Source: an uncultured Clostridia bacterium (GTDB taxonomy: Bacteria > Bacillota > Clostridia > Oscillospirales > Ruminococcaceae). Taken from it: a stretch of 64,000 bases of DNA. Below, piece after piece: positions 1-64,000 of this stretch. The position numbers were made by a program, and so were the translations under genes. The stretch covers positions 31,205 through 95,204 of the forward strand of contig CANQPX010000004.1 in the NCBI GenBank assembly GCA_947625915.1. The letters are read 5' to 3'. The notes beneath the pieces were generated by a model. It saw nothing but the letters and a program-made list of their open reading frames with translations. It was not told the origin of the DNA and searched no databases. The number at the start of each line of letters is the position of its first letter. The first letter of the stretch is position 1.

Positions 1-1
1 C

Positions 2-763
2 GGAAATATCGAACTTTCCTCTCAGTTCTGGCGCGCGTTCAGGAATACGTTCCTGTTAAGCTTCTACGGTCTGGTGTTCGGTTTCCCCATGCCGATAATC
101 ATTGCGCTGTTCTTCAACGAAGTGCGCTCAAATATAGCGCGGAGCATCTATCAGGTGCTTACATACCTTCCTAAGTTCATGTCAACGGTCGTAATGACAT
201 CACTGGTAATGATGCTCGTAAAACAAGGCTCCGATACATCGGGAATGCAGCCCGGCGTTATCTCGCAGCTCCTTACGCATATAGGCGCTATCTCAAACGA
301 GACAGCATATGTAGGTATGCTGAACGATCCGTCCTTCTTCAGGGCTATATATCAGATAAGCGGCATATGGGAAGGCGCAGGATATGACAGTATCGTGTTC
401 TTTGCGGCGATAATCGCGATATCACCTACGAGTTACGAAGCCGCCCAGATAGACGGCGCGGGAAAAATGGCTCAGATGAAATACGTTATCCTGCCGTCCA
501 TACTTTCGACAATCGTTATCATGCTCATAACAAGGATAGGCTCACTGCTCAATATCGGTTATGAAAAAGTTCTGCTTCTGTATAACCCGAATACATACGT
601 TACCGCTGATGTCGTTTCCACTTTCGCACAAAGGAACGGTATCGCAGGCGCATTGAAGGGTATGGCTTCCGCCGCAGAAATGATGAACAATATCATAGGA
701 ATGCTGCTCGTTATAGGCGCAAATACCATCGCACGAAAAGCATCCGATGTATCACTCTACTAA
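2..763 (+). CDS. Carbohydrate ABC transporter permease (LplB/UgpA-like), 5'-truncated by window start
   Basis: Frame 2 is open from base 2 (GNIELSSQFWRAFRNTFLLSFYGL...) into ORF 74..763; multi-TM with permease motif EAAQIDGAGKMAQMKYVILPSI. Confidence 0.9.
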   Translation, partial: GNIELSSQFWRAFRNTFLLSFYGLVFGFPMPIIIALFFNEVRSNIARSIYQVLTYLPKFMSTVVMTSLVMMLVKQGSDTSGMQPGVISQLLTHIGAISNETAYVGMLNDPSFFRAIYQISGIWEGAGYDSIVFFAAIIAISPTSYEAAQIDGAGKMAQMKYVILPSILSTIVIMLITRIGSLLNIGYEKVLLLYNPNTYVTADVVSTFAQRNGIAGALKGMASAAEMMNNIIGMLLVIGANTIARKASDVSLY

Positions 764-775
764 AGAGGTCTGATT

Positions 776-1672
776 ATGAAAAGAAAACTTGAAATTTCCG
801 AGTATATTTTTAAAGTCATCAGCTACCTGCTGCTGACGGTATTTGCGGTAAGCTGTCTTTATCCGTTTATCTACACTATTTCTTCCGCAATAAGCGGCTA
901 TGTTGAAGTAAGAGATTCCACGATAGTGCTGTTCCCGAAAAATGTACAGTTCGACGCGTTCAGGGACGTGTTCAACAACAATATGTTCTGGAACGCTTAT
1001 ACAAATACGCTGTTCCTTACATTTTACGGTACGATATGGGAAATGATACTTTCGATATTCGGCGCATATGCGCTCTCGAAGAAGCGTCTGCTCTTCCGCA
1101 AAGGCTTTAACTTCTTTCTCGTATTCACAATGTGGTTCAGCGCGGGTCTTGTTCCTCAGTATCTGAACTACCTTGCTACAAAGCGCGTTTTCCAAGGAGT
1201 CGGCATATTCGATGACAAGTGGCTCGTTGTAATCGCTATGGGTATGCAGGCTATGAACATCATACTCCTGCGTAACTCCTTTGAAGGCGTTCCTTCCGAG
1301 ATCGAAGAAGCCGCGATCGTTGACGGCGCGACCGAAATGCAGGTCCTCCGGAAAGTTTATCTGCCCATGAGCAAATCCATTCTCGCAACAGTGGCTCTGT
1401 TCTTTGCGATATCACGTTGGAACGGTTACTTCTGGGCAAGACAGATGATCTCGAGCGCAAACGAGCAGCCGTTACAGGTCTATATGCGTCTGCGGCTTGA
1501 AGAATATTCCGATCCGGAACTTACCACCAACTGGCAGCTGAGCCACAGCTATGCTCCCGATTCGGTAATATATGCGCTAATCGTTTGCTCGATAATCCCG
1601 ATACTCGTTATCTATCCGTTCATACAGAAATATTTCGCCAAGGGCGTAAATGTCGGCGGCGTAAAGGAATGA
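776..1672 (+). CDS. Carbohydrate ABC transporter permease (LplC/UgpE-like)
   Basis: ORF 298 aa, EEAAIVDGATEMQVLRKVYLPMSKS permease motif; adjacent to the other permease. Confidence 0.92.
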   Translation: MKRKLEISEYIFKVISYLLLTVFAVSCLYPFIYTISSAISGYVEVRDSTIVLFPKNVQFDAFRDVFNNNMFWNAYTNTLFLTFYGTIWEMILSIFGAYALSKKRLLFRKGFNFFLVFTMWFSAGLVPQYLNYLATKRVFQGVGIFDDKWLVVIAMGMQAMNIILLRNSFEGVPSEIEEAAIVDGATEMQVLRKVYLPMSKSILATVALFFAISRWNGYFWARQMISSANEQPLQVYMRLRLEEYSDPELTTNWQLSHSYAPDSVIYALIVCSIIPILVIYPFIQKYFAKGVNVGGVKE

Positions 1673-1759
1673 TCTTTTGTGTTATCAAGCGCGTACCTGC
1701 GATTGATATATAATCTCAGGCGAATAGCCTTACACGCAAAACTCTGAAGGAGGAATAAA

Positions 1760-3985
1760 ATGAAAAAAGCAAAAATTTTGCCCTCAGTGCTTGCAGCTGC
1801 TCTTGCAGCTTCAACGCTCATGACAGGCTGCGGAGGTAATACCGATAATACCGGAGATACAACTACCGCTGCAGGCGGAGGGGACGCAACAACAGCTGCA
1901 GCCGGAGGCGACAGCAGCAGCGGCGAGGCAACTACTGCCGGAAATGCCGAGGAACTTCTTCCCATCGCGGAAGGTACAACTGTCCGCATGGCTTGCGGTT
2001 ACAACAGCGATAAGACCGGTATGAGCTTTACAGCCGATCTTGCAGGCGAGGGAATTACCCTTGCTGACGGAAAAACTTACAATTCCGGAGATCTGAAGCC
2101 TACATGGCAGGCAATAGAGGAGATCCTCGGAATAAAGATCGAGGACAAGTATCAGGGCAACTCCGCTTCCGATGAGTACCAGTATTGGGACGCTCAGCTC
2201 GATCAGGTGGATATGCTCAGCGGTACGGCTACTCTCCTTTCCGAAAACGGTCAGCAGGGCAAGCTCGTTAACCTTGCTCAGTACCTTGATCAGATGCCTA
2301 ACTTCAAGGCTTATCTCGAAGCTAACCCTATTGTTCGCCTTTCCATCACAGGCGCGGCGGCAGGTCCTAACGCAGGCGCTATCTACTTCTCACCTTACTT
2401 CGACGGTGTTGACGATATCGAGCGTATGCCGCTGATGAGAACAGACTGGGTAGAAAAACTTCTTAACGGCGCAGGAGAATTTACCGCAGATGCAAGCAAT
2501 AACACTGCTGCTCCCGTTTATACTCCTTATATGCCTACTTCCGGTTCCATCGAGATCGACGTTGTAAAGGCTGACGGCTCCGGAACAGAGAAAGTTACAA
2601 AGAATTACGACGCTTACGGCAATATCGTTGACAAGATGAATGCCGCAGGTTCAATGGACGGCGTTACTGCCGTTAATATGCTCCGTCAGTATATCGATGA
2701 GACATACGGCGGATATTACGGAGAAAACCGCGCAGACCTCTTTATCGGTCAGAACGCTGCTTGGGATGCCGATGAACTCGTTGCCCTTCTCCGCTGCGTA
2801 GTTGCAAATCCCCAGACTCTTAACGGTACAGACAGCGTACAGGGCCTCTTCTCCCGTGAAGACGCTAACAACCAGAGACGTGTTGATATGTTCCGCTTCG
2901 CAGGTACACTGTTCGGCGTACGCGGCATGGAATCCAGACTCGATTACCTCTATGTAGGTACAGACGGCGAACTCCACGACGCACGCAACGAAGCTGCAAC
3001 ATATGAAGCACTCTCCAAGATGCACGATATGGCTTCCGAAGGTCTCATTTCTCAGGCATTCATCAATCAGGAAGATGTTAATACCGAGAAATACCTCTCC
3101 GATGACAACGGCTTTATGCACTATGACTACAACCAGACTCAGACCGCTTACAACGCTACCGCTCTCGATAACGCTGCAGGCGAAAAGTATATGGCAGTTA
3201 TGGTACCTGTTGCACGTTGGAACGATGGTGAAGAAAAGTATATGAGATTTACAGAATCATGGCGTTCTGTAAAGACAGACGGTTGGGGGATCTCCGTTTC
3301 GGGCGTTGGCGATGATACCAACAAACTTAACGCTTGCCTCAGACTGATCGACTATGCTTACAGCCCCGAGGGTCAGGTTCTTATGTCCTACGGTCCTGAT
3401 GCTTTCGTAAAGCATGACGACGCAGGAAATGTCGTAACATTCAACTTCAACGGTCAGGAATGGCCTGTTATCTCCGATGAGTCCTATGACGATCTCTGGG
3501 AACTCCAGAACGGTAACTACACTAACTATGCACGTTACTACATCGGCTCTACACTCAGCTTCGTAAAGAGTCAGGCGTTCGAGTATCAGTGCACTCACGA
3601 AGTCGGCAAGGAAGGCGCAGGTCATATCTCCAATGCTATCGCTCTCGGAACTATCAAGCACCCCGAACTTGCACTGGCAGATAACAGCTGGTATACTTCT
3701 ATTCCTACAGTTCTTCCTCAGGAAGTCGCTGAAACAAACGCTATCAACGAACTCACAGCACTCAGTGCTTCCGGTCAGTTCGGTTCCAGCAAGAACCAGA
3801 CTAACCTCTTCGTTGACATCATCTGCAAGGGCTTCACAGGTGAAGCGGGAGCAGATGCTGCCGCTACAGCTGACAAGGTATCAAAGACTGTTGCTGACGG
3901 CGGCTGGGGCGGTTCAACTTACCTCGCCCGCAGAAATGACGCATGGCACAGACTCCTCGATTTCTACAATTCTCTTAACGGCTGA
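1760..3985 (+). CDS. Extracellular solute-binding lipoprotein of oligosaccharide ABC importer (LplA-like)
   Basis: Lipobox LMTGCGG, low-complexity T/A/G linker, 741 aa, RBS aaggagg; follows two permeases. Confidence 0.9.
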   Translation: MKKAKILPSVLAAALAASTLMTGCGGNTDNTGDTTTAAGGGDATTAAAGGDSSSGEATTAGNAEELLPIAEGTTVRMACGYNSDKTGMSFTADLAGEGITLADGKTYNSGDLKPTWQAIEEILGIKIEDKYQGNSASDEYQYWDAQLDQVDMLSGTATLLSENGQQGKLVNLAQYLDQMPNFKAYLEANPIVRLSITGAAAGPNAGAIYFSPYFDGVDDIERMPLMRTDWVEKLLNGAGEFTADASNNTAAPVYTPYMPTSGSIEIDVVKADGSGTEKVTKNYDAYGNIVDKMNAAGSMDGVTAVNMLRQYIDETYGGYYGENRADLFIGQNAAWDADELVALLRCVVANPQTLNGTDSVQGLFSREDANNQRRVDMFRFAGTLFGVRGMESRLDYLYVGTDGELHDARNEAATYEALSKMHDMASEGLISQAFINQEDVNTEKYLSDDNGFMHYDYNQTQTAYNATALDNAAGEKYMAVMVPVARWNDGEEKYMRFTESWRSVKTDGWGISVSGVGDDTNKLNACLRLIDYAYSPEGQVLMSYGPDAFVKHDDAGNVVTFNFNGQEWPVISDESYDDLWELQNGNYTNYARYYIGSTLSFVKSQAFEYQCTHEVGKEGAGHISNAIALGTIKHPELALADNSWYTSIPTVLPQEVAETNAINELTALSASGQFGSSKNQTNLFVDIICKGFTGEAGADAAATADKVSKTVADGGWGGSTYLARRNDAWHRLLDFYNSLNG

Positions 3986-4027
3986 TAATATCCCTTGCTG
4001 AAAAGCAAAATAAACTTAAATGCATGG

Positions 4028-4106
4028 CCGCGCGAAACCAATACGATTTTGCGCGGTGTTGCATAATCCACATTATGTTTATGAGGAGGAGCCCGCTCTC
4101 CTCCTC
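4028..4106 (+). other. Two intercistronic hairpins (CCGCGC..GCGCGG and GAGGAGGAG-cccgct-CTCCTCCTC)
   Basis: Inverted repeats read directly; second stem is 9 bp perfect at 4083-4106, no T-run. Confidence 0.7.
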
Positions 4107-4126
4107 CAACATAAAGGAAGGTCTTT

Positions 4127-4723
4127 ATGTATAAGAAACAAATGACATTTCAAAAAATCGTGTGCATGATGATGCTTATAGCATCCGCACTTGTATTCGT
4201 TTATTCTCTGGGTATCTCGACCGATCTCTATGATGCTCTGGCAAAAACGATCTTATATCCTGATTATGATCTGGATCAGACGTATGTTACGGGGTCAAGA
4301 GTCTATTATGATATGTTCAAGTTCAATTCTGACTTCACAAAAGCCAGTATAGGACTTATTATCGTTACGCTTATCTTATTTGTTACAAACACCCATGCAC
4401 GCAGAAAATATTACATAGGCAACTACATCGCGGTGGGATTGTCTACGGCGGCTAATGTTGTCATGTCGATCTGGTGCCTGACTCAGATAACGAGTTTCAA
4501 AGCTCAATACCGGAATAATGTTGATTTTGAGGCGCTGGAAACGTTCTCGAAAGACTGGGGAACACTTTATATCGGACCTGACGATACATTCTGGTTCGAT
4601 GTGGGATATGTGGTTTTTGGTATTCTTTTGCTTATGTCGTGTTTGCTTATTTTGAATGTAATATTGAAAGTGATCGTGATGAAGGCAGAAAAAAACGCTA
4701 TCGGAAGCAGAAAGGGTGTGTGA
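4127..4723 (+). CDS. Small polytopic membrane protein, unknown function
   Basis: 198 aa ORF with about 4 hydrophobic segments, RBS aaggaagg upstream. Confidence 0.8.
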   Translation: MYKKQMTFQKIVCMMMLIASALVFVYSLGISTDLYDALAKTILYPDYDLDQTYVTGSRVYYDMFKFNSDFTKASIGLIIVTLILFVTNTHARRKYYIGNYIAVGLSTAANVVMSIWCLTQITSFKAQYRNNVDFEALETFSKDWGTLYIGPDDTFWFDVGYVVFGILLLMSCLLILNVILKVIVMKAEKNAIGSRKGV

Positions 4724-5240
4724 CATGGATCTGAATAATGATGCTGCACTTATCAGAAAGGATCGGCTCCGCTATACAAAGAACAAAATGTCCGCAAATC
4801 TGATCCTGCTCGCAATAGCTGTTAATGCACTGTACTTTGTCAGTATATATAGTTCCGACGTTGGCAGCTACTACTATAAGATCTTTATAGGCGCGTCCAT
4901 CGTTTATAACCTCGTTTTCATGCTTACGGCGTTCCTTTCGTCGGAAGGCGTAAAAAGCTATAAAATGGGTTATTCATATGTTTCGATAATACTCGGTATC
5001 CTGCAGGTGGTACGTATCTTCTACATACCGATGAAAGCTTGGAAAGAAACTAACCCGACAGCTGATGCTGAGTTCCCGACAGTAATGTCGGACGGACAGT
5101 TCCGGTACGTTGTGATATGTCTGGGCATATCTGCGGTGCTGCTCGCGGCTGCGGGCATCGTCGGCATTTATAAAACGACCATGCTCAACAGTTATCAGGC
5201 GGAACTCGATAAAAAACAAGAGGGAGTAAGCCATGAGTGA
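4716..5240 (+). CDS. Small polytopic membrane protein, unknown function
   Basis: 174 aa, about 4 TM segments, overlaps the previous and next ORFs (translational coupling). Confidence 0.8.
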   Translation: MCDMDLNNDAALIRKDRLRYTKNKMSANLILLAIAVNALYFVSIYSSDVGSYYYKIFIGASIVYNLVFMLTAFLSSEGVKSYKMGYSYVSIILGILQVVRIFYIPMKAWKETNPTADAEFPTVMSDGQFRYVVICLGISAVLLAAAGIVGIYKTTMLNSYQAELDKKQEGVSHE

Positions 5241-6291
5241 TCTTAAATTACAACATCTTGATAAAATTTATGATAACAATGTTCAGGCGGTATTTGATTT
5301 TAACCTGAATGTGAAAGACGGCGAATTCATAGTTCTTGTAGGACCTTCGGGCTGCGGAAAGTCAACGACTCTGCGTATGGTGGCGGGTCTTGAGGATATC
5401 TCGGCAGGCAATCTTATTATCGACGGCAAGGACGTTACGCAAATGCCGCCGAAGGATCGCGATATCGCTATGGTCTTTCAGAACTACGCTTTGTACGGTC
5501 ATATGACCGTTTACGAAAATATGGCGTTTTCTCTGATGCTGAGAAAAGAAAATAAGAATGAGATCCATCAGAAAGTCCTTGCTGCTGCTGAGATACTCGA
5601 TCTTACCAGTCAGCTGAATAAAAAGCCTAATCAGCTTTCAGGCGGTCAGAGACAAAGAGTCGCTATGGGACGTGCAATAGTGCGTACACCGAAAGTTTTC
5701 CTGTTCGATGAGCCGCTGTCTAACCTTGACGCAAGGCTAAGAGGTTCAACGCGCCGCGAGATAATGCTCCTGCATAAACGCCTCGGTGCGACCATACTGT
5801 ATGTTACACATGACCAGACAGAAGCCCTGACGCTTGCGGACAGGATAGTTTGTATGTCTATGGGTCATGTTCAGCAGATAGGTACGCCGCTTGAACTTTA
5901 TGATACCCCCGCAAACCTCTTTGTGGCAAGCTTTATCGGACTTCCGCCAATGAACCTGTTCGATGCGGAGATCAAAAACGGTCAGGCGGTATGCGATAGT
6001 TTTGCTGTTGACCTTACGGCGGAGGAAAAAGAACTCCTCTCAAAATATAACGGTCAGACCGTAACGCTCGGCGTTCGCCCCGAAAATGTTGCCGAGGGCG
6101 GAAACATAAAGATAAATGTTTTCTCAAACGAAAATCTGGGCATGAATACCCTTGTGAACGGCACAGCCGGAAACCATAAGATCACTTGTAAGTTCCGCGA
6201 TTGGTGTACTTACAAGCCCGGCGATACGGTCAATGTTTCTTTCAATAAGAGACATTTCTTCGATAAGAATACGACCAACGCCATAAGATAA
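5233..6291 (+). CDS. ABC transporter ATP-binding protein, MsmX/UgpC family
   Basis: Walker A GPSGCGKST, signature LSGGQRQRVAMGRAIVR, Walker B VFLFDEPLSNLDA, C-terminal regulatory domain. Confidence 0.95.
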   Translation: MSDLKLQHLDKIYDNNVQAVFDFNLNVKDGEFIVLVGPSGCGKSTTLRMVAGLEDISAGNLIIDGKDVTQMPPKDRDIAMVFQNYALYGHMTVYENMAFSLMLRKENKNEIHQKVLAAAEILDLTSQLNKKPNQLSGGQRQRVAMGRAIVRTPKVFLFDEPLSNLDARLRGSTRREIMLLHKRLGATILYVTHDQTEALTLADRIVCMSMGHVQQIGTPLELYDTPANLFVASFIGLPPMNLFDAEIKNGQAVCDSFAVDLTAEEKELLSKYNGQTVTLGVRPENVAEGGNIKINVFSNENLGMNTLVNGTAGNHKITCKFRDWCTYKPGDTVNVSFNKRHFFDKNTTNAIR

Positions 6292-6307
6292 TAGGGAGGT
6301 ACGGCAG

Positions 6308-6889
6308 ATGTCTGATAAAAAAACCGCAAAAAAACAGGGACGCGGCATCAAGGAGTTTTTCCGTAAATCTATGGTGTCTCTGAAACGCTCACCGCAGAAT
6401 ATACCGCTTCTGGCTCTGGTACTGGCGTTCCTTATATACTCGCTGAACCTTTCGTCTATAGCAAATACTACGGCAAGGATCAACGGCGCAAATATGGGTC
6501 AGTGTGAGTTCGTGGCAATGCTGTTCTCGATACTGGCATTCGTGGTGTTCCTGAGAACTTTTCCGCGGCGACAGCCTGTGAATAAGATAATGCTGGGATT
6601 GCTGTTCGCAATGCTCATACTCCTCGGCGTGGTGGATACAGTGTATATTTCACGCATTATCGACGCTACTACACGAAGCGAAAATCAGATCGTGATAGAC
6701 GCGTCTTCAGCTTACATAACGACAGCACAGACTTCCGTTACGCTGCACGTTGTATTTATCGCGGCAACGGCTGTTCTGCTGATACTTTTGCCGCTGTATT
6801 CAAAGGCAATAAGAAAGATAAAAACTTCTATCGAAGTCGAAGGCAACGAAAATATGGAGGCTATAGATATTGCAGGTGAAGATCAGTGA
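6308..6889 (+). CDS. Small polytopic membrane protein, unknown function
   Basis: 193 aa with about 4 hydrophobic segments, RBS agggagg. Confidence 0.75.
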   Translation: MSDKKTAKKQGRGIKEFFRKSMVSLKRSPQNIPLLALVLAFLIYSLNLSSIANTTARINGANMGQCEFVAMLFSILAFVVFLRTFPRRQPVNKIMLGLLFAMLILLGVVDTVYISRIIDATTRSENQIVIDASSAYITTAQTSVTLHVVFIAATAVLLILLPLYSKAIRKIKTSIEVEGNENMEAIDIAGEDQ

Positions 6890-6956
6890 CCGCTGCAAAT
6901 GACTGTATCTGATCTTACGGCTGTATCGGCTCCGTTAAAAAGGATAAAGTTTTTTT

Positions 6957-7604
6957 ATGGCTAAAAATAATGACCGTCGGCAGGAAGAAGAAAGATCCGC
7001 CGCAAGCTATTACAAGCTCAATACGGACGCGGTGGAACGCCTGACGGACACAAAAAACGCTCCGAAAGTCTCAGATGCGGAAATAAAAAAATATACTTCA
7101 AAGGGAAAGGGAAAATTCCATATCCCCGAATGGCTGAAAATAGTATTCATAAAATTCTGGTTCTCGGGAGCGATATGTTATTACTTCCTTTGGGGACTGG
7201 GACTTTATCTGCATGGTCTTGATCTGATGTTTTCTCTGGCAGTTGGTCTCGGCATCGCGAACGATCTGCTTGTAAACAAGCTGCTGCGGTCATTTGAACC
7301 CGAACAGGGTGCTTATGATAAGTGGATGATGATAACGGCAAGAAAATTCTGGTCGATATTTCTGAATGTTATATATTCGGGAGTTGTGCTGTACTGCGTT
7401 TTTCAGTCATATTATGTCATAAACATCATGCTCGGAGTGGACGCAAACGCCGATAACTCGGAGGCAGTGGCAATGGTGGGAGTTGAACCTTTGCTGTTCG
7501 GCTTGCTGTATATGGGATTTGATATGCTTCTTATTGCAATAAAAAATACCTTTATAAAGATATTCCGTGACGCCGGTGCAAATATCCCGGGCGGAAGGAA
7601 ATGA
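6957..7604 (+). CDS. Small polytopic membrane protein, unknown function
   Basis: 215 aa, hydrophilic N-terminus then several TM segments; overlaps the GH28 start. Confidence 0.75.
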   Translation: MAKNNDRRQEEERSAASYYKLNTDAVERLTDTKNAPKVSDAEIKKYTSKGKGKFHIPEWLKIVFIKFWFSGAICYYFLWGLGLYLHGLDLMFSLAVGLGIANDLLVNKLLRSFEPEQGAYDKWMMITARKFWSIFLNVIYSGVVLYCVFQSYYVINIMLGVDANADNSEAVAMVGVEPLLFGLLYMGFDMLLIAIKNTFIKIFRDAGANIPGGRK

Positions 7605-9160
7605 GATCAGGTGTGAAAATGATAAACACTTTATTTATCGGTTCGGTAAGCGCCTGCTTTGAACTGGAAAATTCCTGCGCTTACTTCAATGATAACGAAT
7701 ATTCGGTAAAGCTTGACGGGGAAACTTTGTTTTCAGCGAAAACCAACGTTTTCTCATTGTTTGACCTGCGCCCCGACCGAGAATACGTTCTTGAAGTCAC
7801 GGGACAGGAAACACTGAGATTTAAGACCGCTAAGGAGACTTGCGCTGTAAATGTAAAGGATTTCGGCGCTGTGGGAGACGGCATTTCCGATGATACGCTC
7901 AGCGTACAGACTGCGGTGAATTGTCTGCCCGAAGGAGGACGCCTGCTGTTCCCGGAAGGCGTTTACAGCGTTGCGCCGATCAACCTTAAAAGCCATATTA
8001 CCATAGAGCTTTCAGAAAATGCCGTTCTGCTCGGAAATACCGATACTTCACGCTATCCGATAATTCCCGGAGAACTTTCGGATATCGTTAACGGAGAGTC
8101 CGTCCATTTCGGAACGTGGGAAGGCAACGCGGCTCCTATGCACCAGTCTTTGCTGTCGGCAGAGTATGCGGAGGATATAAAAATAGTCGGAAAAGGCACT
8201 GTTGACGGTAATGCTCAGAACAGCAGCTGGTGGATAAATGTCAAAGAACAGAAAATGGCACGCCCGAGACTTATCTTCTTCAACCGCTGCAGGAACATCA
8301 CGATTCACGGCATTACGGCGCAGAATTCCGCATCATGGCAGCTGCACCCGTATTTTTCAAGGGAACTTGATTTCCTTGACCTTACCATAAACGCTCCAAA
8401 GGACAGCCCGAACACAGACGCCCTTGATCCCGAAGCTTGCGATAAGGTAAACATCATCGGCTGTAAATTCAGCGTCGGTGATGACTGCATTGCCATAAAA
8501 TCAGGCAAGATCGATATCGGAAAAAAATATAAGCAGCCTGCGATACGCCATACTATCAGGAACTGCATAATGCAGTTCGGACACGGCGCCATCACGCTGG
8601 GAAGCGAAATGGCAGGCGGCGTGAAAGAATTGACCGTTAACAGATGCATTTTCAGCCATACCGACAGAGGTCTGCGTATAAAAACAAGACGCGGAAGAGG
8701 CAAAGATGCGATAATTGACGGAGTTTTGTTTGAAAACATAAAAATGGACGGTGTGCTTACGCCGATAGTTATAAATATGTGGTATAATTGCTGCGATCCG
8801 GACAGATTTTCCGAGTACAATACGACTCGTGAGAAACTTCCGGTGGACGAACGTACGCCATATCTGGGAAAATTTACGTTCCGTGATATGGAGTGTACGA
8901 ATTGTCAGGTCGCGGCGTGTTACTGCGACGGTCTGCCGGAAATGCCGATAGACGATATCACTCTCGAAAATATTGATTTTACATACGATCCCGATGCAAA
9001 ACCCGGAGTTCCCGCAATGAGGAACAATGCCGAGAAAATGTGCAGGGCGGGTATGTATTTCGATAACGTAAATAAACTTACGGTGAAGAATGTCCGTGTG
9101 GAGGGCTGTAGCGGCGAAGAACTTCTTGCGCATAATGTTGCGGAACTCAGTAAGGAGTGA
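7601..9160 (+). CDS. Glycoside hydrolase family 28 (polygalacturonase-like)
   Basis: VKDFGAVGDGISDDT...; NTDALDPEACDKVNIIGCKFSVGDDCIAIKSGK; GHGAITLGSEMAGGV; characteristic GH28 motifs. Confidence 0.96.
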   Translation: MRSGVKMINTLFIGSVSACFELENSCAYFNDNEYSVKLDGETLFSAKTNVFSLFDLRPDREYVLEVTGQETLRFKTAKETCAVNVKDFGAVGDGISDDTLSVQTAVNCLPEGGRLLFPEGVYSVAPINLKSHITIELSENAVLLGNTDTSRYPIIPGELSDIVNGESVHFGTWEGNAAPMHQSLLSAEYAEDIKIVGKGTVDGNAQNSSWWINVKEQKMARPRLIFFNRCRNITIHGITAQNSASWQLHPYFSRELDFLDLTINAPKDSPNTDALDPEACDKVNIIGCKFSVGDDCIAIKSGKIDIGKKYKQPAIRHTIRNCIMQFGHGAITLGSEMAGGVKELTVNRCIFSHTDRGLRIKTRRGRGKDAIIDGVLFENIKMDGVLTPIVINMWYNCCDPDRFSEYNTTREKLPVDERTPYLGKFTFRDMECTNCQVAACYCDGLPEMPIDDITLENIDFTYDPDAKPGVPAMRNNAEKMCRAGMYFDNVNKLTVKNVRVEGCSGEELLAHNVAELSKE

Positions 9161-9164
9161 CCTT

Positions 9165-10307
9165 ATGTACGAAAAGATAGACAGATATATCGAAAAGCTG
9201 TTAGACGGTTCGACGCCGGATAAGCCGTTATGGAACATCGAAAATATCAGACAGGGCAAGCCCGCGCATTGGAATTACATTGACGGCTGCATGATAACGG
9301 CTTTGCTTTGCGCTGCGGAAATAACAGGCGAGAAAAAATATTCTGATTTCGCGGAAAAATTCATAGATCACTATGTTGATGACGACGGCTCGATACTCGG
9401 TTACTCAATGGATAAGTTCAACCTTGACGACATAAACGAAGGGCGCGTGCTTTTTGACCTTTACAGAACATCGGGCAAGGAAAAATACAAAAAAGCGATA
9501 TTCCTGCTGCATGAACAGCTCGAAAAACAACCCCGCACAAATACGGGAAATTTCTGGCATAAAAAAATTTATCCCGACCAGATCTGGCTTGACGGTCTGT
9601 ATATGGCACAGGTGTTTTATATAAGATTTATGAAGGAGTTCGGCGGCGGGGACTATTCCGATACGGTGACGCAGATAAAAAATGTCCGCAGATATATGTT
9701 CGATGAGGATAAAAAGCTTTTTTATCACGGCATGGACTGCTCAAAAAAAGCTTTCTGGGCGGATAAGACAACGGGCTGTTCAAAAAATTTCTGGCTCAGA
9801 GCGATCGGCTGGTTCACGGTGGCTCTTGCGGATATCATAGATATCATTGACAACGATAACGATCGGGAAACGCTTTGCGGCATTTTCCGTGAAACTATAG
9901 ACGGCATCGCTCGTTATGCCGATAAGGAAACGGGTATGTTCTATCAGGTGGTGGATCAGGGCAGCCGTGAAGGGAATTACCTCGAAACAAGCGGCAGCAG
10001 CATGATAGCATATGCAATGATGAAAGGCGCGCGGCTGGGCGTGATAGATAAGAAATATTCCTCAATGGGCAAAAAGACCTTTGACGGCATATGCGATAAG
10101 TACCTGAAAATAAGCGATAACGGAGAACTGGATCTCGGAGGTATCTGTCTTGTGGCGGGACTCGGTCCGGAGGATAACAAACGCCGCGACGGTACTTTTG
10201 AATATTACATATCGGAACCTGTGGTCGAAAACGATGCAAAGGGAGTTGCGCCTTTCGTGCTTTGCTATACGGAGGTAAAAAGACTTACGGAAGCATCGGG
10301 CGGCTGA
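9165..10307 (+). CDS. Glycoside hydrolase family 105 unsaturated rhamnogalacturonyl/glucuronyl hydrolase
   Basis: WNYIDGCMITALL..., WLDGLYMAQVFY, GCSKNFWLRAIGWFTVALADIID typical of GH88/105; start moved to ATG 9165. Confidence 0.93.
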   Translation: MYEKIDRYIEKLLDGSTPDKPLWNIENIRQGKPAHWNYIDGCMITALLCAAEITGEKKYSDFAEKFIDHYVDDDGSILGYSMDKFNLDDINEGRVLFDLYRTSGKEKYKKAIFLLHEQLEKQPRTNTGNFWHKKIYPDQIWLDGLYMAQVFYIRFMKEFGGGDYSDTVTQIKNVRRYMFDEDKKLFYHGMDCSKKAFWADKTTGCSKNFWLRAIGWFTVALADIIDIIDNDNDRETLCGIFRETIDGIARYADKETGMFYQVVDQGSREGNYLETSGSSMIAYAMMKGARLGVIDKKYSSMGKKTFDGICDKYLKISDNGELDLGGICLVAGLGPEDNKRRDGTFEYYISEPVVENDAKGVAPFVLCYTEVKRLTEASGG

Positions 10308-10343
10308 CCAACGATACATTTCCGAACGGGGAAGTAAAAAACA

Positions 10344-11342
10344 GTGACAGATGCATTTATTTTTGCGGCAAATGCCGTTTTGCCGATAGTGATATTGATA
10401 GTTCTGGGATATATGCTGAAAAAGATCGGGCTGCTCACAAAGGAATTCCTTGATGTGGGAAATAAGCTGACTTTCAGGGTACTTCTTCCGGTAATGCTGT
10501 TCTGCAACGTGTATGAGATAGAAAGATTCAGCAATATAAATTTTTCTTTCATAATTTACGGCATTGCAGCAGTGATTATCATATTTTTATTGGCAGCAGT
10601 CGTTTGCTGCGCATTTACAAAGGATAACGCAAAGCGCGGCTCGCTCATACAAGCGGTCTTTCGCTCAAATTATGCGATAATCGGCATACCTCTTGCAGCG
10701 TCTCTTTTCGGCAGCAAAGGTGCGGCTGCAGCGGGAGTCATGTCGGCATTCTGCGTTCCGCTGTTCAATGCATTGGGAGTTATCACACTGACTATATTTA
10801 ACGGCAATTCCCAAAAGCAGAAAGCAGATGTGAAAAAGATCCTTATCGGGATAGTAAAAAACCCTCTCATAATCGGAACAGCAGCAGGGCTTGCAGTCCT
10901 CGGCATACGGGAACTGTTCGTCAGGCTGAACATAAATTTCAGACTTAAAGATGTGACGGTATTGTACGGCTCATTGGAAAATATCAAGTCGATATGTACG
11001 CCCTTTGCGCTGATCGTGCTGGGCGGAAGATTTGAATTTTCAGCGGTTTCACGGCTTTGGAAAGAGATCGTTTTCGGAACGGTGCTGAGAAATATAGCAG
11101 TTCCTGTTCTCGGACTTACGGCAGCGTACCTGCTGAGAGATGTTCTCGGACTTTCGGGAGAACATTTTGCCACATATATGGGAGTGTTCGCAACTCCGGT
11201 AGCGGTGGCTTCGGCTATAATGGCAAACGAAATGGGCGCGGACGGGGAACTTGCGGGACAGATGGTAGTCTGGACAAGTCTCGTAAGTACGGTCACGATC
11301 TTTATATATGTTACTGTACTAAGAATGATCGGTATATTCTGA
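10344..11342 (+). CDS. AEC (auxin efflux carrier) family transporter
   Basis: VLPIVILIVLGYMLKKIGLL N-terminus, about 10 TM, TPVAVASAIMANEMG. Confidence 0.88.
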   Translation: MTDAFIFAANAVLPIVILIVLGYMLKKIGLLTKEFLDVGNKLTFRVLLPVMLFCNVYEIERFSNINFSFIIYGIAAVIIIFLLAAVVCCAFTKDNAKRGSLIQAVFRSNYAIIGIPLAASLFGSKGAAAAGVMSAFCVPLFNALGVITLTIFNGNSQKQKADVKKILIGIVKNPLIIGTAAGLAVLGIRELFVRLNINFRLKDVTVLYGSLENIKSICTPFALIVLGGRFEFSAVSRLWKEIVFGTVLRNIAVPVLGLTAAYLLRDVLGLSGEHFATYMGVFATPVAVASAIMANEMGADGELAGQMVVWTSLVSTVTIFIYVTVLRMIGIF

Positions 11343-11442
11343 AATGATATGCCGTAAATTCTTAGGTAAGATAAGTTTGTATTATATTATTAAAAATAAT
11401 ATAAATAATTTCCTTAAAATCATTATTTTCGGAGGTAATAGT

Positions 11443-12198
11443 ATGATCTTGGACAAATTCAGTCTTAACGGGAAAGTTGCCGTTGTAACGGGAAGCGATA
11501 CGGGTCTCGGTCAAGGCGTTTCCAAAGCTTTTGTTGAAGCGGGCGCAAAAGTCCTCGGAGTTTCGAGAGTTTCCAGTGAGGATACTCAAAAAATGCTGGG
11601 AGAGGATAATTTCAAGTTCGTTATTGCGGATCTTGCAGCTCTTGACCCGATAGATATGATAATAAATACAGCTGTCAAAGAGTTCGGACGGCTCGACATA
11701 CTGGTGAATAACGCGGGCGTCATAAAACGTGAGGACTGCATAGATTTTTCAGTCAAAAACTGGGATCTGGTAATGAACGTAAACTGCCGTACGCTCTTCT
11801 TCCTTTCACAGGCTGCGGCAAAACAGTTCATGAAACAGAACAGCGGCGGAAAGATAATCTCTATCGCAAGTATGCTCTCCTATCAGGGCGGTATACGCGT
11901 TCCGAGTTATACTGCAAGTAAATCCGCAGTAAAGGGAATAACCATGACAATGGCTAACGAATGGGCGCAGCACGGAATCAACGTTAATGCTATCGCTCCG
12001 GGATATATGGCTACTAACAATACACAGGCTCTGCGCGCAGACGCGGCAAGAAGCGAAGCTATACTTGACAGGATACCTGCGGGCAGATGGGGAACTCCGG
12101 ATGATATAATGGGTGCGGCTGTTTTCCTTGCTTCATCGGCAAGTGATTATGTGAACGGCTTTACTATCGCTGTTGACGGCGGCTGGCTCGGAAGATAA
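11443..12198 (+). CDS. kduD: SDR-family 2-dehydro-3-deoxy-D-gluconate 5-dehydrogenase
   Basis: Rossmann VVTGSDTGLGQG, NNAGVIKREDCIDF, YTASKSAVKG; start at ATG 11443 after ggaggt; uronate cluster context. Confidence 0.88.
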   Translation: MILDKFSLNGKVAVVTGSDTGLGQGVSKAFVEAGAKVLGVSRVSSEDTQKMLGEDNFKFVIADLAALDPIDMIINTAVKEFGRLDILVNNAGVIKREDCIDFSVKNWDLVMNVNCRTLFFLSQAAAKQFMKQNSGGKIISIASMLSYQGGIRVPSYTASKSAVKGITMTMANEWAQHGINVNAIAPGYMATNNTQALRADAARSEAILDRIPAGRWGTPDDIMGAAVFLASSASDYVNGFTIAVDGGWLGR

Positions 12199-12225
12199 CA
12201 TATCCTGCTTTGGGAGGTAAGATCA

Positions 12226-13197
12226 ATGGATAACAAAAAGTTTCTTGAACAGCTTGAAGGTACGGGCATAGTTCCTGTCATCAAGCTCGAAAATACCGCT
12301 GACGCGGTGAACCTTGCAAAGGCTCTTTATGACGGCGGTATACACTGCGCGGAAGTAACGTTCCGTGCGGCAGGCGCGGATAAAGTCATATCGGATATGG
12401 TAAAAGCATACCCGGATATGCTTATAGGCGCGGGTACGGTACTTACAACGGAACAGTGCGATAAGGCTATAGAAGCGGGCGCACAGTTCTGCGTGGCTCC
12501 GGGACTCAATCCGAAGGTAGTTAAACATTGCCTTGATAAAGGCGTTCCGTTTGCTCCGGGCGTTGCAAACGGCTCACAGATCGAACAGGCTATGGAACTG
12601 GGACTGGATTTCGTTAAATTCTTCCCGGCGGAACAGGCGGGCGGTCTGCCCTACATAAAGGCTGTATCTGCTCCGTATTCTTCGATGAAGTTCATGCCCA
12701 CAGGCGGAGTAAATGAAAATAACCTGAACACATACCTTTCTTTCAAGAAGATAGTCTGCTGCGGCGGAAGCTGGATAGTTCCCGATAAACTTGTAAAAGC
12801 AGGAAAATGGGAAGAGATCACGGCTCTTTGCCGTTCGGCGGTAAATAAAATGCTCGATTTCTCGGTAGCGCATATCGGAATAAACTGCGATAATGAGAAT
12901 GAGGCAAAAGATGTTTCCGGAAAATTTGAAAAAATGTTCGGCTGGGAACAGAAGGTGGGCAACAGCAGCGTATTTGCAGGACCTTTCGTTGAGTGCATGA
13001 AAACTCCGTTCAAGGGCGCAAAGGGGCATATTGCCGTGTCGACAAACAGCGTTACAAGAGCCGTTTATCAGCTTAAAGCAAAGGGCGTTGAAGTCGATAT
13101 GTCAACGGCAAAATACGATGCCGACGGAAGAATGACCGTTGTTTATCTTAAAGATGAATTCGACGGCTTTGCGGTACATCTTGTTGAGAAAAAGTAA
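12226..13197 (+). CDS. eda: KDPG/KHG aldolase with C-terminal VOC (glyoxalase-like) domain
   Basis: GTGIVPVIKLENTADAVNLAKALYDGGIHCAEVTFRA...GAGTVLTTEQ; extra ~110 aa VAHIGINCDNENEAKDVSGKFEKMFGW... Confidence 0.9.
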   Translation: MDNKKFLEQLEGTGIVPVIKLENTADAVNLAKALYDGGIHCAEVTFRAAGADKVISDMVKAYPDMLIGAGTVLTTEQCDKAIEAGAQFCVAPGLNPKVVKHCLDKGVPFAPGVANGSQIEQAMELGLDFVKFFPAEQAGGLPYIKAVSAPYSSMKFMPTGGVNENNLNTYLSFKKIVCCGGSWIVPDKLVKAGKWEEITALCRSAVNKMLDFSVAHIGINCDNENEAKDVSGKFEKMFGWEQKVGNSSVFAGPFVECMKTPFKGAKGHIAVSTNSVTRAVYQLKAKGVEVDMSTAKYDADGRMTVVYLKDEFDGFAVHLVEKK

Positions 13198-13255
13198 CAG
13201 CAGAACGTTATGCTCTGCCGTAAATGCAATAAATTTATAAGGAGAAATGATAAAA

Positions 13256-14287
13256 ATGGCTAAAATTATAACTATGGGCGAGATCATGCTCAGACTGTCC
13301 ACTCCGAATAATGAAAAATTTATACAGGCGGACGAATTCGACGTAAACTACGGCGGCGGTGAAGCAAATGTTGCGGTATCGCTGGCAAATTACGGTCACG
13401 ATGCGGAATTCATAACAGCAGTTCCGGATAACCCCATAGGCGCCTGCGCTGTTGCCGCTCTCCGCAAATACGGCGTTGAAACAAAGCATATTGCAAAATG
13501 CGGCGAAAGGCTCGGGATATACTTCCTTGAAACAGGCGCGTCAATGAGAGCTTCAAATGTTGTATATGACAGAGCACATTCTTCAATAGCGACTGCCGAC
13601 GCTTCAAATTTCAACTTCGATGAGATATTTGAGGGAGCAGACTGGTTCCACTTTACAGGCATAACTCCCGCTATATCGGATCTTGCGGCGGAAGTTACGG
13701 AAACAGCTCTGAAAGCTGCTAAGAAGCATAATGTTACGGTTTCGGTGGATCTTAATTTCCGCAAAAAGCTGTGGTCATCGGAAAAGGCTCAAAAAGTTAT
13801 GACAAATCTTATGCAGTATGTTGACGTTTGTATCGGAAATGAAGAGGACGCCGAAAAAGTTCTCGGCTTCAAACCCGGCAAGACAGATGTCACAAAGGGC
13901 GAACTGGAACTTTCCGGATATGTGGATATCTTCGGACAGATGATAGACAAGTTCGGCTTCAAGTATGTTGTTTCTTCACTGCGTGAGAGCCACTCCGCTT
14001 CAAACAACGACTGGTCGGCGTGCATAATGGACGGTGCAACAAGAGAATTCTATCATTCAAGAAAATATAATATCAATCCTATCGTTGACAGAGTAGGCGG
14101 CGGCGACTCTTTTGCAGGCGGTCTTATCTGCGGATTGAACGACGGAAAGGATTTCAAATCCGCTCTGGAATTTGCGGTAGCGGCTTCCGCTCTTAAACAC
14201 ACTATCCCCGGCGACTTCAACCTCGTCACAAGAGCAGACGTGGAAACTCTTGCGGGCGGCGACGCTTCGGGTCGTGTACAGAGATAA
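13256..14287 (+). CDS. kdgK: PfkB-family 2-keto-3-deoxygluconate kinase
   Basis: ITMGEIMLRLSTPNNEKFIQADEFDVNYGGGEANVAVSLANYG; VDRVGGGDSFAGGLICG. Confidence 0.9.
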   Translation: MAKIITMGEIMLRLSTPNNEKFIQADEFDVNYGGGEANVAVSLANYGHDAEFITAVPDNPIGACAVAALRKYGVETKHIAKCGERLGIYFLETGASMRASNVVYDRAHSSIATADASNFNFDEIFEGADWFHFTGITPAISDLAAEVTETALKAAKKHNVTVSVDLNFRKKLWSSEKAQKVMTNLMQYVDVCIGNEEDAEKVLGFKPGKTDVTKGELELSGYVDIFGQMIDKFGFKYVVSSLRESHSASNNDWSACIMDGATREFYHSRKYNINPIVDRVGGGDSFAGGLICGLNDGKDFKSALEFAVAASALKHTIPGDFNLVTRADVETLAGGDASGRVQR

Positions 14288-15120
14288 TGAGAATGTTTAT
14301 AAGAGCCCATGACCTTGGAGCCAAGGGCGAAGAAAATATCATAAAAAAACTTGACGAATTCGGTCTGGACGGTGTTCAACTCGTTACATACAAATGCCTT
14401 GATGGGATAACTTATACTCCCGGTTCAATGACAAAAAGCCGCGCGGAACAGTTCCGCAAAGCATTTGAAAAAGCCGGAAAGACCGTTCCGCTCATAGGCG
14501 CGTACTTCAACCCCGTCCACCCCGATGAAAACAAGATAAAAAACGGGATCGCCGTGTTCAAGGATCACCTTTCGCTTGCAAAGGAACTGGGCTGCGGCAT
14601 CGTAGGCTCGGAAACAGGTTCGTATAACGGCGATAAGTGGACATATGACCCGCAGAACCGTACGGAAGAAGCACTGAAACGCGTTGTTAACACATTTTCG
14701 GAACTTTGCGACTATGCGGAGAGCTGCGGAGTGAATGTAGGCATGGAAGGCGCTTTCGGTCATGTCTGCTGGAACGTTAAAACTCTTGACCGCGCTGTCA
14801 GAAGTATCGGAAGAAAAAATATCAGATTTATATTTGATCTGTACAACTATCTTGACGGTTCAAATGTTGACAAAATGTATGATATTCTTGATGAGGGACT
14901 GCAGACATTCGGAGACAGGATATGCGTGTTCCATATAAAGGACTGCATCATATGCGACGATGGCTCGCTGAAACAGTGCGGCGTCGGAAAAGGCATATTC
15001 GATTATTCCCGCATCATTTCCGAGATCGGAAAGGTATGCCCGGACGCAAACCTTGTTTTTGAAGGAACAACGGGCGATGATATCGCTCCCGCAGTTTCAC
15101 ACATCAGAAAATTTATTTGA
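14287..15120 (+). CDS. Sugar phosphate isomerase/epimerase (xylose isomerase-like TIM barrel)
   Basis: VNVGMEGAFGHVCWN..., VFHIKDCIICDDGSLKQCGVGKGIFDYSRII; stop/start overlap with kdgK. Confidence 0.85.
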   Translation: MRMFIRAHDLGAKGEENIIKKLDEFGLDGVQLVTYKCLDGITYTPGSMTKSRAEQFRKAFEKAGKTVPLIGAYFNPVHPDENKIKNGIAVFKDHLSLAKELGCGIVGSETGSYNGDKWTYDPQNRTEEALKRVVNTFSELCDYAESCGVNVGMEGAFGHVCWNVKTLDRAVRSIGRKNIRFIFDLYNYLDGSNVDKMYDILDEGLQTFGDRICVFHIKDCIICDDGSLKQCGVGKGIFDYSRIISEIGKVCPDANLVFEGTTGDDIAPAVSHIRKFI

Positions 15121-15142
15121 TTTAAGGAGAATGAATAATATT

Positions 15143-15979
15143 ATGACTTTGGATATCAGATACAGCAATCACCCCGATGATTCAAAACATTACGACACCG
15201 AGACTCTCAGGAAAAATTACCTTATAGAAAAGGTGTTCGTTCCCGATGAGATCGCACTTACATATTCGCATCAGGACAGAATGATCGCAGGCGGCGCAAT
15301 GCCTGTAAAGGGCGAACTTAAACTCGGAAGCACGAAAGAACTCGGTACCGAACATTTCCTCGAAAGACGTGAGATGGGCATTATCAATGTGGGCGGAAAG
15401 GGCAAAGTTGTGCTTGACGGAAAGGAATATGCCCTGAACTATAAAGACGGTCTTTATATCGGCATGGGAACAAAAGAGATCCTGTTCACTTCCGACGATC
15501 CTTCCGCTCCCGCAAAATTCTATATCAATTCCAGCCCTGCGCACCAGACTTATCCTACGGTGTTCATAACCAAGGATAAGGCTAATCATATCCCTCTCGG
15601 CAGCCCCGAAAATCTTAACAAGCGTGTTGTAAATCAGTATATCCACCCGTCAGTATGCAAGTCCTGTCAGCTTTCAATGGGTATGACGGAACTTGACAAA
15701 ACAAGTTCATGGAACACTATGCCCGCGCATACTCACGAAAGAAGAATGGAAGTTTACTTCTATTTTGAACTTGAAGATGACAATGTTGTATTCCACATGA
15801 TGGGACAGCCGCAGGAGACCCGCCACATAATCATGCACAACGAACAGGCTGTTATCAGCCCGAGCTGGTCTATCCACAGCGGCACGGCTACGAGCAATTA
15901 TACCTTTATCTGGGGTATGTGCGGCGAGAACCAGACATATGACGATATGGACACTATAAGCAACCTCGATCTCAAGTGA
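15143..15979 (+). CDS. kduI: 5-dehydro-4-deoxy-D-glucuronate isomerase
   Basis: MTLDIRYSNHPDDSKHYDTETLRKNYLIEKVF..., MPAHTHERRMEVYFYF, SPSWSIHSGTATSNYTFIWGMCGEN; KduI hallmarks. Confidence 0.95.
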   Translation: MTLDIRYSNHPDDSKHYDTETLRKNYLIEKVFVPDEIALTYSHQDRMIAGGAMPVKGELKLGSTKELGTEHFLERREMGIINVGGKGKVVLDGKEYALNYKDGLYIGMGTKEILFTSDDPSAPAKFYINSSPAHQTYPTVFITKDKANHIPLGSPENLNKRVVNQYIHPSVCKSCQLSMGMTELDKTSSWNTMPAHTHERRMEVYFYFELEDDNVVFHMMGQPQETRHIIMHNEQAVISPSWSIHSGTATSNYTFIWGMCGENQTYDDMDTISNLDLK

Positions 15980-16101
15980 TCGGCTTTTTCCTGTAGGTAA
16001 AATACTGCTCCCTGCGGCAGAGCCGTACTTGAGCAGGTTTAAGATGACCGCACGGCTGAAACGGTGCGGTAAAAATCCATTTGAAAAGTGGGAGTACGGT
16101 T

Positions 16102-17205
16102 ATGGCTTATTTAACTTTAAAAGGAATAAACAAAATTTACCCCAACGGCTTCCATGCCGTACATGATTTCAACCTTGAGATCGAAAAGGGAGAATTTATA
16201 GTATTTGTCGGCTCATCGGGCTGCGGCAAATCTACTACTCTGCGAATGATCGCGGGACTCGAAAACATCAGTAAAGGCGAATTCCTTATCGACGGCGTGA
16301 GAGCAAATGAAAAAGGTCCCCGCGAACGGGGAGTTGCAATGGTTTTCCAGAGTTATGCGCTTTATCCGCATATGACGGTGTATGATAACCTTGCGTTCGG
16401 TCTTACGCTACAAGGAGTAGACGATGATGTTATCGAGAAAAAAGTTCTTGCCACGGCGGAAATACTCGGTCTGACAAAGTATCTTGACAGACTTCCGAGA
16501 GCGCTTTCGGGCGGTCAGAGACAAAGAGTCGCAGTCGGACGCGCAATTATCCGTAAGGTGGATATCTTCCTTATGGACGAACCGCTTTCCAACCTCGACG
16601 CAAAGCAAAGAGTTACAATGCGTTCCGAGATAACACAGATACACCGCAGAACAGGCGCGACAACTATCTATGTTACACACGACCAGACGGAAGCTATGAC
16701 TATGGCTGACAGGATAGTCGTTATGAAGGACGGATATATCCAGCAGATAGGAACGCCCCATGACCTGTATTTCGATCCGGTAAACATATTTGTTGCGGGA
16801 TTTATAGGTGAACCGCCGATGAACTTCATTGACGGCACGGTAAAGAACGGAAAGATCGTTATCGGCGGAAAGGATATTGACCTTTCAGCTGTTGCGGATA
16901 AGGACGTGCTGGGAAAATATGAAGGCTCGGAAGTTACTTTCGGTTTCCGTCCGGAAGCAATAAAGCTTCTGAACGGCACAAATATGGAGAACGTTTATAA
17001 GTTCTGCGGAACTGTTGAACTTACCGAAATGCTGGGCGATAATACCAATGTTTACATTGATATAAACGGCGTAAAGAGCATACTTAAAGTTGATCCGCAT
17101 GATACACCGAGAGTAGATACGGATCTGGGATTTGCGATACCTTATAAAAACGTTTATCTTTTCGACAAACATACAGAAAAACGGATCAAATTGAGAGCAG
17201 TGTAA
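16102..17205 (+). CDS. ABC transporter ATP-binding protein, MsmX/UgpC family (second copy)
   Basis: GSSGCGKSTTLRMIAGLE, LSGGQRQRVAVGRAIIR, IFLMDEPLSNLDAK. Confidence 0.95.
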   Translation: MAYLTLKGINKIYPNGFHAVHDFNLEIEKGEFIVFVGSSGCGKSTTLRMIAGLENISKGEFLIDGVRANEKGPRERGVAMVFQSYALYPHMTVYDNLAFGLTLQGVDDDVIEKKVLATAEILGLTKYLDRLPRALSGGQRQRVAVGRAIIRKVDIFLMDEPLSNLDAKQRVTMRSEITQIHRRTGATTIYVTHDQTEAMTMADRIVVMKDGYIQQIGTPHDLYFDPVNIFVAGFIGEPPMNFIDGTVKNGKIVIGGKDIDLSAVADKDVLGKYEGSEVTFGFRPEAIKLLNGTNMENVYKFCGTVELTEMLGDNTNVYIDINGVKSILKVDPHDTPRVDTDLGFAIPYKNVYLFDKHTEKRIKLRAV

Positions 17206-17208
17206 AAT

Positions 17209-18609
17209 ATGTCAGATACTTACAGTGTAAGTGAAAAAGATCGTAAGCGGAGGGAATTTATTCTGAACGGCGAGCCGATGGCTGTCGTGCTGAGTATTTC
17301 CCTGCCGCTGATATTGTTGGGAGCATTTTCGTATCTTAGCAGCGTTATAGATACGATAGTTGTGGCAAAAAGCGATAATGACGCGCTTTCTTCGGTGGTC
17401 ATGATATCGCAGATAAAGAGCCTGTTCACGGCGCTGGGTTCGGGATTTGCAACAGGCGGTTCGATAATCGTTTCAAGGCTCATAGGACGCGGCGAATATC
17501 CAAAGGCAAAACAGGTGGCAAATACTATAGTAACACTTTTTTTTGCGTTCGCGGCAGTGCTGATATGCACCCTTATACCAACGGCGGAAGGCATACTCAG
17601 AATTGCGGGGCTTACGGACGAAATGATCGTCAGCGGGCTCGGATATTTCAGGATACAGATAGTTTCGATAGGCGTATCGATGTTCAACTCTATCTTCCTC
17701 GGCTTGGAAAAGGCAAGAGGCGCAACGGTGAACATAATGTTCGTGAACATTATGTCGATGTCGCTGAAACTGATATTTACGGTCGTTTTTGTTACTATAC
17801 TGAAATTGGGAACAAATATGGTAGCGGCTTCTACATTGTTTGCAGATATTTCGGTAACAAGTTATGCGGCGGTAATGCTTATAAGAAAAAACTACCTGTT
17901 CCATTTTTCGATAAAGAACAGCAGATTTACAAAGGAACTGATATTTCCGCTTTGTTCGCTGTCGATACCTGTGTTTCTGGGAAAATTCGTTTTTTCAATG
18001 GGCAAGGTCATAGTGAACAGACTTGCTATAGGTTACGGTCCGGACGCGCCGGGCGCACTGGGAGTTTCAAATCAGATCAGCGGAAGCGTCACAAATATCG
18101 TAAGCTGTACGGAGGATTCGGAATCATCTATAGAAAGCTACAATCTCAGCGCAAAACATTATTCGCGCATGATAAAGATGTTTTGGTGTACGCTGTTCAT
18201 AAACCTTACAATATCGGTAATAGGCTTTATCATACTTACGGTGTTCAAGGATCCGATCTCAATGTATTTTGCGGACGGCGATCCGTCAAAAGCAGAACTT
18301 ATCGGAAAAATATTCGGCTTTGAAAAAATAGGCATAGTTGCGCTGGCAGTAAATTCAACGGTGAACGGTCTGATATACGGCATAGGGTATACAAAACTTT
18401 CAATGCTTGTGAACCTTTCAAGATTGTTTGTATTCAGGATACCGTCAATGCTGGTAATGATAAACGCTTTCCCGCAGCTCGGGGCGGAAAGTCTCGGCAT
18501 TGCAATGCTCATATCAAATGTCGGCATAGGACTTATGTCGGTGGTGATAGGGATAGTATGCCTGTTGAAAATAAAGCATCATAAAACAAAGGATAAACTT
18601 AAACTCTGA
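17209..18609 (+). CDS. MATE-family efflux transporter
   Basis: 12-TM pattern, GSGFATGGSIIVSRLIGRGEYPKAKQVANT, PFAM MatE-like repeats. Confidence 0.9.
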   Translation: MSDTYSVSEKDRKRREFILNGEPMAVVLSISLPLILLGAFSYLSSVIDTIVVAKSDNDALSSVVMISQIKSLFTALGSGFATGGSIIVSRLIGRGEYPKAKQVANTIVTLFFAFAAVLICTLIPTAEGILRIAGLTDEMIVSGLGYFRIQIVSIGVSMFNSIFLGLEKARGATVNIMFVNIMSMSLKLIFTVVFVTILKLGTNMVAASTLFADISVTSYAAVMLIRKNYLFHFSIKNSRFTKELIFPLCSLSIPVFLGKFVFSMGKVIVNRLAIGYGPDAPGALGVSNQISGSVTNIVSCTEDSESSIESYNLSAKHYSRMIKMFWCTLFINLTISVIGFIILTVFKDPISMYFADGDPSKAELIGKIFGFEKIGIVALAVNSTVNGLIYGIGYTKLSMLVNLSRLFVFRIPSMLVMINAFPQLGAESLGIAMLISNVGIGLMSVVIGIVCLLKIKHHKTKDKLKL

Positions 18610-18668
18610 GCGTTTGTCCGCATTTATTTGCGGTAAAAATAAAAAAATTTATTGAGGTGATAAGGACT

Positions 18669-20105
18669 ATGAAAGATTTGGATCGCTCAAGTCATAAGAC
18701 AGGCGAAAGACCTATAAGGATACTTCAGTTCGGAGAAGGAAATTTCCTGCGGGCTTTCGTGGATTGGATACTGCAGGATCTGAACAGCAAAGGCGTTATA
18801 AACTCCGATGTTGCGGTAGTACAGCCTATGCCCATGGGAAGGGTAAAGGAACTGGCTGAACAGGACGGTCTTTATACGCTTTGTCTCGAAGGCATAGATA
18901 AGGGCGAAAAAGTTCAGAGCAGAGAAATTATTGACGTTCTGCGCGATTTTATAAACCCGTTTGAACAGTATGATAAGTATCTCGCTTATGCGAAAAGTGA
19001 GGAGCTGGAAATAGTTATTTCCAATACAACGGAGGCAGGGATCGCCCTCGACACCTCAGACACGGATCTTTCCGTGTGTCCGAAGAGTTTCCCCGGTAAA
19101 CTTCTGGCTTTGCTCAAGGCGAGATACGATCATTTTAACGGCGATATGTCAAAAGGTCTGGCAATTATCCCTTGTGAACTTATCGACCATAACGGTGATG
19201 AACTGAAACGCGTTTTGCTGGAACTTGCAAAGATCAACGGGCTTGATGACAGCTTTATAAAGTGGCTGACTTCCGCGAACCATTTCACAAATACGCTTGT
19301 TGACAGGATAGTTCCCGGCTATCCCCGCGATACGGCTGAGGAGATATGCAGGGAGACAGGCTTCAAGGATAACAACATTGTCAAGGGAGAAATATTCCAT
19401 CTCTGGGTGCTGCAAAAAGAACCTTTCGTTCAGGAAAAACTTCCTGCAGATAAGTCGGGACTCAACGTTATTTTTACAGATGATATCACTCCGTATAAAC
19501 AGCGGAAAGTCAAGATCCTTAACGGTTCTCATACCGCAATGGTGCCTGTCGCTTATCTCAGCGGCATAGATACAGTGCGGGAAGCAGTTACGGACGAAGA
19601 TGTGGGCAAATTCGTTCAGGAACTGGTGAACGATGAGATAAAACCTACAATAGATCTTCCGAAAGATGAAATGGACGCGTTCGCTTCAAGCGTTATAGAA
19701 CGTTTTATGAACCCGTTCATTCGTCATGAGCTTATGTCGATAGCACTTAATTCAACTACAAAATTCAAGACCCGTCTGCTGCCGACTTACAACGATTACC
19801 GCGCTAAATTCGGCAGATCGCCGAAGCATATACTTTTCTCATTTGCATCTTTGACGGTATTCTACCGCGGAAAACGCGGAAACGAAGATATCGCTCTTGC
19901 GGACGATCCGGAGTATATAAAGTTCTGGAACGAACTGTGGAAACTTTCAGATAGTATGGAAATTGCCAAAAAAGCACTTTCAAACACCGCTCTCTGGGAA
20001 CAGGATCTTGATGTGGATAATAACGCGGAGCTTGTTGCGGGATATATAAACGGTATCCTGAAAAACGGCGAAAGAGCTGCTTTGAAAGCATTTTTGGGAG
20101 AATGA
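18669..20105 (+). CDS. uxaB: Tagaturonate reductase (mannitol dehydrogenase family)
   Basis: ILQFGEGNFLRAFVDWILQDLN, KVKILNGSHTAMVPVAYLSG; adjacent to uxaA/uxaC. Confidence 0.93.
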   Translation: MKDLDRSSHKTGERPIRILQFGEGNFLRAFVDWILQDLNSKGVINSDVAVVQPMPMGRVKELAEQDGLYTLCLEGIDKGEKVQSREIIDVLRDFINPFEQYDKYLAYAKSEELEIVISNTTEAGIALDTSDTDLSVCPKSFPGKLLALLKARYDHFNGDMSKGLAIIPCELIDHNGDELKRVLLELAKINGLDDSFIKWLTSANHFTNTLVDRIVPGYPRDTAEEICRETGFKDNNIVKGEIFHLWVLQKEPFVQEKLPADKSGLNVIFTDDITPYKQRKVKILNGSHTAMVPVAYLSGIDTVREAVTDEDVGKFVQELVNDEIKPTIDLPKDEMDAFASSVIERFMNPFIRHELMSIALNSTTKFKTRLLPTYNDYRAKFGRSPKHILFSFASLTVFYRGKRGNEDIALADDPEYIKFWNELWKLSDSMEIAKKALSNTALWEQDLDVDNNAELVAGYINGILKNGERAALKAFLGE

Positions 20106-21586
20106 AAATGAAGAAAACTATTGTTATTTCACCGAAGGATCTTGTGGGAGTTGCGCTTTACCCTTTGAAAAAGGGAGAAGAAGCCGAAGGCGTTACACTT
20201 AAAGAGGATATCGAAAAAGGTCATAAATTTTCTTTAAGAGCGATAAGCAAAGGCGAAAATATCATCAAGTACGGCGAAGTCATAGGCAGGGCGACAGCGG
20301 ATATTTCCTGCGGCGAACATATCCACAGCCATAATATGTCCACAGGTCTGGAAGGCACTCTCGAATATTCCTACAATAAAAAAGAGATCGCGCCTGCTGG
20401 CGAGTTCCGCTCGCGTAAAGTCAACGTTTATGAGCGTAAAAACGGCGATGTCGGTATACGCAACGAACTATGGGTAATTCCCACAGTGGGCTGCGTTAAC
20501 GCTCAGGCGCGGGCTATAGTTGAAACGTTCAACAAAAAGCACGGCGAACTTCCCGGCATAGACGGCTGCTTCACTTTTACGCACCCTTACGGCTGTTCAC
20601 AGATAGGCGAAGATCACGAGCGAACAAAAATGATACTCCAGAGAATGGTAAAACACCCGAACTGCGGCGGTGTGCTTGTTCTCGGGCTCGGCTGTGAAAA
20701 TAACCGTATGGACGTTTTCCGCGAAACGCTTGGAGAGTATGACGAGAGCCGCACGGAGTTCCTTGTTGCACAGGAAGTGGGCGATGAGATAGCGGAAGGA
20801 GTAAAGCACCTTGAAAAGCTTTACGAAGCTGCAAAAAACGATCGCCGCACCGAAAAGGATATCTCCTGCCTTAAAGTCGGGCTGAAATGCGGAGGTTCGG
20901 ACGGTCTGTCGGGAATTACCGCAAATCCGCTTGTGGGAAGATTTTCAGACTATATCGCATCGGTGGGCGGTACGACTGTTCTTACGGAAGTTCCCGAAAT
21001 GTTCGGCGCAGAACAGCTCCTTATGGATCGCGCAAAGGATAAAGCAACTTTCGACAAGATAGTAAAACTTGTCAACGGGTTCAAGGAGTATTACCAAAAG
21101 CACGATCAGCCCGTGTATGAAAATCCTTCTCCCGGAAATAAAGCGGGCGGTATAACCACTTTGGAAGATAAATCCCTCGGCTGCACTCAGAAATCAGGTA
21201 CCCGCGAAGTATGCGATGTGCTTTTTGACGGCGACAAACTTACCGCTAACGGTCTGAACCTGCTTAACGGTCCGGGCAACGATATGGTCGCGGTAACGAA
21301 CCTTGCAAGCGCGGGCTGCCATATGGTGCTTTTTACCACAGGACGCGGCACGCCATTCGGAGGTTTCGTTCCAACAGTAAAGATATCAACTAACTCGGAT
21401 CTTGCCAAAAGAAAATCCAACTGGATAGATCTTGATGCGGGCGGGATCGCAGCAGGCGAGTCATTTGAAAGTAAACTTGATGAACTTATCGACCTTGTTA
21501 CAGAGGTAGCAAACGGAAAACAAACCGTTAATGAACGTTATAATTCCCGTGATATCGCGATCTTCAAGACCGGTGTCACACTTTGA
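20102..21586 (+). CDS. uxaA: Altronate dehydratase
   Basis: GDVGIRNELWVIPTVGCVNAQAR, HPYGCSQIGEDHERT, LKCGGSDGLSGITANPLVG. Confidence 0.95.
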   Translation: MKMKKTIVISPKDLVGVALYPLKKGEEAEGVTLKEDIEKGHKFSLRAISKGENIIKYGEVIGRATADISCGEHIHSHNMSTGLEGTLEYSYNKKEIAPAGEFRSRKVNVYERKNGDVGIRNELWVIPTVGCVNAQARAIVETFNKKHGELPGIDGCFTFTHPYGCSQIGEDHERTKMILQRMVKHPNCGGVLVLGLGCENNRMDVFRETLGEYDESRTEFLVAQEVGDEIAEGVKHLEKLYEAAKNDRRTEKDISCLKVGLKCGGSDGLSGITANPLVGRFSDYIASVGGTTVLTEVPEMFGAEQLLMDRAKDKATFDKIVKLVNGFKEYYQKHDQPVYENPSPGNKAGGITTLEDKSLGCTQKSGTREVCDVLFDGDKLTANGLNLLNGPGNDMVAVTNLASAGCHMVLFTTGRGTPFGGFVPTVKISTNSDLAKRKSNWIDLDAGGIAAGESFESKLDELIDLVTEVANGKQTVNERYNSRDIAIFKTGVTL

Positions 21587-21602
21587 TCCGAAGGAGTAAG
21601 CT

Positions 21603-22997
21603 ATGAAAAATTTTATGGATAAGGACTTTGTTCTTAAAAATCAGACTGCACAGACACTTTTTGATAATTACGCAAAAGATATGCCGATATTCGATTTCCA
21701 TTGTCATCTGAGCATCGAAGAGATCTATAACGATAAGAAATTCAGTTCGATCACAGAGTGCTGGCTTGGCGGAGATCATTATAAATGGCGTCTTATGCGC
21801 GAAATGGGCATTGACGAAAGTTATATCACAGGCGATAAGAGCGATTTCGAGAAATTTATGAAGTATGCCGAGGTAATGCCTTACGCTATCGGCAACCCGA
21901 TATTCCACTGGACGCATATGGAACTCAGACGCTATTTCGGGATAAATGATATCCTTTCGCCGAAAACAGCAGAGGATATATTCAATAAGTGCAACGAAAA
22001 GCTGGGGACACTTACTGCGAGAAAACTCATTTCCATGAGTAATGTCAAGAAGCTTTTTACAACAGACGATCCGATAGATGATCTGCATTTCCATAAGCTG
22101 CTGAAAGAGGACAGTTCTTTTGATGTTGAAGTTGCGCCTGCGTTCCGTCCGGATAAGGCTATAAATATAGAACTGCCCACTTATGTTCCGTATATCGCTA
22201 AACTTGCAGACGCGGCGGACGTAAGGATAGACGGTATCGACAGCCTTTGCGAAGCACTCACAAAGCGGATCGAATATTTTGACAGCGTAGGCTGCGTTTG
22301 CTCGGATCATGCGCTGGACGTGGTGATGTTCATGCCTGCGGACAGGGAGCAAGTTGACAAGATCGTCAAGAAGGCTCTTAACGGCGACGATCTTACACCT
22401 GCGGAAATAGAACAGTATAAAGGTTATGTTCTGGTCCATCTCGGAAAGCAGTATGCGCGGTTACATTGGGTACAGCAGTACCATATCGGCGCGCTGCGGA
22501 ACAATTCCCGCAGATATATGAGTCTGCTCGGTCCTGATACCGGATATGATGCAATAGAAGATCAGACTTTTGCAAAGAAGCTTTCGATGCTCCTTGATAC
22601 TCTTGACAGTACGGACGAACTGCCGAAAACTATACTTTACTGCCTTAATCCCCGTGATAATGAAGTGCTGGCAACTATTATGAACTGCTTCCAGCAAGGC
22701 GGTATAGTGGGAAAAATGCAGTTTGGCTCTGCTTGGTGGTTCAATGACCAGAAAGACGGTATGGAACGTCAGCTTACCGCACTGTCACAGTTGGGACTGC
22801 TTTCAAAATTTGTGGGAATGCTCACAGACAGCAGAAGTTTCCTTTCATATACGCGCCATGAATATTTCAGAAGAATACTTTGCAATATGCTCGGAACGCT
22901 TATCGAAGAAGGGGAATATCCTAATGACGTTGAATTTGTCGGTCAAGTCGTAAAGGATATATGCTACAACAATGCGGTAAAATATTTTACCAAGTAA
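21603..22997 (+). CDS. uxaC: Glucuronate isomerase (uronate isomerase)
   Basis: PIFDFHCHLSIEEI, GGDHYKWRLMREMGI, FVGMLTDSRSFLSYTRHEYFRRILC. Confidence 0.95.
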   Translation: MKNFMDKDFVLKNQTAQTLFDNYAKDMPIFDFHCHLSIEEIYNDKKFSSITECWLGGDHYKWRLMREMGIDESYITGDKSDFEKFMKYAEVMPYAIGNPIFHWTHMELRRYFGINDILSPKTAEDIFNKCNEKLGTLTARKLISMSNVKKLFTTDDPIDDLHFHKLLKEDSSFDVEVAPAFRPDKAINIELPTYVPYIAKLADAADVRIDGIDSLCEALTKRIEYFDSVGCVCSDHALDVVMFMPADREQVDKIVKKALNGDDLTPAEIEQYKGYVLVHLGKQYARLHWVQQYHIGALRNNSRRYMSLLGPDTGYDAIEDQTFAKKLSMLLDTLDSTDELPKTILYCLNPRDNEVLATIMNCFQQGGIVGKMQFGSAWWFNDQKDGMERQLTALSQLGLLSKFVGMLTDSRSFLSYTRHEYFRRILCNMLGTLIEEGEYPNDVEFVGQVVKDICYNNAVKYFTK

Positions 22998-23022
22998 TTG
23001 TTTAATAAAAAATAATAAAGTG

Positions 23023-23068
23023 AACACGTTCTCATGAGATCGCAAACTGTGATCCGTGAGAACGTGTT
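23023..23068 (+). terminator. Strong hairpin downstream of uxaC (AACACGTTCTC...GAGAACGTGTT)
   Basis: 11 bp perfect inverted repeat; no clear T-run, so possibly a processing/attenuation stem. Confidence 0.5.
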
Positions 23069-23106
23069 TCTGAAAAATGGAAAAGTATAAAAACGAGGGG
23101 ATATTT

Positions 23107-23856
23107 ATGTCAACATTTCTTATAGCCGCGTTCCTGTTTTTTATAGGAAGTCTTTTGGGCTGGTGTCTGGAAGTGGTTTTCAGGAGATTTTTTTCCGCAA
23201 AAAAATGGATAAATCCCGGATTTCTTGCAGGGCCTTGTCTGCCGCTTTACGGGTTCAGTCTTTGCTTGCTGTATTTCATGGCAGGACTGGAAAACGTTTT
23301 GCCGATAGAGTCAGATGCATTGCGGAAAATTGTCCTTTTTATTGCAATGGCTTTATGCATAACCGCTGTTGAATATATCGCGGGGATAATCTTTATAAAA
23401 CATATGAAGATCAAACTTTGGGATTACAGCAATGAATGGGGGAATATAGGCGGGATAATCTGTCCGAAATTTTCGTTTTTCTGGGCAGTTCTAAGCGCGG
23501 TATATTACTTCGGGATACATCCGCACATACTTGACGCGTTGGATTGGTTCTCGAAAAATCTTGCATTCTCATTCTGTGTGGGATTTTTCTATGGGATATT
23601 GGTGATAGATGTTGCTTTTTCAACAAATATCGTTGCAAAAGTCCGCAGCTTCTCAAAGGAAAACGATATCGTTATGCGTTATGAGGAGCTGAAAGAACAT
23701 ATCCGCGGTCAGAAAGAAGAACGCAAAGAAAAAATGCGGTTTCTTTTGTCAATGTATTCTTCCGTTCCGCTTTCGCAGCATCTGAAAGAATATTATGAGA
23801 AGCATAAGGAAGAATATCATGCCATTGCCGCAAAACATTCTGTTAAAGAAAAATAA
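23107..23856 (+). CDS. Putative ABC-transporter type IV (CmpB-like) membrane protein
   Basis: FFIGSLLGWCLEVVFRRFFSAKKWINPGFLAGPCLPLYGFS is typical of this family; start ATG 23107 after gagggg. Confidence 0.8.
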   Translation: MSTFLIAAFLFFIGSLLGWCLEVVFRRFFSAKKWINPGFLAGPCLPLYGFSLCLLYFMAGLENVLPIESDALRKIVLFIAMALCITAVEYIAGIIFIKHMKIKLWDYSNEWGNIGGIICPKFSFFWAVLSAVYYFGIHPHILDALDWFSKNLAFSFCVGFFYGILVIDVAFSTNIVAKVRSFSKENDIVMRYEELKEHIRGQKEERKEKMRFLLSMYSSVPLSQHLKEYYEKHKEEYHAIAAKHSVKEK

Positions 23857-23868
23857 GTAAAACAAAAG

Positions 23869-24157
23869 AAAAACTAAGATTAGGCGCGGACAAACTAAAA
23901 AACGAAAAACAAAACTTTGCCCGAAAAGCTGGTCGAGCTGAGCCCAGCTCGCGGTTTCCAAAGGCAGAGCCTTTGGTCGCGCTCCGCAGAGCGCGAAATC
24001 CCCTAATGCCTTTAGGAGCTCCGCAGGGGGTGAATTGCTGTCGCAGACAGCAAGAGGGGGAAGCCCTGCGATAGAGGGCTTCCCCCTTAAACTAAAGAAT
24101 TATTTTCAAATTCTGCCTTGTCAAACAACCCTGTGAGTTGTTTGACAACGAACTATA
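23869..24157 (+). repeat. Multi-hairpin dispersed element, copy 1
   Basis: Conserved box GGCGCGGACAAACTAAAAAACGAAAAACAAAAC.TTGCCCGAAAAGCTG then seven ordered hairpins ending TTGTCAAACAACcctgtgaGTTGTTTGACAA (24118-24148). Confidence 0.85.
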
Positions 24158-24167
24158 CTATTCTTTT

Positions 24168-24206
24168 GAGATATGCACGGTAACGCCATGCATATCTTTT
24201 TTTGCT
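24168..24206 (+). terminator. Rho-independent terminator downstream of element copy 1
   Basis: AGATATGCAcggtaacgccaTGCATATCT followed by TTTTTT. Confidence 0.75.
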
Positions 24207-24219
24207 TTTGTTCAAAAGA

Positions 24220-26589
24220 TCATTCTTCTGCCCAACGCACAACAGCCGTATCTCCGTCATGAAGAATATCCATGAAGCTTGCTTCTTTGCCGTTGAGAGT
24301 AAGTATCATATCTCCGCTCTTCGGAGGATTGTCAAGGTCAATATCAGCAATTGCCATAAGTTCTATGAATTCATGGGGAAGATCGTTCGGGCGCGGTTCA
24401 AGAACGGTGCTTTTGCCGTTGAGTATTATCCTGAAATCATTACGAACGGGAACTTCATTTTCTTCCGTAACGTTATTTTCGGCTTTCGGAGCATCATTTT
24501 CTTCGGCGCTTTCCGTTGCTTCTTCCGTTTCGCTTTCCTCGGCAGGCGAGGGGACTATTTCAGAAACGGGTATGCCCGAAGCGGGCTTCTGTTCGGAGGC
24601 GGCTTTCGCAAGTGCGCCTTCATTGCGTATCGTACTTCCATCGGGTTTGTCCTCGGTAACGATATCGTCATTTTCCCGCAGCAGATAGTCTATGGGAAGA
24701 AGTTTTCCCGATTTATAGAAATCAAGATGAGACGTATCAAAGGGGAGAGTTTCCATTAATTCTCCGAGAGTTTCTATTTCCGAAACGGTCACGCTGTCAT
24801 GGTTCTGTATCTGATAGTCGGCGGTAACGCGCCTGTCGTTCACCGAGACGATCACTCCGAAAGGATAGTCTGCGCCGTCTATATAAACATATTTTGACGT
24901 AATGTCTCCTGCAATATCCGAGATCTTCACGTCTGCATTTTTCCCGCTTTCGGCAGGTCGGAACTCTATAACGTCGCCTTGTTTTACCTGACGTTCGATG
25001 GAAGCTGTTTCGCCGTTGACGATAACTTCCGAAGCGGTGGCGGGTTCGCCTTTCATGAACTGTTTTTCGCCGTTAAGCGTAAAGCTTACGCTCCTTCCGG
25101 TATGACCTATTATCTGTGAGGATCTGAAACCTTCCGCCATGAGCAGATCGAGTATGCGAACGGATCTTGTATCAAATATACGGACTTTTTTTCCGTTCAG
25201 CGATACTACCGAAAAATCATATCCTCCGCTTTGTGCGGCGGTTATGCCGATACCCACGGGAGTAACATATTCAGGTCCTGCGATCTTGTTCTTTCCAAGT
25301 GAAATGTTCTTCATTGCATCTTTTCCGCCGACGGCAACTCTTGTGTCGGGTATGCCGAGTTTTTCGGAAACGATCTTCGCAAGTCCCGGTATGAGACTTC
25401 CTCCGCCTACAAGGAACACCGCCGCAGGCGGCTGACCGTTTGCGTCAATGATATTCTTGGAAATATCCGCCGCAAGGAGTTCAACGGCAGGTGAAAGGCT
25501 GTCAAAGAATTCTTCCGGGTCGATAGTATGTTCAAATCCGAGGATATCTTTATAAGTGATGCTGTGTTCGCCGCTGCTGAGTTTCATTTCCTCCGCAGTG
25601 GGGAAATCAACTATATATTTTTTGATGATCTCTTCCGTTATTTCATCGCCCGCAACCGTTGACATTGCATATGCAACTATGCTGCCGCTTTGTGAAATGG
25701 CGATATCCGACGTACCTGCTCCTATATCGACCAGAGCAATATTTATCAATCGCACATCAGGCGGGATAATAACATTCATTGCGGCGATAGGTTCGAGGGT
25801 AAGGCTTGCGACTTCAAGTCCTATCATATCGGTAACGGCATAAAGGCTTTCAACTACTGTTCCCGGCAGGAATGCAGCGATAAGTTCAACGGAAGCTTTT
25901 TTCCCTTTATGACCTATAAGAGAACGTATCTGATAATCATCCAGAAGATATCTTACAACGGTATGACCTACGCAGTAAAAGGAATATGATAATTCTCCTG
26001 TTTCCGCGTCAAGTTCGTCCTGCGCTTTTAAGGCACATTCAAGTTCAAAGGATTTTACATCGTCCTCGCTTATGGTATCCTTATCTTCCACATCGAAGGT
26101 AAGCTGTGTCCTGCGGGTCTTTAACGCGCGTCCTGCCGCTGCGATAGCTACTCTTGAAAGTTTTATGCCCGAGATCTCTTCGAGTTTGTCCTTGACGATG
26201 CCCGCGATCCTTGCAACTTCGGGGATATCTTCGATCTGACCGTCTATCATTGCACGATGTTTATGGGGAACGGACACCGCATGATCCGCGCAGAAATTCC
26301 CGTCGGACATACTGCCGATGATCCCCACAACATTTCTTGTTCCGATATCAAGAGCAAATATCTCATTTTCCTCCTGAGCGCGGAGTTTGGGCTTATTATT
26401 TTTAGGCGGAGACGTTTTTGAACTTTTTGAATGTTTTGCCGCAGCGGAAGATCTTTTCTTTTCCGCAGGTGAACTTTTTTTCACGGCAGGACCGCTGATA
26501 TCGACTTTTACTTCGTCAGCCGGCAGATCGTTTACGATATTCTCAACATTTTCCACAGGGTATTTTCTTGGTCTTCCTCGTTTTGCCAT
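24220..26589 (-). CDS. FtsA-like actin-fold ATPase with extended C-terminal domains
   Basis: FALDIGTRNVVGIIG, VDIGAGTSDIAI, VFLVGGGSLIPGLAKIVSEKLGIP; ~350 aa C-terminal extension. Confidence 0.85.
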   Translation of the reverse strand: MAKRGRPRKYPVENVENIVNDLPADEVKVDISGPAVKKSSPAEKKRSSAAAKHSKSSKTSPPKNNKPKLRAQEENEIFALDIGTRNVVGIIGSMSDGNFCADHAVSVPHKHRAMIDGQIEDIPEVARIAGIVKDKLEEISGIKLSRVAIAAAGRALKTRRTQLTFDVEDKDTISEDDVKSFELECALKAQDELDAETGELSYSFYCVGHTVVRYLLDDYQIRSLIGHKGKKASVELIAAFLPGTVVESLYAVTDMIGLEVASLTLEPIAAMNVIIPPDVRLINIALVDIGAGTSDIAISQSGSIVAYAMSTVAGDEITEEIIKKYIVDFPTAEEMKLSSGEHSITYKDILGFEHTIDPEEFFDSLSPAVELLAADISKNIIDANGQPPAAVFLVGGGSLIPGLAKIVSEKLGIPDTRVAVGGKDAMKNISLGKNKIAGPEYVTPVGIGITAAQSGGYDFSVVSLNGKKVRIFDTRSVRILDLLMAEGFRSSQIIGHTGRSVSFTLNGEKQFMKGEPATASEVIVNGETASIERQVKQGDVIEFRPAESGKNADVKISDIAGDITSKYVYIDGADYPFGVIVSVNDRRVTADYQIQNHDSVTVSEIETLGELMETLPFDTSHLDFYKSGKLLPIDYLLRENDDIVTEDKPDGSTIRNEGALAKAASEQKPASGIPVSEIVPSPAEESETEEATESAEENDAPKAENNVTEENEVPVRNDFRIILNGKSTVLEPRPNDLPHEFIELMAIADIDLDNPPKSGDMILTLNGKEASFMDILHDGDTAVVRWAEE

Positions 26590-26719
26590 AATTATGATCG
26601 TGCTTGCGAAGCAAGCCTCTCCTTTCTTCGTATGTTTAAAACGAACAAATTCGTAAAACGAATGAATTCGTTTGCAGCAAAATTGCTGACTGAAGCAGGT
26701 AAAGCATAAAATTTCAGCT

Positions 26720-27385
26720 TTACTGATCTTTTATTTTAAGGACGGATTTGAGTTCTTTAGCCACATCTGTTTCCGATATCACAAGCAGTTTATCGCCGCT
26801 TTTCAGCATTGACTGACCGCGGGGGATTATCATGCAGCCGTTGCGGGTTATAGATACGATGTTGAACAGTATCGGCAGCTTGATATCCATGAGCATTTTT
26901 CCGTCATAAACATAGTTTTCGGGCAGCTGGACTTCAAAGAGCGTGACTTCCCCTCTGTTAAGGGAGAGAAGCTGCTTTATCCTTGAAGTATCTACTTCGC
27001 GCTCGATGAGTGAAGCGATACTGTTTGTGCTGTTTATGACGTTATCTATCCCGAGAGCCTGCATAGCCGCAACATTTTTGGGGTTATTGGATTTGGCAAC
27101 GGTTTTTTGTACTCCGAATTTTTTCTTTGCGAGCTGACAGGCGATAAGGTTAGTTTCGTCCGAGCCTGTTACGCTTACAAATGCGCTGGAATTTTCAAGC
27201 TTTGCGCTTTCGAGCACTTCAAGTCTTGTGGCATCGCCGCATATTATGGGGATATCCATTTCATTGGCGATATGTTTGCAAACGTCTTCGTCTATTTCGA
27301 TGACCAATGGTTCATGACCGTGTTCGATCAATGTACGGACGAGGTAATATCCGACCTTTCCGCCTCCGATAATTGTAACTTTCAA
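26720..27385 (-). CDS. TrkA-family potassium uptake regulator (NAD-binding, TrkA-N/TrkA-C)
   Basis: MKVTIIGGGKVGYYLVRTLIEHGHEPLVIEIDEDVC; GDATRLEVLESA. Confidence 0.92.
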   Translation of the reverse strand: MKVTIIGGGKVGYYLVRTLIEHGHEPLVIEIDEDVCKHIANEMDIPIICGDATRLEVLESAKLENSSAFVSVTGSDETNLIACQLAKKKFGVQKTVAKSNNPKNVAAMQALGIDNVINSTNSIASLIEREVDTSRIKQLLSLNRGEVTLFEVQLPENYVYDGKMLMDIKLPILFNIVSITRNGCMIIPRGQSMLKSGDKLLVISETDVAKELKSVLKIKDQ

Positions 27386-27412
27386 TAAATTACGCTCCTA
27401 ACGATAATTTTG

Positions 27413-28030
27413 TTAATCTGCAAATTTAGCGATGATCAATCTGTCGCCCTTGATGATCTCATAGTTTGTAAGAAACATTCTGCTGACGGTATTGTCGATA
27501 TGTTCAACGGCAACAAGCACTTCACCGTCTTCAAAATCGATCTCGCTGACGCGTTTTCCGATGAGATCTTTCGGTACGTCCACTTCATACATCAGGATAT
27601 TATGGTTCCCGACGCTTATGCTGCTGGATCCTTCCGCCATCAAAGCCGTACAAAGCGTTGAAACGGTAAGGTTCGTAGGGCAGATAGTTTCCAGACCGAA
27701 CTCTTTAAAGACTTCATTTTTGCGCGGGTCGTTCACTCTTGCGAATATTCTTGGGACATGGAAGAACTCTTTAGCGAGCTGGGCGACCATGAGGTTCATG
27801 TTATCGTCCGAAGTTACGGCAACGAGGGCGTCGCAGTTTTCGATGCCTGCGCGTTTGAGAACGTCCTGATCGATAGCGACTCCGAGGGTAGTGTAGCCTG
27901 AAAAGTCAGGTGAAAGGTCATTGAATTCGCTTCGATCGCCGCTGATGACAGAGACATCGTTACCTTGGGCTGACAGTCTGTTGCAGAGGGTAGAACCTAC
28001 TTTGCCGCAGCCTATTATCAATATGTTCAT
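27413..28030 (-). CDS. TrkA-family potassium uptake regulator (second copy)
   Basis: MNILIIGCGKVGSTLCNRLSAQGNDVSVIS; start at internal Met. Confidence 0.92.
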   Translation of the reverse strand: MNILIIGCGKVGSTLCNRLSAQGNDVSVISGDRSEFNDLSPDFSGYTTLGVAIDQDVLKRAGIENCDALVAVTSDDNMNLMVAQLAKEFFHVPRIFARVNDPRKNEVFKEFGLETICPTNLTVSTLCTALMAEGSSSISVGNHNILMYEVDVPKDLIGKRVSEIDFEDGEVLVAVEHIDNTVSRMFLTNYEIIKGDRLIIAKFAD

Positions 28031-28201
28031 TTTAAGAAACAGCGTTCCGAATTCACGGAACATCTCCTCTCTTCAAGAAAATACACATACTTATTATATA
28101 ACACATTCGCAAAAATTACAATAGTTTTTTCAATAAAAATTTAAAATTATCCTTTTATTTACATTTGTTAGAAATAATATACAGATATTCTCCGAACGGC
28201 G

Positions 28202-28230
28202 TTGACAAAATTTTTCCAATGTATTATAAT
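28202..28230 (+). promoter_or_regulatory. Sigma70-type promoter upstream of GH35 gene
   Basis: TTGACA-17 bp-TATAAT, both boxes match consensus. Confidence 0.8.
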
Positions 28231-28266
28231 TGTAATAAACCGATATCTGCGGAAGGAGAAATTGCC

Positions 28267-30018
28267 ATGTTTGAAGTAAAAGAAAAATTTTATCTTGACG
28301 GAAAACATTTCCGGATAATTTCCGGTTCGTTCCATTATTTCAGGACAGTGCCGGAATATTGGAGAGACAGACTGGAAAAACTCGTCAATATGGGCTGCAA
28401 CACCGTTGAAACATACATACCTTGGAATTTCCACGAGCCTTATAAGGGAAAGTTCCTTTGGGACGGCATGAGGGATATCGTCAGATTTATTGAGACCGCT
28501 TCGGAACTCGGTCTGTACATTATCATACGTCCGTCGCCGTATATCTGCGCGGAATGGGAGTTCGGCGGACTTCCCGCATGGCTGCTGAAAGACAGGGATA
28601 TGCGCTTGAGATGCAGCTATAAGCCTTATCTTGACGCGGTAAAGGACTATTACAGCGTGCTTATGCCCAAACTTGCGCCGTACCAGATAACGAACGGCGG
28701 GAAAATTATTCTTATCCAGATAGAGAATGAGTATGGATATTACGGCAACGATACCGCTTATCTTGAATTTTTGCGGGATACGATGAGAGGATACGGCATA
28801 AACGTTCCGTTTGTAACATCGGACGGTCCTTGGAGCGAAGCGGTGTTCAGGTCAGGCTTGGTAAGCGGCGCACTTCCCACGGGGAACTTCGGTTCGAGCG
28901 CGGAATGGCAGTTTTCGCAGATGAAAAAATATATCGGGAACGATAAGCCGCTTATGTGCATGGAATTCTGGGACGGCTGGTTCGACGCATGGGGCGAGGA
29001 ACACCATACTTCCGATACGAAAAAAGCCGCAGAAGAGCTTGATACTCTTTTGCAGCTCGGCAATATGAATTTCTATATGTTTGAAGGCGGAACGAATTTC
29101 GGTTTCACTTCAGGAAGAAACGGCGGCAGCCGAACGGGAGATGTGACTTCCTACGATTATGATTCGCCGCTTACGGAGGACGGGCAGATCACGGATAAAT
29201 ATATTGCTTTCCGTGATGTGATACGGAAATACCGCGATTTTGAGGAAATTCCCCTTACAACAAAAATAAAACGCAAAAATTACGGAAAAATAAAATGTTC
29301 GGGCAGAGCGGATCTGTTTTCCGTTATCGAAAAGATATCCTCGCCGATACACTCCCCATATCCGCTGACAATGGAGGAGGTCGGTCAGAATTACGGATAT
29401 ATTTTGTACCGTGTAAATTTGCGTGATGACGAAAAGGCGGAAGGGGTATGTCTTGAAGGCGCTGCGGACAGAGTTGAAGGCTATCTGAACGGAGAAAAGA
29501 TGTTTACGGCATTTGCGGAAAATATTTCCGAAAAATTTGAAATAAAAAGCAGTTCAAAGGGCGGAACGATAGATCTGCTTTGTGAAAACATGGGGCGGGA
29601 AAATTTCGGCACGGGACTTGAAAGTCAGCGCAAGGGAATTTCCGGCGGGATAAAAATAAACGATCACCGTTATTTCGGGATAGATATTTTCCCGCTGCCG
29701 CTCGATGAGGAACAGATCGCAAAAGTTTCGGAATGTGAATTTTCCGATGCTGCGGATAAAAATTCTCCTGCTTTTCATAAGTTTATTTTTGATGCAGATG
29801 AAGCGGGAGATACTTTCATTGAACTTGACGGTTTCGGGAAAGGCTGTGTATTTATAAACGGTTTCAACCTCGGGCGTTTCTGGGAGATAGGACCGCAAAA
29901 AAGGCTGTATATTCCTGCTCCGCTCATAAATTCGGGAAAAAACGAGATTATCGTTTTTGAAACGGAAGGAAAATTTTCGGAAGAGATATTTCTTTCCGAT
30001 GAGCCGTGTTTGGGGTGA
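28267..30018 (+). CDS. Glycoside hydrolase family 35 beta-galactosidase
   Basis: SGSFHYFRTVPEYWRDRLEKLVNMGCNTVETYIPWNFHEP, IQIENEYGYYGND, CMEFWDGWFDAWGE; start ATG 28267. Confidence 0.95.
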   Translation: MFEVKEKFYLDGKHFRIISGSFHYFRTVPEYWRDRLEKLVNMGCNTVETYIPWNFHEPYKGKFLWDGMRDIVRFIETASELGLYIIIRPSPYICAEWEFGGLPAWLLKDRDMRLRCSYKPYLDAVKDYYSVLMPKLAPYQITNGGKIILIQIENEYGYYGNDTAYLEFLRDTMRGYGINVPFVTSDGPWSEAVFRSGLVSGALPTGNFGSSAEWQFSQMKKYIGNDKPLMCMEFWDGWFDAWGEEHHTSDTKKAAEELDTLLQLGNMNFYMFEGGTNFGFTSGRNGGSRTGDVTSYDYDSPLTEDGQITDKYIAFRDVIRKYRDFEEIPLTTKIKRKNYGKIKCSGRADLFSVIEKISSPIHSPYPLTMEEVGQNYGYILYRVNLRDDEKAEGVCLEGAADRVEGYLNGEKMFTAFAENISEKFEIKSSSKGGTIDLLCENMGRENFGTGLESQRKGISGGIKINDHRYFGIDIFPLPLDEEQIAKVSECEFSDAADKNSPAFHKFIFDADEAGDTFIELDGFGKGCVFINGFNLGRFWEIGPQKRLYIPAPLINSGKNEIIVFETEGKFSEEIFLSDEPCLG

Positions 30019-30063
30019 GCGTTGTTTCTAAACAAAAATAGGCGCGCTTATGGCGCGGGGTTC

Positions 30064-30390
30064 AGTCTGTAGAAAAATTATTTACAAAAATATAACATAG
30101 TTCGTTGTCAAACAACTCACCGGGTTGTTTGACAAGGGAAAATTTGAAAAAATTTGTTAGTTCAAGGGGGAAGCCCTCTATCGCAGGGCTTCCCCCTCTT
30201 GCTGTCTGCGACAGCAATTCACCCCCTGCGGAGCTCCTAAAGGCATTAGGGGATTTCGCCGTCTGCGGACGGCGACGAGGGCTCCGCCCCTCGACCCCGC
30301 GAGCTGAGCTCAGCTCGATCAGCTTTTCGGGCAAGGTTTTGTTTTTCATTTTTTTAGTTTGTCCGCGCCTGTTTTTAGTTTTTTGACAGT
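30064..30390 (-). repeat. Multi-hairpin dispersed element, copy 2
   Basis: Reverse-complement of same conserved box and seven-hairpin order as copy 1; HP7 at 30105-30135. Confidence 0.85.
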
Positions 30391-30424
30391 CAGAACCCCC
30401 GCGCTTATGGCACGGGGGTTCTGA
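30391..30424 (-). terminator. Terminator-like hairpin downstream of ABC_sub_bind gene, at 5' end of element copy 2
   Basis: AGAACCCCCG...CGGGGGTTCT stem; on minus strand it is followed by ACTGTCAAAAAAC, i.e. no T-run. Confidence 0.65.
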
Positions 30425-30443
30425 TATTCGTGGATTGTAATTA

Positions 30444-31469
30444 TTATTCGTTGCTTGCGTTTGTCGTTACTTTTTCTGCATCTGTGTATGCGTCGGGAAG
30501 TGTTATGCCAAACTGTGAAAGTACGTCTGTATTTACAACGGGAGTGCAGTCGTAGATCTGCTGTACGGGGATATCGCCTGCTTTTTCACCTTTGAGTATG
30601 CGTATGCCGATGTCGCCTGTTGCTTTTCCCAGTGCAACATAATCTATGCTCATTGAAGCAATGCAGCCGTTTGCGACCTGCTCAACTTCCGAGCCGTAAA
30701 CGGGGATATTTGCGGCATTTGCCTGTTCAAGAAGTACGGAAAGGTTGTTTACAACGTTGTTATCGGTGAAGTTGTTTATGCAGTCTACCTGAGGGCAAAG
30801 TGTTGCTGCTGCCTGAGGGATATCTGCAGCGCCCTGAACGCCTTGCTCAACGATCTCAAGCCCCTTAGGCTCGGCGATCTCTTTAAGAGTTGCAAGGTGA
30901 GAAACGGAATTTGCTTCACTTGTTGTATAAAGAACGCCTATCTTCTTAACATCGGGCTGGAGAGCCATGATAAGATCTGTCTGTGCGTCAAAGTCAAGCA
31001 TATCCGCAGTACCTGTGCAGTTTCCGCCGGGAGCTGTCACATCGTCTACCAGACCTGCCGCAACAGGATCCGAAACAGCGCAGAAAACAACGGGTATATC
31101 GGTGTTTGCCGCAGCGGCATATGCGGATATAGCCGCAGGTGTTGCGATGGCAAAGATTATGTCATATTCCTTTGCAGCCATATTCTTGGCGATGGAGTCG
31201 CAAGTCGCGCTGTCCATATTGCCGTCCTGATGGTCGATATCGAGTTTATCGGCAATATCGGACGCTTTGAGAGCTTCTTCGATACCTTGGTCACAGTTAT
31301 CCAGTGAAGGGTGACTTCCGTACTGGATTATGCCGACTTTAAAGCTGTCAGCAGAAGCACTGCCGTTGTCTGCACCGTTATCCGCAGCATCTCCGCCCGA
31401 ACATGATGTGAGAGCTGCAAGAGAAAGTGCCGCAGCGGTCAGAAATGATACTATTTTACTTTTTTTCAT
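30444..31469 (-). CDS. ABC transporter substrate-binding lipoprotein (ABC_sub_bind / TrpX-like)
   Basis: Lipobox LTSCSGG; FKVGIIQYGSHPSLDNCDQGIEEAL..., VPVVFCAVSDPVAAGLV-type motif. Confidence 0.9.
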   Translation of the reverse strand: MKKSKIVSFLTAAALSLAALTSCSGGDAADNGADNGSASADSFKVGIIQYGSHPSLDNCDQGIEEALKASDIADKLDIDHQDGNMDSATCDSIAKNMAAKEYDIIFAIATPAAISAYAAAANTDIPVVFCAVSDPVAAGLVDDVTAPGGNCTGTADMLDFDAQTDLIMALQPDVKKIGVLYTTSEANSVSHLATLKEIAEPKGLEIVEQGVQGAADIPQAAATLCPQVDCINNFTDNNVVNNLSVLLEQANAANIPVYGSEVEQVANGCIASMSIDYVALGKATGDIGIRILKGEKAGDIPVQQIYDCTPVVNTDVLSQFGITLPDAYTDAEKVTTNASNE

Positions 31470-31551
31470 AATGAACTTCCTTTCATTAAAATTGCATTAG
31501 GATTTTGACCTTTTGAATAATATCACTTTACCGCATCGATATCAAGTGATT

Positions 31552-31821
31552 TCAATTAATTTTTTGTGTCGCAAGCATTAACGCAGCCGCTTGTACCGCA
31601 AATATAAACGGCAGACCGAGCATGAAACGCATATGCTTAGTCTTATGCCTTATGATGAGCATAGTTATGTACATTGCCGCAGAACCTCCCGCAAGTGCAA
31701 GCAGGAACAATGTTTTTTCGGGAATTCTCCAAATGCCGTGCTTTGCTCTGTGTTTGTCGGATATCGTGACGGCGCAGGATATTATGCTTATGATAATAAA
31801 ATATATGATAAAAATTTTCAA
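31552..31821 (-). CDS. DUF1294 family membrane protein
   Basis: DKHRAKHGIWRIPEKTLFLLALAGGSAAMYITMLIIRHKTKH pattern. Confidence 0.85.
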   Translation of the reverse strand: MKIFIIYFIIISIISCAVTISDKHRAKHGIWRIPEKTLFLLALAGGSAAMYITMLIIRHKTKHMRFMLGLPFIFAVQAAALMLATQKIN

Positions 31822-31852
31822 ATCGAGGCTCCTTGTTTTTCATAAAAATATT

Positions 31853-31874
31853 CGGCGGCACTGCTGTGCCGCCG
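31853..31874 (-). terminator. Rho-independent terminator of HD-domain gene
   Basis: Minus strand CGGCGGCacagcagtGCCGCCG followed by AATATTTTT. Confidence 0.7.
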
Positions 31875-31895
31875 TAAGGTAAATTATTATTATTA

Positions 31896-32477
31896 TTATT
31901 CCAGAAAATATGACGCTTCCATATCGGCGGTGCTGAGTGCAAACGCCAATGGGAACATTTCCAGTGCTCTGCCGACCTGATTTTTGTCCTCCGTTGAAGA
32001 AAATCCCATATGATATCTTATTGCAAACGCTTCTTCACGGGTCAGCTTCATGAAGCCTGTTATTATGTATACCGATTTTTCACCGTGTCCGTAAGGAAGT
32101 TTATCATCTATCGCATAATAGGGGACTTTCTCCCATACTCCCTGATCGTTTTTTGCATTACGGTAGTCTGTCTTATAGAAATTGATCTTGCATACGTCAT
32201 GCAGCAGCGCGGAGACCGCTACCGATTCATCGGAATAATTCATTTTATAGACTGTTTTTGCCCGCTCACGGGAAAGATAGTCTTTAAGGCAATAATAAAC
32301 GTTAAGGCTGTGTTCGAGGAGCCCGCCTTCGTGCGCGCCGTGGAAGCGCGTACTTGCCGGAGCGGTAAAAAAATCGCTTTTGTCCGACAGCAGATATTCA
32401 AGCATAGCGTCTGCGCCGTCTCTCGTGATGTTGGATTTATAAATGTCGATAAATTCCTGTTTATGATCCATTATCAT
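31896..32477 (-). CDS. HD-domain hydrolase
   Basis: HEGGLLEHSLNVYYCL, SALLHDVCKINFY. Confidence 0.85.
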   Translation of the reverse strand: MIMDHKQEFIDIYKSNITRDGADAMLEYLLSDKSDFFTAPASTRFHGAHEGGLLEHSLNVYYCLKDYLSRERAKTVYKMNYSDESVAVSALLHDVCKINFYKTDYRNAKNDQGVWEKVPYYAIDDKLPYGHGEKSVYIITGFMKLTREEAFAIRYHMGFSSTEDKNQVGRALEMFPLAFALSTADMEASYFLE

Positions 32478-34942
32478 TCACCTTTCACAAGATCGTAATA
32501 GCTTTTTACGGTGATCTTCTTTTCAAGATCGCTTGCCGTAAAATTCGCGGGAACAGCAGATCTGTTCACAAGTATGGAATGTATCTGACCGTGCAGATCG
32601 AACCAGTTATCCTTGAACGGACATTCAAATTCGTCAATATCAAGGAAAACTCCTTTTGCAAAATTTTTGCTCGTTACCGAAAATCTGTACAGATCTCCGA
32701 GCAGATCCGCTTTTACCGTTATTTCCGGTTCGAGAAAACGGAATTCCTTCGGCTTTACGAGCATACAAGTTCCTCCTGATATCACCGTGTTGCTGCGTAC
32801 AAGGGAATATTCTATGTAATGGTTCCTGCAAAGCTCCTTATCGTTGGGATCGAGTTTTGTGAGTTCCGGAGTAAGTTCGATAAGGTCTTCCGCTGTCATC
32901 GGCGGAACGGTGATATCCACCGAACCGTGAGCGATAACGGTAGTATCATTTTTGCGTACTCTCCATCGTATGCTGCCGACAAATTCTTCATCGGTCTCGT
33001 TGGATACATTCACAATGATCTTTTCCTTATCGCTGTCATCGACAGAACACAATATCGGCGCATAAAATCTTTTTGCGTAGTAGTGCAAGGCTTTCCAGCG
33101 TCCGAAATAGTCTATGGACGACCATGATATGGTGGGGTTGCTGTCGTTTACCTGCCAGTACAGCGCGCCCATGCACCTGCCTCTGTTGCGGCGAAGGTGT
33201 TCAACGCATATTCGCAGGGCTTCCGCCTGAACTAATTGAGTGGCATAAATAAGGTTTTCAAAAGAATACGGATAATGCACCGTCTGAGCAAGGTAATAAA
33301 GGAGCTTTTCATTTCCCGCTTCGCATTTATGATGTGCTTCCATAACGGGAGACATAAGGTTAAGATCGTCTTTTGACGCAAAGCTGCGTATGGACTTTAT
33401 GCTTGGCAGCGATTCAAACCCGAACTCGGAGCAGAAGCGGAATTTGTAATTCCTGAAATCAGAGAGCGGGCGGAAATTATGCCATACCGCCCAATAGTGA
33501 GTATCGCCTTTATTTTCTGAACTCGGGTCGGAAAATCCTCCGCCCGATGACGGAGACGACGGGTGGTAATATCTTTGAGGGTCATAATGTTTTATGACAT
33601 TAGGGGCTAATTTTTCAAATATCCTTAAATAGCTGTCTTTCTGTTTGTCCGTGACGGGGATCCCCCAATACATTATTGCGGATTCTATTTCGTTATTTCC
33701 GCACCACATGGCAAGAGAAGCGTGGTTCCGCAGGCGTTTTACGTTGTCGATGAATTCCTGACGGATATTTTTTGAAAAGTCGGTATCCGCGTTGTATACC
33801 GCGCAGGCGAAAGCAAGATCCTGCCATACGAGAAGTCCGAGCCTGTCGCAGATATCATAGAACCAATCGTCGGGATAGAAACCTCCTCCCCAGACGCGGA
33901 TCATATTATAATTTGCCGACGCGCAGCTTTCGAGAAGCTGTTTTGTGCGTTCGAGGGAACGGTTCGGCAGGATATTGTCCTCGGGGATATAGTTTGCGCC
34001 CATCGCGAAAATTTTTGTACCGTTTACTTTGAAGCAGAATTCCGAACCGTCGCGGTCGGGCAGGCGGCTGACTTCTATAGTTCTTAGACCTACATTGAAT
34101 TCTTTGATATCCACGGGTTCGCCTTTGCTGTAGAGCATGACTTTTATCATATAAAGGTTCTGCTTTCCGTGTCCGCGCACGTTCCAGAGCATGGGCGAAG
34201 TTATCATACATTCATTGGAAACGGTATCTCCGCTGCATTTCACAGACATAAGCGCATCATCGCCGTTAGGGGAAGTTATATTTATATCCAGCTTCAGATC
34301 ATCGGAAGATATATCCGAAAGTTTTGTTTCAAAATTAAGGCGTACATTTCCGCCGTAATGGTGTTGGGTCACATATATCGAGTCGATCCTTGCGCCTTTG
34401 ATGCATACAAGTTCGACATCACGCCATATGCCCATATCCGGAAGAGCGGGTCCCCAGTCCCAGCCGAACATATAATGCGCTTTCCGTATATGCGGGAAAC
34501 CGGGCAAAGTTGAATTTACGCCCCAGAGCGGATCCTGTTCTTGTTTTTCGGCGATATATCTTAACGGTGAGAATATTTTCAGTATAACGCTGTTGGTGCC
34601 TGATTTGATCTTATCAGTAACATCGAACTCATATATGCGGTGCATATTTTCCGTTGAGCCGATAAGTTCGCCGTTGAAATACACATCGGAAAGCGTATCC
34701 ACGCCGTTGAACCTGAGAAGGAATTTTTCATATGCGGCAAGGCTTTCATCGACTTCAAATCTATGCTCAAAAACATGATCCGATCCCGAGATCTCCAGAG
34801 CGCCGTACTGATTTTCGCCGTAATACGGATCGGGGATCTTTTTATTTTTCATAAGAACGCTGTAGACGGAAACGGGGAGATCGGCGGACAAGCTTTCATT
34901 TCCGCCGACGCGGTATATGCTCCAGTTTTTGTTTAATTTCAT
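32474..34942 (-). CDS. Glycoside hydrolase family 2, beta-mannosidase-like
   Basis: GWDWGPALPDMGIWRDVELV, IRVWGGGFYPDDWFYDICDRLGLLVWQDLAFAC, MWCGNNEIESAI, FCSEFGFESLPS. Confidence 0.94.
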   Translation of the reverse strand: MKLNKNWSIYRVGGNESLSADLPVSVYSVLMKNKKIPDPYYGENQYGALEISGSDHVFEHRFEVDESLAAYEKFLLRFNGVDTLSDVYFNGELIGSTENMHRIYEFDVTDKIKSGTNSVILKIFSPLRYIAEKQEQDPLWGVNSTLPGFPHIRKAHYMFGWDWGPALPDMGIWRDVELVCIKGARIDSIYVTQHHYGGNVRLNFETKLSDISSDDLKLDINITSPNGDDALMSVKCSGDTVSNECMITSPMLWNVRGHGKQNLYMIKVMLYSKGEPVDIKEFNVGLRTIEVSRLPDRDGSEFCFKVNGTKIFAMGANYIPEDNILPNRSLERTKQLLESCASANYNMIRVWGGGFYPDDWFYDICDRLGLLVWQDLAFACAVYNADTDFSKNIRQEFIDNVKRLRNHASLAMWCGNNEIESAIMYWGIPVTDKQKDSYLRIFEKLAPNVIKHYDPQRYYHPSSPSSGGGFSDPSSENKGDTHYWAVWHNFRPLSDFRNYKFRFCSEFGFESLPSIKSIRSFASKDDLNLMSPVMEAHHKCEAGNEKLLYYLAQTVHYPYSFENLIYATQLVQAEALRICVEHLRRNRGRCMGALYWQVNDSNPTISWSSIDYFGRWKALHYYAKRFYAPILCSVDDSDKEKIIVNVSNETDEEFVGSIRWRVRKNDTTVIAHGSVDITVPPMTAEDLIELTPELTKLDPNDKELCRNHYIEYSLVRSNTVISGGTCMLVKPKEFRFLEPEITVKADLLGDLYRFSVTSKNFAKGVFLDIDEFECPFKDNWFDLHGQIHSILVNRSAVPANFTASDLEKKITVKSYYDLVKGE

Positions 34943-35032
34943 TATCATTTCGGTGAGCCTCCTTATGACGGTGGTTTTATTGAACTGATTAAAGTATAAA
35001 CCTTTTGACCGATTTTGTCAATAACATTTCGC

Positions 35033-35530
35033 TCATCTGTTATCTATTTTTTCGGGATAAAGGTCGTGATGCACAAGGCGTTCAACGGCAACTTTTTCCC
35101 ACATTGTGCCTTTTTTTCCGTAATTGCAGTACGGGTCGATGGAGATCCCGCCGCGTGGGGTAAATTTCCCCCAGACTTCGATATATTTCGGATCCATTAA
35201 TTTTATAAGATCCTTCATGATAATATTTACGCAGTCCTCGTGGAAATCCCCGTGGTTCCTGAAACTGTAAAGATAAAGTTTAAGAGATTTGCTTTCCACC
35301 ATTTTTACATCGGGAACGTATGAAATATAAATTGCGGCAAAATCAGGCTGACCTGTTATCGGGCAAAGACTCGTAAATTCGGGACAGTTGAATTTTACGA
35401 AATAATCGTTATCCTGATGTTTATTTACGAAAGTTTCGAGGACTTCGGGAGCATAATCATCGGGATATTTTGTTTTCCGGTTCCCTAACAATGTTATCCC
35501 CGCTGTTTCCTGTTCTGTTCTTCCTGACAT
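35033..35530 (-). CDS. queF: NADPH-dependent 7-cyano-7-deazaguanine reductase
   Basis: [47 protein letters not shown]. Confidence 0.96.
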
Positions 35531-35560
35531 AAATAATTTCTCCTTTTAATTATCTTGATC

Positions 35561-36277
35561 TCAAAGCTGCCAGTTTTCGGGATCCTCGTCATATTTTATG
35601 ACAAGTATATCTGCAAGCTCCGTATAGCTTTTTCTGCCGAGACCGTGTATATTTTTTATTTTTTCCGAGCCTGCGGCAATGATCTCTTTTATATTGCCGT
35701 AGCCTGCGTTTTGCAAAGTATTATAAAGCCTTGACGAAAAGCCTGCTTCTTCTATGGGAACGGAAGGGATCTCCCGTTCATCTTCATCCGGATCATTGAA
35801 AAAAACATTTTCCGAAATAATTTTTTCCAGATCGAAATTACATTGTGAAGCCGCCTGCAGACCGTCTGCATATCCCGCGCTGTAGCCTTCTTTCAGACCT
35901 GTTTCGTAACCGTCGGAATAAGCGTCCTGATGCCCGATGCCGTAACCGTCGTTAAATCCGAGAGTATAACCTTTGATATTATCTTTTTCCTGTTTTGCGG
36001 AATTATATTTGATAAATTGCTCGGATATCTTTATTTGCTCACAAATTTCTTTTTTGACCTTTTTTATATATTTTTGTGCAATAAGATATCTTTTTGAAAT
36101 ATCTTCGATAGCTGCATTTGTGAAATAACATTCCTTGAATAATTTTATTTTCAAATTTTTTTCGGGAATTTCAAGATAATTTAAAATGCTTTGTATCAAA
36201 GGCAAAAAATCTTCGGGAATATTTTTTGCTGTTCCCATACCGAGATCGGACATCAGCAATTTAACACCGTCCTGCAT
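35561..36277 (-). CDS. Hypothetical protein with Gly/Tyr-rich repeat and C-terminal RpoA-CTD-like helix-hairpin-helix
   Basis: GYTLGFNDGYGIGHQDAYSDGYETGLKEGYSAGYADG repeats; AGYGNIKEIIAAGSEKIKNIHGLGRKSYTELADIL. Confidence 0.75.
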   Translation of the reverse strand: MQDGVKLLMSDLGMGTAKNIPEDFLPLIQSILNYLEIPEKNLKIKLFKECYFTNAAIEDISKRYLIAQKYIKKVKKEICEQIKISEQFIKYNSAKQEKDNIKGYTLGFNDGYGIGHQDAYSDGYETGLKEGYSAGYADGLQAASQCNFDLEKIISENVFFNDPDEDEREIPSVPIEEAGFSSRLYNTLQNAGYGNIKEIIAAGSEKIKNIHGLGRKSYTELADILVIKYDEDPENWQL

Positions 36278-36291
36278 AAGATCAGACTCCT

Positions 36292-36972
36292 TTAATATTT
36301 CAGCGGATCCTGTACACCGTTCGCTTCAAAAGCGGCGATCCTGTCGCGGCAGGTGCCGCAGGTGCCGCAGGGTCTTTCTCCGCCTTCATAGCAGCTCCAT
36401 GTGAGTTCATACGGAACGCCGAGTTCCAGACCTGTTTTAACGACCTGTGCTTTTGTCATGCCGACGAAGGGGGCTTCTATTTTAACTTGTTTTCCGCTTC
36501 CGAGCCAAACTGCGGTATTCATTGCGTTATTGAATTCTGCCGAACAGTCGGGATAAGCATTTCCCGCGGCGTCGTCCGCGTGTGCGCCGTAGAAAATTAT
36601 CCCGCAGCCTTTGGAGATCGCAACGCTTGCCGCTGCGGAAATAAACAATCCGTTACGGAACGGAACGTAAGTTGAGACAGGCGCGCCGTTTGTTTTTTCA
36701 AGCTGTTCGGCGTAGCTTTCGTGCGGGATATCCGTATCCGAGCGGGAAAGCAGCGAACAGTCGCTGAGATCGAAAATCAGGCTCAGATCGAGTTTTATAT
36801 GTTCGGTCTTATAGAATCCCGCAACGGCATCTGCGGCGGAAATTTCCTTATCATGTTTCTGACCGTAAAATATAGAAAGAGCGGTAACATTTTCCGCGCC
36901 GTATTTTTTTACTGCCATTGCAAGGCAGGTGGAACTGTCCACTCCGCCGCTGAATAAAACAAGTGCTTTCAT
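36292..36972 (-). CDS. queC: 7-cyano-7-deazaguanine synthase
   Basis: LVLFSGGVDSSTCLA, Zn-binding CYEGGERPCGTCGTCRDR. Confidence 0.96.
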   Translation of the reverse strand: MKALVLFSGGVDSSTCLAMAVKKYGAENVTALSIFYGQKHDKEISAADAVAGFYKTEHIKLDLSLIFDLSDCSLLSRSDTDIPHESYAEQLEKTNGAPVSTYVPFRNGLFISAAASVAISKGCGIIFYGAHADDAAGNAYPDCSAEFNNAMNTAVWLGSGKQVKIEAPFVGMTKAQVVKTGLELGVPYELTWSCYEGGERPCGTCGTCRDRIAAFEANGVQDPLKY

Positions 36973-37096
36973 AATTAAAACCTCACTTTAAAAGAGTTGA
37001 GAGCTAAGAGTTGAGATTTGAGATAAATAAGTAATTTTTTGCGTAATTATAATTAAAAAAATAAAATACAATTGAAAAATTAAAATAAAAAATTAT

Positions 37097-37681
37097 TTAT
37101 TTGATCTGAAAATATAATTTATCACGCAGATCGCTGTCCGTTTCAAAACGCCCTCTCAGCGTGGAAGTGACCGTCTTTGCAGATGATCTTTTTATGCCGC
37201 GCGCAGTCATGCAGCTGTGATACGCTTCAATAAATACCGCCACATCTTCCGACCCTGAAGCAAGCCCGATTATTTCCGCAATATCCGCTCCCAAACGTTC
37301 TTGGAGCTGTAAACGCTTTGCCGCCATGTCCGCAATACGCGCGATCTTTGAAAGTCCCAGAACTTTTCCTTTCGGAATATACGCGGCGGTAACTTTCATA
37401 TCATACATCAGCGCAAGATGATGTTCACAATATGAAAAAACATCTATATCCTTTACAATAACGATATCATCTTTTCCGTGAGAAATGCCGTCCTCAAAAG
37501 ATTTATTGAACATTTCCGCGATCTCTGCGTTGGTGTAGTTCATGCCCTCGAAAACTTCACCGTACATTTTTGCGACCCTTGCGGGAGTTTCCCGCAAGCC
37601 CTCACGGTCAGGATCGTCGCCTAAAGCGATCAATATCCCTCTGATGTGTTTTTCGATCTCAGCATAATTTATTTTATCCAA
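37097..37681 (-). CDS. folE: GTP cyclohydrolase I
   Basis: [57 protein letters not shown]. Confidence 0.96.
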
Positions 37682-37683
37682 TT

Positions 37684-38361
37684 TTACACACCTCTTTTAT
37701 TCGGATCCCATATTATTTTATGTAACTGCAATTGCAAATTTACTCCGTTCAGATTTTTTTCAAGCATAAAATTTACCATTTCTTCGGGAATTATTTTCCC
37801 GAACACGGGACTTAAATAAACGTGACATTTTTTCGTAAGATCGTATTCCGAAATTATTTCAGAAGCTTTTTCAAGATCGGAAATATTTCCCGCAACAAAT
37901 TTTACGGTATCTTTTTTTTCGAGAAATTTATAATTTTCCATACGCATGGATCTTTCCATTCCGCTTGACGGCAATTTATAGTCAAGAGTAATTGCGGGGC
38001 GAACGGGGGAAATTTTTGCCGCTTCGGAAATATCCGCCGCGCCGTTTGTTTCGATCTCAACATTGAAATTATTTTCGCACAATAATTTCAAAAGCGGGAT
38101 TATCTCTTTTTGTATAAGCGGTTCTCCGCCTGTAACTGTAATATTTTTAATTCCCGAATTTTTTGCGGCTCCGAGAATTTTTTCGGCGGTCATCGGGATA
38201 AAAGCCGCATTTTTTTCATTTGCCCACTTTGTGTCGCAATAGGAACAATTTAAATTGCAGCCCGTAAACCTTATAAAAAATGCAAGCTGCCCTGCTTTTG
38301 TCCCTTCGCCGTTTATGCTTGAAAAAGTTTCGGCAATATTATATTCGTGCATAAAATTCAT
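37684..38361 (-). CDS. queE: 7-carboxy-7-deazaguanine synthase (radical SAM)
   Basis: [43 protein letters not shown]. Confidence 0.95.
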
Positions 38362-38780
38362 TCCTTTGTACAGCTTGCGCAGTTATTCGGCGTTTCATAA
38401 ACGGTAACGCATTTAACGGCATATCCCATTTCGGAAAGACGATCGTAAAAATATTCCGCAAAATTTTCCGCAGTGGGACGGAAATCCACTTCGATCAAAT
38501 GGAAATTTTCACTTTTCAGTGCGGAGACCGTTTCTTTTTTCAGTGAATTTTTTTCGTAGATGAACGCATGATCGAAGCTGTCCGCAAGCGTTTTCAGATC
38601 TTTTTTTATATCCCCGAAATCAGTTACCATTCCGCGGAGCTGACCGCTTTCGTGAAGTTTCGGGGAACTTATTTCCGCCGATATGATCCAACGGTGTCCG
38701 TGAAGGGAACTGCATTTTCCGCTGTAGCCCGAAAGAAAATGCGCGCTGTCAAAAGCTGCTTCCGTTTTTAATGTATACAT
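38358..38780 (-). CDS. queD: 6-carboxytetrahydropterin synthase
   Basis: FDSAHFLSGYSGKCSSLHGHRW, DFGDIKKDLKTLADSFDHAF. Confidence 0.94.
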   Translation of the reverse strand: MYTLKTEAAFDSAHFLSGYSGKCSSLHGHRWIISAEISSPKLHESGQLRGMVTDFGDIKKDLKTLADSFDHAFIYEKNSLKKETVSALKSENFHLIEVDFRPTAENFAEYFYDRLSEMGYAVKCVTVYETPNNCASCTKE

Positions 38781-38804
38781 GATAAAATTTCATCTCCAAA
38801 ATCA

Positions 38805-38833
38805 AAAACGGGTGTGAAGAGACTCCACACCCG
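38805..38833 (-). terminator. Intrinsic terminator in queD leader
   Basis: Minus strand CGGGTGTGgagtctctTCACACCCGTTTTTG. Confidence 0.85.
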
Positions 38834-38888
38834 ATGTAAGTCCCGGTTTTAATTCGCAGGAGGGTACAAATGAACTGCGTTTAACCGG
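38834..38888 (-). ncRNA. Candidate preQ1-type riboswitch aptamer in queD-queE-folE leader
   Basis: Minus strand CCGGTTAAACGCAGTTCATTTGTACCCTCCTGCGAATTAAAACCGGGACTTACAT: stem CGCAG/CTGCG, A-rich tail, possible pseudoknot; followed by terminator and queuosine genes. Confidence 0.65.
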
Positions 38889-38917
38889 ATTATATCATAC
38901 ATTTTGCTCGTTGTCAA
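38889..38917 (-). promoter_or_regulatory. Sigma70-type promoter of queuosine operon
   Basis: Minus strand TTGACA-17 bp-TATAAT, both boxes match consensus. Confidence 0.85.
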
Positions 38918-40862
38918 TAGTTTTTGCATTTTTTGGTGCAAATTGTCCGCCGCGCATATCGGGGAAATTCCCGCCCTGCGGCATTTCGGGCGGCTCTCCG
39001 CCAAACTGCGGGAAATTTCCATCGGGAGCGGACGGTGCTGTGGGAGTTTCACCTTCGTTGTTCTCGGGGATATTTTCGCTGTTCGGAGGATCGTTATCCT
39101 CGGAGAAATTATTTCCTCTGCCGAAATTGCCAAAGCCCATGGATCGACCTTTGCCGTTCTGCATATCCGTATTTCCGCCAATTGCTCCGCCGCCGCCGGA
39201 ACCGAGAGCGTTCATGCTGACTTCCGATGAGTCGATGAGTTTATCCTGTTCCTGCGCTTGTCCGTCCGAAGTGCTCGGAACGCTGCCGCTTATCTGTCCC
39301 GCAACGCTTTCGGCGCGGAGTTTTCCTATGAGCTTGAACTGTTCAAGCGCCGTTTTGTATTCATCGTATGTGAAAAACGCCGTAGGATCTGACTGCACAT
39401 ATTCGCCGATAAGCGCGTCAAGTTCATCGATAAGCCCGTTGAAACCGCCGTCAGTAAAATATTCTTTTACAAGCATAAGAAGATACTCGTGATAACGGGA
39501 AAGATATTCTTCATTTTCAAAAAGTTTGGAAATAAGCGGGCGTTCGTACATTTCAACGCCGCTTACAGGCGTGTCGATAGGGAAGTTTACCGTTCCCGAA
39601 GCACTGCCGCCCTGAAACGCTCCCCACGCGTAATTGTAGTCCCAAGGCAGGATCTGCAGAACGCCGTCATGCTCATAAATATAATAATTCTGCGCCATTT
39701 CAGAGGAGTAACTGTCAAGGTTCACCACAAACGTATGCACCGCAAGATAGCGAAGTATCTCGTCAACATCAAAATATTCCTCGATATTTTCGCCGCTGTT
39801 AAGGGCTTTCAATGCGGAGATAACTTTTGCATAGTCGGTTTTGTCCGTGCCGCCGCCCACAACATTTTCAAATATCGACGGATAACTTGAAGGCTCATCA
39901 TTGGTATAAACAAGACTTCCGCCGCTGTTTCCCGCGCCCATTCCGCCGCCGCGCCCGAAGTTTTCGCCTTCGCCGTTTTCACTGCGGAAATTTCTCATGC
40001 CACGTCCGAAACTGCTTTCACTGTCCGAAAATGCGGGGAGTTCGGAACTTTCGGGATCTTCCGCATCGGGCGTCTGCGAAGGCTCGGGATCATCAAAATT
40101 CTCCATATCGGGGAATTGGGGCCTTTCCGAACCGTCAAAGCCCTCAAAATTTTCAAAGTTTTTAAAGCCTTCAAAATTTTCCTGCGGAAGATCGGTATTT
40201 TCGGAATTTTCTCCGTTTCCCATGTTTTCTCCTCGTCCTGCTGCGCCGCCTACGGTCTTGACGTTGTAAAGGACTCCGCTTTCATCTCCCGAAACGCGCT
40301 GTTCGTAGCTGTCGTTATATGCTTCAAGGGTAAAGTAAAGCCCCCATTTTTCGCCGTTTACGGAAATGTCGGAATATCCGTAATAGGGCGTGTTTATGCC
40401 CAGCGACTTCATCATGTCAAATGTAACATATTCTTTCATATATGTTGCGTCGCCTATCATGTTGTTGAGAATGAGCATATCAAGCCCGTAACAGGTCTGA
40501 TCGGGAATATATTCGTCAAATTTTATTTTGAAGCTGTATCTGTCGCTGTCAGAAGAACTTACCATCTGTAAACTGTTATTTCCCTTGGGACGTATTCCCA
40601 CGTTGGAAAATGTTGTGCCGTTTATCGTAACGTCAGCCGATATATATTCTTCGTTCATGGCGTTGTCGAGCATTGTCTGCCAGTCGTCCGCATCGGCGGA
40701 AATTTCGATCGAAATTATGTCGCCGTTAAATATTTTTTCGGCATATTCGGGAGTATAGGCATAGGTCTTACCGATATTTAAAAATATCATTCCCGCAACT
40801 CCGACCGCTGCCAGAACGGCGGCTAAGATCGCAATGACATTGAATTTTTTGCTGTCTATCAA
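38895..40862 (-). CDS. CotH kinase family protein with Gly/Asn/Glu-rich inserts
   Basis: IRPKGNNSLQ, FDEYIPDQTCYGLDMLILNN, WGLYFTLEAYNDSY, LQILPWDYNYAWG. Confidence 0.92.
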   Translation of the reverse strand: MIDSKKFNVIAILAAVLAAVGVAGMIFLNIGKTYAYTPEYAEKIFNGDIISIEISADADDWQTMLDNAMNEEYISADVTINGTTFSNVGIRPKGNNSLQMVSSSDSDRYSFKIKFDEYIPDQTCYGLDMLILNNMIGDATYMKEYVTFDMMKSLGINTPYYGYSDISVNGEKWGLYFTLEAYNDSYEQRVSGDESGVLYNVKTVGGAAGRGENMGNGENSENTDLPQENFEGFKNFENFEGFDGSERPQFPDMENFDDPEPSQTPDAEDPESSELPAFSDSESSFGRGMRNFRSENGEGENFGRGGGMGAGNSGGSLVYTNDEPSSYPSIFENVVGGGTDKTDYAKVISALKALNSGENIEEYFDVDEILRYLAVHTFVVNLDSYSSEMAQNYYIYEHDGVLQILPWDYNYAWGAFQGGSASGTVNFPIDTPVSGVEMYERPLISKLFENEEYLSRYHEYLLMLVKEYFTDGGFNGLIDELDALIGEYVQSDPTAFFTYDEYKTALEQFKLIGKLRAESVAGQISGSVPSTSDGQAQEQDKLIDSSEVSMNALGSGGGGAIGGNTDMQNGKGRSMGFGNFGRGNNFSEDNDPPNSENIPENNEGETPTAPSAPDGNFPQFGGEPPEMPQGGNFPDMRGGQFAPKNAKTIDNEQNV

Positions 40863-40879
40863 AATATTTCCTCCGTTCG

Positions 40880-41551
40880 TCAGGACATATACTCGCCGTT
40901 ATAGCTCACAAGCGCGGCTTTGGAGATACCTTCCGTGCCTGAAAGCAGATTGCATACCTTTGATGAACTGTCCGAAAGTTTTACTTCTACCATAAGTTCT
41001 ATACCTGCGGCGGTAACGGTCTTGGACTTGATCTGATGTTTTTTGGTGTTGTTTTTGAGAATATCCATAGCCGCCTGTTCGGCGTTTTCGTTTTCACAGC
41101 TTATAACGGCTATGTATGGCGTGTCTGAGGACTTTGCATTTGCGAATATAACAAGGATTATTCCTATAAATACCGAACCTATGACCGCAAGGGGTATAAG
41201 TCCCGCTCCGGTAACTATTCCCGCGGAGATCGCCCAGAACAGGAACGCGATATCAAGGGGTTCCTTTACAGCCGTACGGAAACGTACGATAGACAATGCG
41301 CCGACCATACCGAGGGAAAGTATGATGTTTGATGTTACCGCAAGGATTATCAGAGTTGTTATAAGGCACATAGCCATAAGCGATACTCCGAAAGAACTGC
41401 TGTACATCACGCCTCGGAAAGTTTTTTTATAGACGGCGTAAATAAAAAGTCCCAGTGCAAATGATACGAGCATTGCGATAAGTACGTCGGTAAATGAAAA
41501 ACTGCTTACATTCTCCAGAAAGCTTGATTTAAAAATATCTTTGAAAGTCAT
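40880..41551 (-). CDS. DUF4956 membrane protein
   Basis: VTSNIILSLGMVGALSIVRFRTAVKEPLDIAFLFWAISAGIVTGAGL. Confidence 0.9.
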   Translation of the reverse strand: MTFKDIFKSSFLENVSSFSFTDVLIAMLVSFALGLFIYAVYKKTFRGVMYSSSFGVSLMAMCLITTLIILAVTSNIILSLGMVGALSIVRFRTAVKEPLDIAFLFWAISAGIVTGAGLIPLAVIGSVFIGIILVIFANAKSSDTPYIAVISCENENAEQAAMDILKNNTKKHQIKSKTVTAAGIELMVEVKLSDSSSKVCNLLSGTEGISKAALVSYNGEYMS

Positions 41552-41576
41552 GATTAAAAACTCCTTATTTTAATTA

Positions 41577-42251
41577 TTAAACATATCTGCCTGCGGCGTA
41601 TTTTGAAAAAGAGCCGCTTTGTCTTGCGGAAAGATGAGTTATATCCGCGATCACCTGCGGCAGGAACTCATCGTATTTTATTTCCATGATAATTTCTTCG
41701 GGAACGGGCAGCGAACCGTCCCGCGCATTGAAAAAGCTGTTTACGTCTCCAGACGATGAGATCTCATAGTCGAAAGTCACGCGGACGTTCCCGAAGGGGT
41801 AAACATACGCCTTTCTGCGGTAGTCGACTATAAGCTTCGGGCGGAGCTGTTCGGCACAGAGTTTTATATAAAACTCTTTCAGCAGCGGTTCTTCCGCTTC
41901 GATGAGAAAATCATATCTGCCGCAAATGAGCATTTCGGTCTGTTCTTTTGTCAGCGGCGCGGAACGTTTCAGGCAAAGTCCGTTGTCTTTGGATTTCTTT
42001 TCCAAGCGGATAAAGCTGTCGTCCATATCGTAAAAACGTATGCGGAATTTTTCCCGTTTATTGACGCCGTCAACTTTTTCGCGAAGGGCTTTGTCGTTAA
42101 AGCTGTCAAAATAAAGGCTCCTTATAAAATAGGAGTCGCCTTTCATATGCTCATCGGGAGCGGCTATCATGCCGATCTTAGACGTAAGACAGAGAAAGTC
42201 GGACATATTTATCCTGTGTTTGAACTCGTGGCGGTATTTCGGTCTTTCCAA
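41577..42251 (-). CDS. VTC-domain (polyphosphate polymerase) protein
   Basis: YRHEFKHRINMSDF..., YFIRSLYFDSFNDKALREKVDGVNKREKFRIRFYD, KLIVDYRRKAYV. Confidence 0.92.
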   Translation of the reverse strand: MERPKYRHEFKHRINMSDFLCLTSKIGMIAAPDEHMKGDSYFIRSLYFDSFNDKALREKVDGVNKREKFRIRFYDMDDSFIRLEKKSKDNGLCLKRSAPLTKEQTEMLICGRYDFLIEAEEPLLKEFYIKLCAEQLRPKLIVDYRRKAYVYPFGNVRVTFDYEISSSGDVNSFFNARDGSLPVPEEIIMEIKYDEFLPQVIADITHLSARQSGSFSKYAAGRYV

Positions 42252-42603
42252 GCAGATGCCTCCTTTTTTTGAATCTATCCGATGTTATTATCTTACATTA
42301 TCAATGTTAAAGCTTAGTTAAAACGGGATAAAAATTTGTGAAATAAAAGTGAAAGATCGCAGCTGCTTTTTGTGACAAAATATTACATTATTTTTGCATA
42401 ACGGAGCGTTGATCTTATGCAAGGACGCCGCGTATGCCGTTTTTTAATGCTAAATATAATAAAAACATCTAAGAATTTTATGAAAAATTTATACAAAACG
42501 TCAAAAAAATCTCATTTTGTAAAAATATATTTAAAATTTTATTGAAATGTGCTATAATATAAATATGTATATTATGTAATTCTTAAAAGGAGCTTTTTTA
42601 TAT

Positions 42604-45225
42604 ATGCCTAAGGATCATAAAGCTAAAAAGGACAGTTTCCTGTCGGTGATACACACAAGCTTTACAAAAAGAATAACTTTCTTCATAACCATTTTCATTA
42701 TTTTACTTATAGTCTGCTTCGCGCTGCTTTCTTATTCGCTCACAAAAATGTATTCCGTATCGGAATTTACCCGTACCATGAACAGTACGGGCGAATTGAT
42801 CGCAGGTCTGCTGGACGATCATGTGCGCTCGATAGGTTCACAGCTCGAGATAGTTTCCGGCAGCGATAAACTCAAATCTTTTGTCGCGGATATCAACGCC
42901 GGCGGAGAAAAGGGTATCACTTCCGCAAAAAACTTCGGGGAGATAAAAAATGCCCTCGATATGATATGCCGCAGCAGCGAGAATATCGTTTCGGCTTGGG
43001 TCATTTCGGATCAGAGCGGCATACTTATGGACAATAACGGTATCGTTCTCGGTAAAGATATGGCGGATCTTGATGGCAAAAAATGGTACTCTAAATACAT
43101 TTCAGGCTCGGGAACACAATATGAGTTCATATGTACCGCACCGGGAAAAAGCTTGTTCGTTCCCGATGAAGATGTGGTGAATATAATCGTTCCCGCAGTC
43201 TCGGACGGTTATGCTTATGCGTTCTGCGGCATGGAAGTCAGAACGGAAGAGATATTCGGGATACTTTCGGAATATTCCTTTATTGAAAGATGTTTTCCCA
43301 TAATTTCTGCCGACGGCTCGGCTGTTTACTATCCGTCGGCATCGGATATTTCAAATAAGTTCAGCATGAACGACGCGCCCCTTGCGAACCTTGTGAGCCG
43401 CAGAGATTATCTTGTGGAAGGTATAGACAGCTTTGTCTCGGGAGAAGGTGATACGGTATACTATTATAAAAAGACAGGTATTGCAAGCGGCTGGAACATT
43501 ATCGTTCTTTTCGACAGCAGCGAGACAGGCGGGGAAGTTTACAGATCTTTCGGGCAGATAATGCTCATACTTGCGTGCCTGTGCGCTCTGCTGATAGTCG
43601 CGGTCATAAACCTTCTGCACAAGGAAAGCTATCCTTTGAGGGATATACGGGTCTGCACCGAAGAACTCCTTAACAATAACTGCAATTACCGCATCACTGC
43701 CAAGACAAAAAATGAACTCGGCGTGATCGGGAAAAATATCAACAAGATCGCCGAGATGCTCCAGTCGGAAAATAATATCATAAGCAATTATGTATATATG
43801 GACGCGCTCACAGGTCTTGAAAACCGCAGCAAACTTTACGAACGCATGGAAGATATCATACAGACCCGCGAAGAGGGAAGGAGCCGCTTTGCGGTGATGT
43901 TCGTGGATATCGACAATTTCAAATGGCTCAACGAAACTCTCGGACATAATTTCGGAGACGCGGTGCTTTGCGCGTTCGCTTCGATAATGAAAGAACAGCT
44001 CCCGCCGGAAGTATCGGTGTTCCGTTTCAGCGGAGATGAGTTCATTCTTCTGAAAGAATTTGACAATGACTATACCGAGGTACATTCGGTGATAGAAAAA
44101 CTCCACAGCTTTTTCAATAAACCTCTGGAGATACTTAATGACAAAATTTATATAAAATTTTCCATAGGCGTTTCTATCTATCCCAATGATGACCTTACTC
44201 CCGACCTGCTGCTTAGAGACGCGGAAATGGCTCTCCACAGGGCAAAGGAAAGCGGTAAGGACAGAGTTGCGTTCTATACCAACACGAACCGCGGAAACAG
44301 CACCATGAGCAAGGCTGCCATCGCAAGAAGCCTGAACGAAGCTTTGGCAAAGGGCGAATTGTGCTTGCATTATCAGCCGATAGTCGCGGCGGATACCTGC
44401 GATATACACGGATTTGAAGTTCTTCTCAGGTGGATAAGCCCCGAGTTCGGACTCGTTTCACCGACGGAATTCATAAACGTTGCGGAGGAAAGCGGTGCTA
44501 TAATCCAGATAGGTACGTGGATATTTGAAAGCGCCTGCCGCACGCTGACAAAGATAAACGAGACTCTCGACCCGAACGTTATAATGTCGATAAACGTTTC
44601 TCCCGTACAGCTGCGGAGAGATGATTACATCGAACACGTCAAGCGCGTTATAGATATTACCCATGTAAATCCTAAAAATATCCAGCTTGAAATAACCGAA
44701 AGCACTTTGATAGATTTTACCGATTCAAAGAGCAGCGTTATAAATGAGATAAACGATCTCGGCATAGCGCTTGCGCTGGACGATTTCGGAACGGGTTATT
44801 CATCATTGAATTATCTTAAAAATTTCCCGATAAAGTGTCTGAAAATAGATAAATCTTTCATTGATGAGATAAATAACAACAAGAGGGATTACGCAATAAC
44901 GGATTCGATAATAGATCTTGTCCATAATCTCGGCATACACACCGTTGCGGAAGGCATTGAAACGGTAGATCAGTATAAATTCCTTGCGGAGATGAAGTGC
45001 GACTATATACAGGGCTTCCTGATGAGCAAACCTCTTGAAGAAGCGGACGCGATAGAATTTGTCGAGAAATATGACGCGCTGCACAAACCCGATCAGCGGA
45101 AACTTGAGGAAAACGAGCGTCAGCTTGCGGACGAAAAGAAGAACAGGTTAAAGGAAAAAGAAGATAAAGGTCAGAACAATGACGGCGATCCGTCTCCGAC
45201 GGAAGATTTCATAATCTCAAAATAA
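42604..45225 (+). CDS. Membrane-anchored GGDEF-EAL cyclic-di-GMP protein with extracytoplasmic sensor
   Basis: TM-sensor-TM, FRFSGDEFILL, GFEVLLRW, ALDDFGTGYSSLNYLKNFP, DYIQGFLMSKPLE. Confidence 0.94.
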   Translation: MPKDHKAKKDSFLSVIHTSFTKRITFFITIFIILLIVCFALLSYSLTKMYSVSEFTRTMNSTGELIAGLLDDHVRSIGSQLEIVSGSDKLKSFVADINAGGEKGITSAKNFGEIKNALDMICRSSENIVSAWVISDQSGILMDNNGIVLGKDMADLDGKKWYSKYISGSGTQYEFICTAPGKSLFVPDEDVVNIIVPAVSDGYAYAFCGMEVRTEEIFGILSEYSFIERCFPIISADGSAVYYPSASDISNKFSMNDAPLANLVSRRDYLVEGIDSFVSGEGDTVYYYKKTGIASGWNIIVLFDSSETGGEVYRSFGQIMLILACLCALLIVAVINLLHKESYPLRDIRVCTEELLNNNCNYRITAKTKNELGVIGKNINKIAEMLQSENNIISNYVYMDALTGLENRSKLYERMEDIIQTREEGRSRFAVMFVDIDNFKWLNETLGHNFGDAVLCAFASIMKEQLPPEVSVFRFSGDEFILLKEFDNDYTEVHSVIEKLHSFFNKPLEILNDKIYIKFSIGVSIYPNDDLTPDLLLRDAEMALHRAKESGKDRVAFYTNTNRGNSTMSKAAIARSLNEALAKGELCLHYQPIVAADTCDIHGFEVLLRWISPEFGLVSPTEFINVAEESGAIIQIGTWIFESACRTLTKINETLDPNVIMSINVSPVQLRRDDYIEHVKRVIDITHVNPKNIQLEITESTLIDFTDSKSSVINEINDLGIALALDDFGTGYSSLNYLKNFPIKCLKIDKSFIDEINNNKRDYAITDSIIDLVHNLGIHTVAEGIETVDQYKFLAEMKCDYIQGFLMSKPLEEADAIEFVEKYDALHKPDQRKLEENERQLADEKKNRLKEKEDKGQNNDGDPSPTEDFIISK

Positions 45226-45231
45226 GACATC

Positions 45232-45256
45232 ACAGGCAGGCGAAAAACCTGCCTGT
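45232..45256 (+). repeat. Left 25-bp direct repeat (hairpin) flanking element copy 3
   Basis: ACAGGCAGGCGAAAAACCTGCCTGT; 24/25 identical to 45619-45643. Confidence 0.85.
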
Positions 45257-45618
45257 CAGACTGTCGAAAAACTAAAAAAGGCGCGGACAAACTAAAAAAC
45301 GAAAAACAAAACCTTGCCCGAAAAGCTGGTCCAGCGCAGCCGCGCTGGTGGGGTCGAGGGGCGAAGCCCTCGCCGCCGTCCGCAGACGGCGGAATTCCCC
45401 TTACGAAGGCGCCTCTGCAAAGGGGTGAATTGCCGCCCAAAGGGCGGCAAGAGGGGAACGCTCTGCAAGAGAGAGCGTTCCCCTTGGCATTAACGGTTAT
45501 TATAATTTATGCCTTGCCAAACAGCCCGGTGAGCTGTTTGGCAATACAGAGCAATTTGTTTTTCTAAAAATATCCGTTGTTTGACAACAAAAATATATTA
45601 TACTTTATCGACAAGCTG
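45257..45618 (+). repeat. Multi-hairpin dispersed element, copy 3
   Basis: Same conserved box (GGCGCGGACAAACTAAAAAACGAAAAACAAAACCTTGCCCGAAAAGCTG) and hairpin order; HP7 TTGCCAAACAGCccggtgaGCTGTTTGGCAA at 45514-45544. Confidence 0.85.
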
Positions 45619-45643
45619 ACAGGCAGGCGAAAGACCTGCCTGT
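45619..45643 (+). repeat. Right 25-bp direct repeat (hairpin) flanking element copy 3
   Basis: ACAGGCAGGCGAAAGACCTGCCTGT. Confidence 0.85.
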
Positions 45644-45697
45644 ACTTGTTAATAAAGCTGTAAAATATTTTCGGATAAAAATTCTTTGATCTCCCTA

Positions 45698-45749
45698 TTG
45701 ACAAATACCCCAAGAGGGTATATAATATACATATACCCCGTGAGGGTAT
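45698..45749 (+). promoter_or_regulatory. Consensus promoter with two CsoR-type operators
   Basis: TTGACA(45698)-17-TATAAT(45721); palindromes ATACCCCAAGAGGGTAT (45705-45721) and ATACCCCGTGAGGGTAT (45733-45749). Confidence 0.85.
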
Positions 45750-45770
45750 GATAGATGGGAGATGCTTGAT

Positions 45771-46073
45771 ATGCCCGATAAATGTTCCTGCTGCGAAAAA
45801 TCAACGATGCGTTCCGACGAGGAAAGAAAAAAACTTATCCACCGACTGAACCGCATTGAAGGTCAGATACGCGGCATAAGAGGAATGATAGAAAAAAACG
45901 CTTACTGCACCGATATCCTTATACAATCTGCAGCGGTAAATTCGGCGGTGAACTCTTTCAATAAAGAACTTATCGCAAGCCATATACGCGGCTGCGTTGC
46001 AAGAGATATCAGAGACGGAAAAGATGATGTGATCGACGAACTCGTCCTCACCTTGCAGAAACTTATGAAGTAG
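45771..46073 (+). CDS. csoR: CsoR-family metal-sensing transcriptional repressor
   Basis: [55 protein letters not shown]. Confidence 0.93.
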
Positions 46074-46084
46074 GGGGGACGGGT

Positions 46085-48565
46085 ATGGTACAGTTTAATG
46101 TTACGGGAATGAGCTGCGCCGCCTGCAGCGCGCGGGTGGAAAAAGCCGTTTCAAAAGTCGCGGGAGTTACTTCATGCTCGGTAAGTCTGCTGACAAATTC
46201 TATGGGCGTTGAAGGAACTGCAAACCCGCAGGATATCATTTCCGCGGTAACAGACGCGGGTTACGGCGCATCGCTTAAAACTTCAGGCGCGGCGGAAAAA
46301 AGTTCTTACGATGATGAAGCGCTTGCGGACAGGGAAACTCCCGTCCTTAAAAAGCGGCTTATCGCATCGCTTGTGTTCCTTGTGGTACTGATGTATTTTT
46401 CAATGGGACATATGATGTGGGGCTGGAAGATCCCCGCTTGGCTCGAGGGGAACCACGTTGCTGTGGGAATGCTGCAAATGCTGCTTGCGGGAATTATAAT
46501 GGTGATAAACCAAAAATTCTTTATAAGCGGTTTCAAGGGAATGATACACCGTTCCCCCAACATGGATACGCTTGTGGCAATGGGTTCGATGACATCGTTC
46601 CTGTGGAGCGTGTATGTGCTTTTTGCTATGACAGACGCTCAGCTCAAAGGTGATCACGAAGCTGTCATGGCATATATGATGGATCTTTATTTTGAGTCGG
46701 CGGCAATGATATTGACGCTGATAACATTGGGCAAAATGCTTGAAGCACATTCCAAAGGCAAGACCACAAACGCACTTAAAAGCCTGATGAAGCTTTCTCC
46801 GAAAACAGCCGTTGTTTTAAATAACGGCGAGGAAGTCACAGTTCCTGTCGAACAGGTGAAAAAAGGGGATATTTTCGTTGTGCGTCCCGGTGAGAGCATA
46901 CCTGCGGACGGTATCGTTACAGAGGGAAACAGCGCGGTAAACGAATCCGCCCTTACGGGGGAAAGTATTCCGGTTGACAAGACGGTGGGGGACAGTGTTT
47001 CCGCCGCAACGATAAATCAGTCTGGTTTCATAAAATGCGAAGCTTCACGCGTGGGAGAAGATACAACTCTTTCTCAGATAATAAAAATGGTGGGTGACGC
47101 GGCGGCAACAAAAGCTCCAATTGCAAAGATCGCCGATAAAGTTTCGGGGATCTTCGTTCCGACGGTGATCGCAATTGCTGCGGTAACGCTTATTGTATGG
47201 CTTGCAGTGGGGCAAAGTGCGGGTTACGCGCTGGCAAGGGCGATATCCGTACTCGTTATAAGCTGCCCGTGCGCTCTGGGACTTGCAACTCCCGTTGCAA
47301 TAATGGTCGGAAACGGCGTTGGCGCGAGAAACGGCATACTTTTTAAGAACGCTGTTTCCCTTGAAGAAGCGGGAAAGGTAAAGATAGTTGCCCTTGATAA
47401 AACGGGAACGATAACCAAAGGCGAGCCTGAAGTTACAGATATTATACCTGCCATCGGAATAAGCGAAAACGATCTTCTCACATATGCGGCTTCACTGGAA
47501 AAGCGAAGCGAACACCCTCTCGCAGGCGCGGTAATGAAAAAAGCGGAGGAAATGAAAATTTCCGCAGGAGAAGTTACGGATTTTGAAGCTTTCGCGGGGA
47601 ACGGACTTTCGGCAGTCCTTGACGGAAAAAACATCATTGGCGGAAGTGTAAGATTTGTTTCGGAAAAGGCAGATATCCCTGAGGAAATTTCTCAAAAAGC
47701 AGAAGAACTTTCTTCAAAAGGGAAAACGCCAATACTTTTCTCGGCAGACGGAAAGTTCCTCGGTATGATAGCTGCTGCCGATGTTATAAAAGAGGACAGC
47801 CCGCGTGCGATAAAGGAACTCCGTGAAATGGGCATACGGGTCGTTATGCTGACAGGCGACAACGAGCGTACCGCAAAAGCAATAGGGGAACAGGCAGGAG
47901 TTGATGAAGTCATAGCGGGAGTCCTGCCTGACGGAAAGGAAAGCGTTATACGTTCTTTGCAGGAAAAGGAAAAGACCGCAATGGTCGGCGACGGGATAAA
48001 CGATGCGCCCGCTCTTACTCGTGCCGATATAGGTATCGCCATAGGCGCGGGAACGGATATTGCCCTTGATGCGGCGGATATAGTGCTGGTGAAAAGCCGT
48101 TTGAGAGATGTTCCCGCAGCGATACGCCTTAGTAGGGCGGCTCTGCGGAATATCCGCCAGAACCTGTTCTGGGCATTCATTTACAATATTATCGGGATAC
48201 CTCTTGCGGCGGGAGTATGGATACCGATATTCAATTGGACACTGGACCCGATGTTCGGCGCGGCGGCAATGAGCCTTTCAAGTTTTTGCGTAGTTTCAAA
48301 TGCACTTCGTTTGAATTTTTTCAAGTATGGAAACGGAGATGAGACTTCCGCAGAAAATAAGCGCATCATAAAAATAAAAGGTATGATGTGCGAACACTGC
48401 GAAGCGCGGATAAAACAAACACTTTGCGCGTTTCCGGAAATTGACTTTGCCGAAGCAAATTATAAAAAAGGCACTGCAATTGTTTCAATAAATGCCGAGC
48501 CTGATGTTGATAAAATAAAGGCGGCAATAGCGGAACAAGGGTATAAATTTATTTCAATAAAATAA
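46085..48565 (+). CDS. copA: Copper-translocating P1B-type ATPase with N- and C-terminal HMA domains
   Basis: [43 protein letters not shown]-terminal [11 protein letters not shown]. Confidence 0.96.
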
Positions 48566-48585
48566 TAAAAACGGAGGAATTTATT

Positions 48586-48840
48586 ATGTACAAAACAGTT
48601 CTTGAAGTCGAAGGCATGATGTGCGGACATTGTGAAGCACACGTAAACGACACGATCCGCAAAGCATTTGACGTAAAAAAAGTAAACTCGTCACACACCA
48701 AAGGGCAAACGGAGATAATTTCGGAAGCTCCGCTTGATGAAGAAAAGCTTAAAGCTGCCGTAAATGAAACAGGTTACACCGTTAATTCGGTGAAAACCGA
48801 GGAATTTGAAAAAAAAGGTTTTTCCCTTTTTAATAAATGA
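48586..48840 (+). CDS. Heavy-metal-associated (CopZ-like) chaperone
   Basis: LEVEGMMCGHCEAHVNDTIRKAFDVK. Confidence 0.9.
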   Translation: MYKTVLEVEGMMCGHCEAHVNDTIRKAFDVKKVNSSHTKGQTEIISEAPLDEEKLKAAVNETGYTVNSVKTEEFEKKGFSLFNK

Positions 48841-48854
48841 TCGGAGGAATATGT

Positions 48855-49058
48855 ATGGAGATCACAAAACAGACCACAATGGGCGATATGCTCGAATACG
48901 ATAACGGGATAGCATATATCCTTATGCAGTCGGGAATGCACTGTGTCGGCTGCCCGTCATCTATAGGCGAGTCCCTCGAGGAGGCCTGCATGGTACACGG
49001 ACTTGACGCAGATACCGTTCTCAAAGATATAAAAGAATATCTTGCATCAAGAAAATAA
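48855..49058 (+). CDS. DUF1858 domain protein
   Basis: GIAYILMQSGMHCVGCPSSIGESLEEACMVHGLD; RBS ggagga. Confidence 0.88.
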   Translation: MEITKQTTMGDMLEYDNGIAYILMQSGMHCVGCPSSIGESLEEACMVHGLDADTVLKDIKEYLASRK

Positions 49059-49085
49059 AAGCGTTCTTTTGAATATGCAAAAATG

Positions 49086-49118
49086 ACCGCACGTCTGTGA
49101 GACTGTGCGGTTATTTTT
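49086..49118 (+). terminator. Rho-independent terminator of copper operon
   Basis: ACCGCACgtctgtgagactGTGCGGT followed by TATTTTT. Confidence 0.8.
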
Positions 49119-49213
49119 CAGTGAGATATAATTTTTTTACCACAACTTGTTATTTTAGCGCATAACGCCAAAATTAAACCTTTGCTAAATAACTGAAAAT
49201 TTGCTGCAATTTT

Positions 49214-50446
49214 TTAAATTAATTTCGGACAAACAACAGTTACATACATCATTCCGTTTTTTATTTCTGCAAAAATATCGCCGTTCATTTCGTTCATCAA
49301 GCGGCGGCATATGTAAAGCCCCAAACCGTTTCCTGCTTTGTCACCTACGTTTGAACCTCTCCAAAAACTATCGAAAATATGAGAAAGTTCCGTATCCGGC
49401 AAAGTGCAGCCGCTGTTGGATATGACAATGAGTTTGTGATATTCTTCGTCAGAGATATCTATGCGTATAAATTTTCCGTCACCGTATTTTATAGCATTTT
49501 CCATTATATTCTGCACAACTTCTTCCATGCGGTCCGGATCACAAATAAGCAGACAATCCGTATGATCGGCTATAATAAAATTTGTTCCCAAAAGTTTTAA
49601 CTTTTCGGAATAATATTTTTTTATCCGTTCAAGTATAACGGACAGATATACTTCTTTTGTTTTCACACTAAATTCCATAAAATCATTGTTTATTTTACCG
49701 ATAAGTTCGTTGACATAACATTCTATTTCATCTGCTTTTACATTTATATTTTCCGCAGCAGAACGCCGTTTGTTTTCATCGGGATATAAATTATTTGAAA
49801 TTGCTTTTGCATATAATTTTATTGCCGCAAGAGGTGTTTTTACATCATGTGAAATTGATAATATCGCAGTTTTTTCTTCTTTAGCGGCTTTAAGTTCACG
49901 CTGCCGTGAATTTTCAAGTTCTTCGCGGAGCATATCCAATCCCCAGATTAATTTCCCAAAATAACGCGATCTTGTTTCTTTCAAAGGAACGGATAAATTC
50001 CCTTTTGCAAGCATATAGGGCAGTTCGGATATTTCATTAAAAGGTTTTAAAACCGTTTGTCTGATATATAATAATATGCCGAGAATTATGGAAAACAGTA
50101 ATATAAAAAATCCGTTTACAAAATTAATAATGCCGTTATTACTTTGCTTTGTTCTATATTCAATACGATAAAATTTTCCGTTTATTTCGCGTATGACATA
50201 AGGCAGATCGGAATTATACAAATTACTGTTCCGATCATCATATATACCCGTTATCGTATAGTAATTGTTTATATTTATTTCATTTCCTGCTGTAATTTCC
50301 TGCACCACGCGATTTGTTTCAACTTTGAAAAGTCCGCTGCTGTCAGCCTGATCCTTTGGAAAAATAAAATTTACCGCAAATAAAATAACAATAAATATAA
50401 GAGCAAACAATAGTATCATTTTATCATAGCTTTTCATCATGACCAC
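49214..50446 (-). CDS. HAMP-type sensor histidine kinase
   Basis: ILSISHDVKTPLAAIKLYAKAI (H box), GNGLGLYICRRLMNEMNG. Confidence 0.93.
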   Translation of the reverse strand: MVMMKSYDKMILLFALIFIVILFAVNFIFPKDQADSSGLFKVETNRVVQEITAGNEININNYYTITGIYDDRNSNLYNSDLPYVIREINGKFYRIEYRTKQSNNGIINFVNGFFILLFSIILGILLYIRQTVLKPFNEISELPYMLAKGNLSVPLKETRSRYFGKLIWGLDMLREELENSRQRELKAAKEEKTAILSISHDVKTPLAAIKLYAKAISNNLYPDENKRRSAAENINVKADEIECYVNELIGKINNDFMEFSVKTKEVYLSVILERIKKYYSEKLKLLGTNFIIADHTDCLLICDPDRMEEVVQNIMENAIKYGDGKFIRIDISDEEYHKLIVISNSGCTLPDTELSHIFDSFWRGSNVGDKAGNGLGLYICRRLMNEMNGDIFAEIKNGMMYVTVVCPKLI

Positions 50447-51099
50447 CTGTAACCTTTTCCCCAGACGGTAATAATTTTTTGGGGATCTTTAGGATCATTT
50501 TCAATTTTTTCACGAAGATATTTTATGTGTACCGTCAATGTTTGAAGCTCGGATTCACTGTCACTTCCCCATATTCTGTTAAATAAAAATTCTTTTGTCA
50601 GCGTTTGTCCTTTATTTTGCATAAGTATTTTAAGAAGTTCAAACTCTTTTGCGGAAAGTTCTGTCTGTACACCGTTTTTTGTAACCGTTCCGTCCGAAAT
50701 ATTAAGTATTATATCGCCGTCCGAAATTATCTCGCGGGCAAGCCTGCGCTTGAAAATACCCTTTATTTTTGCGATCAGAATTTCAATATCAAAAGGCTTT
50801 TCTATATAATCGTCCGCACCCAGCAAAATTCCGTTCAGTTTGTCGTCCCTGTCTGTTCTTGCAGTTATGATTATTATGGGAACATTGTCATTCCTGCGCA
50901 ATTTTTCACATATCGAAAAGCCGTCAATATCCGGTAAATTTATATCAAGCAGCACAAGCCTTGCCCCGTATTTTTCATACAGGGACATGGCTTTTTCACC
51001 GGTTCCGGCAGCACTTACAACGTAATTTTCCGCGCGCAGAAAATCTGTTATAAGTCCGCAAATTTCTTTATTATCTTCTGCAATAAGTATATCTATCAT
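50437..51099 (-). CDS. OmpR-family response regulator
   Basis: MIDILIAEDNKEICGLI, LVLLDINLPDIDGFSICEKLR, winged-helix C-terminus. Confidence 0.94.
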   Translation of the reverse strand: MIDILIAEDNKEICGLITDFLRAENYVVSAAGTGEKAMSLYEKYGARLVLLDINLPDIDGFSICEKLRRNDNVPIIIITARTDRDDKLNGILLGADDYIEKPFDIEILIAKIKGIFKRRLAREIISDGDIILNISDGTVTKNGVQTELSAKEFELLKILMQNKGQTLTKEFLFNRIWGSDSESELQTLTVHIKYLREKIENDPKDPQKIITVWGKGYRWS

Positions 51100-51100
51100 T

Positions 51101-51859
51101 TTACCAACCCATTTCCATAAGCCAGTTATTAAGTGAAAATTCTCTTTCACGCAAAGTTTTTTCTTTATCTGTATTATACTCGCCTTTTATGTTTCCGTCA
51201 ACAATAAATAACACTCTTGTGCATTTTGCGGCGACTTTGACATCGTGAGTTACTATCATAATTGTTGTACCGTTTTCATTTAGTTTTGCAAGTTCCTCCA
51301 TAACTTCTTCCGAAGATGTTCGGTTTAGAGAACCTGTCGGTTCGTCCGCAAAAATTATTTTGGGATCATTTATCATACTGCGGCAAATGCACGCTCTTTG
51401 TAGCTGTCCGCCCGACACTTCATTTATATCATTTTCCGCAATTTCTGCAATGCCGAGGCGTTTCATAAGCTCTCGTCCGCGCTGTTCAATTGCTTTGTTG
51501 CTCTCTCTCTTTTTTGAAGATTTCACCGCCGGAAGAATAATATTATCCAGTACGGAGAGATTTTTCATCATGTACATTTGCTGAAAAATAAATCCCATAT
51601 CTTCCAGACGCATTTTAGCAAGTTCATTTTCGTGCATACCGGATAAATTCTTCCCATTAAAAAATACATCTCCTGCGGTCATTTTATCCATTCCCGAAAC
51701 GGTGTAAAGAAGTGTGGATTTTCCCGAACCCGACGGTCCCATGACGCCTGTCATTTCTCCGTCATTTACGGAAAAACTTACGTTTCTTAACACATTGTTC
51801 TGCCTTTTGTTGACGATATATGTTTTGCAAAGATCTCTTATTTCAAGTACGGTATTCAT
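51101..51859 (-). CDS. ABC transporter ATP-binding protein (MacB/LolD-like)
   Basis: GPSGSGKSTLLYTVSGMDKMTAGDVFFNGKNLS, VSGGQLQRACICRSMINDPKIIFADEPTGSLN. Confidence 0.94.
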   Translation of the reverse strand: MNTVLEIRDLCKTYIVNKRQNNVLRNVSFSVNDGEMTGVMGPSGSGKSTLLYTVSGMDKMTAGDVFFNGKNLSGMHENELAKMRLEDMGFIFQQMYMMKNLSVLDNIILPAVKSSKKRESNKAIEQRGRELMKRLGIAEIAENDINEVSGGQLQRACICRSMINDPKIIFADEPTGSLNRTSSEEVMEELAKLNENGTTIMIVTHDVKVAAKCTRVLFIVDGNIKGEYNTDKEKTLREREFSLNNWLMEMGW

Positions 51860-51874
51860 AAAAATTTCCTCCAT

Positions 51875-54241
51875 TTATTCAATATTTGCCGTATCGGACG
51901 CTTTGATCGTATTCATGTAAATTGCAGTCAGAAACGTACTGATAACGACTGTTGCAGTAATGATAAGCGGGTAAATTACAAACTGTTCAAGTACGTTAAA
52001 TTGATATTCGATACCTGCCGTTGCACCCATAGAAGAAAAAATCGGGTCAATGAGCAGCTTTAGCAGCGGCACACATGATACGGCAGCAATTATTTGCGCT
52101 AAAATTACCGAAATTAAAAATCTTCCCGTGTGCTGTGCCATAATTGCACCGCTTTTAAATCCAATAGCTTTCATTAGGGCAATCTCGGCTTTTTCTTTTG
52201 ATATAAACGAACGCTCCATTAAAACTGCGATCAAAATAATTACAATTAAAGAGATGGCAAGCACAAAATCCCTCACGCTTTTAATTGTGTCGGAAACGCC
52301 TGTTATAGCATTGATAAATCCGCGTGTATCGTGGATATTTTTGTTGTCAAAAATATCTTTTAATTTTTCTATACGTTCGGAAATTATCTTTTCATCAGGA
52401 TCGTCATCAAAGTTGATCTGATACCCGACAGCACCCGTCATCAATTCATTGGGAATTTCAAATTCCTCACAGAGTCTGCCCACATTTCCCGTCTGCATGA
52501 CACTTTGAAAAAGCGCTGTAACAATAAATTTTTTATCTTCTCCGTCAATATTTATTATCAATGTATCACCGATATTTACATTCATTTTTTCAGCCAGCAT
52601 TTCACTGAGTGCGATTTCGTTTTCATATTTCGGCGCAGCGCCTTTTGTGTATGTGTAATCCGTTGATCTGGTGTCTTTGCACCACACAAAATTCGTCTTG
52701 TATTTCACGTCGTTTGCCGTAACGGACAAGTTATAATATTCCTCGATGTAAACAGATGCGGGCATATTATTTTCTGCAAGAATATCGGAAATTTCTTGTT
52801 TTGTTTCATTAATATTTTTTGCACCCGATATAGCGTCTGTAATTCTTTTTGAATCTAAAAAATAAACATCGCTTTTTGTTACTCCAAGCAATTTCAGCAT
52901 TTTTTCACTTCTGAGCGTATTTGCTGTAACAGACAACACCATAACAAAAACCGTGCATATCGCAAAAATAAATGTTATAATACTAAATTGCTTCGGCTGA
53001 CTTATAACGTCGTTTAACGCAAGAAATGCGGTGCTTTTCAGTCTTGTTTTGCCAAGATGCAGAATACTTTTCTTGCGGAAACGTTCACCTGTCTGACCGC
53101 TGCGAACTGCATCGATCGGAGAAAGTTTTTTGATCTTCCCCGTACAATTCCAACTGAAAAACAGTATTATGACGACTACTGCTATACAACATAAAATGCC
53201 AATAACAGCGGTATTTTGATTTTCCAGAACCATATTTTCGCTGACGCTTTTTATCAGCATTTTTCCGAACGGAATGTTCAGAAAATAACCGATCACTGAA
53301 CCCGCAAGAGCGATAAAGAAATATTTTGCAAGATACAATATGCGTATAGAATTATTTTTCAGTCCAATTGCTTTCATTACACCTATTTCGCGAAATTCCT
53401 CCGCGATCGTAAAACCTATAGTGAAGCGAAGTACCGCAAATGACACGATAATAAGTCCGATACTTAAAATTAAAATGATCGTTGCAATGATCATATTCAT
53501 GAAATAAGTCAGCTTGACAGTATCGTTATCTATCATCAGATAAATATTTTCCGCATCGGAAATCTGAGATTGTAATGCGGATAAATTATCCGTTTCAATG
53601 TAGTAGACACTACCCGAAGTATACTGTTTTACTTGATCGTCATTTGCAATTTTTTTGTAGTCTTCCTCGCTGATAAGCATTCTCGGATTGCCCATCATTT
53701 CAGAACCAAACAGAGCGTCTTTCAGCGTACCGGCAAATTCAAATTCCATGTTGATCTCGCCGATCTTCAGCGTGAATTTATCACCGATCTGCAAATCAGA
53801 TCGTTTGGGGACTGCTCCCGTAATGTACATTTTTCCGGGTTCAACATTTTTGACGACATTATTATTCTCATCAAAAAAATTGAAATCCGAACCGCTTAGC
53901 GACTGCACCATTGAAATCTGCGAGTATTCCATGAGTTTTTTGCCGCCGCGTTTGAAATTCTCCTCTGATGTAAAAAATACATCATCTTTCCGGTATGACT
54001 TCGCATTTTCGCTGTTTTTGAGCAGATCTTCAACAGTGTCCTCGCCATTGATTTTGTGCGACAAAATGTAGTAATCCGCCATTCCTGCCTCTTCAAAGTA
54101 ATGGTCAAGTCCTTTCTCCACAACCATGATATTGTTCACGCCGCTTGCCGTAAACATTGCCGACAGTATCACAAACAACAGCAGAATTATGTTCATGGTC
54201 TTTTTGCGTTTCAGATCTTTTCCGATAATTCTCAGGTACAT
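51875..54241 (-). CDS. FtsX-like ABC transporter permease
   Basis: 788 aa, EEFREIGVMKAIGLKNNSIRILYLAKY and EKAEIALMKAIGFKSGAIMAQHTGRF FtsX repeats. Confidence 0.93.
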   Translation of the reverse strand: MYLRIIGKDLKRKKTMNIILLLFVILSAMFTASGVNNIMVVEKGLDHYFEEAGMADYYILSHKINGEDTVEDLLKNSENAKSYRKDDVFFTSEENFKRGGKKLMEYSQISMVQSLSGSDFNFFDENNNVVKNVEPGKMYITGAVPKRSDLQIGDKFTLKIGEINMEFEFAGTLKDALFGSEMMGNPRMLISEEDYKKIANDDQVKQYTSGSVYYIETDNLSALQSQISDAENIYLMIDNDTVKLTYFMNMIIATIILILSIGLIIVSFAVLRFTIGFTIAEEFREIGVMKAIGLKNNSIRILYLAKYFFIALAGSVIGYFLNIPFGKMLIKSVSENMVLENQNTAVIGILCCIAVVVIILFFSWNCTGKIKKLSPIDAVRSGQTGERFRKKSILHLGKTRLKSTAFLALNDVISQPKQFSIITFIFAICTVFVMVLSVTANTLRSEKMLKLLGVTKSDVYFLDSKRITDAISGAKNINETKQEISDILAENNMPASVYIEEYYNLSVTANDVKYKTNFVWCKDTRSTDYTYTKGAAPKYENEIALSEMLAEKMNVNIGDTLIINIDGEDKKFIVTALFQSVMQTGNVGRLCEEFEIPNELMTGAVGYQINFDDDPDEKIISERIEKLKDIFDNKNIHDTRGFINAITGVSDTIKSVRDFVLAISLIVIILIAVLMERSFISKEKAEIALMKAIGFKSGAIMAQHTGRFLISVILAQIIAAVSCVPLLKLLIDPIFSSMGATAGIEYQFNVLEQFVIYPLIITATVVISTFLTAIYMNTIKASDTANIE

Positions 54242-54479
54242 TTTCTTACGCTCCTTTCAATAAATTTATTGTACCATGAAAATTATTAAGAAATCCTTAA
54301 ATTTGAAATTGAATTATCAGAAGTACATTTTTATTGATTTGTTTTAAATATGCCGCCTCAAGGGGGAAATATTCCGATTTATCTGGCAACACCCGACAAT
54401 ACGATCATATCATAAAAATGTTGATTTGTCAAATTAATTTTTTCAATGATGATCCCACAAAATCAGTCATTAACAAAAC

Positions 54480-54508
54480 TTGACAAGTCGGTGTTTTTAT
54501 GATATAAT
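54480..54508 (+). promoter_or_regulatory. Sigma70-type promoter upstream of NUDIX gene
   Basis: TTGACA-17-TATAAT. Confidence 0.8.
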
Positions 54509-54555
54509 CATACCATTGAGTTATTACTCGACAAATCAAAATTCGGAGGTTTTTT

Positions 54556-55029
54556 ATGAATAAAGATTGGATATTTACTGATGATAAATATACTTGTGAA
54601 CTTAGAACAGCCGGCGTTTTGATCAAAGATAATATGATCTTAGTGCAAAGAGATAAAGACGGAAATGAATATGCTTTGCCGGGCGGTCATATAAAAATAG
54701 GAGAAACATTGGAAGATGGTTTGGTTCGTGAAATGAGGGAAGAAATGGGAGTCGGAATACGATGCGATCGTCTGTTGTGGAGCGAAGAATGTTTTTGGGA
54801 ATGGGACGGCAAGCAAGTGCATACTATCGCTTTTTATTATCGGATCGAGCTTTGCGATGAATTTGATATTCCTGAAAACGGCGGGTTTGTTTCACAGAAA
54901 GATAATTGCAATGTAGTTCTCGGTTGGCTGCATATCGACGAACTGCAAAAGATAACCATATATCCTGCATTTTTGAAAGAAGAAATATATCATCTGAATG
55001 ATCCCATAAAGCATTTTATTTCAAAATGA
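54556..55029 (+). CDS. NUDIX hydrolase
   Basis: GGHIKIGETLEDGLVREMREEMG matches NUDIX box Gx5Ex7REUXEEXGU. Confidence 0.94.
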   Translation: MNKDWIFTDDKYTCELRTAGVLIKDNMILVQRDKDGNEYALPGGHIKIGETLEDGLVREMREEMGVGIRCDRLLWSEECFWEWDGKQVHTIAFYYRIELCDEFDIPENGGFVSQKDNCNVVLGWLHIDELQKITIYPAFLKEEIYHLNDPIKHFISK

Positions 55030-55054
55030 TAATAAAATTGGAGTGGTGGATTTT

Positions 55055-56035
55055 ATGGTCAAAAAAAGATTGACAAGAGATTTATGGGGATTTCAATATT
55101 TTCCTTATTATCAAATGCGTATTGACCGCGATAAATTTCATGGTTGGGCAGCTTTGAACGAATTAACAGACGGAGATCATCAGTATTGGGATTTTAAAAA
55201 GGCAGGAAAGACTCCGGTTGCGGGAAAAGGAATGTGTTGGCTCACCTTGATCCCCGACGGGAAAAAACATTCTGTTACTGCAATGTTTACGGAAAACGGA
55301 GAAATATCCGCATGGTATATTGATGTGATCTATTCATTATTGACAGATGAGGACGGAGTTCTGGCTTTTATGGATCAATACCTTGATGTTCTCCTTACAA
55401 CAAAAGGCGATGTATTGATAGATGACAGGGAAGAATTAGACGAAGCATACCGTTCCGGAGAATTTACTGAAGATGAATATAAAGCCGCGCTTAAAGAAGG
55501 AGATTTGATAATTGACGAATGGGGTAAAGATATTCATAAGTCCGAACTGATATGCAAAGAGATATTAAAATATGCAAGAGAGCAGGCACACGCTCACCCG
55601 CTGACTGTATTTCTTGATATTGACGGCGTATTGAATGTTTTTCAGCCCGATAATGAAGTGCAAACTTTACTGCCATCAGCAGGAAATAATATTTGTGATC
55701 TGATATATAGAATGAAAGCAAATTTAGTAATTATATCCGATCATCGGTCAGGCGGAGCAACTTATGATATGGTATCGGATTTTTTCAAGCAAAACCGGAT
55801 AGATTTTGACATCACTCCATGTGGAGATGAATATCAAAGCAGAACAGAAGAAATAAACGCTTATTTGCATATGCACCCGAATATTGAAAGATATGTTATT
55901 TTGGACGATTGTTTTCAGGATAACTATAATGGCGATAAAAAATTGCAGGAACATCTTGTATTTGTTGATGCTTTAAAAGGTTTACAAAAACAAGATATTA
56001 TAAAAGCCTGTGATATCCTGAACCGTCAAATTTAA
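55055..56035 (+). CDS. DUF402 (nucleoside di/triphosphatase-like) N-terminus fused to HAD-type C-terminal domain
   Basis: N-term SVTAMFTENGEISAWYIDVIYS...YLDVLLTTKGDVLIDDREELDEAYRSGEFTEDEYKAAL; C-term VFLDIDGVLNVF, VIISDHRSGG, RYVILDD. Confidence 0.8.
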   Translation: MVKKRLTRDLWGFQYFPYYQMRIDRDKFHGWAALNELTDGDHQYWDFKKAGKTPVAGKGMCWLTLIPDGKKHSVTAMFTENGEISAWYIDVIYSLLTDEDGVLAFMDQYLDVLLTTKGDVLIDDREELDEAYRSGEFTEDEYKAALKEGDLIIDEWGKDIHKSELICKEILKYAREQAHAHPLTVFLDIDGVLNVFQPDNEVQTLLPSAGNNICDLIYRMKANLVIISDHRSGGATYDMVSDFFKQNRIDFDITPCGDEYQSRTEEINAYLHMHPNIERYVILDDCFQDNYNGDKKLQEHLVFVDALKGLQKQDIIKACDILNRQI

Positions 56036-56060
56036 TATTGCAAATTATTTTTTAATGTAA

Positions 56061-56094
56061 AGCCGTCACATCTAAAATACAAGGTGTGACGGTT
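56061..56094 (+). terminator. Terminator downstream of DUF402-HAD gene
   Basis: AGCCGTCACAtctaaaatacaaggTGTGACGGTT followed by AGTATTTT. Confidence 0.7.
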
Positions 56095-56383
56095 TAGTAT
56101 TTTGCCGGGTTTTCTTATGGCAAAGGGAAATAAGTTACGATATTTAGTCGAATGATCAGTATGATCGGTACGCATTTTGCGTAAACAGATCAGGCAGAAA
56201 AACAATTGCAGTATGATATAATTAAAACATACAAAAAACTTATAAAAAACACATAAAAAACATATGCATATGATATTATCAATATAGAAAAAGAGAGAAA
56301 TAAAAAATTCTTGTTGAATAGCTTTTTTTATTTTCTTTTAAATGTGAGCATTATACGATATAGAAATAAGGAGATGTGTTGAT

Positions 56384-56917
56384 ATGTCAAAAATCAAAAA
56401 GATCGTTATAGCAATAGCTGCATTGATATTTCTTGCTTTTGTTATCATTTGCGGAGCATGGCTTGTGCATTACAACGTAAATATCAAGCCTATGCTTTCC
56501 AATGAAAAACTCGTATATCAAGGTAATGAAGGGCAATGGGAGACCTATAGCTATGGCGATGGTAATGCATTATACTCCGTTTCAGCACCGTCGTTTCTCA
56601 AATTTTCAGGCAATCTTAGCGTTATAACTTCAATAAACTACAACGAAAATTGGGAACCTATCAATAATTATATCATTGGGTTTTGTTATTCGCCAAGGCT
56701 TTTTTCAAATCAAATCAATAAGTATTGGTTTACGGTATATGATTATTCAGCTGCGGAAGATCCGGGTGTTCCGCCCGCTGCATACGATATTTATACAACT
56801 GCTTCCTTTGAACTTGTAGATGAAAGCGAACCGGGAAAATTTGAAGAATACTACGAACCGCTGAAAGAATTTTATGATGAAGTAAAGAATTTCTTTGGAG
56901 AGGACACATTCAAATGA
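56384..56917 (+). CDS. Hypothetical protein with N-terminal TM anchor
   Basis: 177 aa ORF, RBS aaggaga; overlaps next CDS start. Confidence 0.75.
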   Translation: MSKIKKIVIAIAALIFLAFVIICGAWLVHYNVNIKPMLSNEKLVYQGNEGQWETYSYGDGNALYSVSAPSFLKFSGNLSVITSINYNENWEPINNYIIGFCYSPRLFSNQINKYWFTVYDYSAAEDPGVPPAAYDIYTTASFELVDESEPGKFEEYYEPLKEFYDEVKNFFGEDTFK

Positions 56918-58854
56918 AAGCAGTAAAATTTGTTGTTTCTTCGGTCATAATTATCGTTTTGCTTTTTCTGATCGGAGAACTCAGGTATCTTGAAATTGTG
57001 TATTCAATAAATAATAAATTTCCTAAAGCGGAATTTACGGAAAAAATAGTGAATACAAATTCAACTGTTGCAGACTCTGCTGAAGAGATCTTCAACAGGT
57101 CAGGCTGTGAAATTTTTTTCATAAAATATGAATATCCGTCCATGCTTGAAACAAATGCGGTCATCATGTGCAGAGAAGAGATCATGCCGAGCCTGAAAAA
57201 TAATTTTCCGATCGCATCGGATACTTACAAAAGTTTTCTTGCGGGCAGGATAAATATTTTATTTGAAACAATTCCCGAAGAACATGAAATAAGCGGCATC
57301 GATTATGTGTATTTTTTCGGCAGTAACGAAAACATCAAGAATGTTTTCGATCAACTTAAAACTGAACTTGGAGGGGGCAATTTTTATGAGAGCAGTTATG
57401 ATGGCAGATACAAAATTATTGAGATAGCTGCAATTGCTTTGAGTATGGGAATAATTACATTGCTTTCGGCGTGGGATCTTGAATATAGGAGAAAATATTT
57501 TGCTTTAAAGATCATTTACGGGGAAGACCCGAAAAAATTATTCATTAAAGAATTATTTGCAAATGTTTGTTTCTTTTTTATTGCCATTTTTGCAGGTGGC
57601 GCCTTTGTTTCAATGTTTGATGATATATTGAAAAATATGGATGCAATAATTTTGGTATTTGCATTATCCGTTGTTGTAACAATGATCGTTTATTCAAAAA
57701 TATTGCATTTAGATATTGTTGATACAATAAAGGGAAGAAATAATTTTCAAAGGATAAACAAACTTTCTTATGTGTTAAAGCTCATTACATTAGCACTTGC
57801 AGCAGTTTCAGGAGCAGCAGTGGGCAAATTGTTTCTCGAACTTGCCGATACAGCCGCTGCGGACAGGTTCTTTTCACAAATACAAAACGGATATTTCTGC
57901 GATTTTCAGACTGATTTTGATCTATCAAATATAAACGTTTCAAGAGAATATTACGGAAGTGTCAATGAAAAAATATACAGAGAATATTATGACCGTATGT
58001 CACCATTTTTATTGTCACAAACAAACTGGTATAATGACACGGAAATTATTTATGCAAATTCAAATACAAAAGAATATCTTCTTACAATTTTTGACGATGA
58101 TAATTTTAAACTCGATACCGATATTATAATTTTTATTCCCGAAAAGCTTCGGAATACCAATGCTGAAAATACGGCATTAAAGTGTTATGAACAAGTGGAA
58201 CATGACGAAAAATACACATATACTGCGGTTTATATCGGTGACGAATATAATATTATTTCCATTGATTCGGATCTCGGCAGGTATTACAAAGTTTTAAAAG
58301 ATCCTATAATAATATTCAATTCCATTCAGGCAAACAGATCGGATACGGTTATTGAGAACACAAATCGATACGGGCTTTACAGGGACATTATTTACAAGAA
58401 TGTAAATGAATATATCGGCAAAATAACTGCGGAAAATGACGGACTAAACCCTATTGTTACTTCTTGCGAAAATTTTATCGGACAGACTTCAAGACAATTT
58501 TATCTTATCTTTTTCTTTTCAGCAGTTGTGTTTGTTATGTTATTGTGCTTTTTATTGTTTATTTCAATACTTATGATCAAAAATGAAATTTCGGCTAATG
58601 CAAAGGAATATATGATCAAAAAACTTCATGGTCACACTAATATGGAACTCTTTAAGGATCTTGTATTTTCCCTTATTATAGGGGATCTTGCGGTTATTTT
58701 TGTATGCTCATTGGCAGGGCATGATCTTTTAGAAATTATTGCTGCTGTGGGAGCAATAATTATTGCGGCAGATTTCATCGTTGTTTTAATTGCATCAAAA
58801 AAATTTGAAAAAGCAAACACAGCAAGTGTCATAAAGGATGGAATATATGGTTAG
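56914..58854 (+). CDS. Bacteriocin-associated-type integral membrane protein (DUF1430/FtsX-like permease)
   Basis: 646 aa, N-terminal TM, large extracytoplasmic domains, TM clusters around 165-300 and 520-635; paired with ATPase. Confidence 0.75.
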   Translation: MKAVKFVVSSVIIIVLLFLIGELRYLEIVYSINNKFPKAEFTEKIVNTNSTVADSAEEIFNRSGCEIFFIKYEYPSMLETNAVIMCREEIMPSLKNNFPIASDTYKSFLAGRINILFETIPEEHEISGIDYVYFFGSNENIKNVFDQLKTELGGGNFYESSYDGRYKIIEIAAIALSMGIITLLSAWDLEYRRKYFALKIIYGEDPKKLFIKELFANVCFFFIAIFAGGAFVSMFDDILKNMDAIILVFALSVVVTMIVYSKILHLDIVDTIKGRNNFQRINKLSYVLKLITLALAAVSGAAVGKLFLELADTAAADRFFSQIQNGYFCDFQTDFDLSNINVSREYYGSVNEKIYREYYDRMSPFLLSQTNWYNDTEIIYANSNTKEYLLTIFDDDNFKLDTDIIIFIPEKLRNTNAENTALKCYEQVEHDEKYTYTAVYIGDEYNIISIDSDLGRYYKVLKDPIIIFNSIQANRSDTVIENTNRYGLYRDIIYKNVNEYIGKITAENDGLNPIVTSCENFIGQTSRQFYLIFFFSAVVFVMLLCFLLFISILMIKNEISANAKEYMIKKLHGHTNMELFKDLVFSLIIGDLAVIFVCSLAGHDLLEIIAAVGAIIIAADFIVVLIASKKFEKANTASVIKDGIYG

Positions 58855-59458
58855 AATAGAAAAATTATGCAAAAAATACGGCGATCATGTTATTTTCAAT
58901 AACTTTGATATGATCGTAAATGACGGCGAATTTGTTGCTGTAACAGGTAACAGCGGCTGCGGCAAAACAACTCTTTTGAATATGATAGGCGCGGTGGAGC
59001 CTTTTGACAGCGGAAGTATAATTGCAGATGAATATGATCTGTCGAATAAGAAAATGCATTTGGATTATTACAGAAAATATGTAGGATATCTTTTTCAGAA
59101 TTTTGCGCTTATTGAAAATAAGACGGTCAAGGAAAATCTTGAAATTGTGAAAAAAGAATACAGAAATAATTTTTCATTTGATGATGTGCTTGAAAAAGTA
59201 GGGATCCCTGATAAAATAAACGAGAAAATTTACAAATTATCGGGCGGCGAACAGCAAAGAGTTGCACTGGCAAGGTTGATGATAAAAAAATGCAGACTCG
59301 TTCTTGCAGATGAACCCACAGGTTCTCTTGATACACATAACAGAGATGAAGTATTTGATATTCTTAAAGAAATAAATTCCTATCTGTCCGCAACAGTCAT
59401 TATCGTTACCCATGATGCTGAACTTGCAGGCAAATGTCAACGACAGATCGTATTGTGA
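58847..59458 (+). CDS. ABC transporter ATP-binding protein (bacteriocin/MacB type)
   Basis: VTGNSGCGKTTLLNMIGAVEPFDSGSI, LSGGEQQRVALARLMIKKCRLVLADEPTGSLD. Confidence 0.94.
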   Translation: MVRIEKLCKKYGDHVIFNNFDMIVNDGEFVAVTGNSGCGKTTLLNMIGAVEPFDSGSIIADEYDLSNKKMHLDYYRKYVGYLFQNFALIENKTVKENLEIVKKEYRNNFSFDDVLEKVGIPDKINEKIYKLSGGEQQRVALARLMIKKCRLVLADEPTGSLDTHNRDEVFDILKEINSYLSATVIIVTHDAELAGKCQRQIVL

Positions 59459-59466
59459 GGGCTAAT

Positions 59467-61572
59467 ATGAAAAAATACAAAAAAATAATTATTCTGCCAA
59501 TTTTATGCGCAATATTTATTGGCAGCTGCAAACAAAGCGAAACATCAGTTATACCGAATAGTGATAACAATAATGCAATTTACGCTTGTACCATTGATTC
59601 TGACAGCATTTTCACTGATGGCAGAGCATCACAGCTTTGCAGTGATGGGAATGGTTCGTTTTATGCTGTTTGGACCGGTGAACAAAATCAAAATTATTTT
59701 GTAAAAATAGTCGATAATAAAACAGAGATAATTTGTGATTTGTCCAAAGACTATGATGCAGCAGGCATTTGCTCCCTTAATGTTACGGACAGCGGCAGCG
59801 TTGCTATGCTTTTTTATGACAACGATATGAATTATTATTTTTTATTATCTGATCCCGAATTTAAAAATTATGAAAAATATTACATAGAAAATAGTGAGTT
59901 TAGCGGTAATTATAATGTCAGATGCGAATATTTTCATGGGAAATTTTTTATTTACAATGATTTTCACATCTATGCATATACGATTGATGATATTCCGAAA
60001 TTTTGCGGTCAGATCGAAACGGAATGGAGCATTGACAAGCTGATTTGCGGTTCGGATAATTGTTTATATGCTATGATCCGTAATGAGCCTGTGAGTATAG
60101 ACATTGATGAAATAAAGCTTGGCGATCCAATCAAATTATCGTCGGATATTATTTGCCATAATTTTGTAACCGGTCACGGTGAATACATGATCTATGCCGC
60201 CGATAATAAAAATATTTACGGAATAAAAACGAATGGGGAATTATGTATTATTGCGGATCTGTCAGAGTGGGGATATTCCGGTGAAATATTTTATAATGCA
60301 GTGACCGATGATGACGGTTCGATCTCCTTTTTTGAAAATGAAGATAATGAAATATTTTTTTCACACCTTGATCTTGTTCCTATAAATGAATATGAGCAAA
60401 GAGTAAAAATTACAGTTACTGCAATAAGTAATGCTGAAAATACATTTGAAAATGCCGTCCGTGCGTTCAACAAAAAAAGCAAGGAATTTTATGTGGAATT
60501 TGATTACATTGACCAAAATGAACAGTATGACCTTATTGATCAATTGGATAAAAAAATAATAAGCGGCGAGGCACTTGGAGATATTCTGATAATTCCTGAT
60601 GGTGTAAAAAATGCATACACATCGGGACTTTTTGAGGATCTGTACAAATATATCGACGATGATAATACATTGAGCCGTGATGATCTTTTCGCCCCCGTTC
60701 TTTCTGCCATGGAAACTAACGGTCATCTTTACGGTATATTTGCAAACTTTTATATTGATACCTATGCTGCAAATACTGAATTTTATGAGAAATATCAGAC
60801 CTTTGATATTACAGAAATTATCAATGATAAAATTCAAAATGATCTTTTTGTAAGTTCTGTGTCAACTCAGACTGATTTTATAAGATCACTTGTTAAAATC
60901 AATTTTGATAGTTTTGTAAATTACGATAAAATGCAATGTGATTTTGACAATGAAAAAATGCGGCTGCTGCTTGATTTTTCGCGCAGCGTTAATATTTCGG
61001 CTGATGATACGGAAGAAAATCTTTTTACCGTTCAACCGCTCACAATAAAAAGTGTTTACGATATGACGGCAGCAGAGGATATGTACGGTCTTTATCCTGT
61101 GGGAATGCCGCGTATTAATGGCGACACACTTAATATTATCGGCGGAGATCCGATATATCTGAATTCTGCTTCGGAAAATAAATCTGCCGCTTGGGATCTT
61201 ATAAAATTTTACTTAAATTACGATCAATATTATCCGAAACCTCTTGCGTCAATAGGGATCCCTGTTATAAAAAAACTTTTTTACGATAATATGGAAAAGC
61301 ATATGGATAATAACAAGCGCATTAAAGAAAATGACGGTATTAATGCGGTCGAATATTATTTTGATGGCAAGCCTGTAAAACTTGTTGAACAGGAAGATTA
61401 TGACGCACTGATAAAGTTGATAGAAAACTCAAATAATTTCCCTTGTGACGATGATATTCTGGATATTGTGTCGGAGGAAGCGGATATGTATTTTGCGGGA
61501 AATTCCACGGAAGATGACACCATTGAAAAGATACAAGGCAGAGCAAATATTTGTTTCACTGAAAAGAATTAA
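59467..61572 (+). CDS. Large lipoprotein: N-terminal propeller-like region plus C-terminal solute-binding-protein-like domain
   Basis: Lipobox FIGSCKQ; C-terminal VKITVTAISNAENTFENAVRAFNKKSKEFYVEFDYID..., SAAWDLIKFYLNYDQYYPK resembles family-1 SBPs. Confidence 0.75.
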   Translation: MKKYKKIIILPILCAIFIGSCKQSETSVIPNSDNNNAIYACTIDSDSIFTDGRASQLCSDGNGSFYAVWTGEQNQNYFVKIVDNKTEIICDLSKDYDAAGICSLNVTDSGSVAMLFYDNDMNYYFLLSDPEFKNYEKYYIENSEFSGNYNVRCEYFHGKFFIYNDFHIYAYTIDDIPKFCGQIETEWSIDKLICGSDNCLYAMIRNEPVSIDIDEIKLGDPIKLSSDIICHNFVTGHGEYMIYAADNKNIYGIKTNGELCIIADLSEWGYSGEIFYNAVTDDDGSISFFENEDNEIFFSHLDLVPINEYEQRVKITVTAISNAENTFENAVRAFNKKSKEFYVEFDYIDQNEQYDLIDQLDKKIISGEALGDILIIPDGVKNAYTSGLFEDLYKYIDDDNTLSRDDLFAPVLSAMETNGHLYGIFANFYIDTYAANTEFYEKYQTFDITEIINDKIQNDLFVSSVSTQTDFIRSLVKINFDSFVNYDKMQCDFDNEKMRLLLDFSRSVNISADDTEENLFTVQPLTIKSVYDMTAAEDMYGLYPVGMPRINGDTLNIIGGDPIYLNSASENKSAAWDLIKFYLNYDQYYPKPLASIGIPVIKKLFYDNMEKHMDNNKRIKENDGINAVEYYFDGKPVKLVEQEDYDALIKLIENSNNFPCDDDILDIVSEEADMYFAGNSTEDDTIEKIQGRANICFTEKN

Positions 61573-61717
61573 GTGCAAACAAATAGTTTTTTGGAATAGA
61601 GAATACAATTTTTAACATAATATGGAATTGAAATATTAAATTTAAATGAACGGGCGTTAATGGTTCGTTCATTTTTGGTATTTTACTGCAAATTTTAATG
61701 CGTTTACTGCAAACCCC

Positions 61718-61746
61718 TTGACAAGCTGTTCAAAAATGTGTAAAAT
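61718..61746 (+). promoter_or_regulatory. Promoter preceded by two direct repeats TTTACTGCAAA
   Basis: TTGACA-17-TAAAAT; repeats at 61682-61692 and 61703-61713. Confidence 0.65.
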
Positions 61747-61796
61747 TTTCTTGAACACGCGATCGTGCTTCAAACAGATCAAGGAGGTTTTTTAAT

Positions 61797-62372
61797 ATGA
61801 AAAATAACAAATTTTTATCTTTGCTTGCGGCGGCGTTGGCTGTTGTGTGGTTGGGCGGGTGCAAAACGAATGACATTGAAAATCAAGCTGCACAAGTAAA
61901 CAAGGAGAGCACTGCCGCTACAGAAAAAGTTGAGATCAAAACCATTGAACCGCCGGAAGATGGTTGGACTTTAGAACAATTAAATAATTTTATATACATT
62001 AATGGTATTAATTATAGTTATCCAATTAAATTAAGTGATTTAGGAAAAAATTTTATCGCAGATGATAATATGATTTTGTATAAAAACAAATCATCTTTTG
62101 GCGGTAGTGTAAATGATGATGATATTTATACTTCACTTATGTTTTCAATTAGCGGGAATCAATCAGAAATACCTGATAATATGTTGATCAATATTAACGG
62201 GGTAACCTTGGGAACAGAATTGCAAGACTTATTTGTAAAGCTTGGAAAAGCAGAACCAGAAACACAAGACAGTTTAACAAGAGTTATATATAATATAGAA
62301 AGCCTGACTATAATCTTCATATTGGATGAGGATTCAAAAATAAATATTATTTCAATATCATGGAGGGAATAA
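61797..62372 (+). CDS. Hypothetical lipoprotein
   Basis: MKNNKFLSLLAAALAVVWLGGCKTN lipobox; RBS aaggaggt. Confidence 0.8.
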   Translation: MKNNKFLSLLAAALAVVWLGGCKTNDIENQAAQVNKESTAATEKVEIKTIEPPEDGWTLEQLNNFIYINGINYSYPIKLSDLGKNFIADDNMILYKNKSSFGGSVNDDDIYTSLMFSISGNQSEIPDNMLININGVTLGTELQDLFVKLGKAEPETQDSLTRVIYNIESLTIIFILDEDSKINIISISWRE

Positions 62373-62374
62373 AA

Positions 62375-63283
62375 ATGAGAAAAAAGCAGTTTTTATCTTT
62401 GCTTGCTGCGGCTGTGCTGATTTGCGGCTTGGTTGGGTGTCAGGCTGATGTTGACACTGGGAAGGTTGATACGGAGCAAACTGTTCAAGAAACTCAACAG
62501 ACTACCGAAACAACGACAAATCAGACTGAACAGCTAATTGATGAAATTGAAACAATTTCCGCGGAAACAACAAGTGATTTGCTTATAGAAACCGAAACGG
62601 AGAAAAATAATAGTAATGACCGTGTGTTTACCATTGACAGCGATGTTTATCCTCTTGATTCCGAGGAGATAACCATAATGATCGATACAAGTATGTATGC
62701 ATATGGTAATTTTCAATATAGCTGTATTGATTTGGAAAACTTAAAAAACTATTCCAATTTAAAAAAACTGAACATATCAAGCTACAATGACGCCGAGGTT
62801 TACTACCCAATAAGTCTTATAAACTGTGAGAGTATCGCCGGTTTGAATAATTTAGAAGAGATTACACTGGGTATGGTTAAATTTGACGATGATTGGCTGA
62901 CCAATATAAATTCCCTAAAGAAGCTGAATATAGAGTGGTGTGAACGTAATTGGGAGTTTTTGCATAATTTACCTCAAGTTGAAACGCTGATACTTTACAG
63001 GTGCGATATAACCGAACTTGATTTTATAAACGACATGAAATCTTTATCCGAATTGTCCCTTACAAATATCGGCATTGAAAAGTTTGAAATTGAGGAAGAG
63101 AATAATTCTGTTAAAAGGCTGACGCTTAGAGAAAATGATTTTACGGATATTTTAGGTATTGCTAAACTTCGTAATTTGGAATATTTGTATATTTCTGAAG
63201 CAAACGACTTTGAAAATCAAATAATGGAATTGGGAAAAAGTTTACCAATGTGCGAAATAAATTTAGTGAAAGAGAGTAATTAA
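62375..63283 (+). CDS. Lipoprotein with leucine-rich-repeat-like region
   Basis: MRKKQFLSLLAAAVLICGLVGCQ lipobox; LKKLNISSYN, LEEITLGMV, LKKLNIEWC, VETLILYRCDI, LSELSLTNIGI, VKRLTLREND repeats. Confidence 0.85.
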   Translation: MRKKQFLSLLAAAVLICGLVGCQADVDTGKVDTEQTVQETQQTTETTTNQTEQLIDEIETISAETTSDLLIETETEKNNSNDRVFTIDSDVYPLDSEEITIMIDTSMYAYGNFQYSCIDLENLKNYSNLKKLNISSYNDAEVYYPISLINCESIAGLNNLEEITLGMVKFDDDWLTNINSLKKLNIEWCERNWEFLHNLPQVETLILYRCDITELDFINDMKSLSELSLTNIGIEKFEIEEENNSVKRLTLRENDFTDILGIAKLRNLEYLYISEANDFENQIMELGKSLPMCEINLVKESN

Positions 63284-63284
63284 A

Positions 63285-64000
63285 ATGAGTGTAAAAGAAT
63301 TTAGTTTTACAGATAACAATGATGGAACAATTACACGGACTATAGACGGTAACAAATATGTTTATAAAATTTTGGTCAATGATAACATTCCAAAAGATGA
63401 GTCCATTATTGATTATTGTTATTATCAACACGAAGAAAATTTGGTTAAGGAGTTAGATAAAGCTGGAATTGGTGATTGGAGTTTTTGTAGTGGGACTTGT
63501 GTTGCAATGGTTTTAGCTATCAAGTATGGTGATAAAAATATTAAACCCGAAGATGTGATATATTTAAGTGATGAGAGTGGTAATTCAGAACTTAATTGGA
63601 CATGGAAAACAGATGGAAACGGGAACTATTTACTTGACGAAAATAACAAAAAAATTGACAATGGTTTAAAAGATTGGGAAAGAGATAAAGATTCGAATAA
63701 CGATGGCGGACAAGTATACGATAATAGATATTCGGATGAAAAAACGGGAGAATTTAAATATAAATCAATTAACGGTAATTTAGAAAATGATGAGGATTAT
63801 TTAAAAGAAATTAAATCTAATTTGGCAATAGGACAACCTATAATAATACATGTAAGCGGTCATTTTGTGGTTGTAGTTGGGATAGAAGCTAATGTTAGTT
63901 TGGATGATGCTACATTTGAGCAATTAGAGCCTGTTCACATTAAAATAGCATCAAAAATCATAGCTAATGTGAGATTTCCCAAATACATAACATCAAGCTT
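63285..64000 (+). CDS. Putative C39-like cysteine peptidase-fold protein, 3'-truncated by window end
   Basis: Own translation from ATG 63285, open to the end: ...GIGDWSFCSGTCVAMVLAIKYGD...LAIGQPIIIHVSGHFVVVVGIEANV... Confidence 0.65.
   Translation, partial: MSVKEFSFTDNNDGTITRTIDGNKYVYKILVNDNIPKDESIIDYCYYQHEENLVKELDKAGIGDWSFCSGTCVAMVLAIKYGDKNIKPEDVIYLSDESGNSELNWTWKTDGNGNYLLDENNKKIDNGLKDWERDKDSNNDGGQVYDNRYSDEKTGEFKYKSINGNLENDEDYLKEIKSNLAIGQPIIIHVSGHFVVVVGIEANVSLDDATFEQLEPVHIKIASKIIANVRFPKYITSS

Follow-up and report, generated by a model that had tools for sequence, protein, structure and literature searches.

A 64,000-nucleotide stretch of DNA from an uncultured Clostridia bacterium (hereafter the window, whose numbering is used throughout) carries a NUDIX hydrolase gene followed closely by a gene that joins a DUF402 domain to a HAD-like phosphatase domain. 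An earlier note on this DNA saw here three phosphohydrolase activities in one transcript, and proposed a nucleotide- or RNA-end-processing module with a possible part in damage repair or defence. The locus raises the question of what an enzyme would do that unites two phosphohydrolase folds that elsewhere, within the scope of the searches made here, occur separately, and whether the NUDIX protein belongs to its function.

The two-gene unit of the window

The features of the locus are collected in Table 1. The fusion was listed as an open reading frame of 330 aa from GTG 55043, which is an over-extension, as translation of its relatives begins at the codon that corresponds to ATG 55055; this ATG is preceded by a ribosome-binding site and gives the N-terminus MVKKRLTRD. 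Because the real start, judged from the relatives, is this ATG, the gap separating the fusion from the NUDIX stop codon is 25 nt, in line with the spacing of about 30 nt originally noticed. The NUDIX translation shows the complete Nudix box GX5EX7REUXEEXGU (GHIKIGETLEDGLVREMREEMGV).

Between the promoter in front of the NUDIX gene and the hairpin behind the fusion no further terminator was called in the region scanned, and a shared transcript is therefore likely. Co-transcription of the two genes in the window genome is thus supported, though not proven, by these predicted signals. To this extent the notion of three activities in one transcript holds for the window genome; it does not extend to the relatives, in which the adjacent NUDIX gene is missing. 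Further copies of the terminator hairpin, 87-89% identical, lie within the genus at G980:C38 and G983:C77. Neither Rfam nor tRNA scanning gave a match in the window.

Table 1. Predicted features of the NUDIX and DUF402-HAD locus, in window coordinates.
Feature	Position	Strand	Remarks
Inverted related repeat copy	54367..54436	-	Divergent promoter TTGACA-17-TATGAT, 54432 to 54404
Dispersed repeat of ~85 bp, promoter-bearing	54457..54543	+	Heads the NUDIX-fusion unit; TTGACA at 54480, TATAAT ends at 54508
Promoter TTGACA-17-TATAAT, sigma-70	54480-54508	+	12/12 match; upstream of NUDIX
NUDIX hydrolase, 157 aa	54556..55029	+	PF00293 E=1.5e-12; intact Nudix box; facultative partner
DUF402-HAD fusion, 326 aa	55055..56035	+	Conserved ATG start
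DUF402 domain, residues 1-180 (326-aa numbering)	55055..55594	+	Y88, D90, D107, D111, D124, E127 invariant
HAD_SAK_2 phosphatase domain, residues 183-323	55601..56023	+	Without large cap insertion
Intrinsic terminator hairpin, 14 pairs	56060..56095	+	Downstream of the fusion; closes the unit

Domains, active-site residues and predicted fold

The identities first given to the NUDIX, DUF402 and HAD parts were upheld by Pfam matches far above the curated cut-offs. In the fusion, PF04167 (DUF402) matches residues 66-132 (E=3.2e-12; 46.9 bits against a cut-off of 23.9) and PF18143 (HAD_SAK_2) matches residues 188-318 (E=1.4e-18; 68 bits against 27.5). HAD_SAK_2 is the type of HAD domain present in Swiss-Army-Knife RNA repair proteins as well as in numerous phage proteins. 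The AlphaFold model of the whole fusion is confident (pLDDT 89.1, pTM 0.87), as is that of the HAD alone (pLDDT 91.4, pTM 0.89), the secondary structure of which is without a large cap insertion. A long helix (160-180) closes the DUF402 domain and leads into the HAD.

In Foldseek searches the best matches of the fusion were RNase W (8rza, 8wo8, 8rzf), FomD with and without CDP, Sa1684, 2p12 and SC4828, with E<=3e-4 for RNase W, CDP-bound FomD, Sa1684 and SC4828; RNase W (E=6e-7 to 1.7e-6) ranked slightly above FomD. The HAD alone matched MDP-1, GmhB, T4 Pnkp and Pnkp1 of the Pnkp1/Rnl/Hen1 complex, the T4 Pnkp and Pnkp1 matches having E-values of 2.7e-4 to 4.5e-4 at a sequence identity of 15-17%. 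A profile search of PDB sequences with this domain matched no HAD. The resemblance to HAD domains of nucleic-acid repair proteins that had been suspected is borne out, both by the HAD_SAK_2 family and by these two Foldseek matches (E<=5e-4).

The HAD and DUF402 rows were aligned as two separate models. Across 12 fusions the HAD residues D188xD190, S228-x-H230-R231, R263 and D285 are invariant, while D284 is replaced by Gly in one copy; the motif I Asp pair, the motif II Ser and Arg and the motif IV Asp pair are also invariant across 14 HADs that include stand-alone relatives. A catalytically dead HAD, one of the refuting conditions of the earlier note, is rejected on the invariance of these Asp, Ser and Arg residues. 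The usual HAD_SAK_2 motif II, SxWR, reads SxHR in the fusion, with His in place of Trp. In the DUF402 half, the six residues given in Table 1 are invariant in 45 subfamily rows, and in 23 divergent rows the same holds for all of them except E127, which is nearly so. In profile alignments with solved structures, D107, D111 and D124 fall on the corresponding acidic residues of SC4828, SA1684 and RNase W. The E127 position, three residues after D124, is Glu in SC4828, Sa1684 and 2p12 and Lys in RNase W. The D90 position holds Asp in 2p12 as well, but Asn in RNase W, SC4828 and SA1684. From the RNase W paper and the reading of these alignments, the conserved acidic residues of the DUF402 domain are putative metal ligands, and the Glu at E127, as opposed to the Lys of RNase W, favours the phosphatase type for this half. 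Values of dN/dS are low in both domains (0.07-0.16 for DUF402, 0.09-0.28 for HAD), which indicates purifying selection and hence that both halves are maintained.

Distribution and descent of the fusion

Samples of 199 family, 391 class and 399 phylum genomes were searched, the first two with the protein itself and all three with PF18143. No DUF402-HAD fusion other than that of the window was seen in these samples. The close DUF402 relatives in the sampled genomes stand alone, and the HAD_SAK_2 matches lie in open reading frames no longer than about 207 aa, with the exception of L054 (402 aa), the remainder of which does not look like DUF402 by eye. When the DUF402 subfamily was used to scan 84,980 species genomes (with tblastn E-values that refer to the candidate stretches only), 10 further full-length fusions were obtained, with a best-segment identity of 70-92%. 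Three more are cut by contig ends: L066 at residue 307, and L105 and L106 as short fragments. The carriers are metagenome-assembled genomes labelled Lachnospiraceae, Butyrivibrio, Acetatifactor, Ruminococcus and Clostridia, nearly all compared sequences being metagenome-assembled; one of the loci, L059, and G981:C29 apparently represent a single contig, as they agree in length and in gene content.

In a tree of 45 DUF402 proteins, the 11 fusions included are set apart from the rest by a branch supported at 100/100. A chance read-through in one assembly is ruled out by the 10 other full-length copies, which lie on separate contigs and form one clade. The occurrence of close copies in differing surroundings across many related gut bacteria argues therefore for a real, conserved enzyme. 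No fusion was found in the viral contigs, phages or plasmids searched, and the phage HAD_SAK_2 matches are 24-40% identical and cover the HAD part only; a phage origin was thus rejected. In the open-licence full-text literature of one library, no description of DUF402 and HAD domains together was found. Our impression is that this is a new fusion of known domains, giving a predicted enzyme.

Gene-bounded spread and surroundings

The neighbours of independent fusion copies (called by a simple ORF rule and named partly by eye, partly by Pfam) differ from locus to locus, and include DUF1963, HxlR, GNAT and AraC proteins, a nucleotidyltransferase-like protein and a sugar transferase. Among fusion copies that are 87-94% identical, the similar stretch of DNA reaches from about 0-20 bases upstream of the start codon to the vicinity of the stop codon, with several C-terminal tails passing into unrelated sequence, and common flanks occur only in near-identical arrays (L065/L067 and L068/L106). 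Since the copies have almost nothing in common outside the gene, the fusion spreads as a single-gene unit. Neither 12-mer comparison nor a repeat search found a recombination site common to the flanks. The only 12-mer sharing past the coding end concerns one downstream gene in L061 and L104, two otherwise unrelated loci that have in common a 65-bp stretch (91%) at differing distances from the fusion (L061 6030-6094, L104 6187-6251). In L061 this stretch starts an open reading frame, MKNLIIPPKLNEGDTVA, which by eye resembles the start of an S66 LD-carboxypeptidase/MccF protein.

The NUDIX gene behaves similarly. Its close homologues elsewhere (65-76% identity) lie next to polA and GNAT or RidA and CAAX protease genes: the homologue in G149 (76%), beside polA and GNAT, matches at the DNA level only from ribosome-binding site to stop, and that in G180 precedes the RidA and CAAX protease genes. 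Other accessory genes recur as well: in another array of the window genome, on contig C23, a GNAT gene has 92% DNA identity with the GNAT gene that follows the fusion in L059, and a DinB-like gene matches (77%) its counterpart following the fusion in L060. Homology among copies of these genes, too, stops near ribosome-binding site and stop codon, and their flanks are unrelated. By a rough test, GNAT and NUDIX genes are over-represented near fusions (5/63 and 2/63, against about 0.6 and 0.2 expected) and near stand-alone DUF402 relatives (14/95 and 4/95, against about 0.95 and 0.3), the expectations resting on the gene counts of the window genome as sole background and the observed counts on pooled related loci. 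Such surroundings show a guild, not a common pathway. With its differing neighbours and gene-bounded homology, the NUDIX-fusion pair therefore looks like one combination drawn from an accessory gene pool.

Congeners that lack the pair keep the flanking gene blocks, on the left up to 54331 (G984) or 54464 (G980) and on the right from 56197 (G982) or 56325 (G980), so that the pair occupies a variable junction, at which the congener contigs break. Several Clostridia carry a stand-alone DUF402 gene in the order tsaE-tsaB-DUF402(-rpiB) (L095, L101 and L107, also L003 and L004), where its start overlaps the last few bases of tsaB; this order hints at a possible ancestral context.

A dispersed promoter repeat

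The promoter of the unit is part of the ~85-bp repeat, in which a palindrome, TATGAT-ATA-ATCATA, spans the -10 element. The divergent promoter of the inverted related copy faces an ABC-permease gene (51875-54241). Elsewhere, one copy precedes a GNAT gene in contig C23 of the window genome, about 10 are found in the congener G980 and several in G984 and G981; the repeat is recorded at L206 2786-2872 and in L228-L244. In 13 aligned copies, TTGACA is followed by a conserved spacer and TATGATATAATCATA, with GACAAATC downstream. Most aligned copies sit close to the 5' side of a co-oriented gene, and the genes behind them, named by eye, encode GNAT, NUDIX, SocA-like, isochorismatase, GATase, TfoX-like and ABC permease proteins. 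The repeat may be either a mobile promoter or the signature of a regulon. Together with the gene-bounded mobility, this repeated element points to an accessory gene pool of gut Clostridia. A more specific picture, here considered quite unlikely, is a cassette-like traffic of single accessory genes (the fusion, NUDIX, GNATs, DinB-like), bounded near ribosome-binding site and stop and, in the genus of the window, often placed behind the ~85-bp repeats, with the fusion as cargo providing a two-step nucleotide-stripping enzyme for resistance or detoxification.

Proposed function and alternatives

It is tentatively proposed that 55055-56035 encodes a bifunctional, metal-dependent nucleotide phosphohydrolase of the accessory or detoxification kind. 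None of the close relatives of the fusion has a known activity, and substrate, step order and physiological role of the fusion are inferred. The DUF402 barrel, with acidic ligands like those of Ntdp/SC4828-type phosphatases, would cleave a nucleoside triphosphate or diphosphate (or a conjugate of a nucleotide) down to the monophosphate, and the HAD would then strip the remaining phosphate by way of an aspartyl-phosphate on D188, with D190 as acid/base. The characterised DUF402 enzyme Bph hydrolyses NTPs, NDPs, dNTPs and ppGpp with Mn, and not AMP (PMC6753144), and the fusion would for this reason couple two steps, the HAD monoesterase finishing the phosphate removal that a DUF402 di/triphosphatase leaves undone. 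FomD hydrolyses a cytidylyl phosphonate, and the authors of the Bph study proposed that DUF402 beside other domains marks dual-function proteins (PMC6753144). The single-gene accessory behaviour of the fusion, near GNAT, NUDIX and similar small-molecule-modifying genes, makes a dispensable role, namely nucleotide house-cleaning or the detoxification of a nucleotide-like compound, likelier than a core one.

Capless HADs are able to reach macromolecular ends. In a second and rather unlikely reading, the DUF402 domain would be an RNase W-like nuclease or RNA-end hydrolase that leaves or exposes a phosphate, and the HAD would remove the 3'-phosphate in the manner of T4 Pnkp or bacterial Pnkp1, either alone or in the repair of ribotoxin-cut RNA. 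The phosphatase domain of Pnkp1 does take 3'-phosphates off cut RNA (PMC4411300), and the DUF402 domain is an RNase in RNase W, whose authors left RNA action of bacterial DUF402 open (PMC11602121); as RNase W also ranks slightly above FomD among the structural matches, a nucleic-acid substrate retains some probability. Against it stand two positions that differ from RNase W, E127 (Lys there) and D90 (Asn there), and the SxHR form of motif II. Moreover, no RNA ligase, kinase, Hen1 or RNA-binding domain was found in or beside the fusion, and the HAD_SAK_2 genes of the sampled genomes almost all stand alone. The nucleotide phosphohydrolase reading is preferred; the rest of the probability falls to defence, a conserved three-part pathway and other options, such as a non-nucleotide substrate.

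A role in anti-phage defence, in which infection would trigger the stripping of (d)NTPs to nucleosides and so deplete nucleotides, is very unlikely. The predicted chemistry and the patchy, horizontally moving distribution would fit, and one fusion copy (L062) has a C5 cytosine methylase and an Eco47II-type restriction endonuclease downstream (6792-8692). However, this restriction-modification neighbour is found at 1 of 10 fusion loci only, the other neighbours being metabolic or resistance-like rather than defence genes; the fusion is without a sensor domain, absent from the viral collection searched and without any PADLOC match (0), and the PDC-S07 match of the NUDIX protein, over 80 residues, is non-specific. 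The suggestion of defence in the earlier note thus finds no backing, nor does that of NUDIX, DUF402 and HAD acting as one unit, because the NUDIX gene adjoins the fusion only in the window.

A conserved three-part pathway is highly improbable: the tight spacing and common promoter and terminator of the window, and the presence of a NUDIX gene two genes upstream of the fusion, before GNAT, in L061, L068 and L106, are outweighed by the facts that L068 and L106 are nearly identical arrays, that the L068 NUDIX is just 26% identical to that of the window and the L061 one undetected with it (phmmer and blastp, at the thresholds used), that close NUDIX homologues have no fusion nearby, and that L063 and L104 show promoter-like sequences directly 5' of the fusion and no NUDIX. 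The NUDIX protein as an obligate partner was likewise ruled out, given the fusion loci without an adjacent NUDIX gene and the other contexts of its close homologues.

Comparison with known systems

Like integron gene cassettes, the fusion is a single gene with its ribosome-binding site and unrelated flanks, often in the company of small accessory genes on the same strand (GNAT, NUDIX, aminoglycoside-modifying). On the other side, 12-mer comparison found no conserved site common to the flanks of different copies, several copies lie in ordinary chromosomal contexts, and no integrase was seen among the first 25 families listed for the flanking neighbours.

With other HAD_SAK_2 members the HAD domain shares DxDG, the motif II Ser and Arg and the DD motif, at about 24-36% identity to bacterial and phage members, but the other sampled members almost all stand alone, whereas this one is joined to DUF402. 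These two domains were the only ones found in the fusion, and the neighbour families listed include no RNA-repair genes, so that the composition differs from that of a Swiss-Army-Knife RNA repair system. The 3'-phosphatase domains of T4 Pnkp and Pnkp1 have the same HAD fold without a large cap; sequence identity to them is low, and the fusion is without their kinase or RNA ligase partner.

The top structural match of the DUF402 half is to RNase W/FAU-1, an archaeal G/E-like-DUF402 hybrid, with the equivalents of D107, D111 and D124 conserved. The fusion is by contrast bacterial, joined to a HAD and without the 5'-sensor/S1 or central domain, and a domain search found no G/E-like domain in it. 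It shares PF04167 with Ntdp/SA1684, Bph, SC4828 and FomD, its barrel matching FomD, Sa1684 and SC4828 by Foldseek, and it has in common with the DUF402 nucleotide phosphatases the ligand pattern D..LD plus DxxEL; position 90 is Asp in the fusion and Asn in SC4828 and SA1684, and the score against the FomD NCBIfam equivalog (21 bits) does not reach the cut-off of 320 bits. Bph and SA1684 are single-domain proteins in which DUF402 makes up more than 90% of the length (PMC6753144), whereas the fusion carries a C-terminal HAD phosphatase. It thereby bears on the question, left by the RNase W authors, of whether bacterial DUF402 proteins act on nucleotides or on RNA (PMC11602121), and may serve as a natural "Rosetta" protein for the poorly understood DUF402 and HAD_SAK_2 families, since its HAD probably uses the product of its DUF402 domain.
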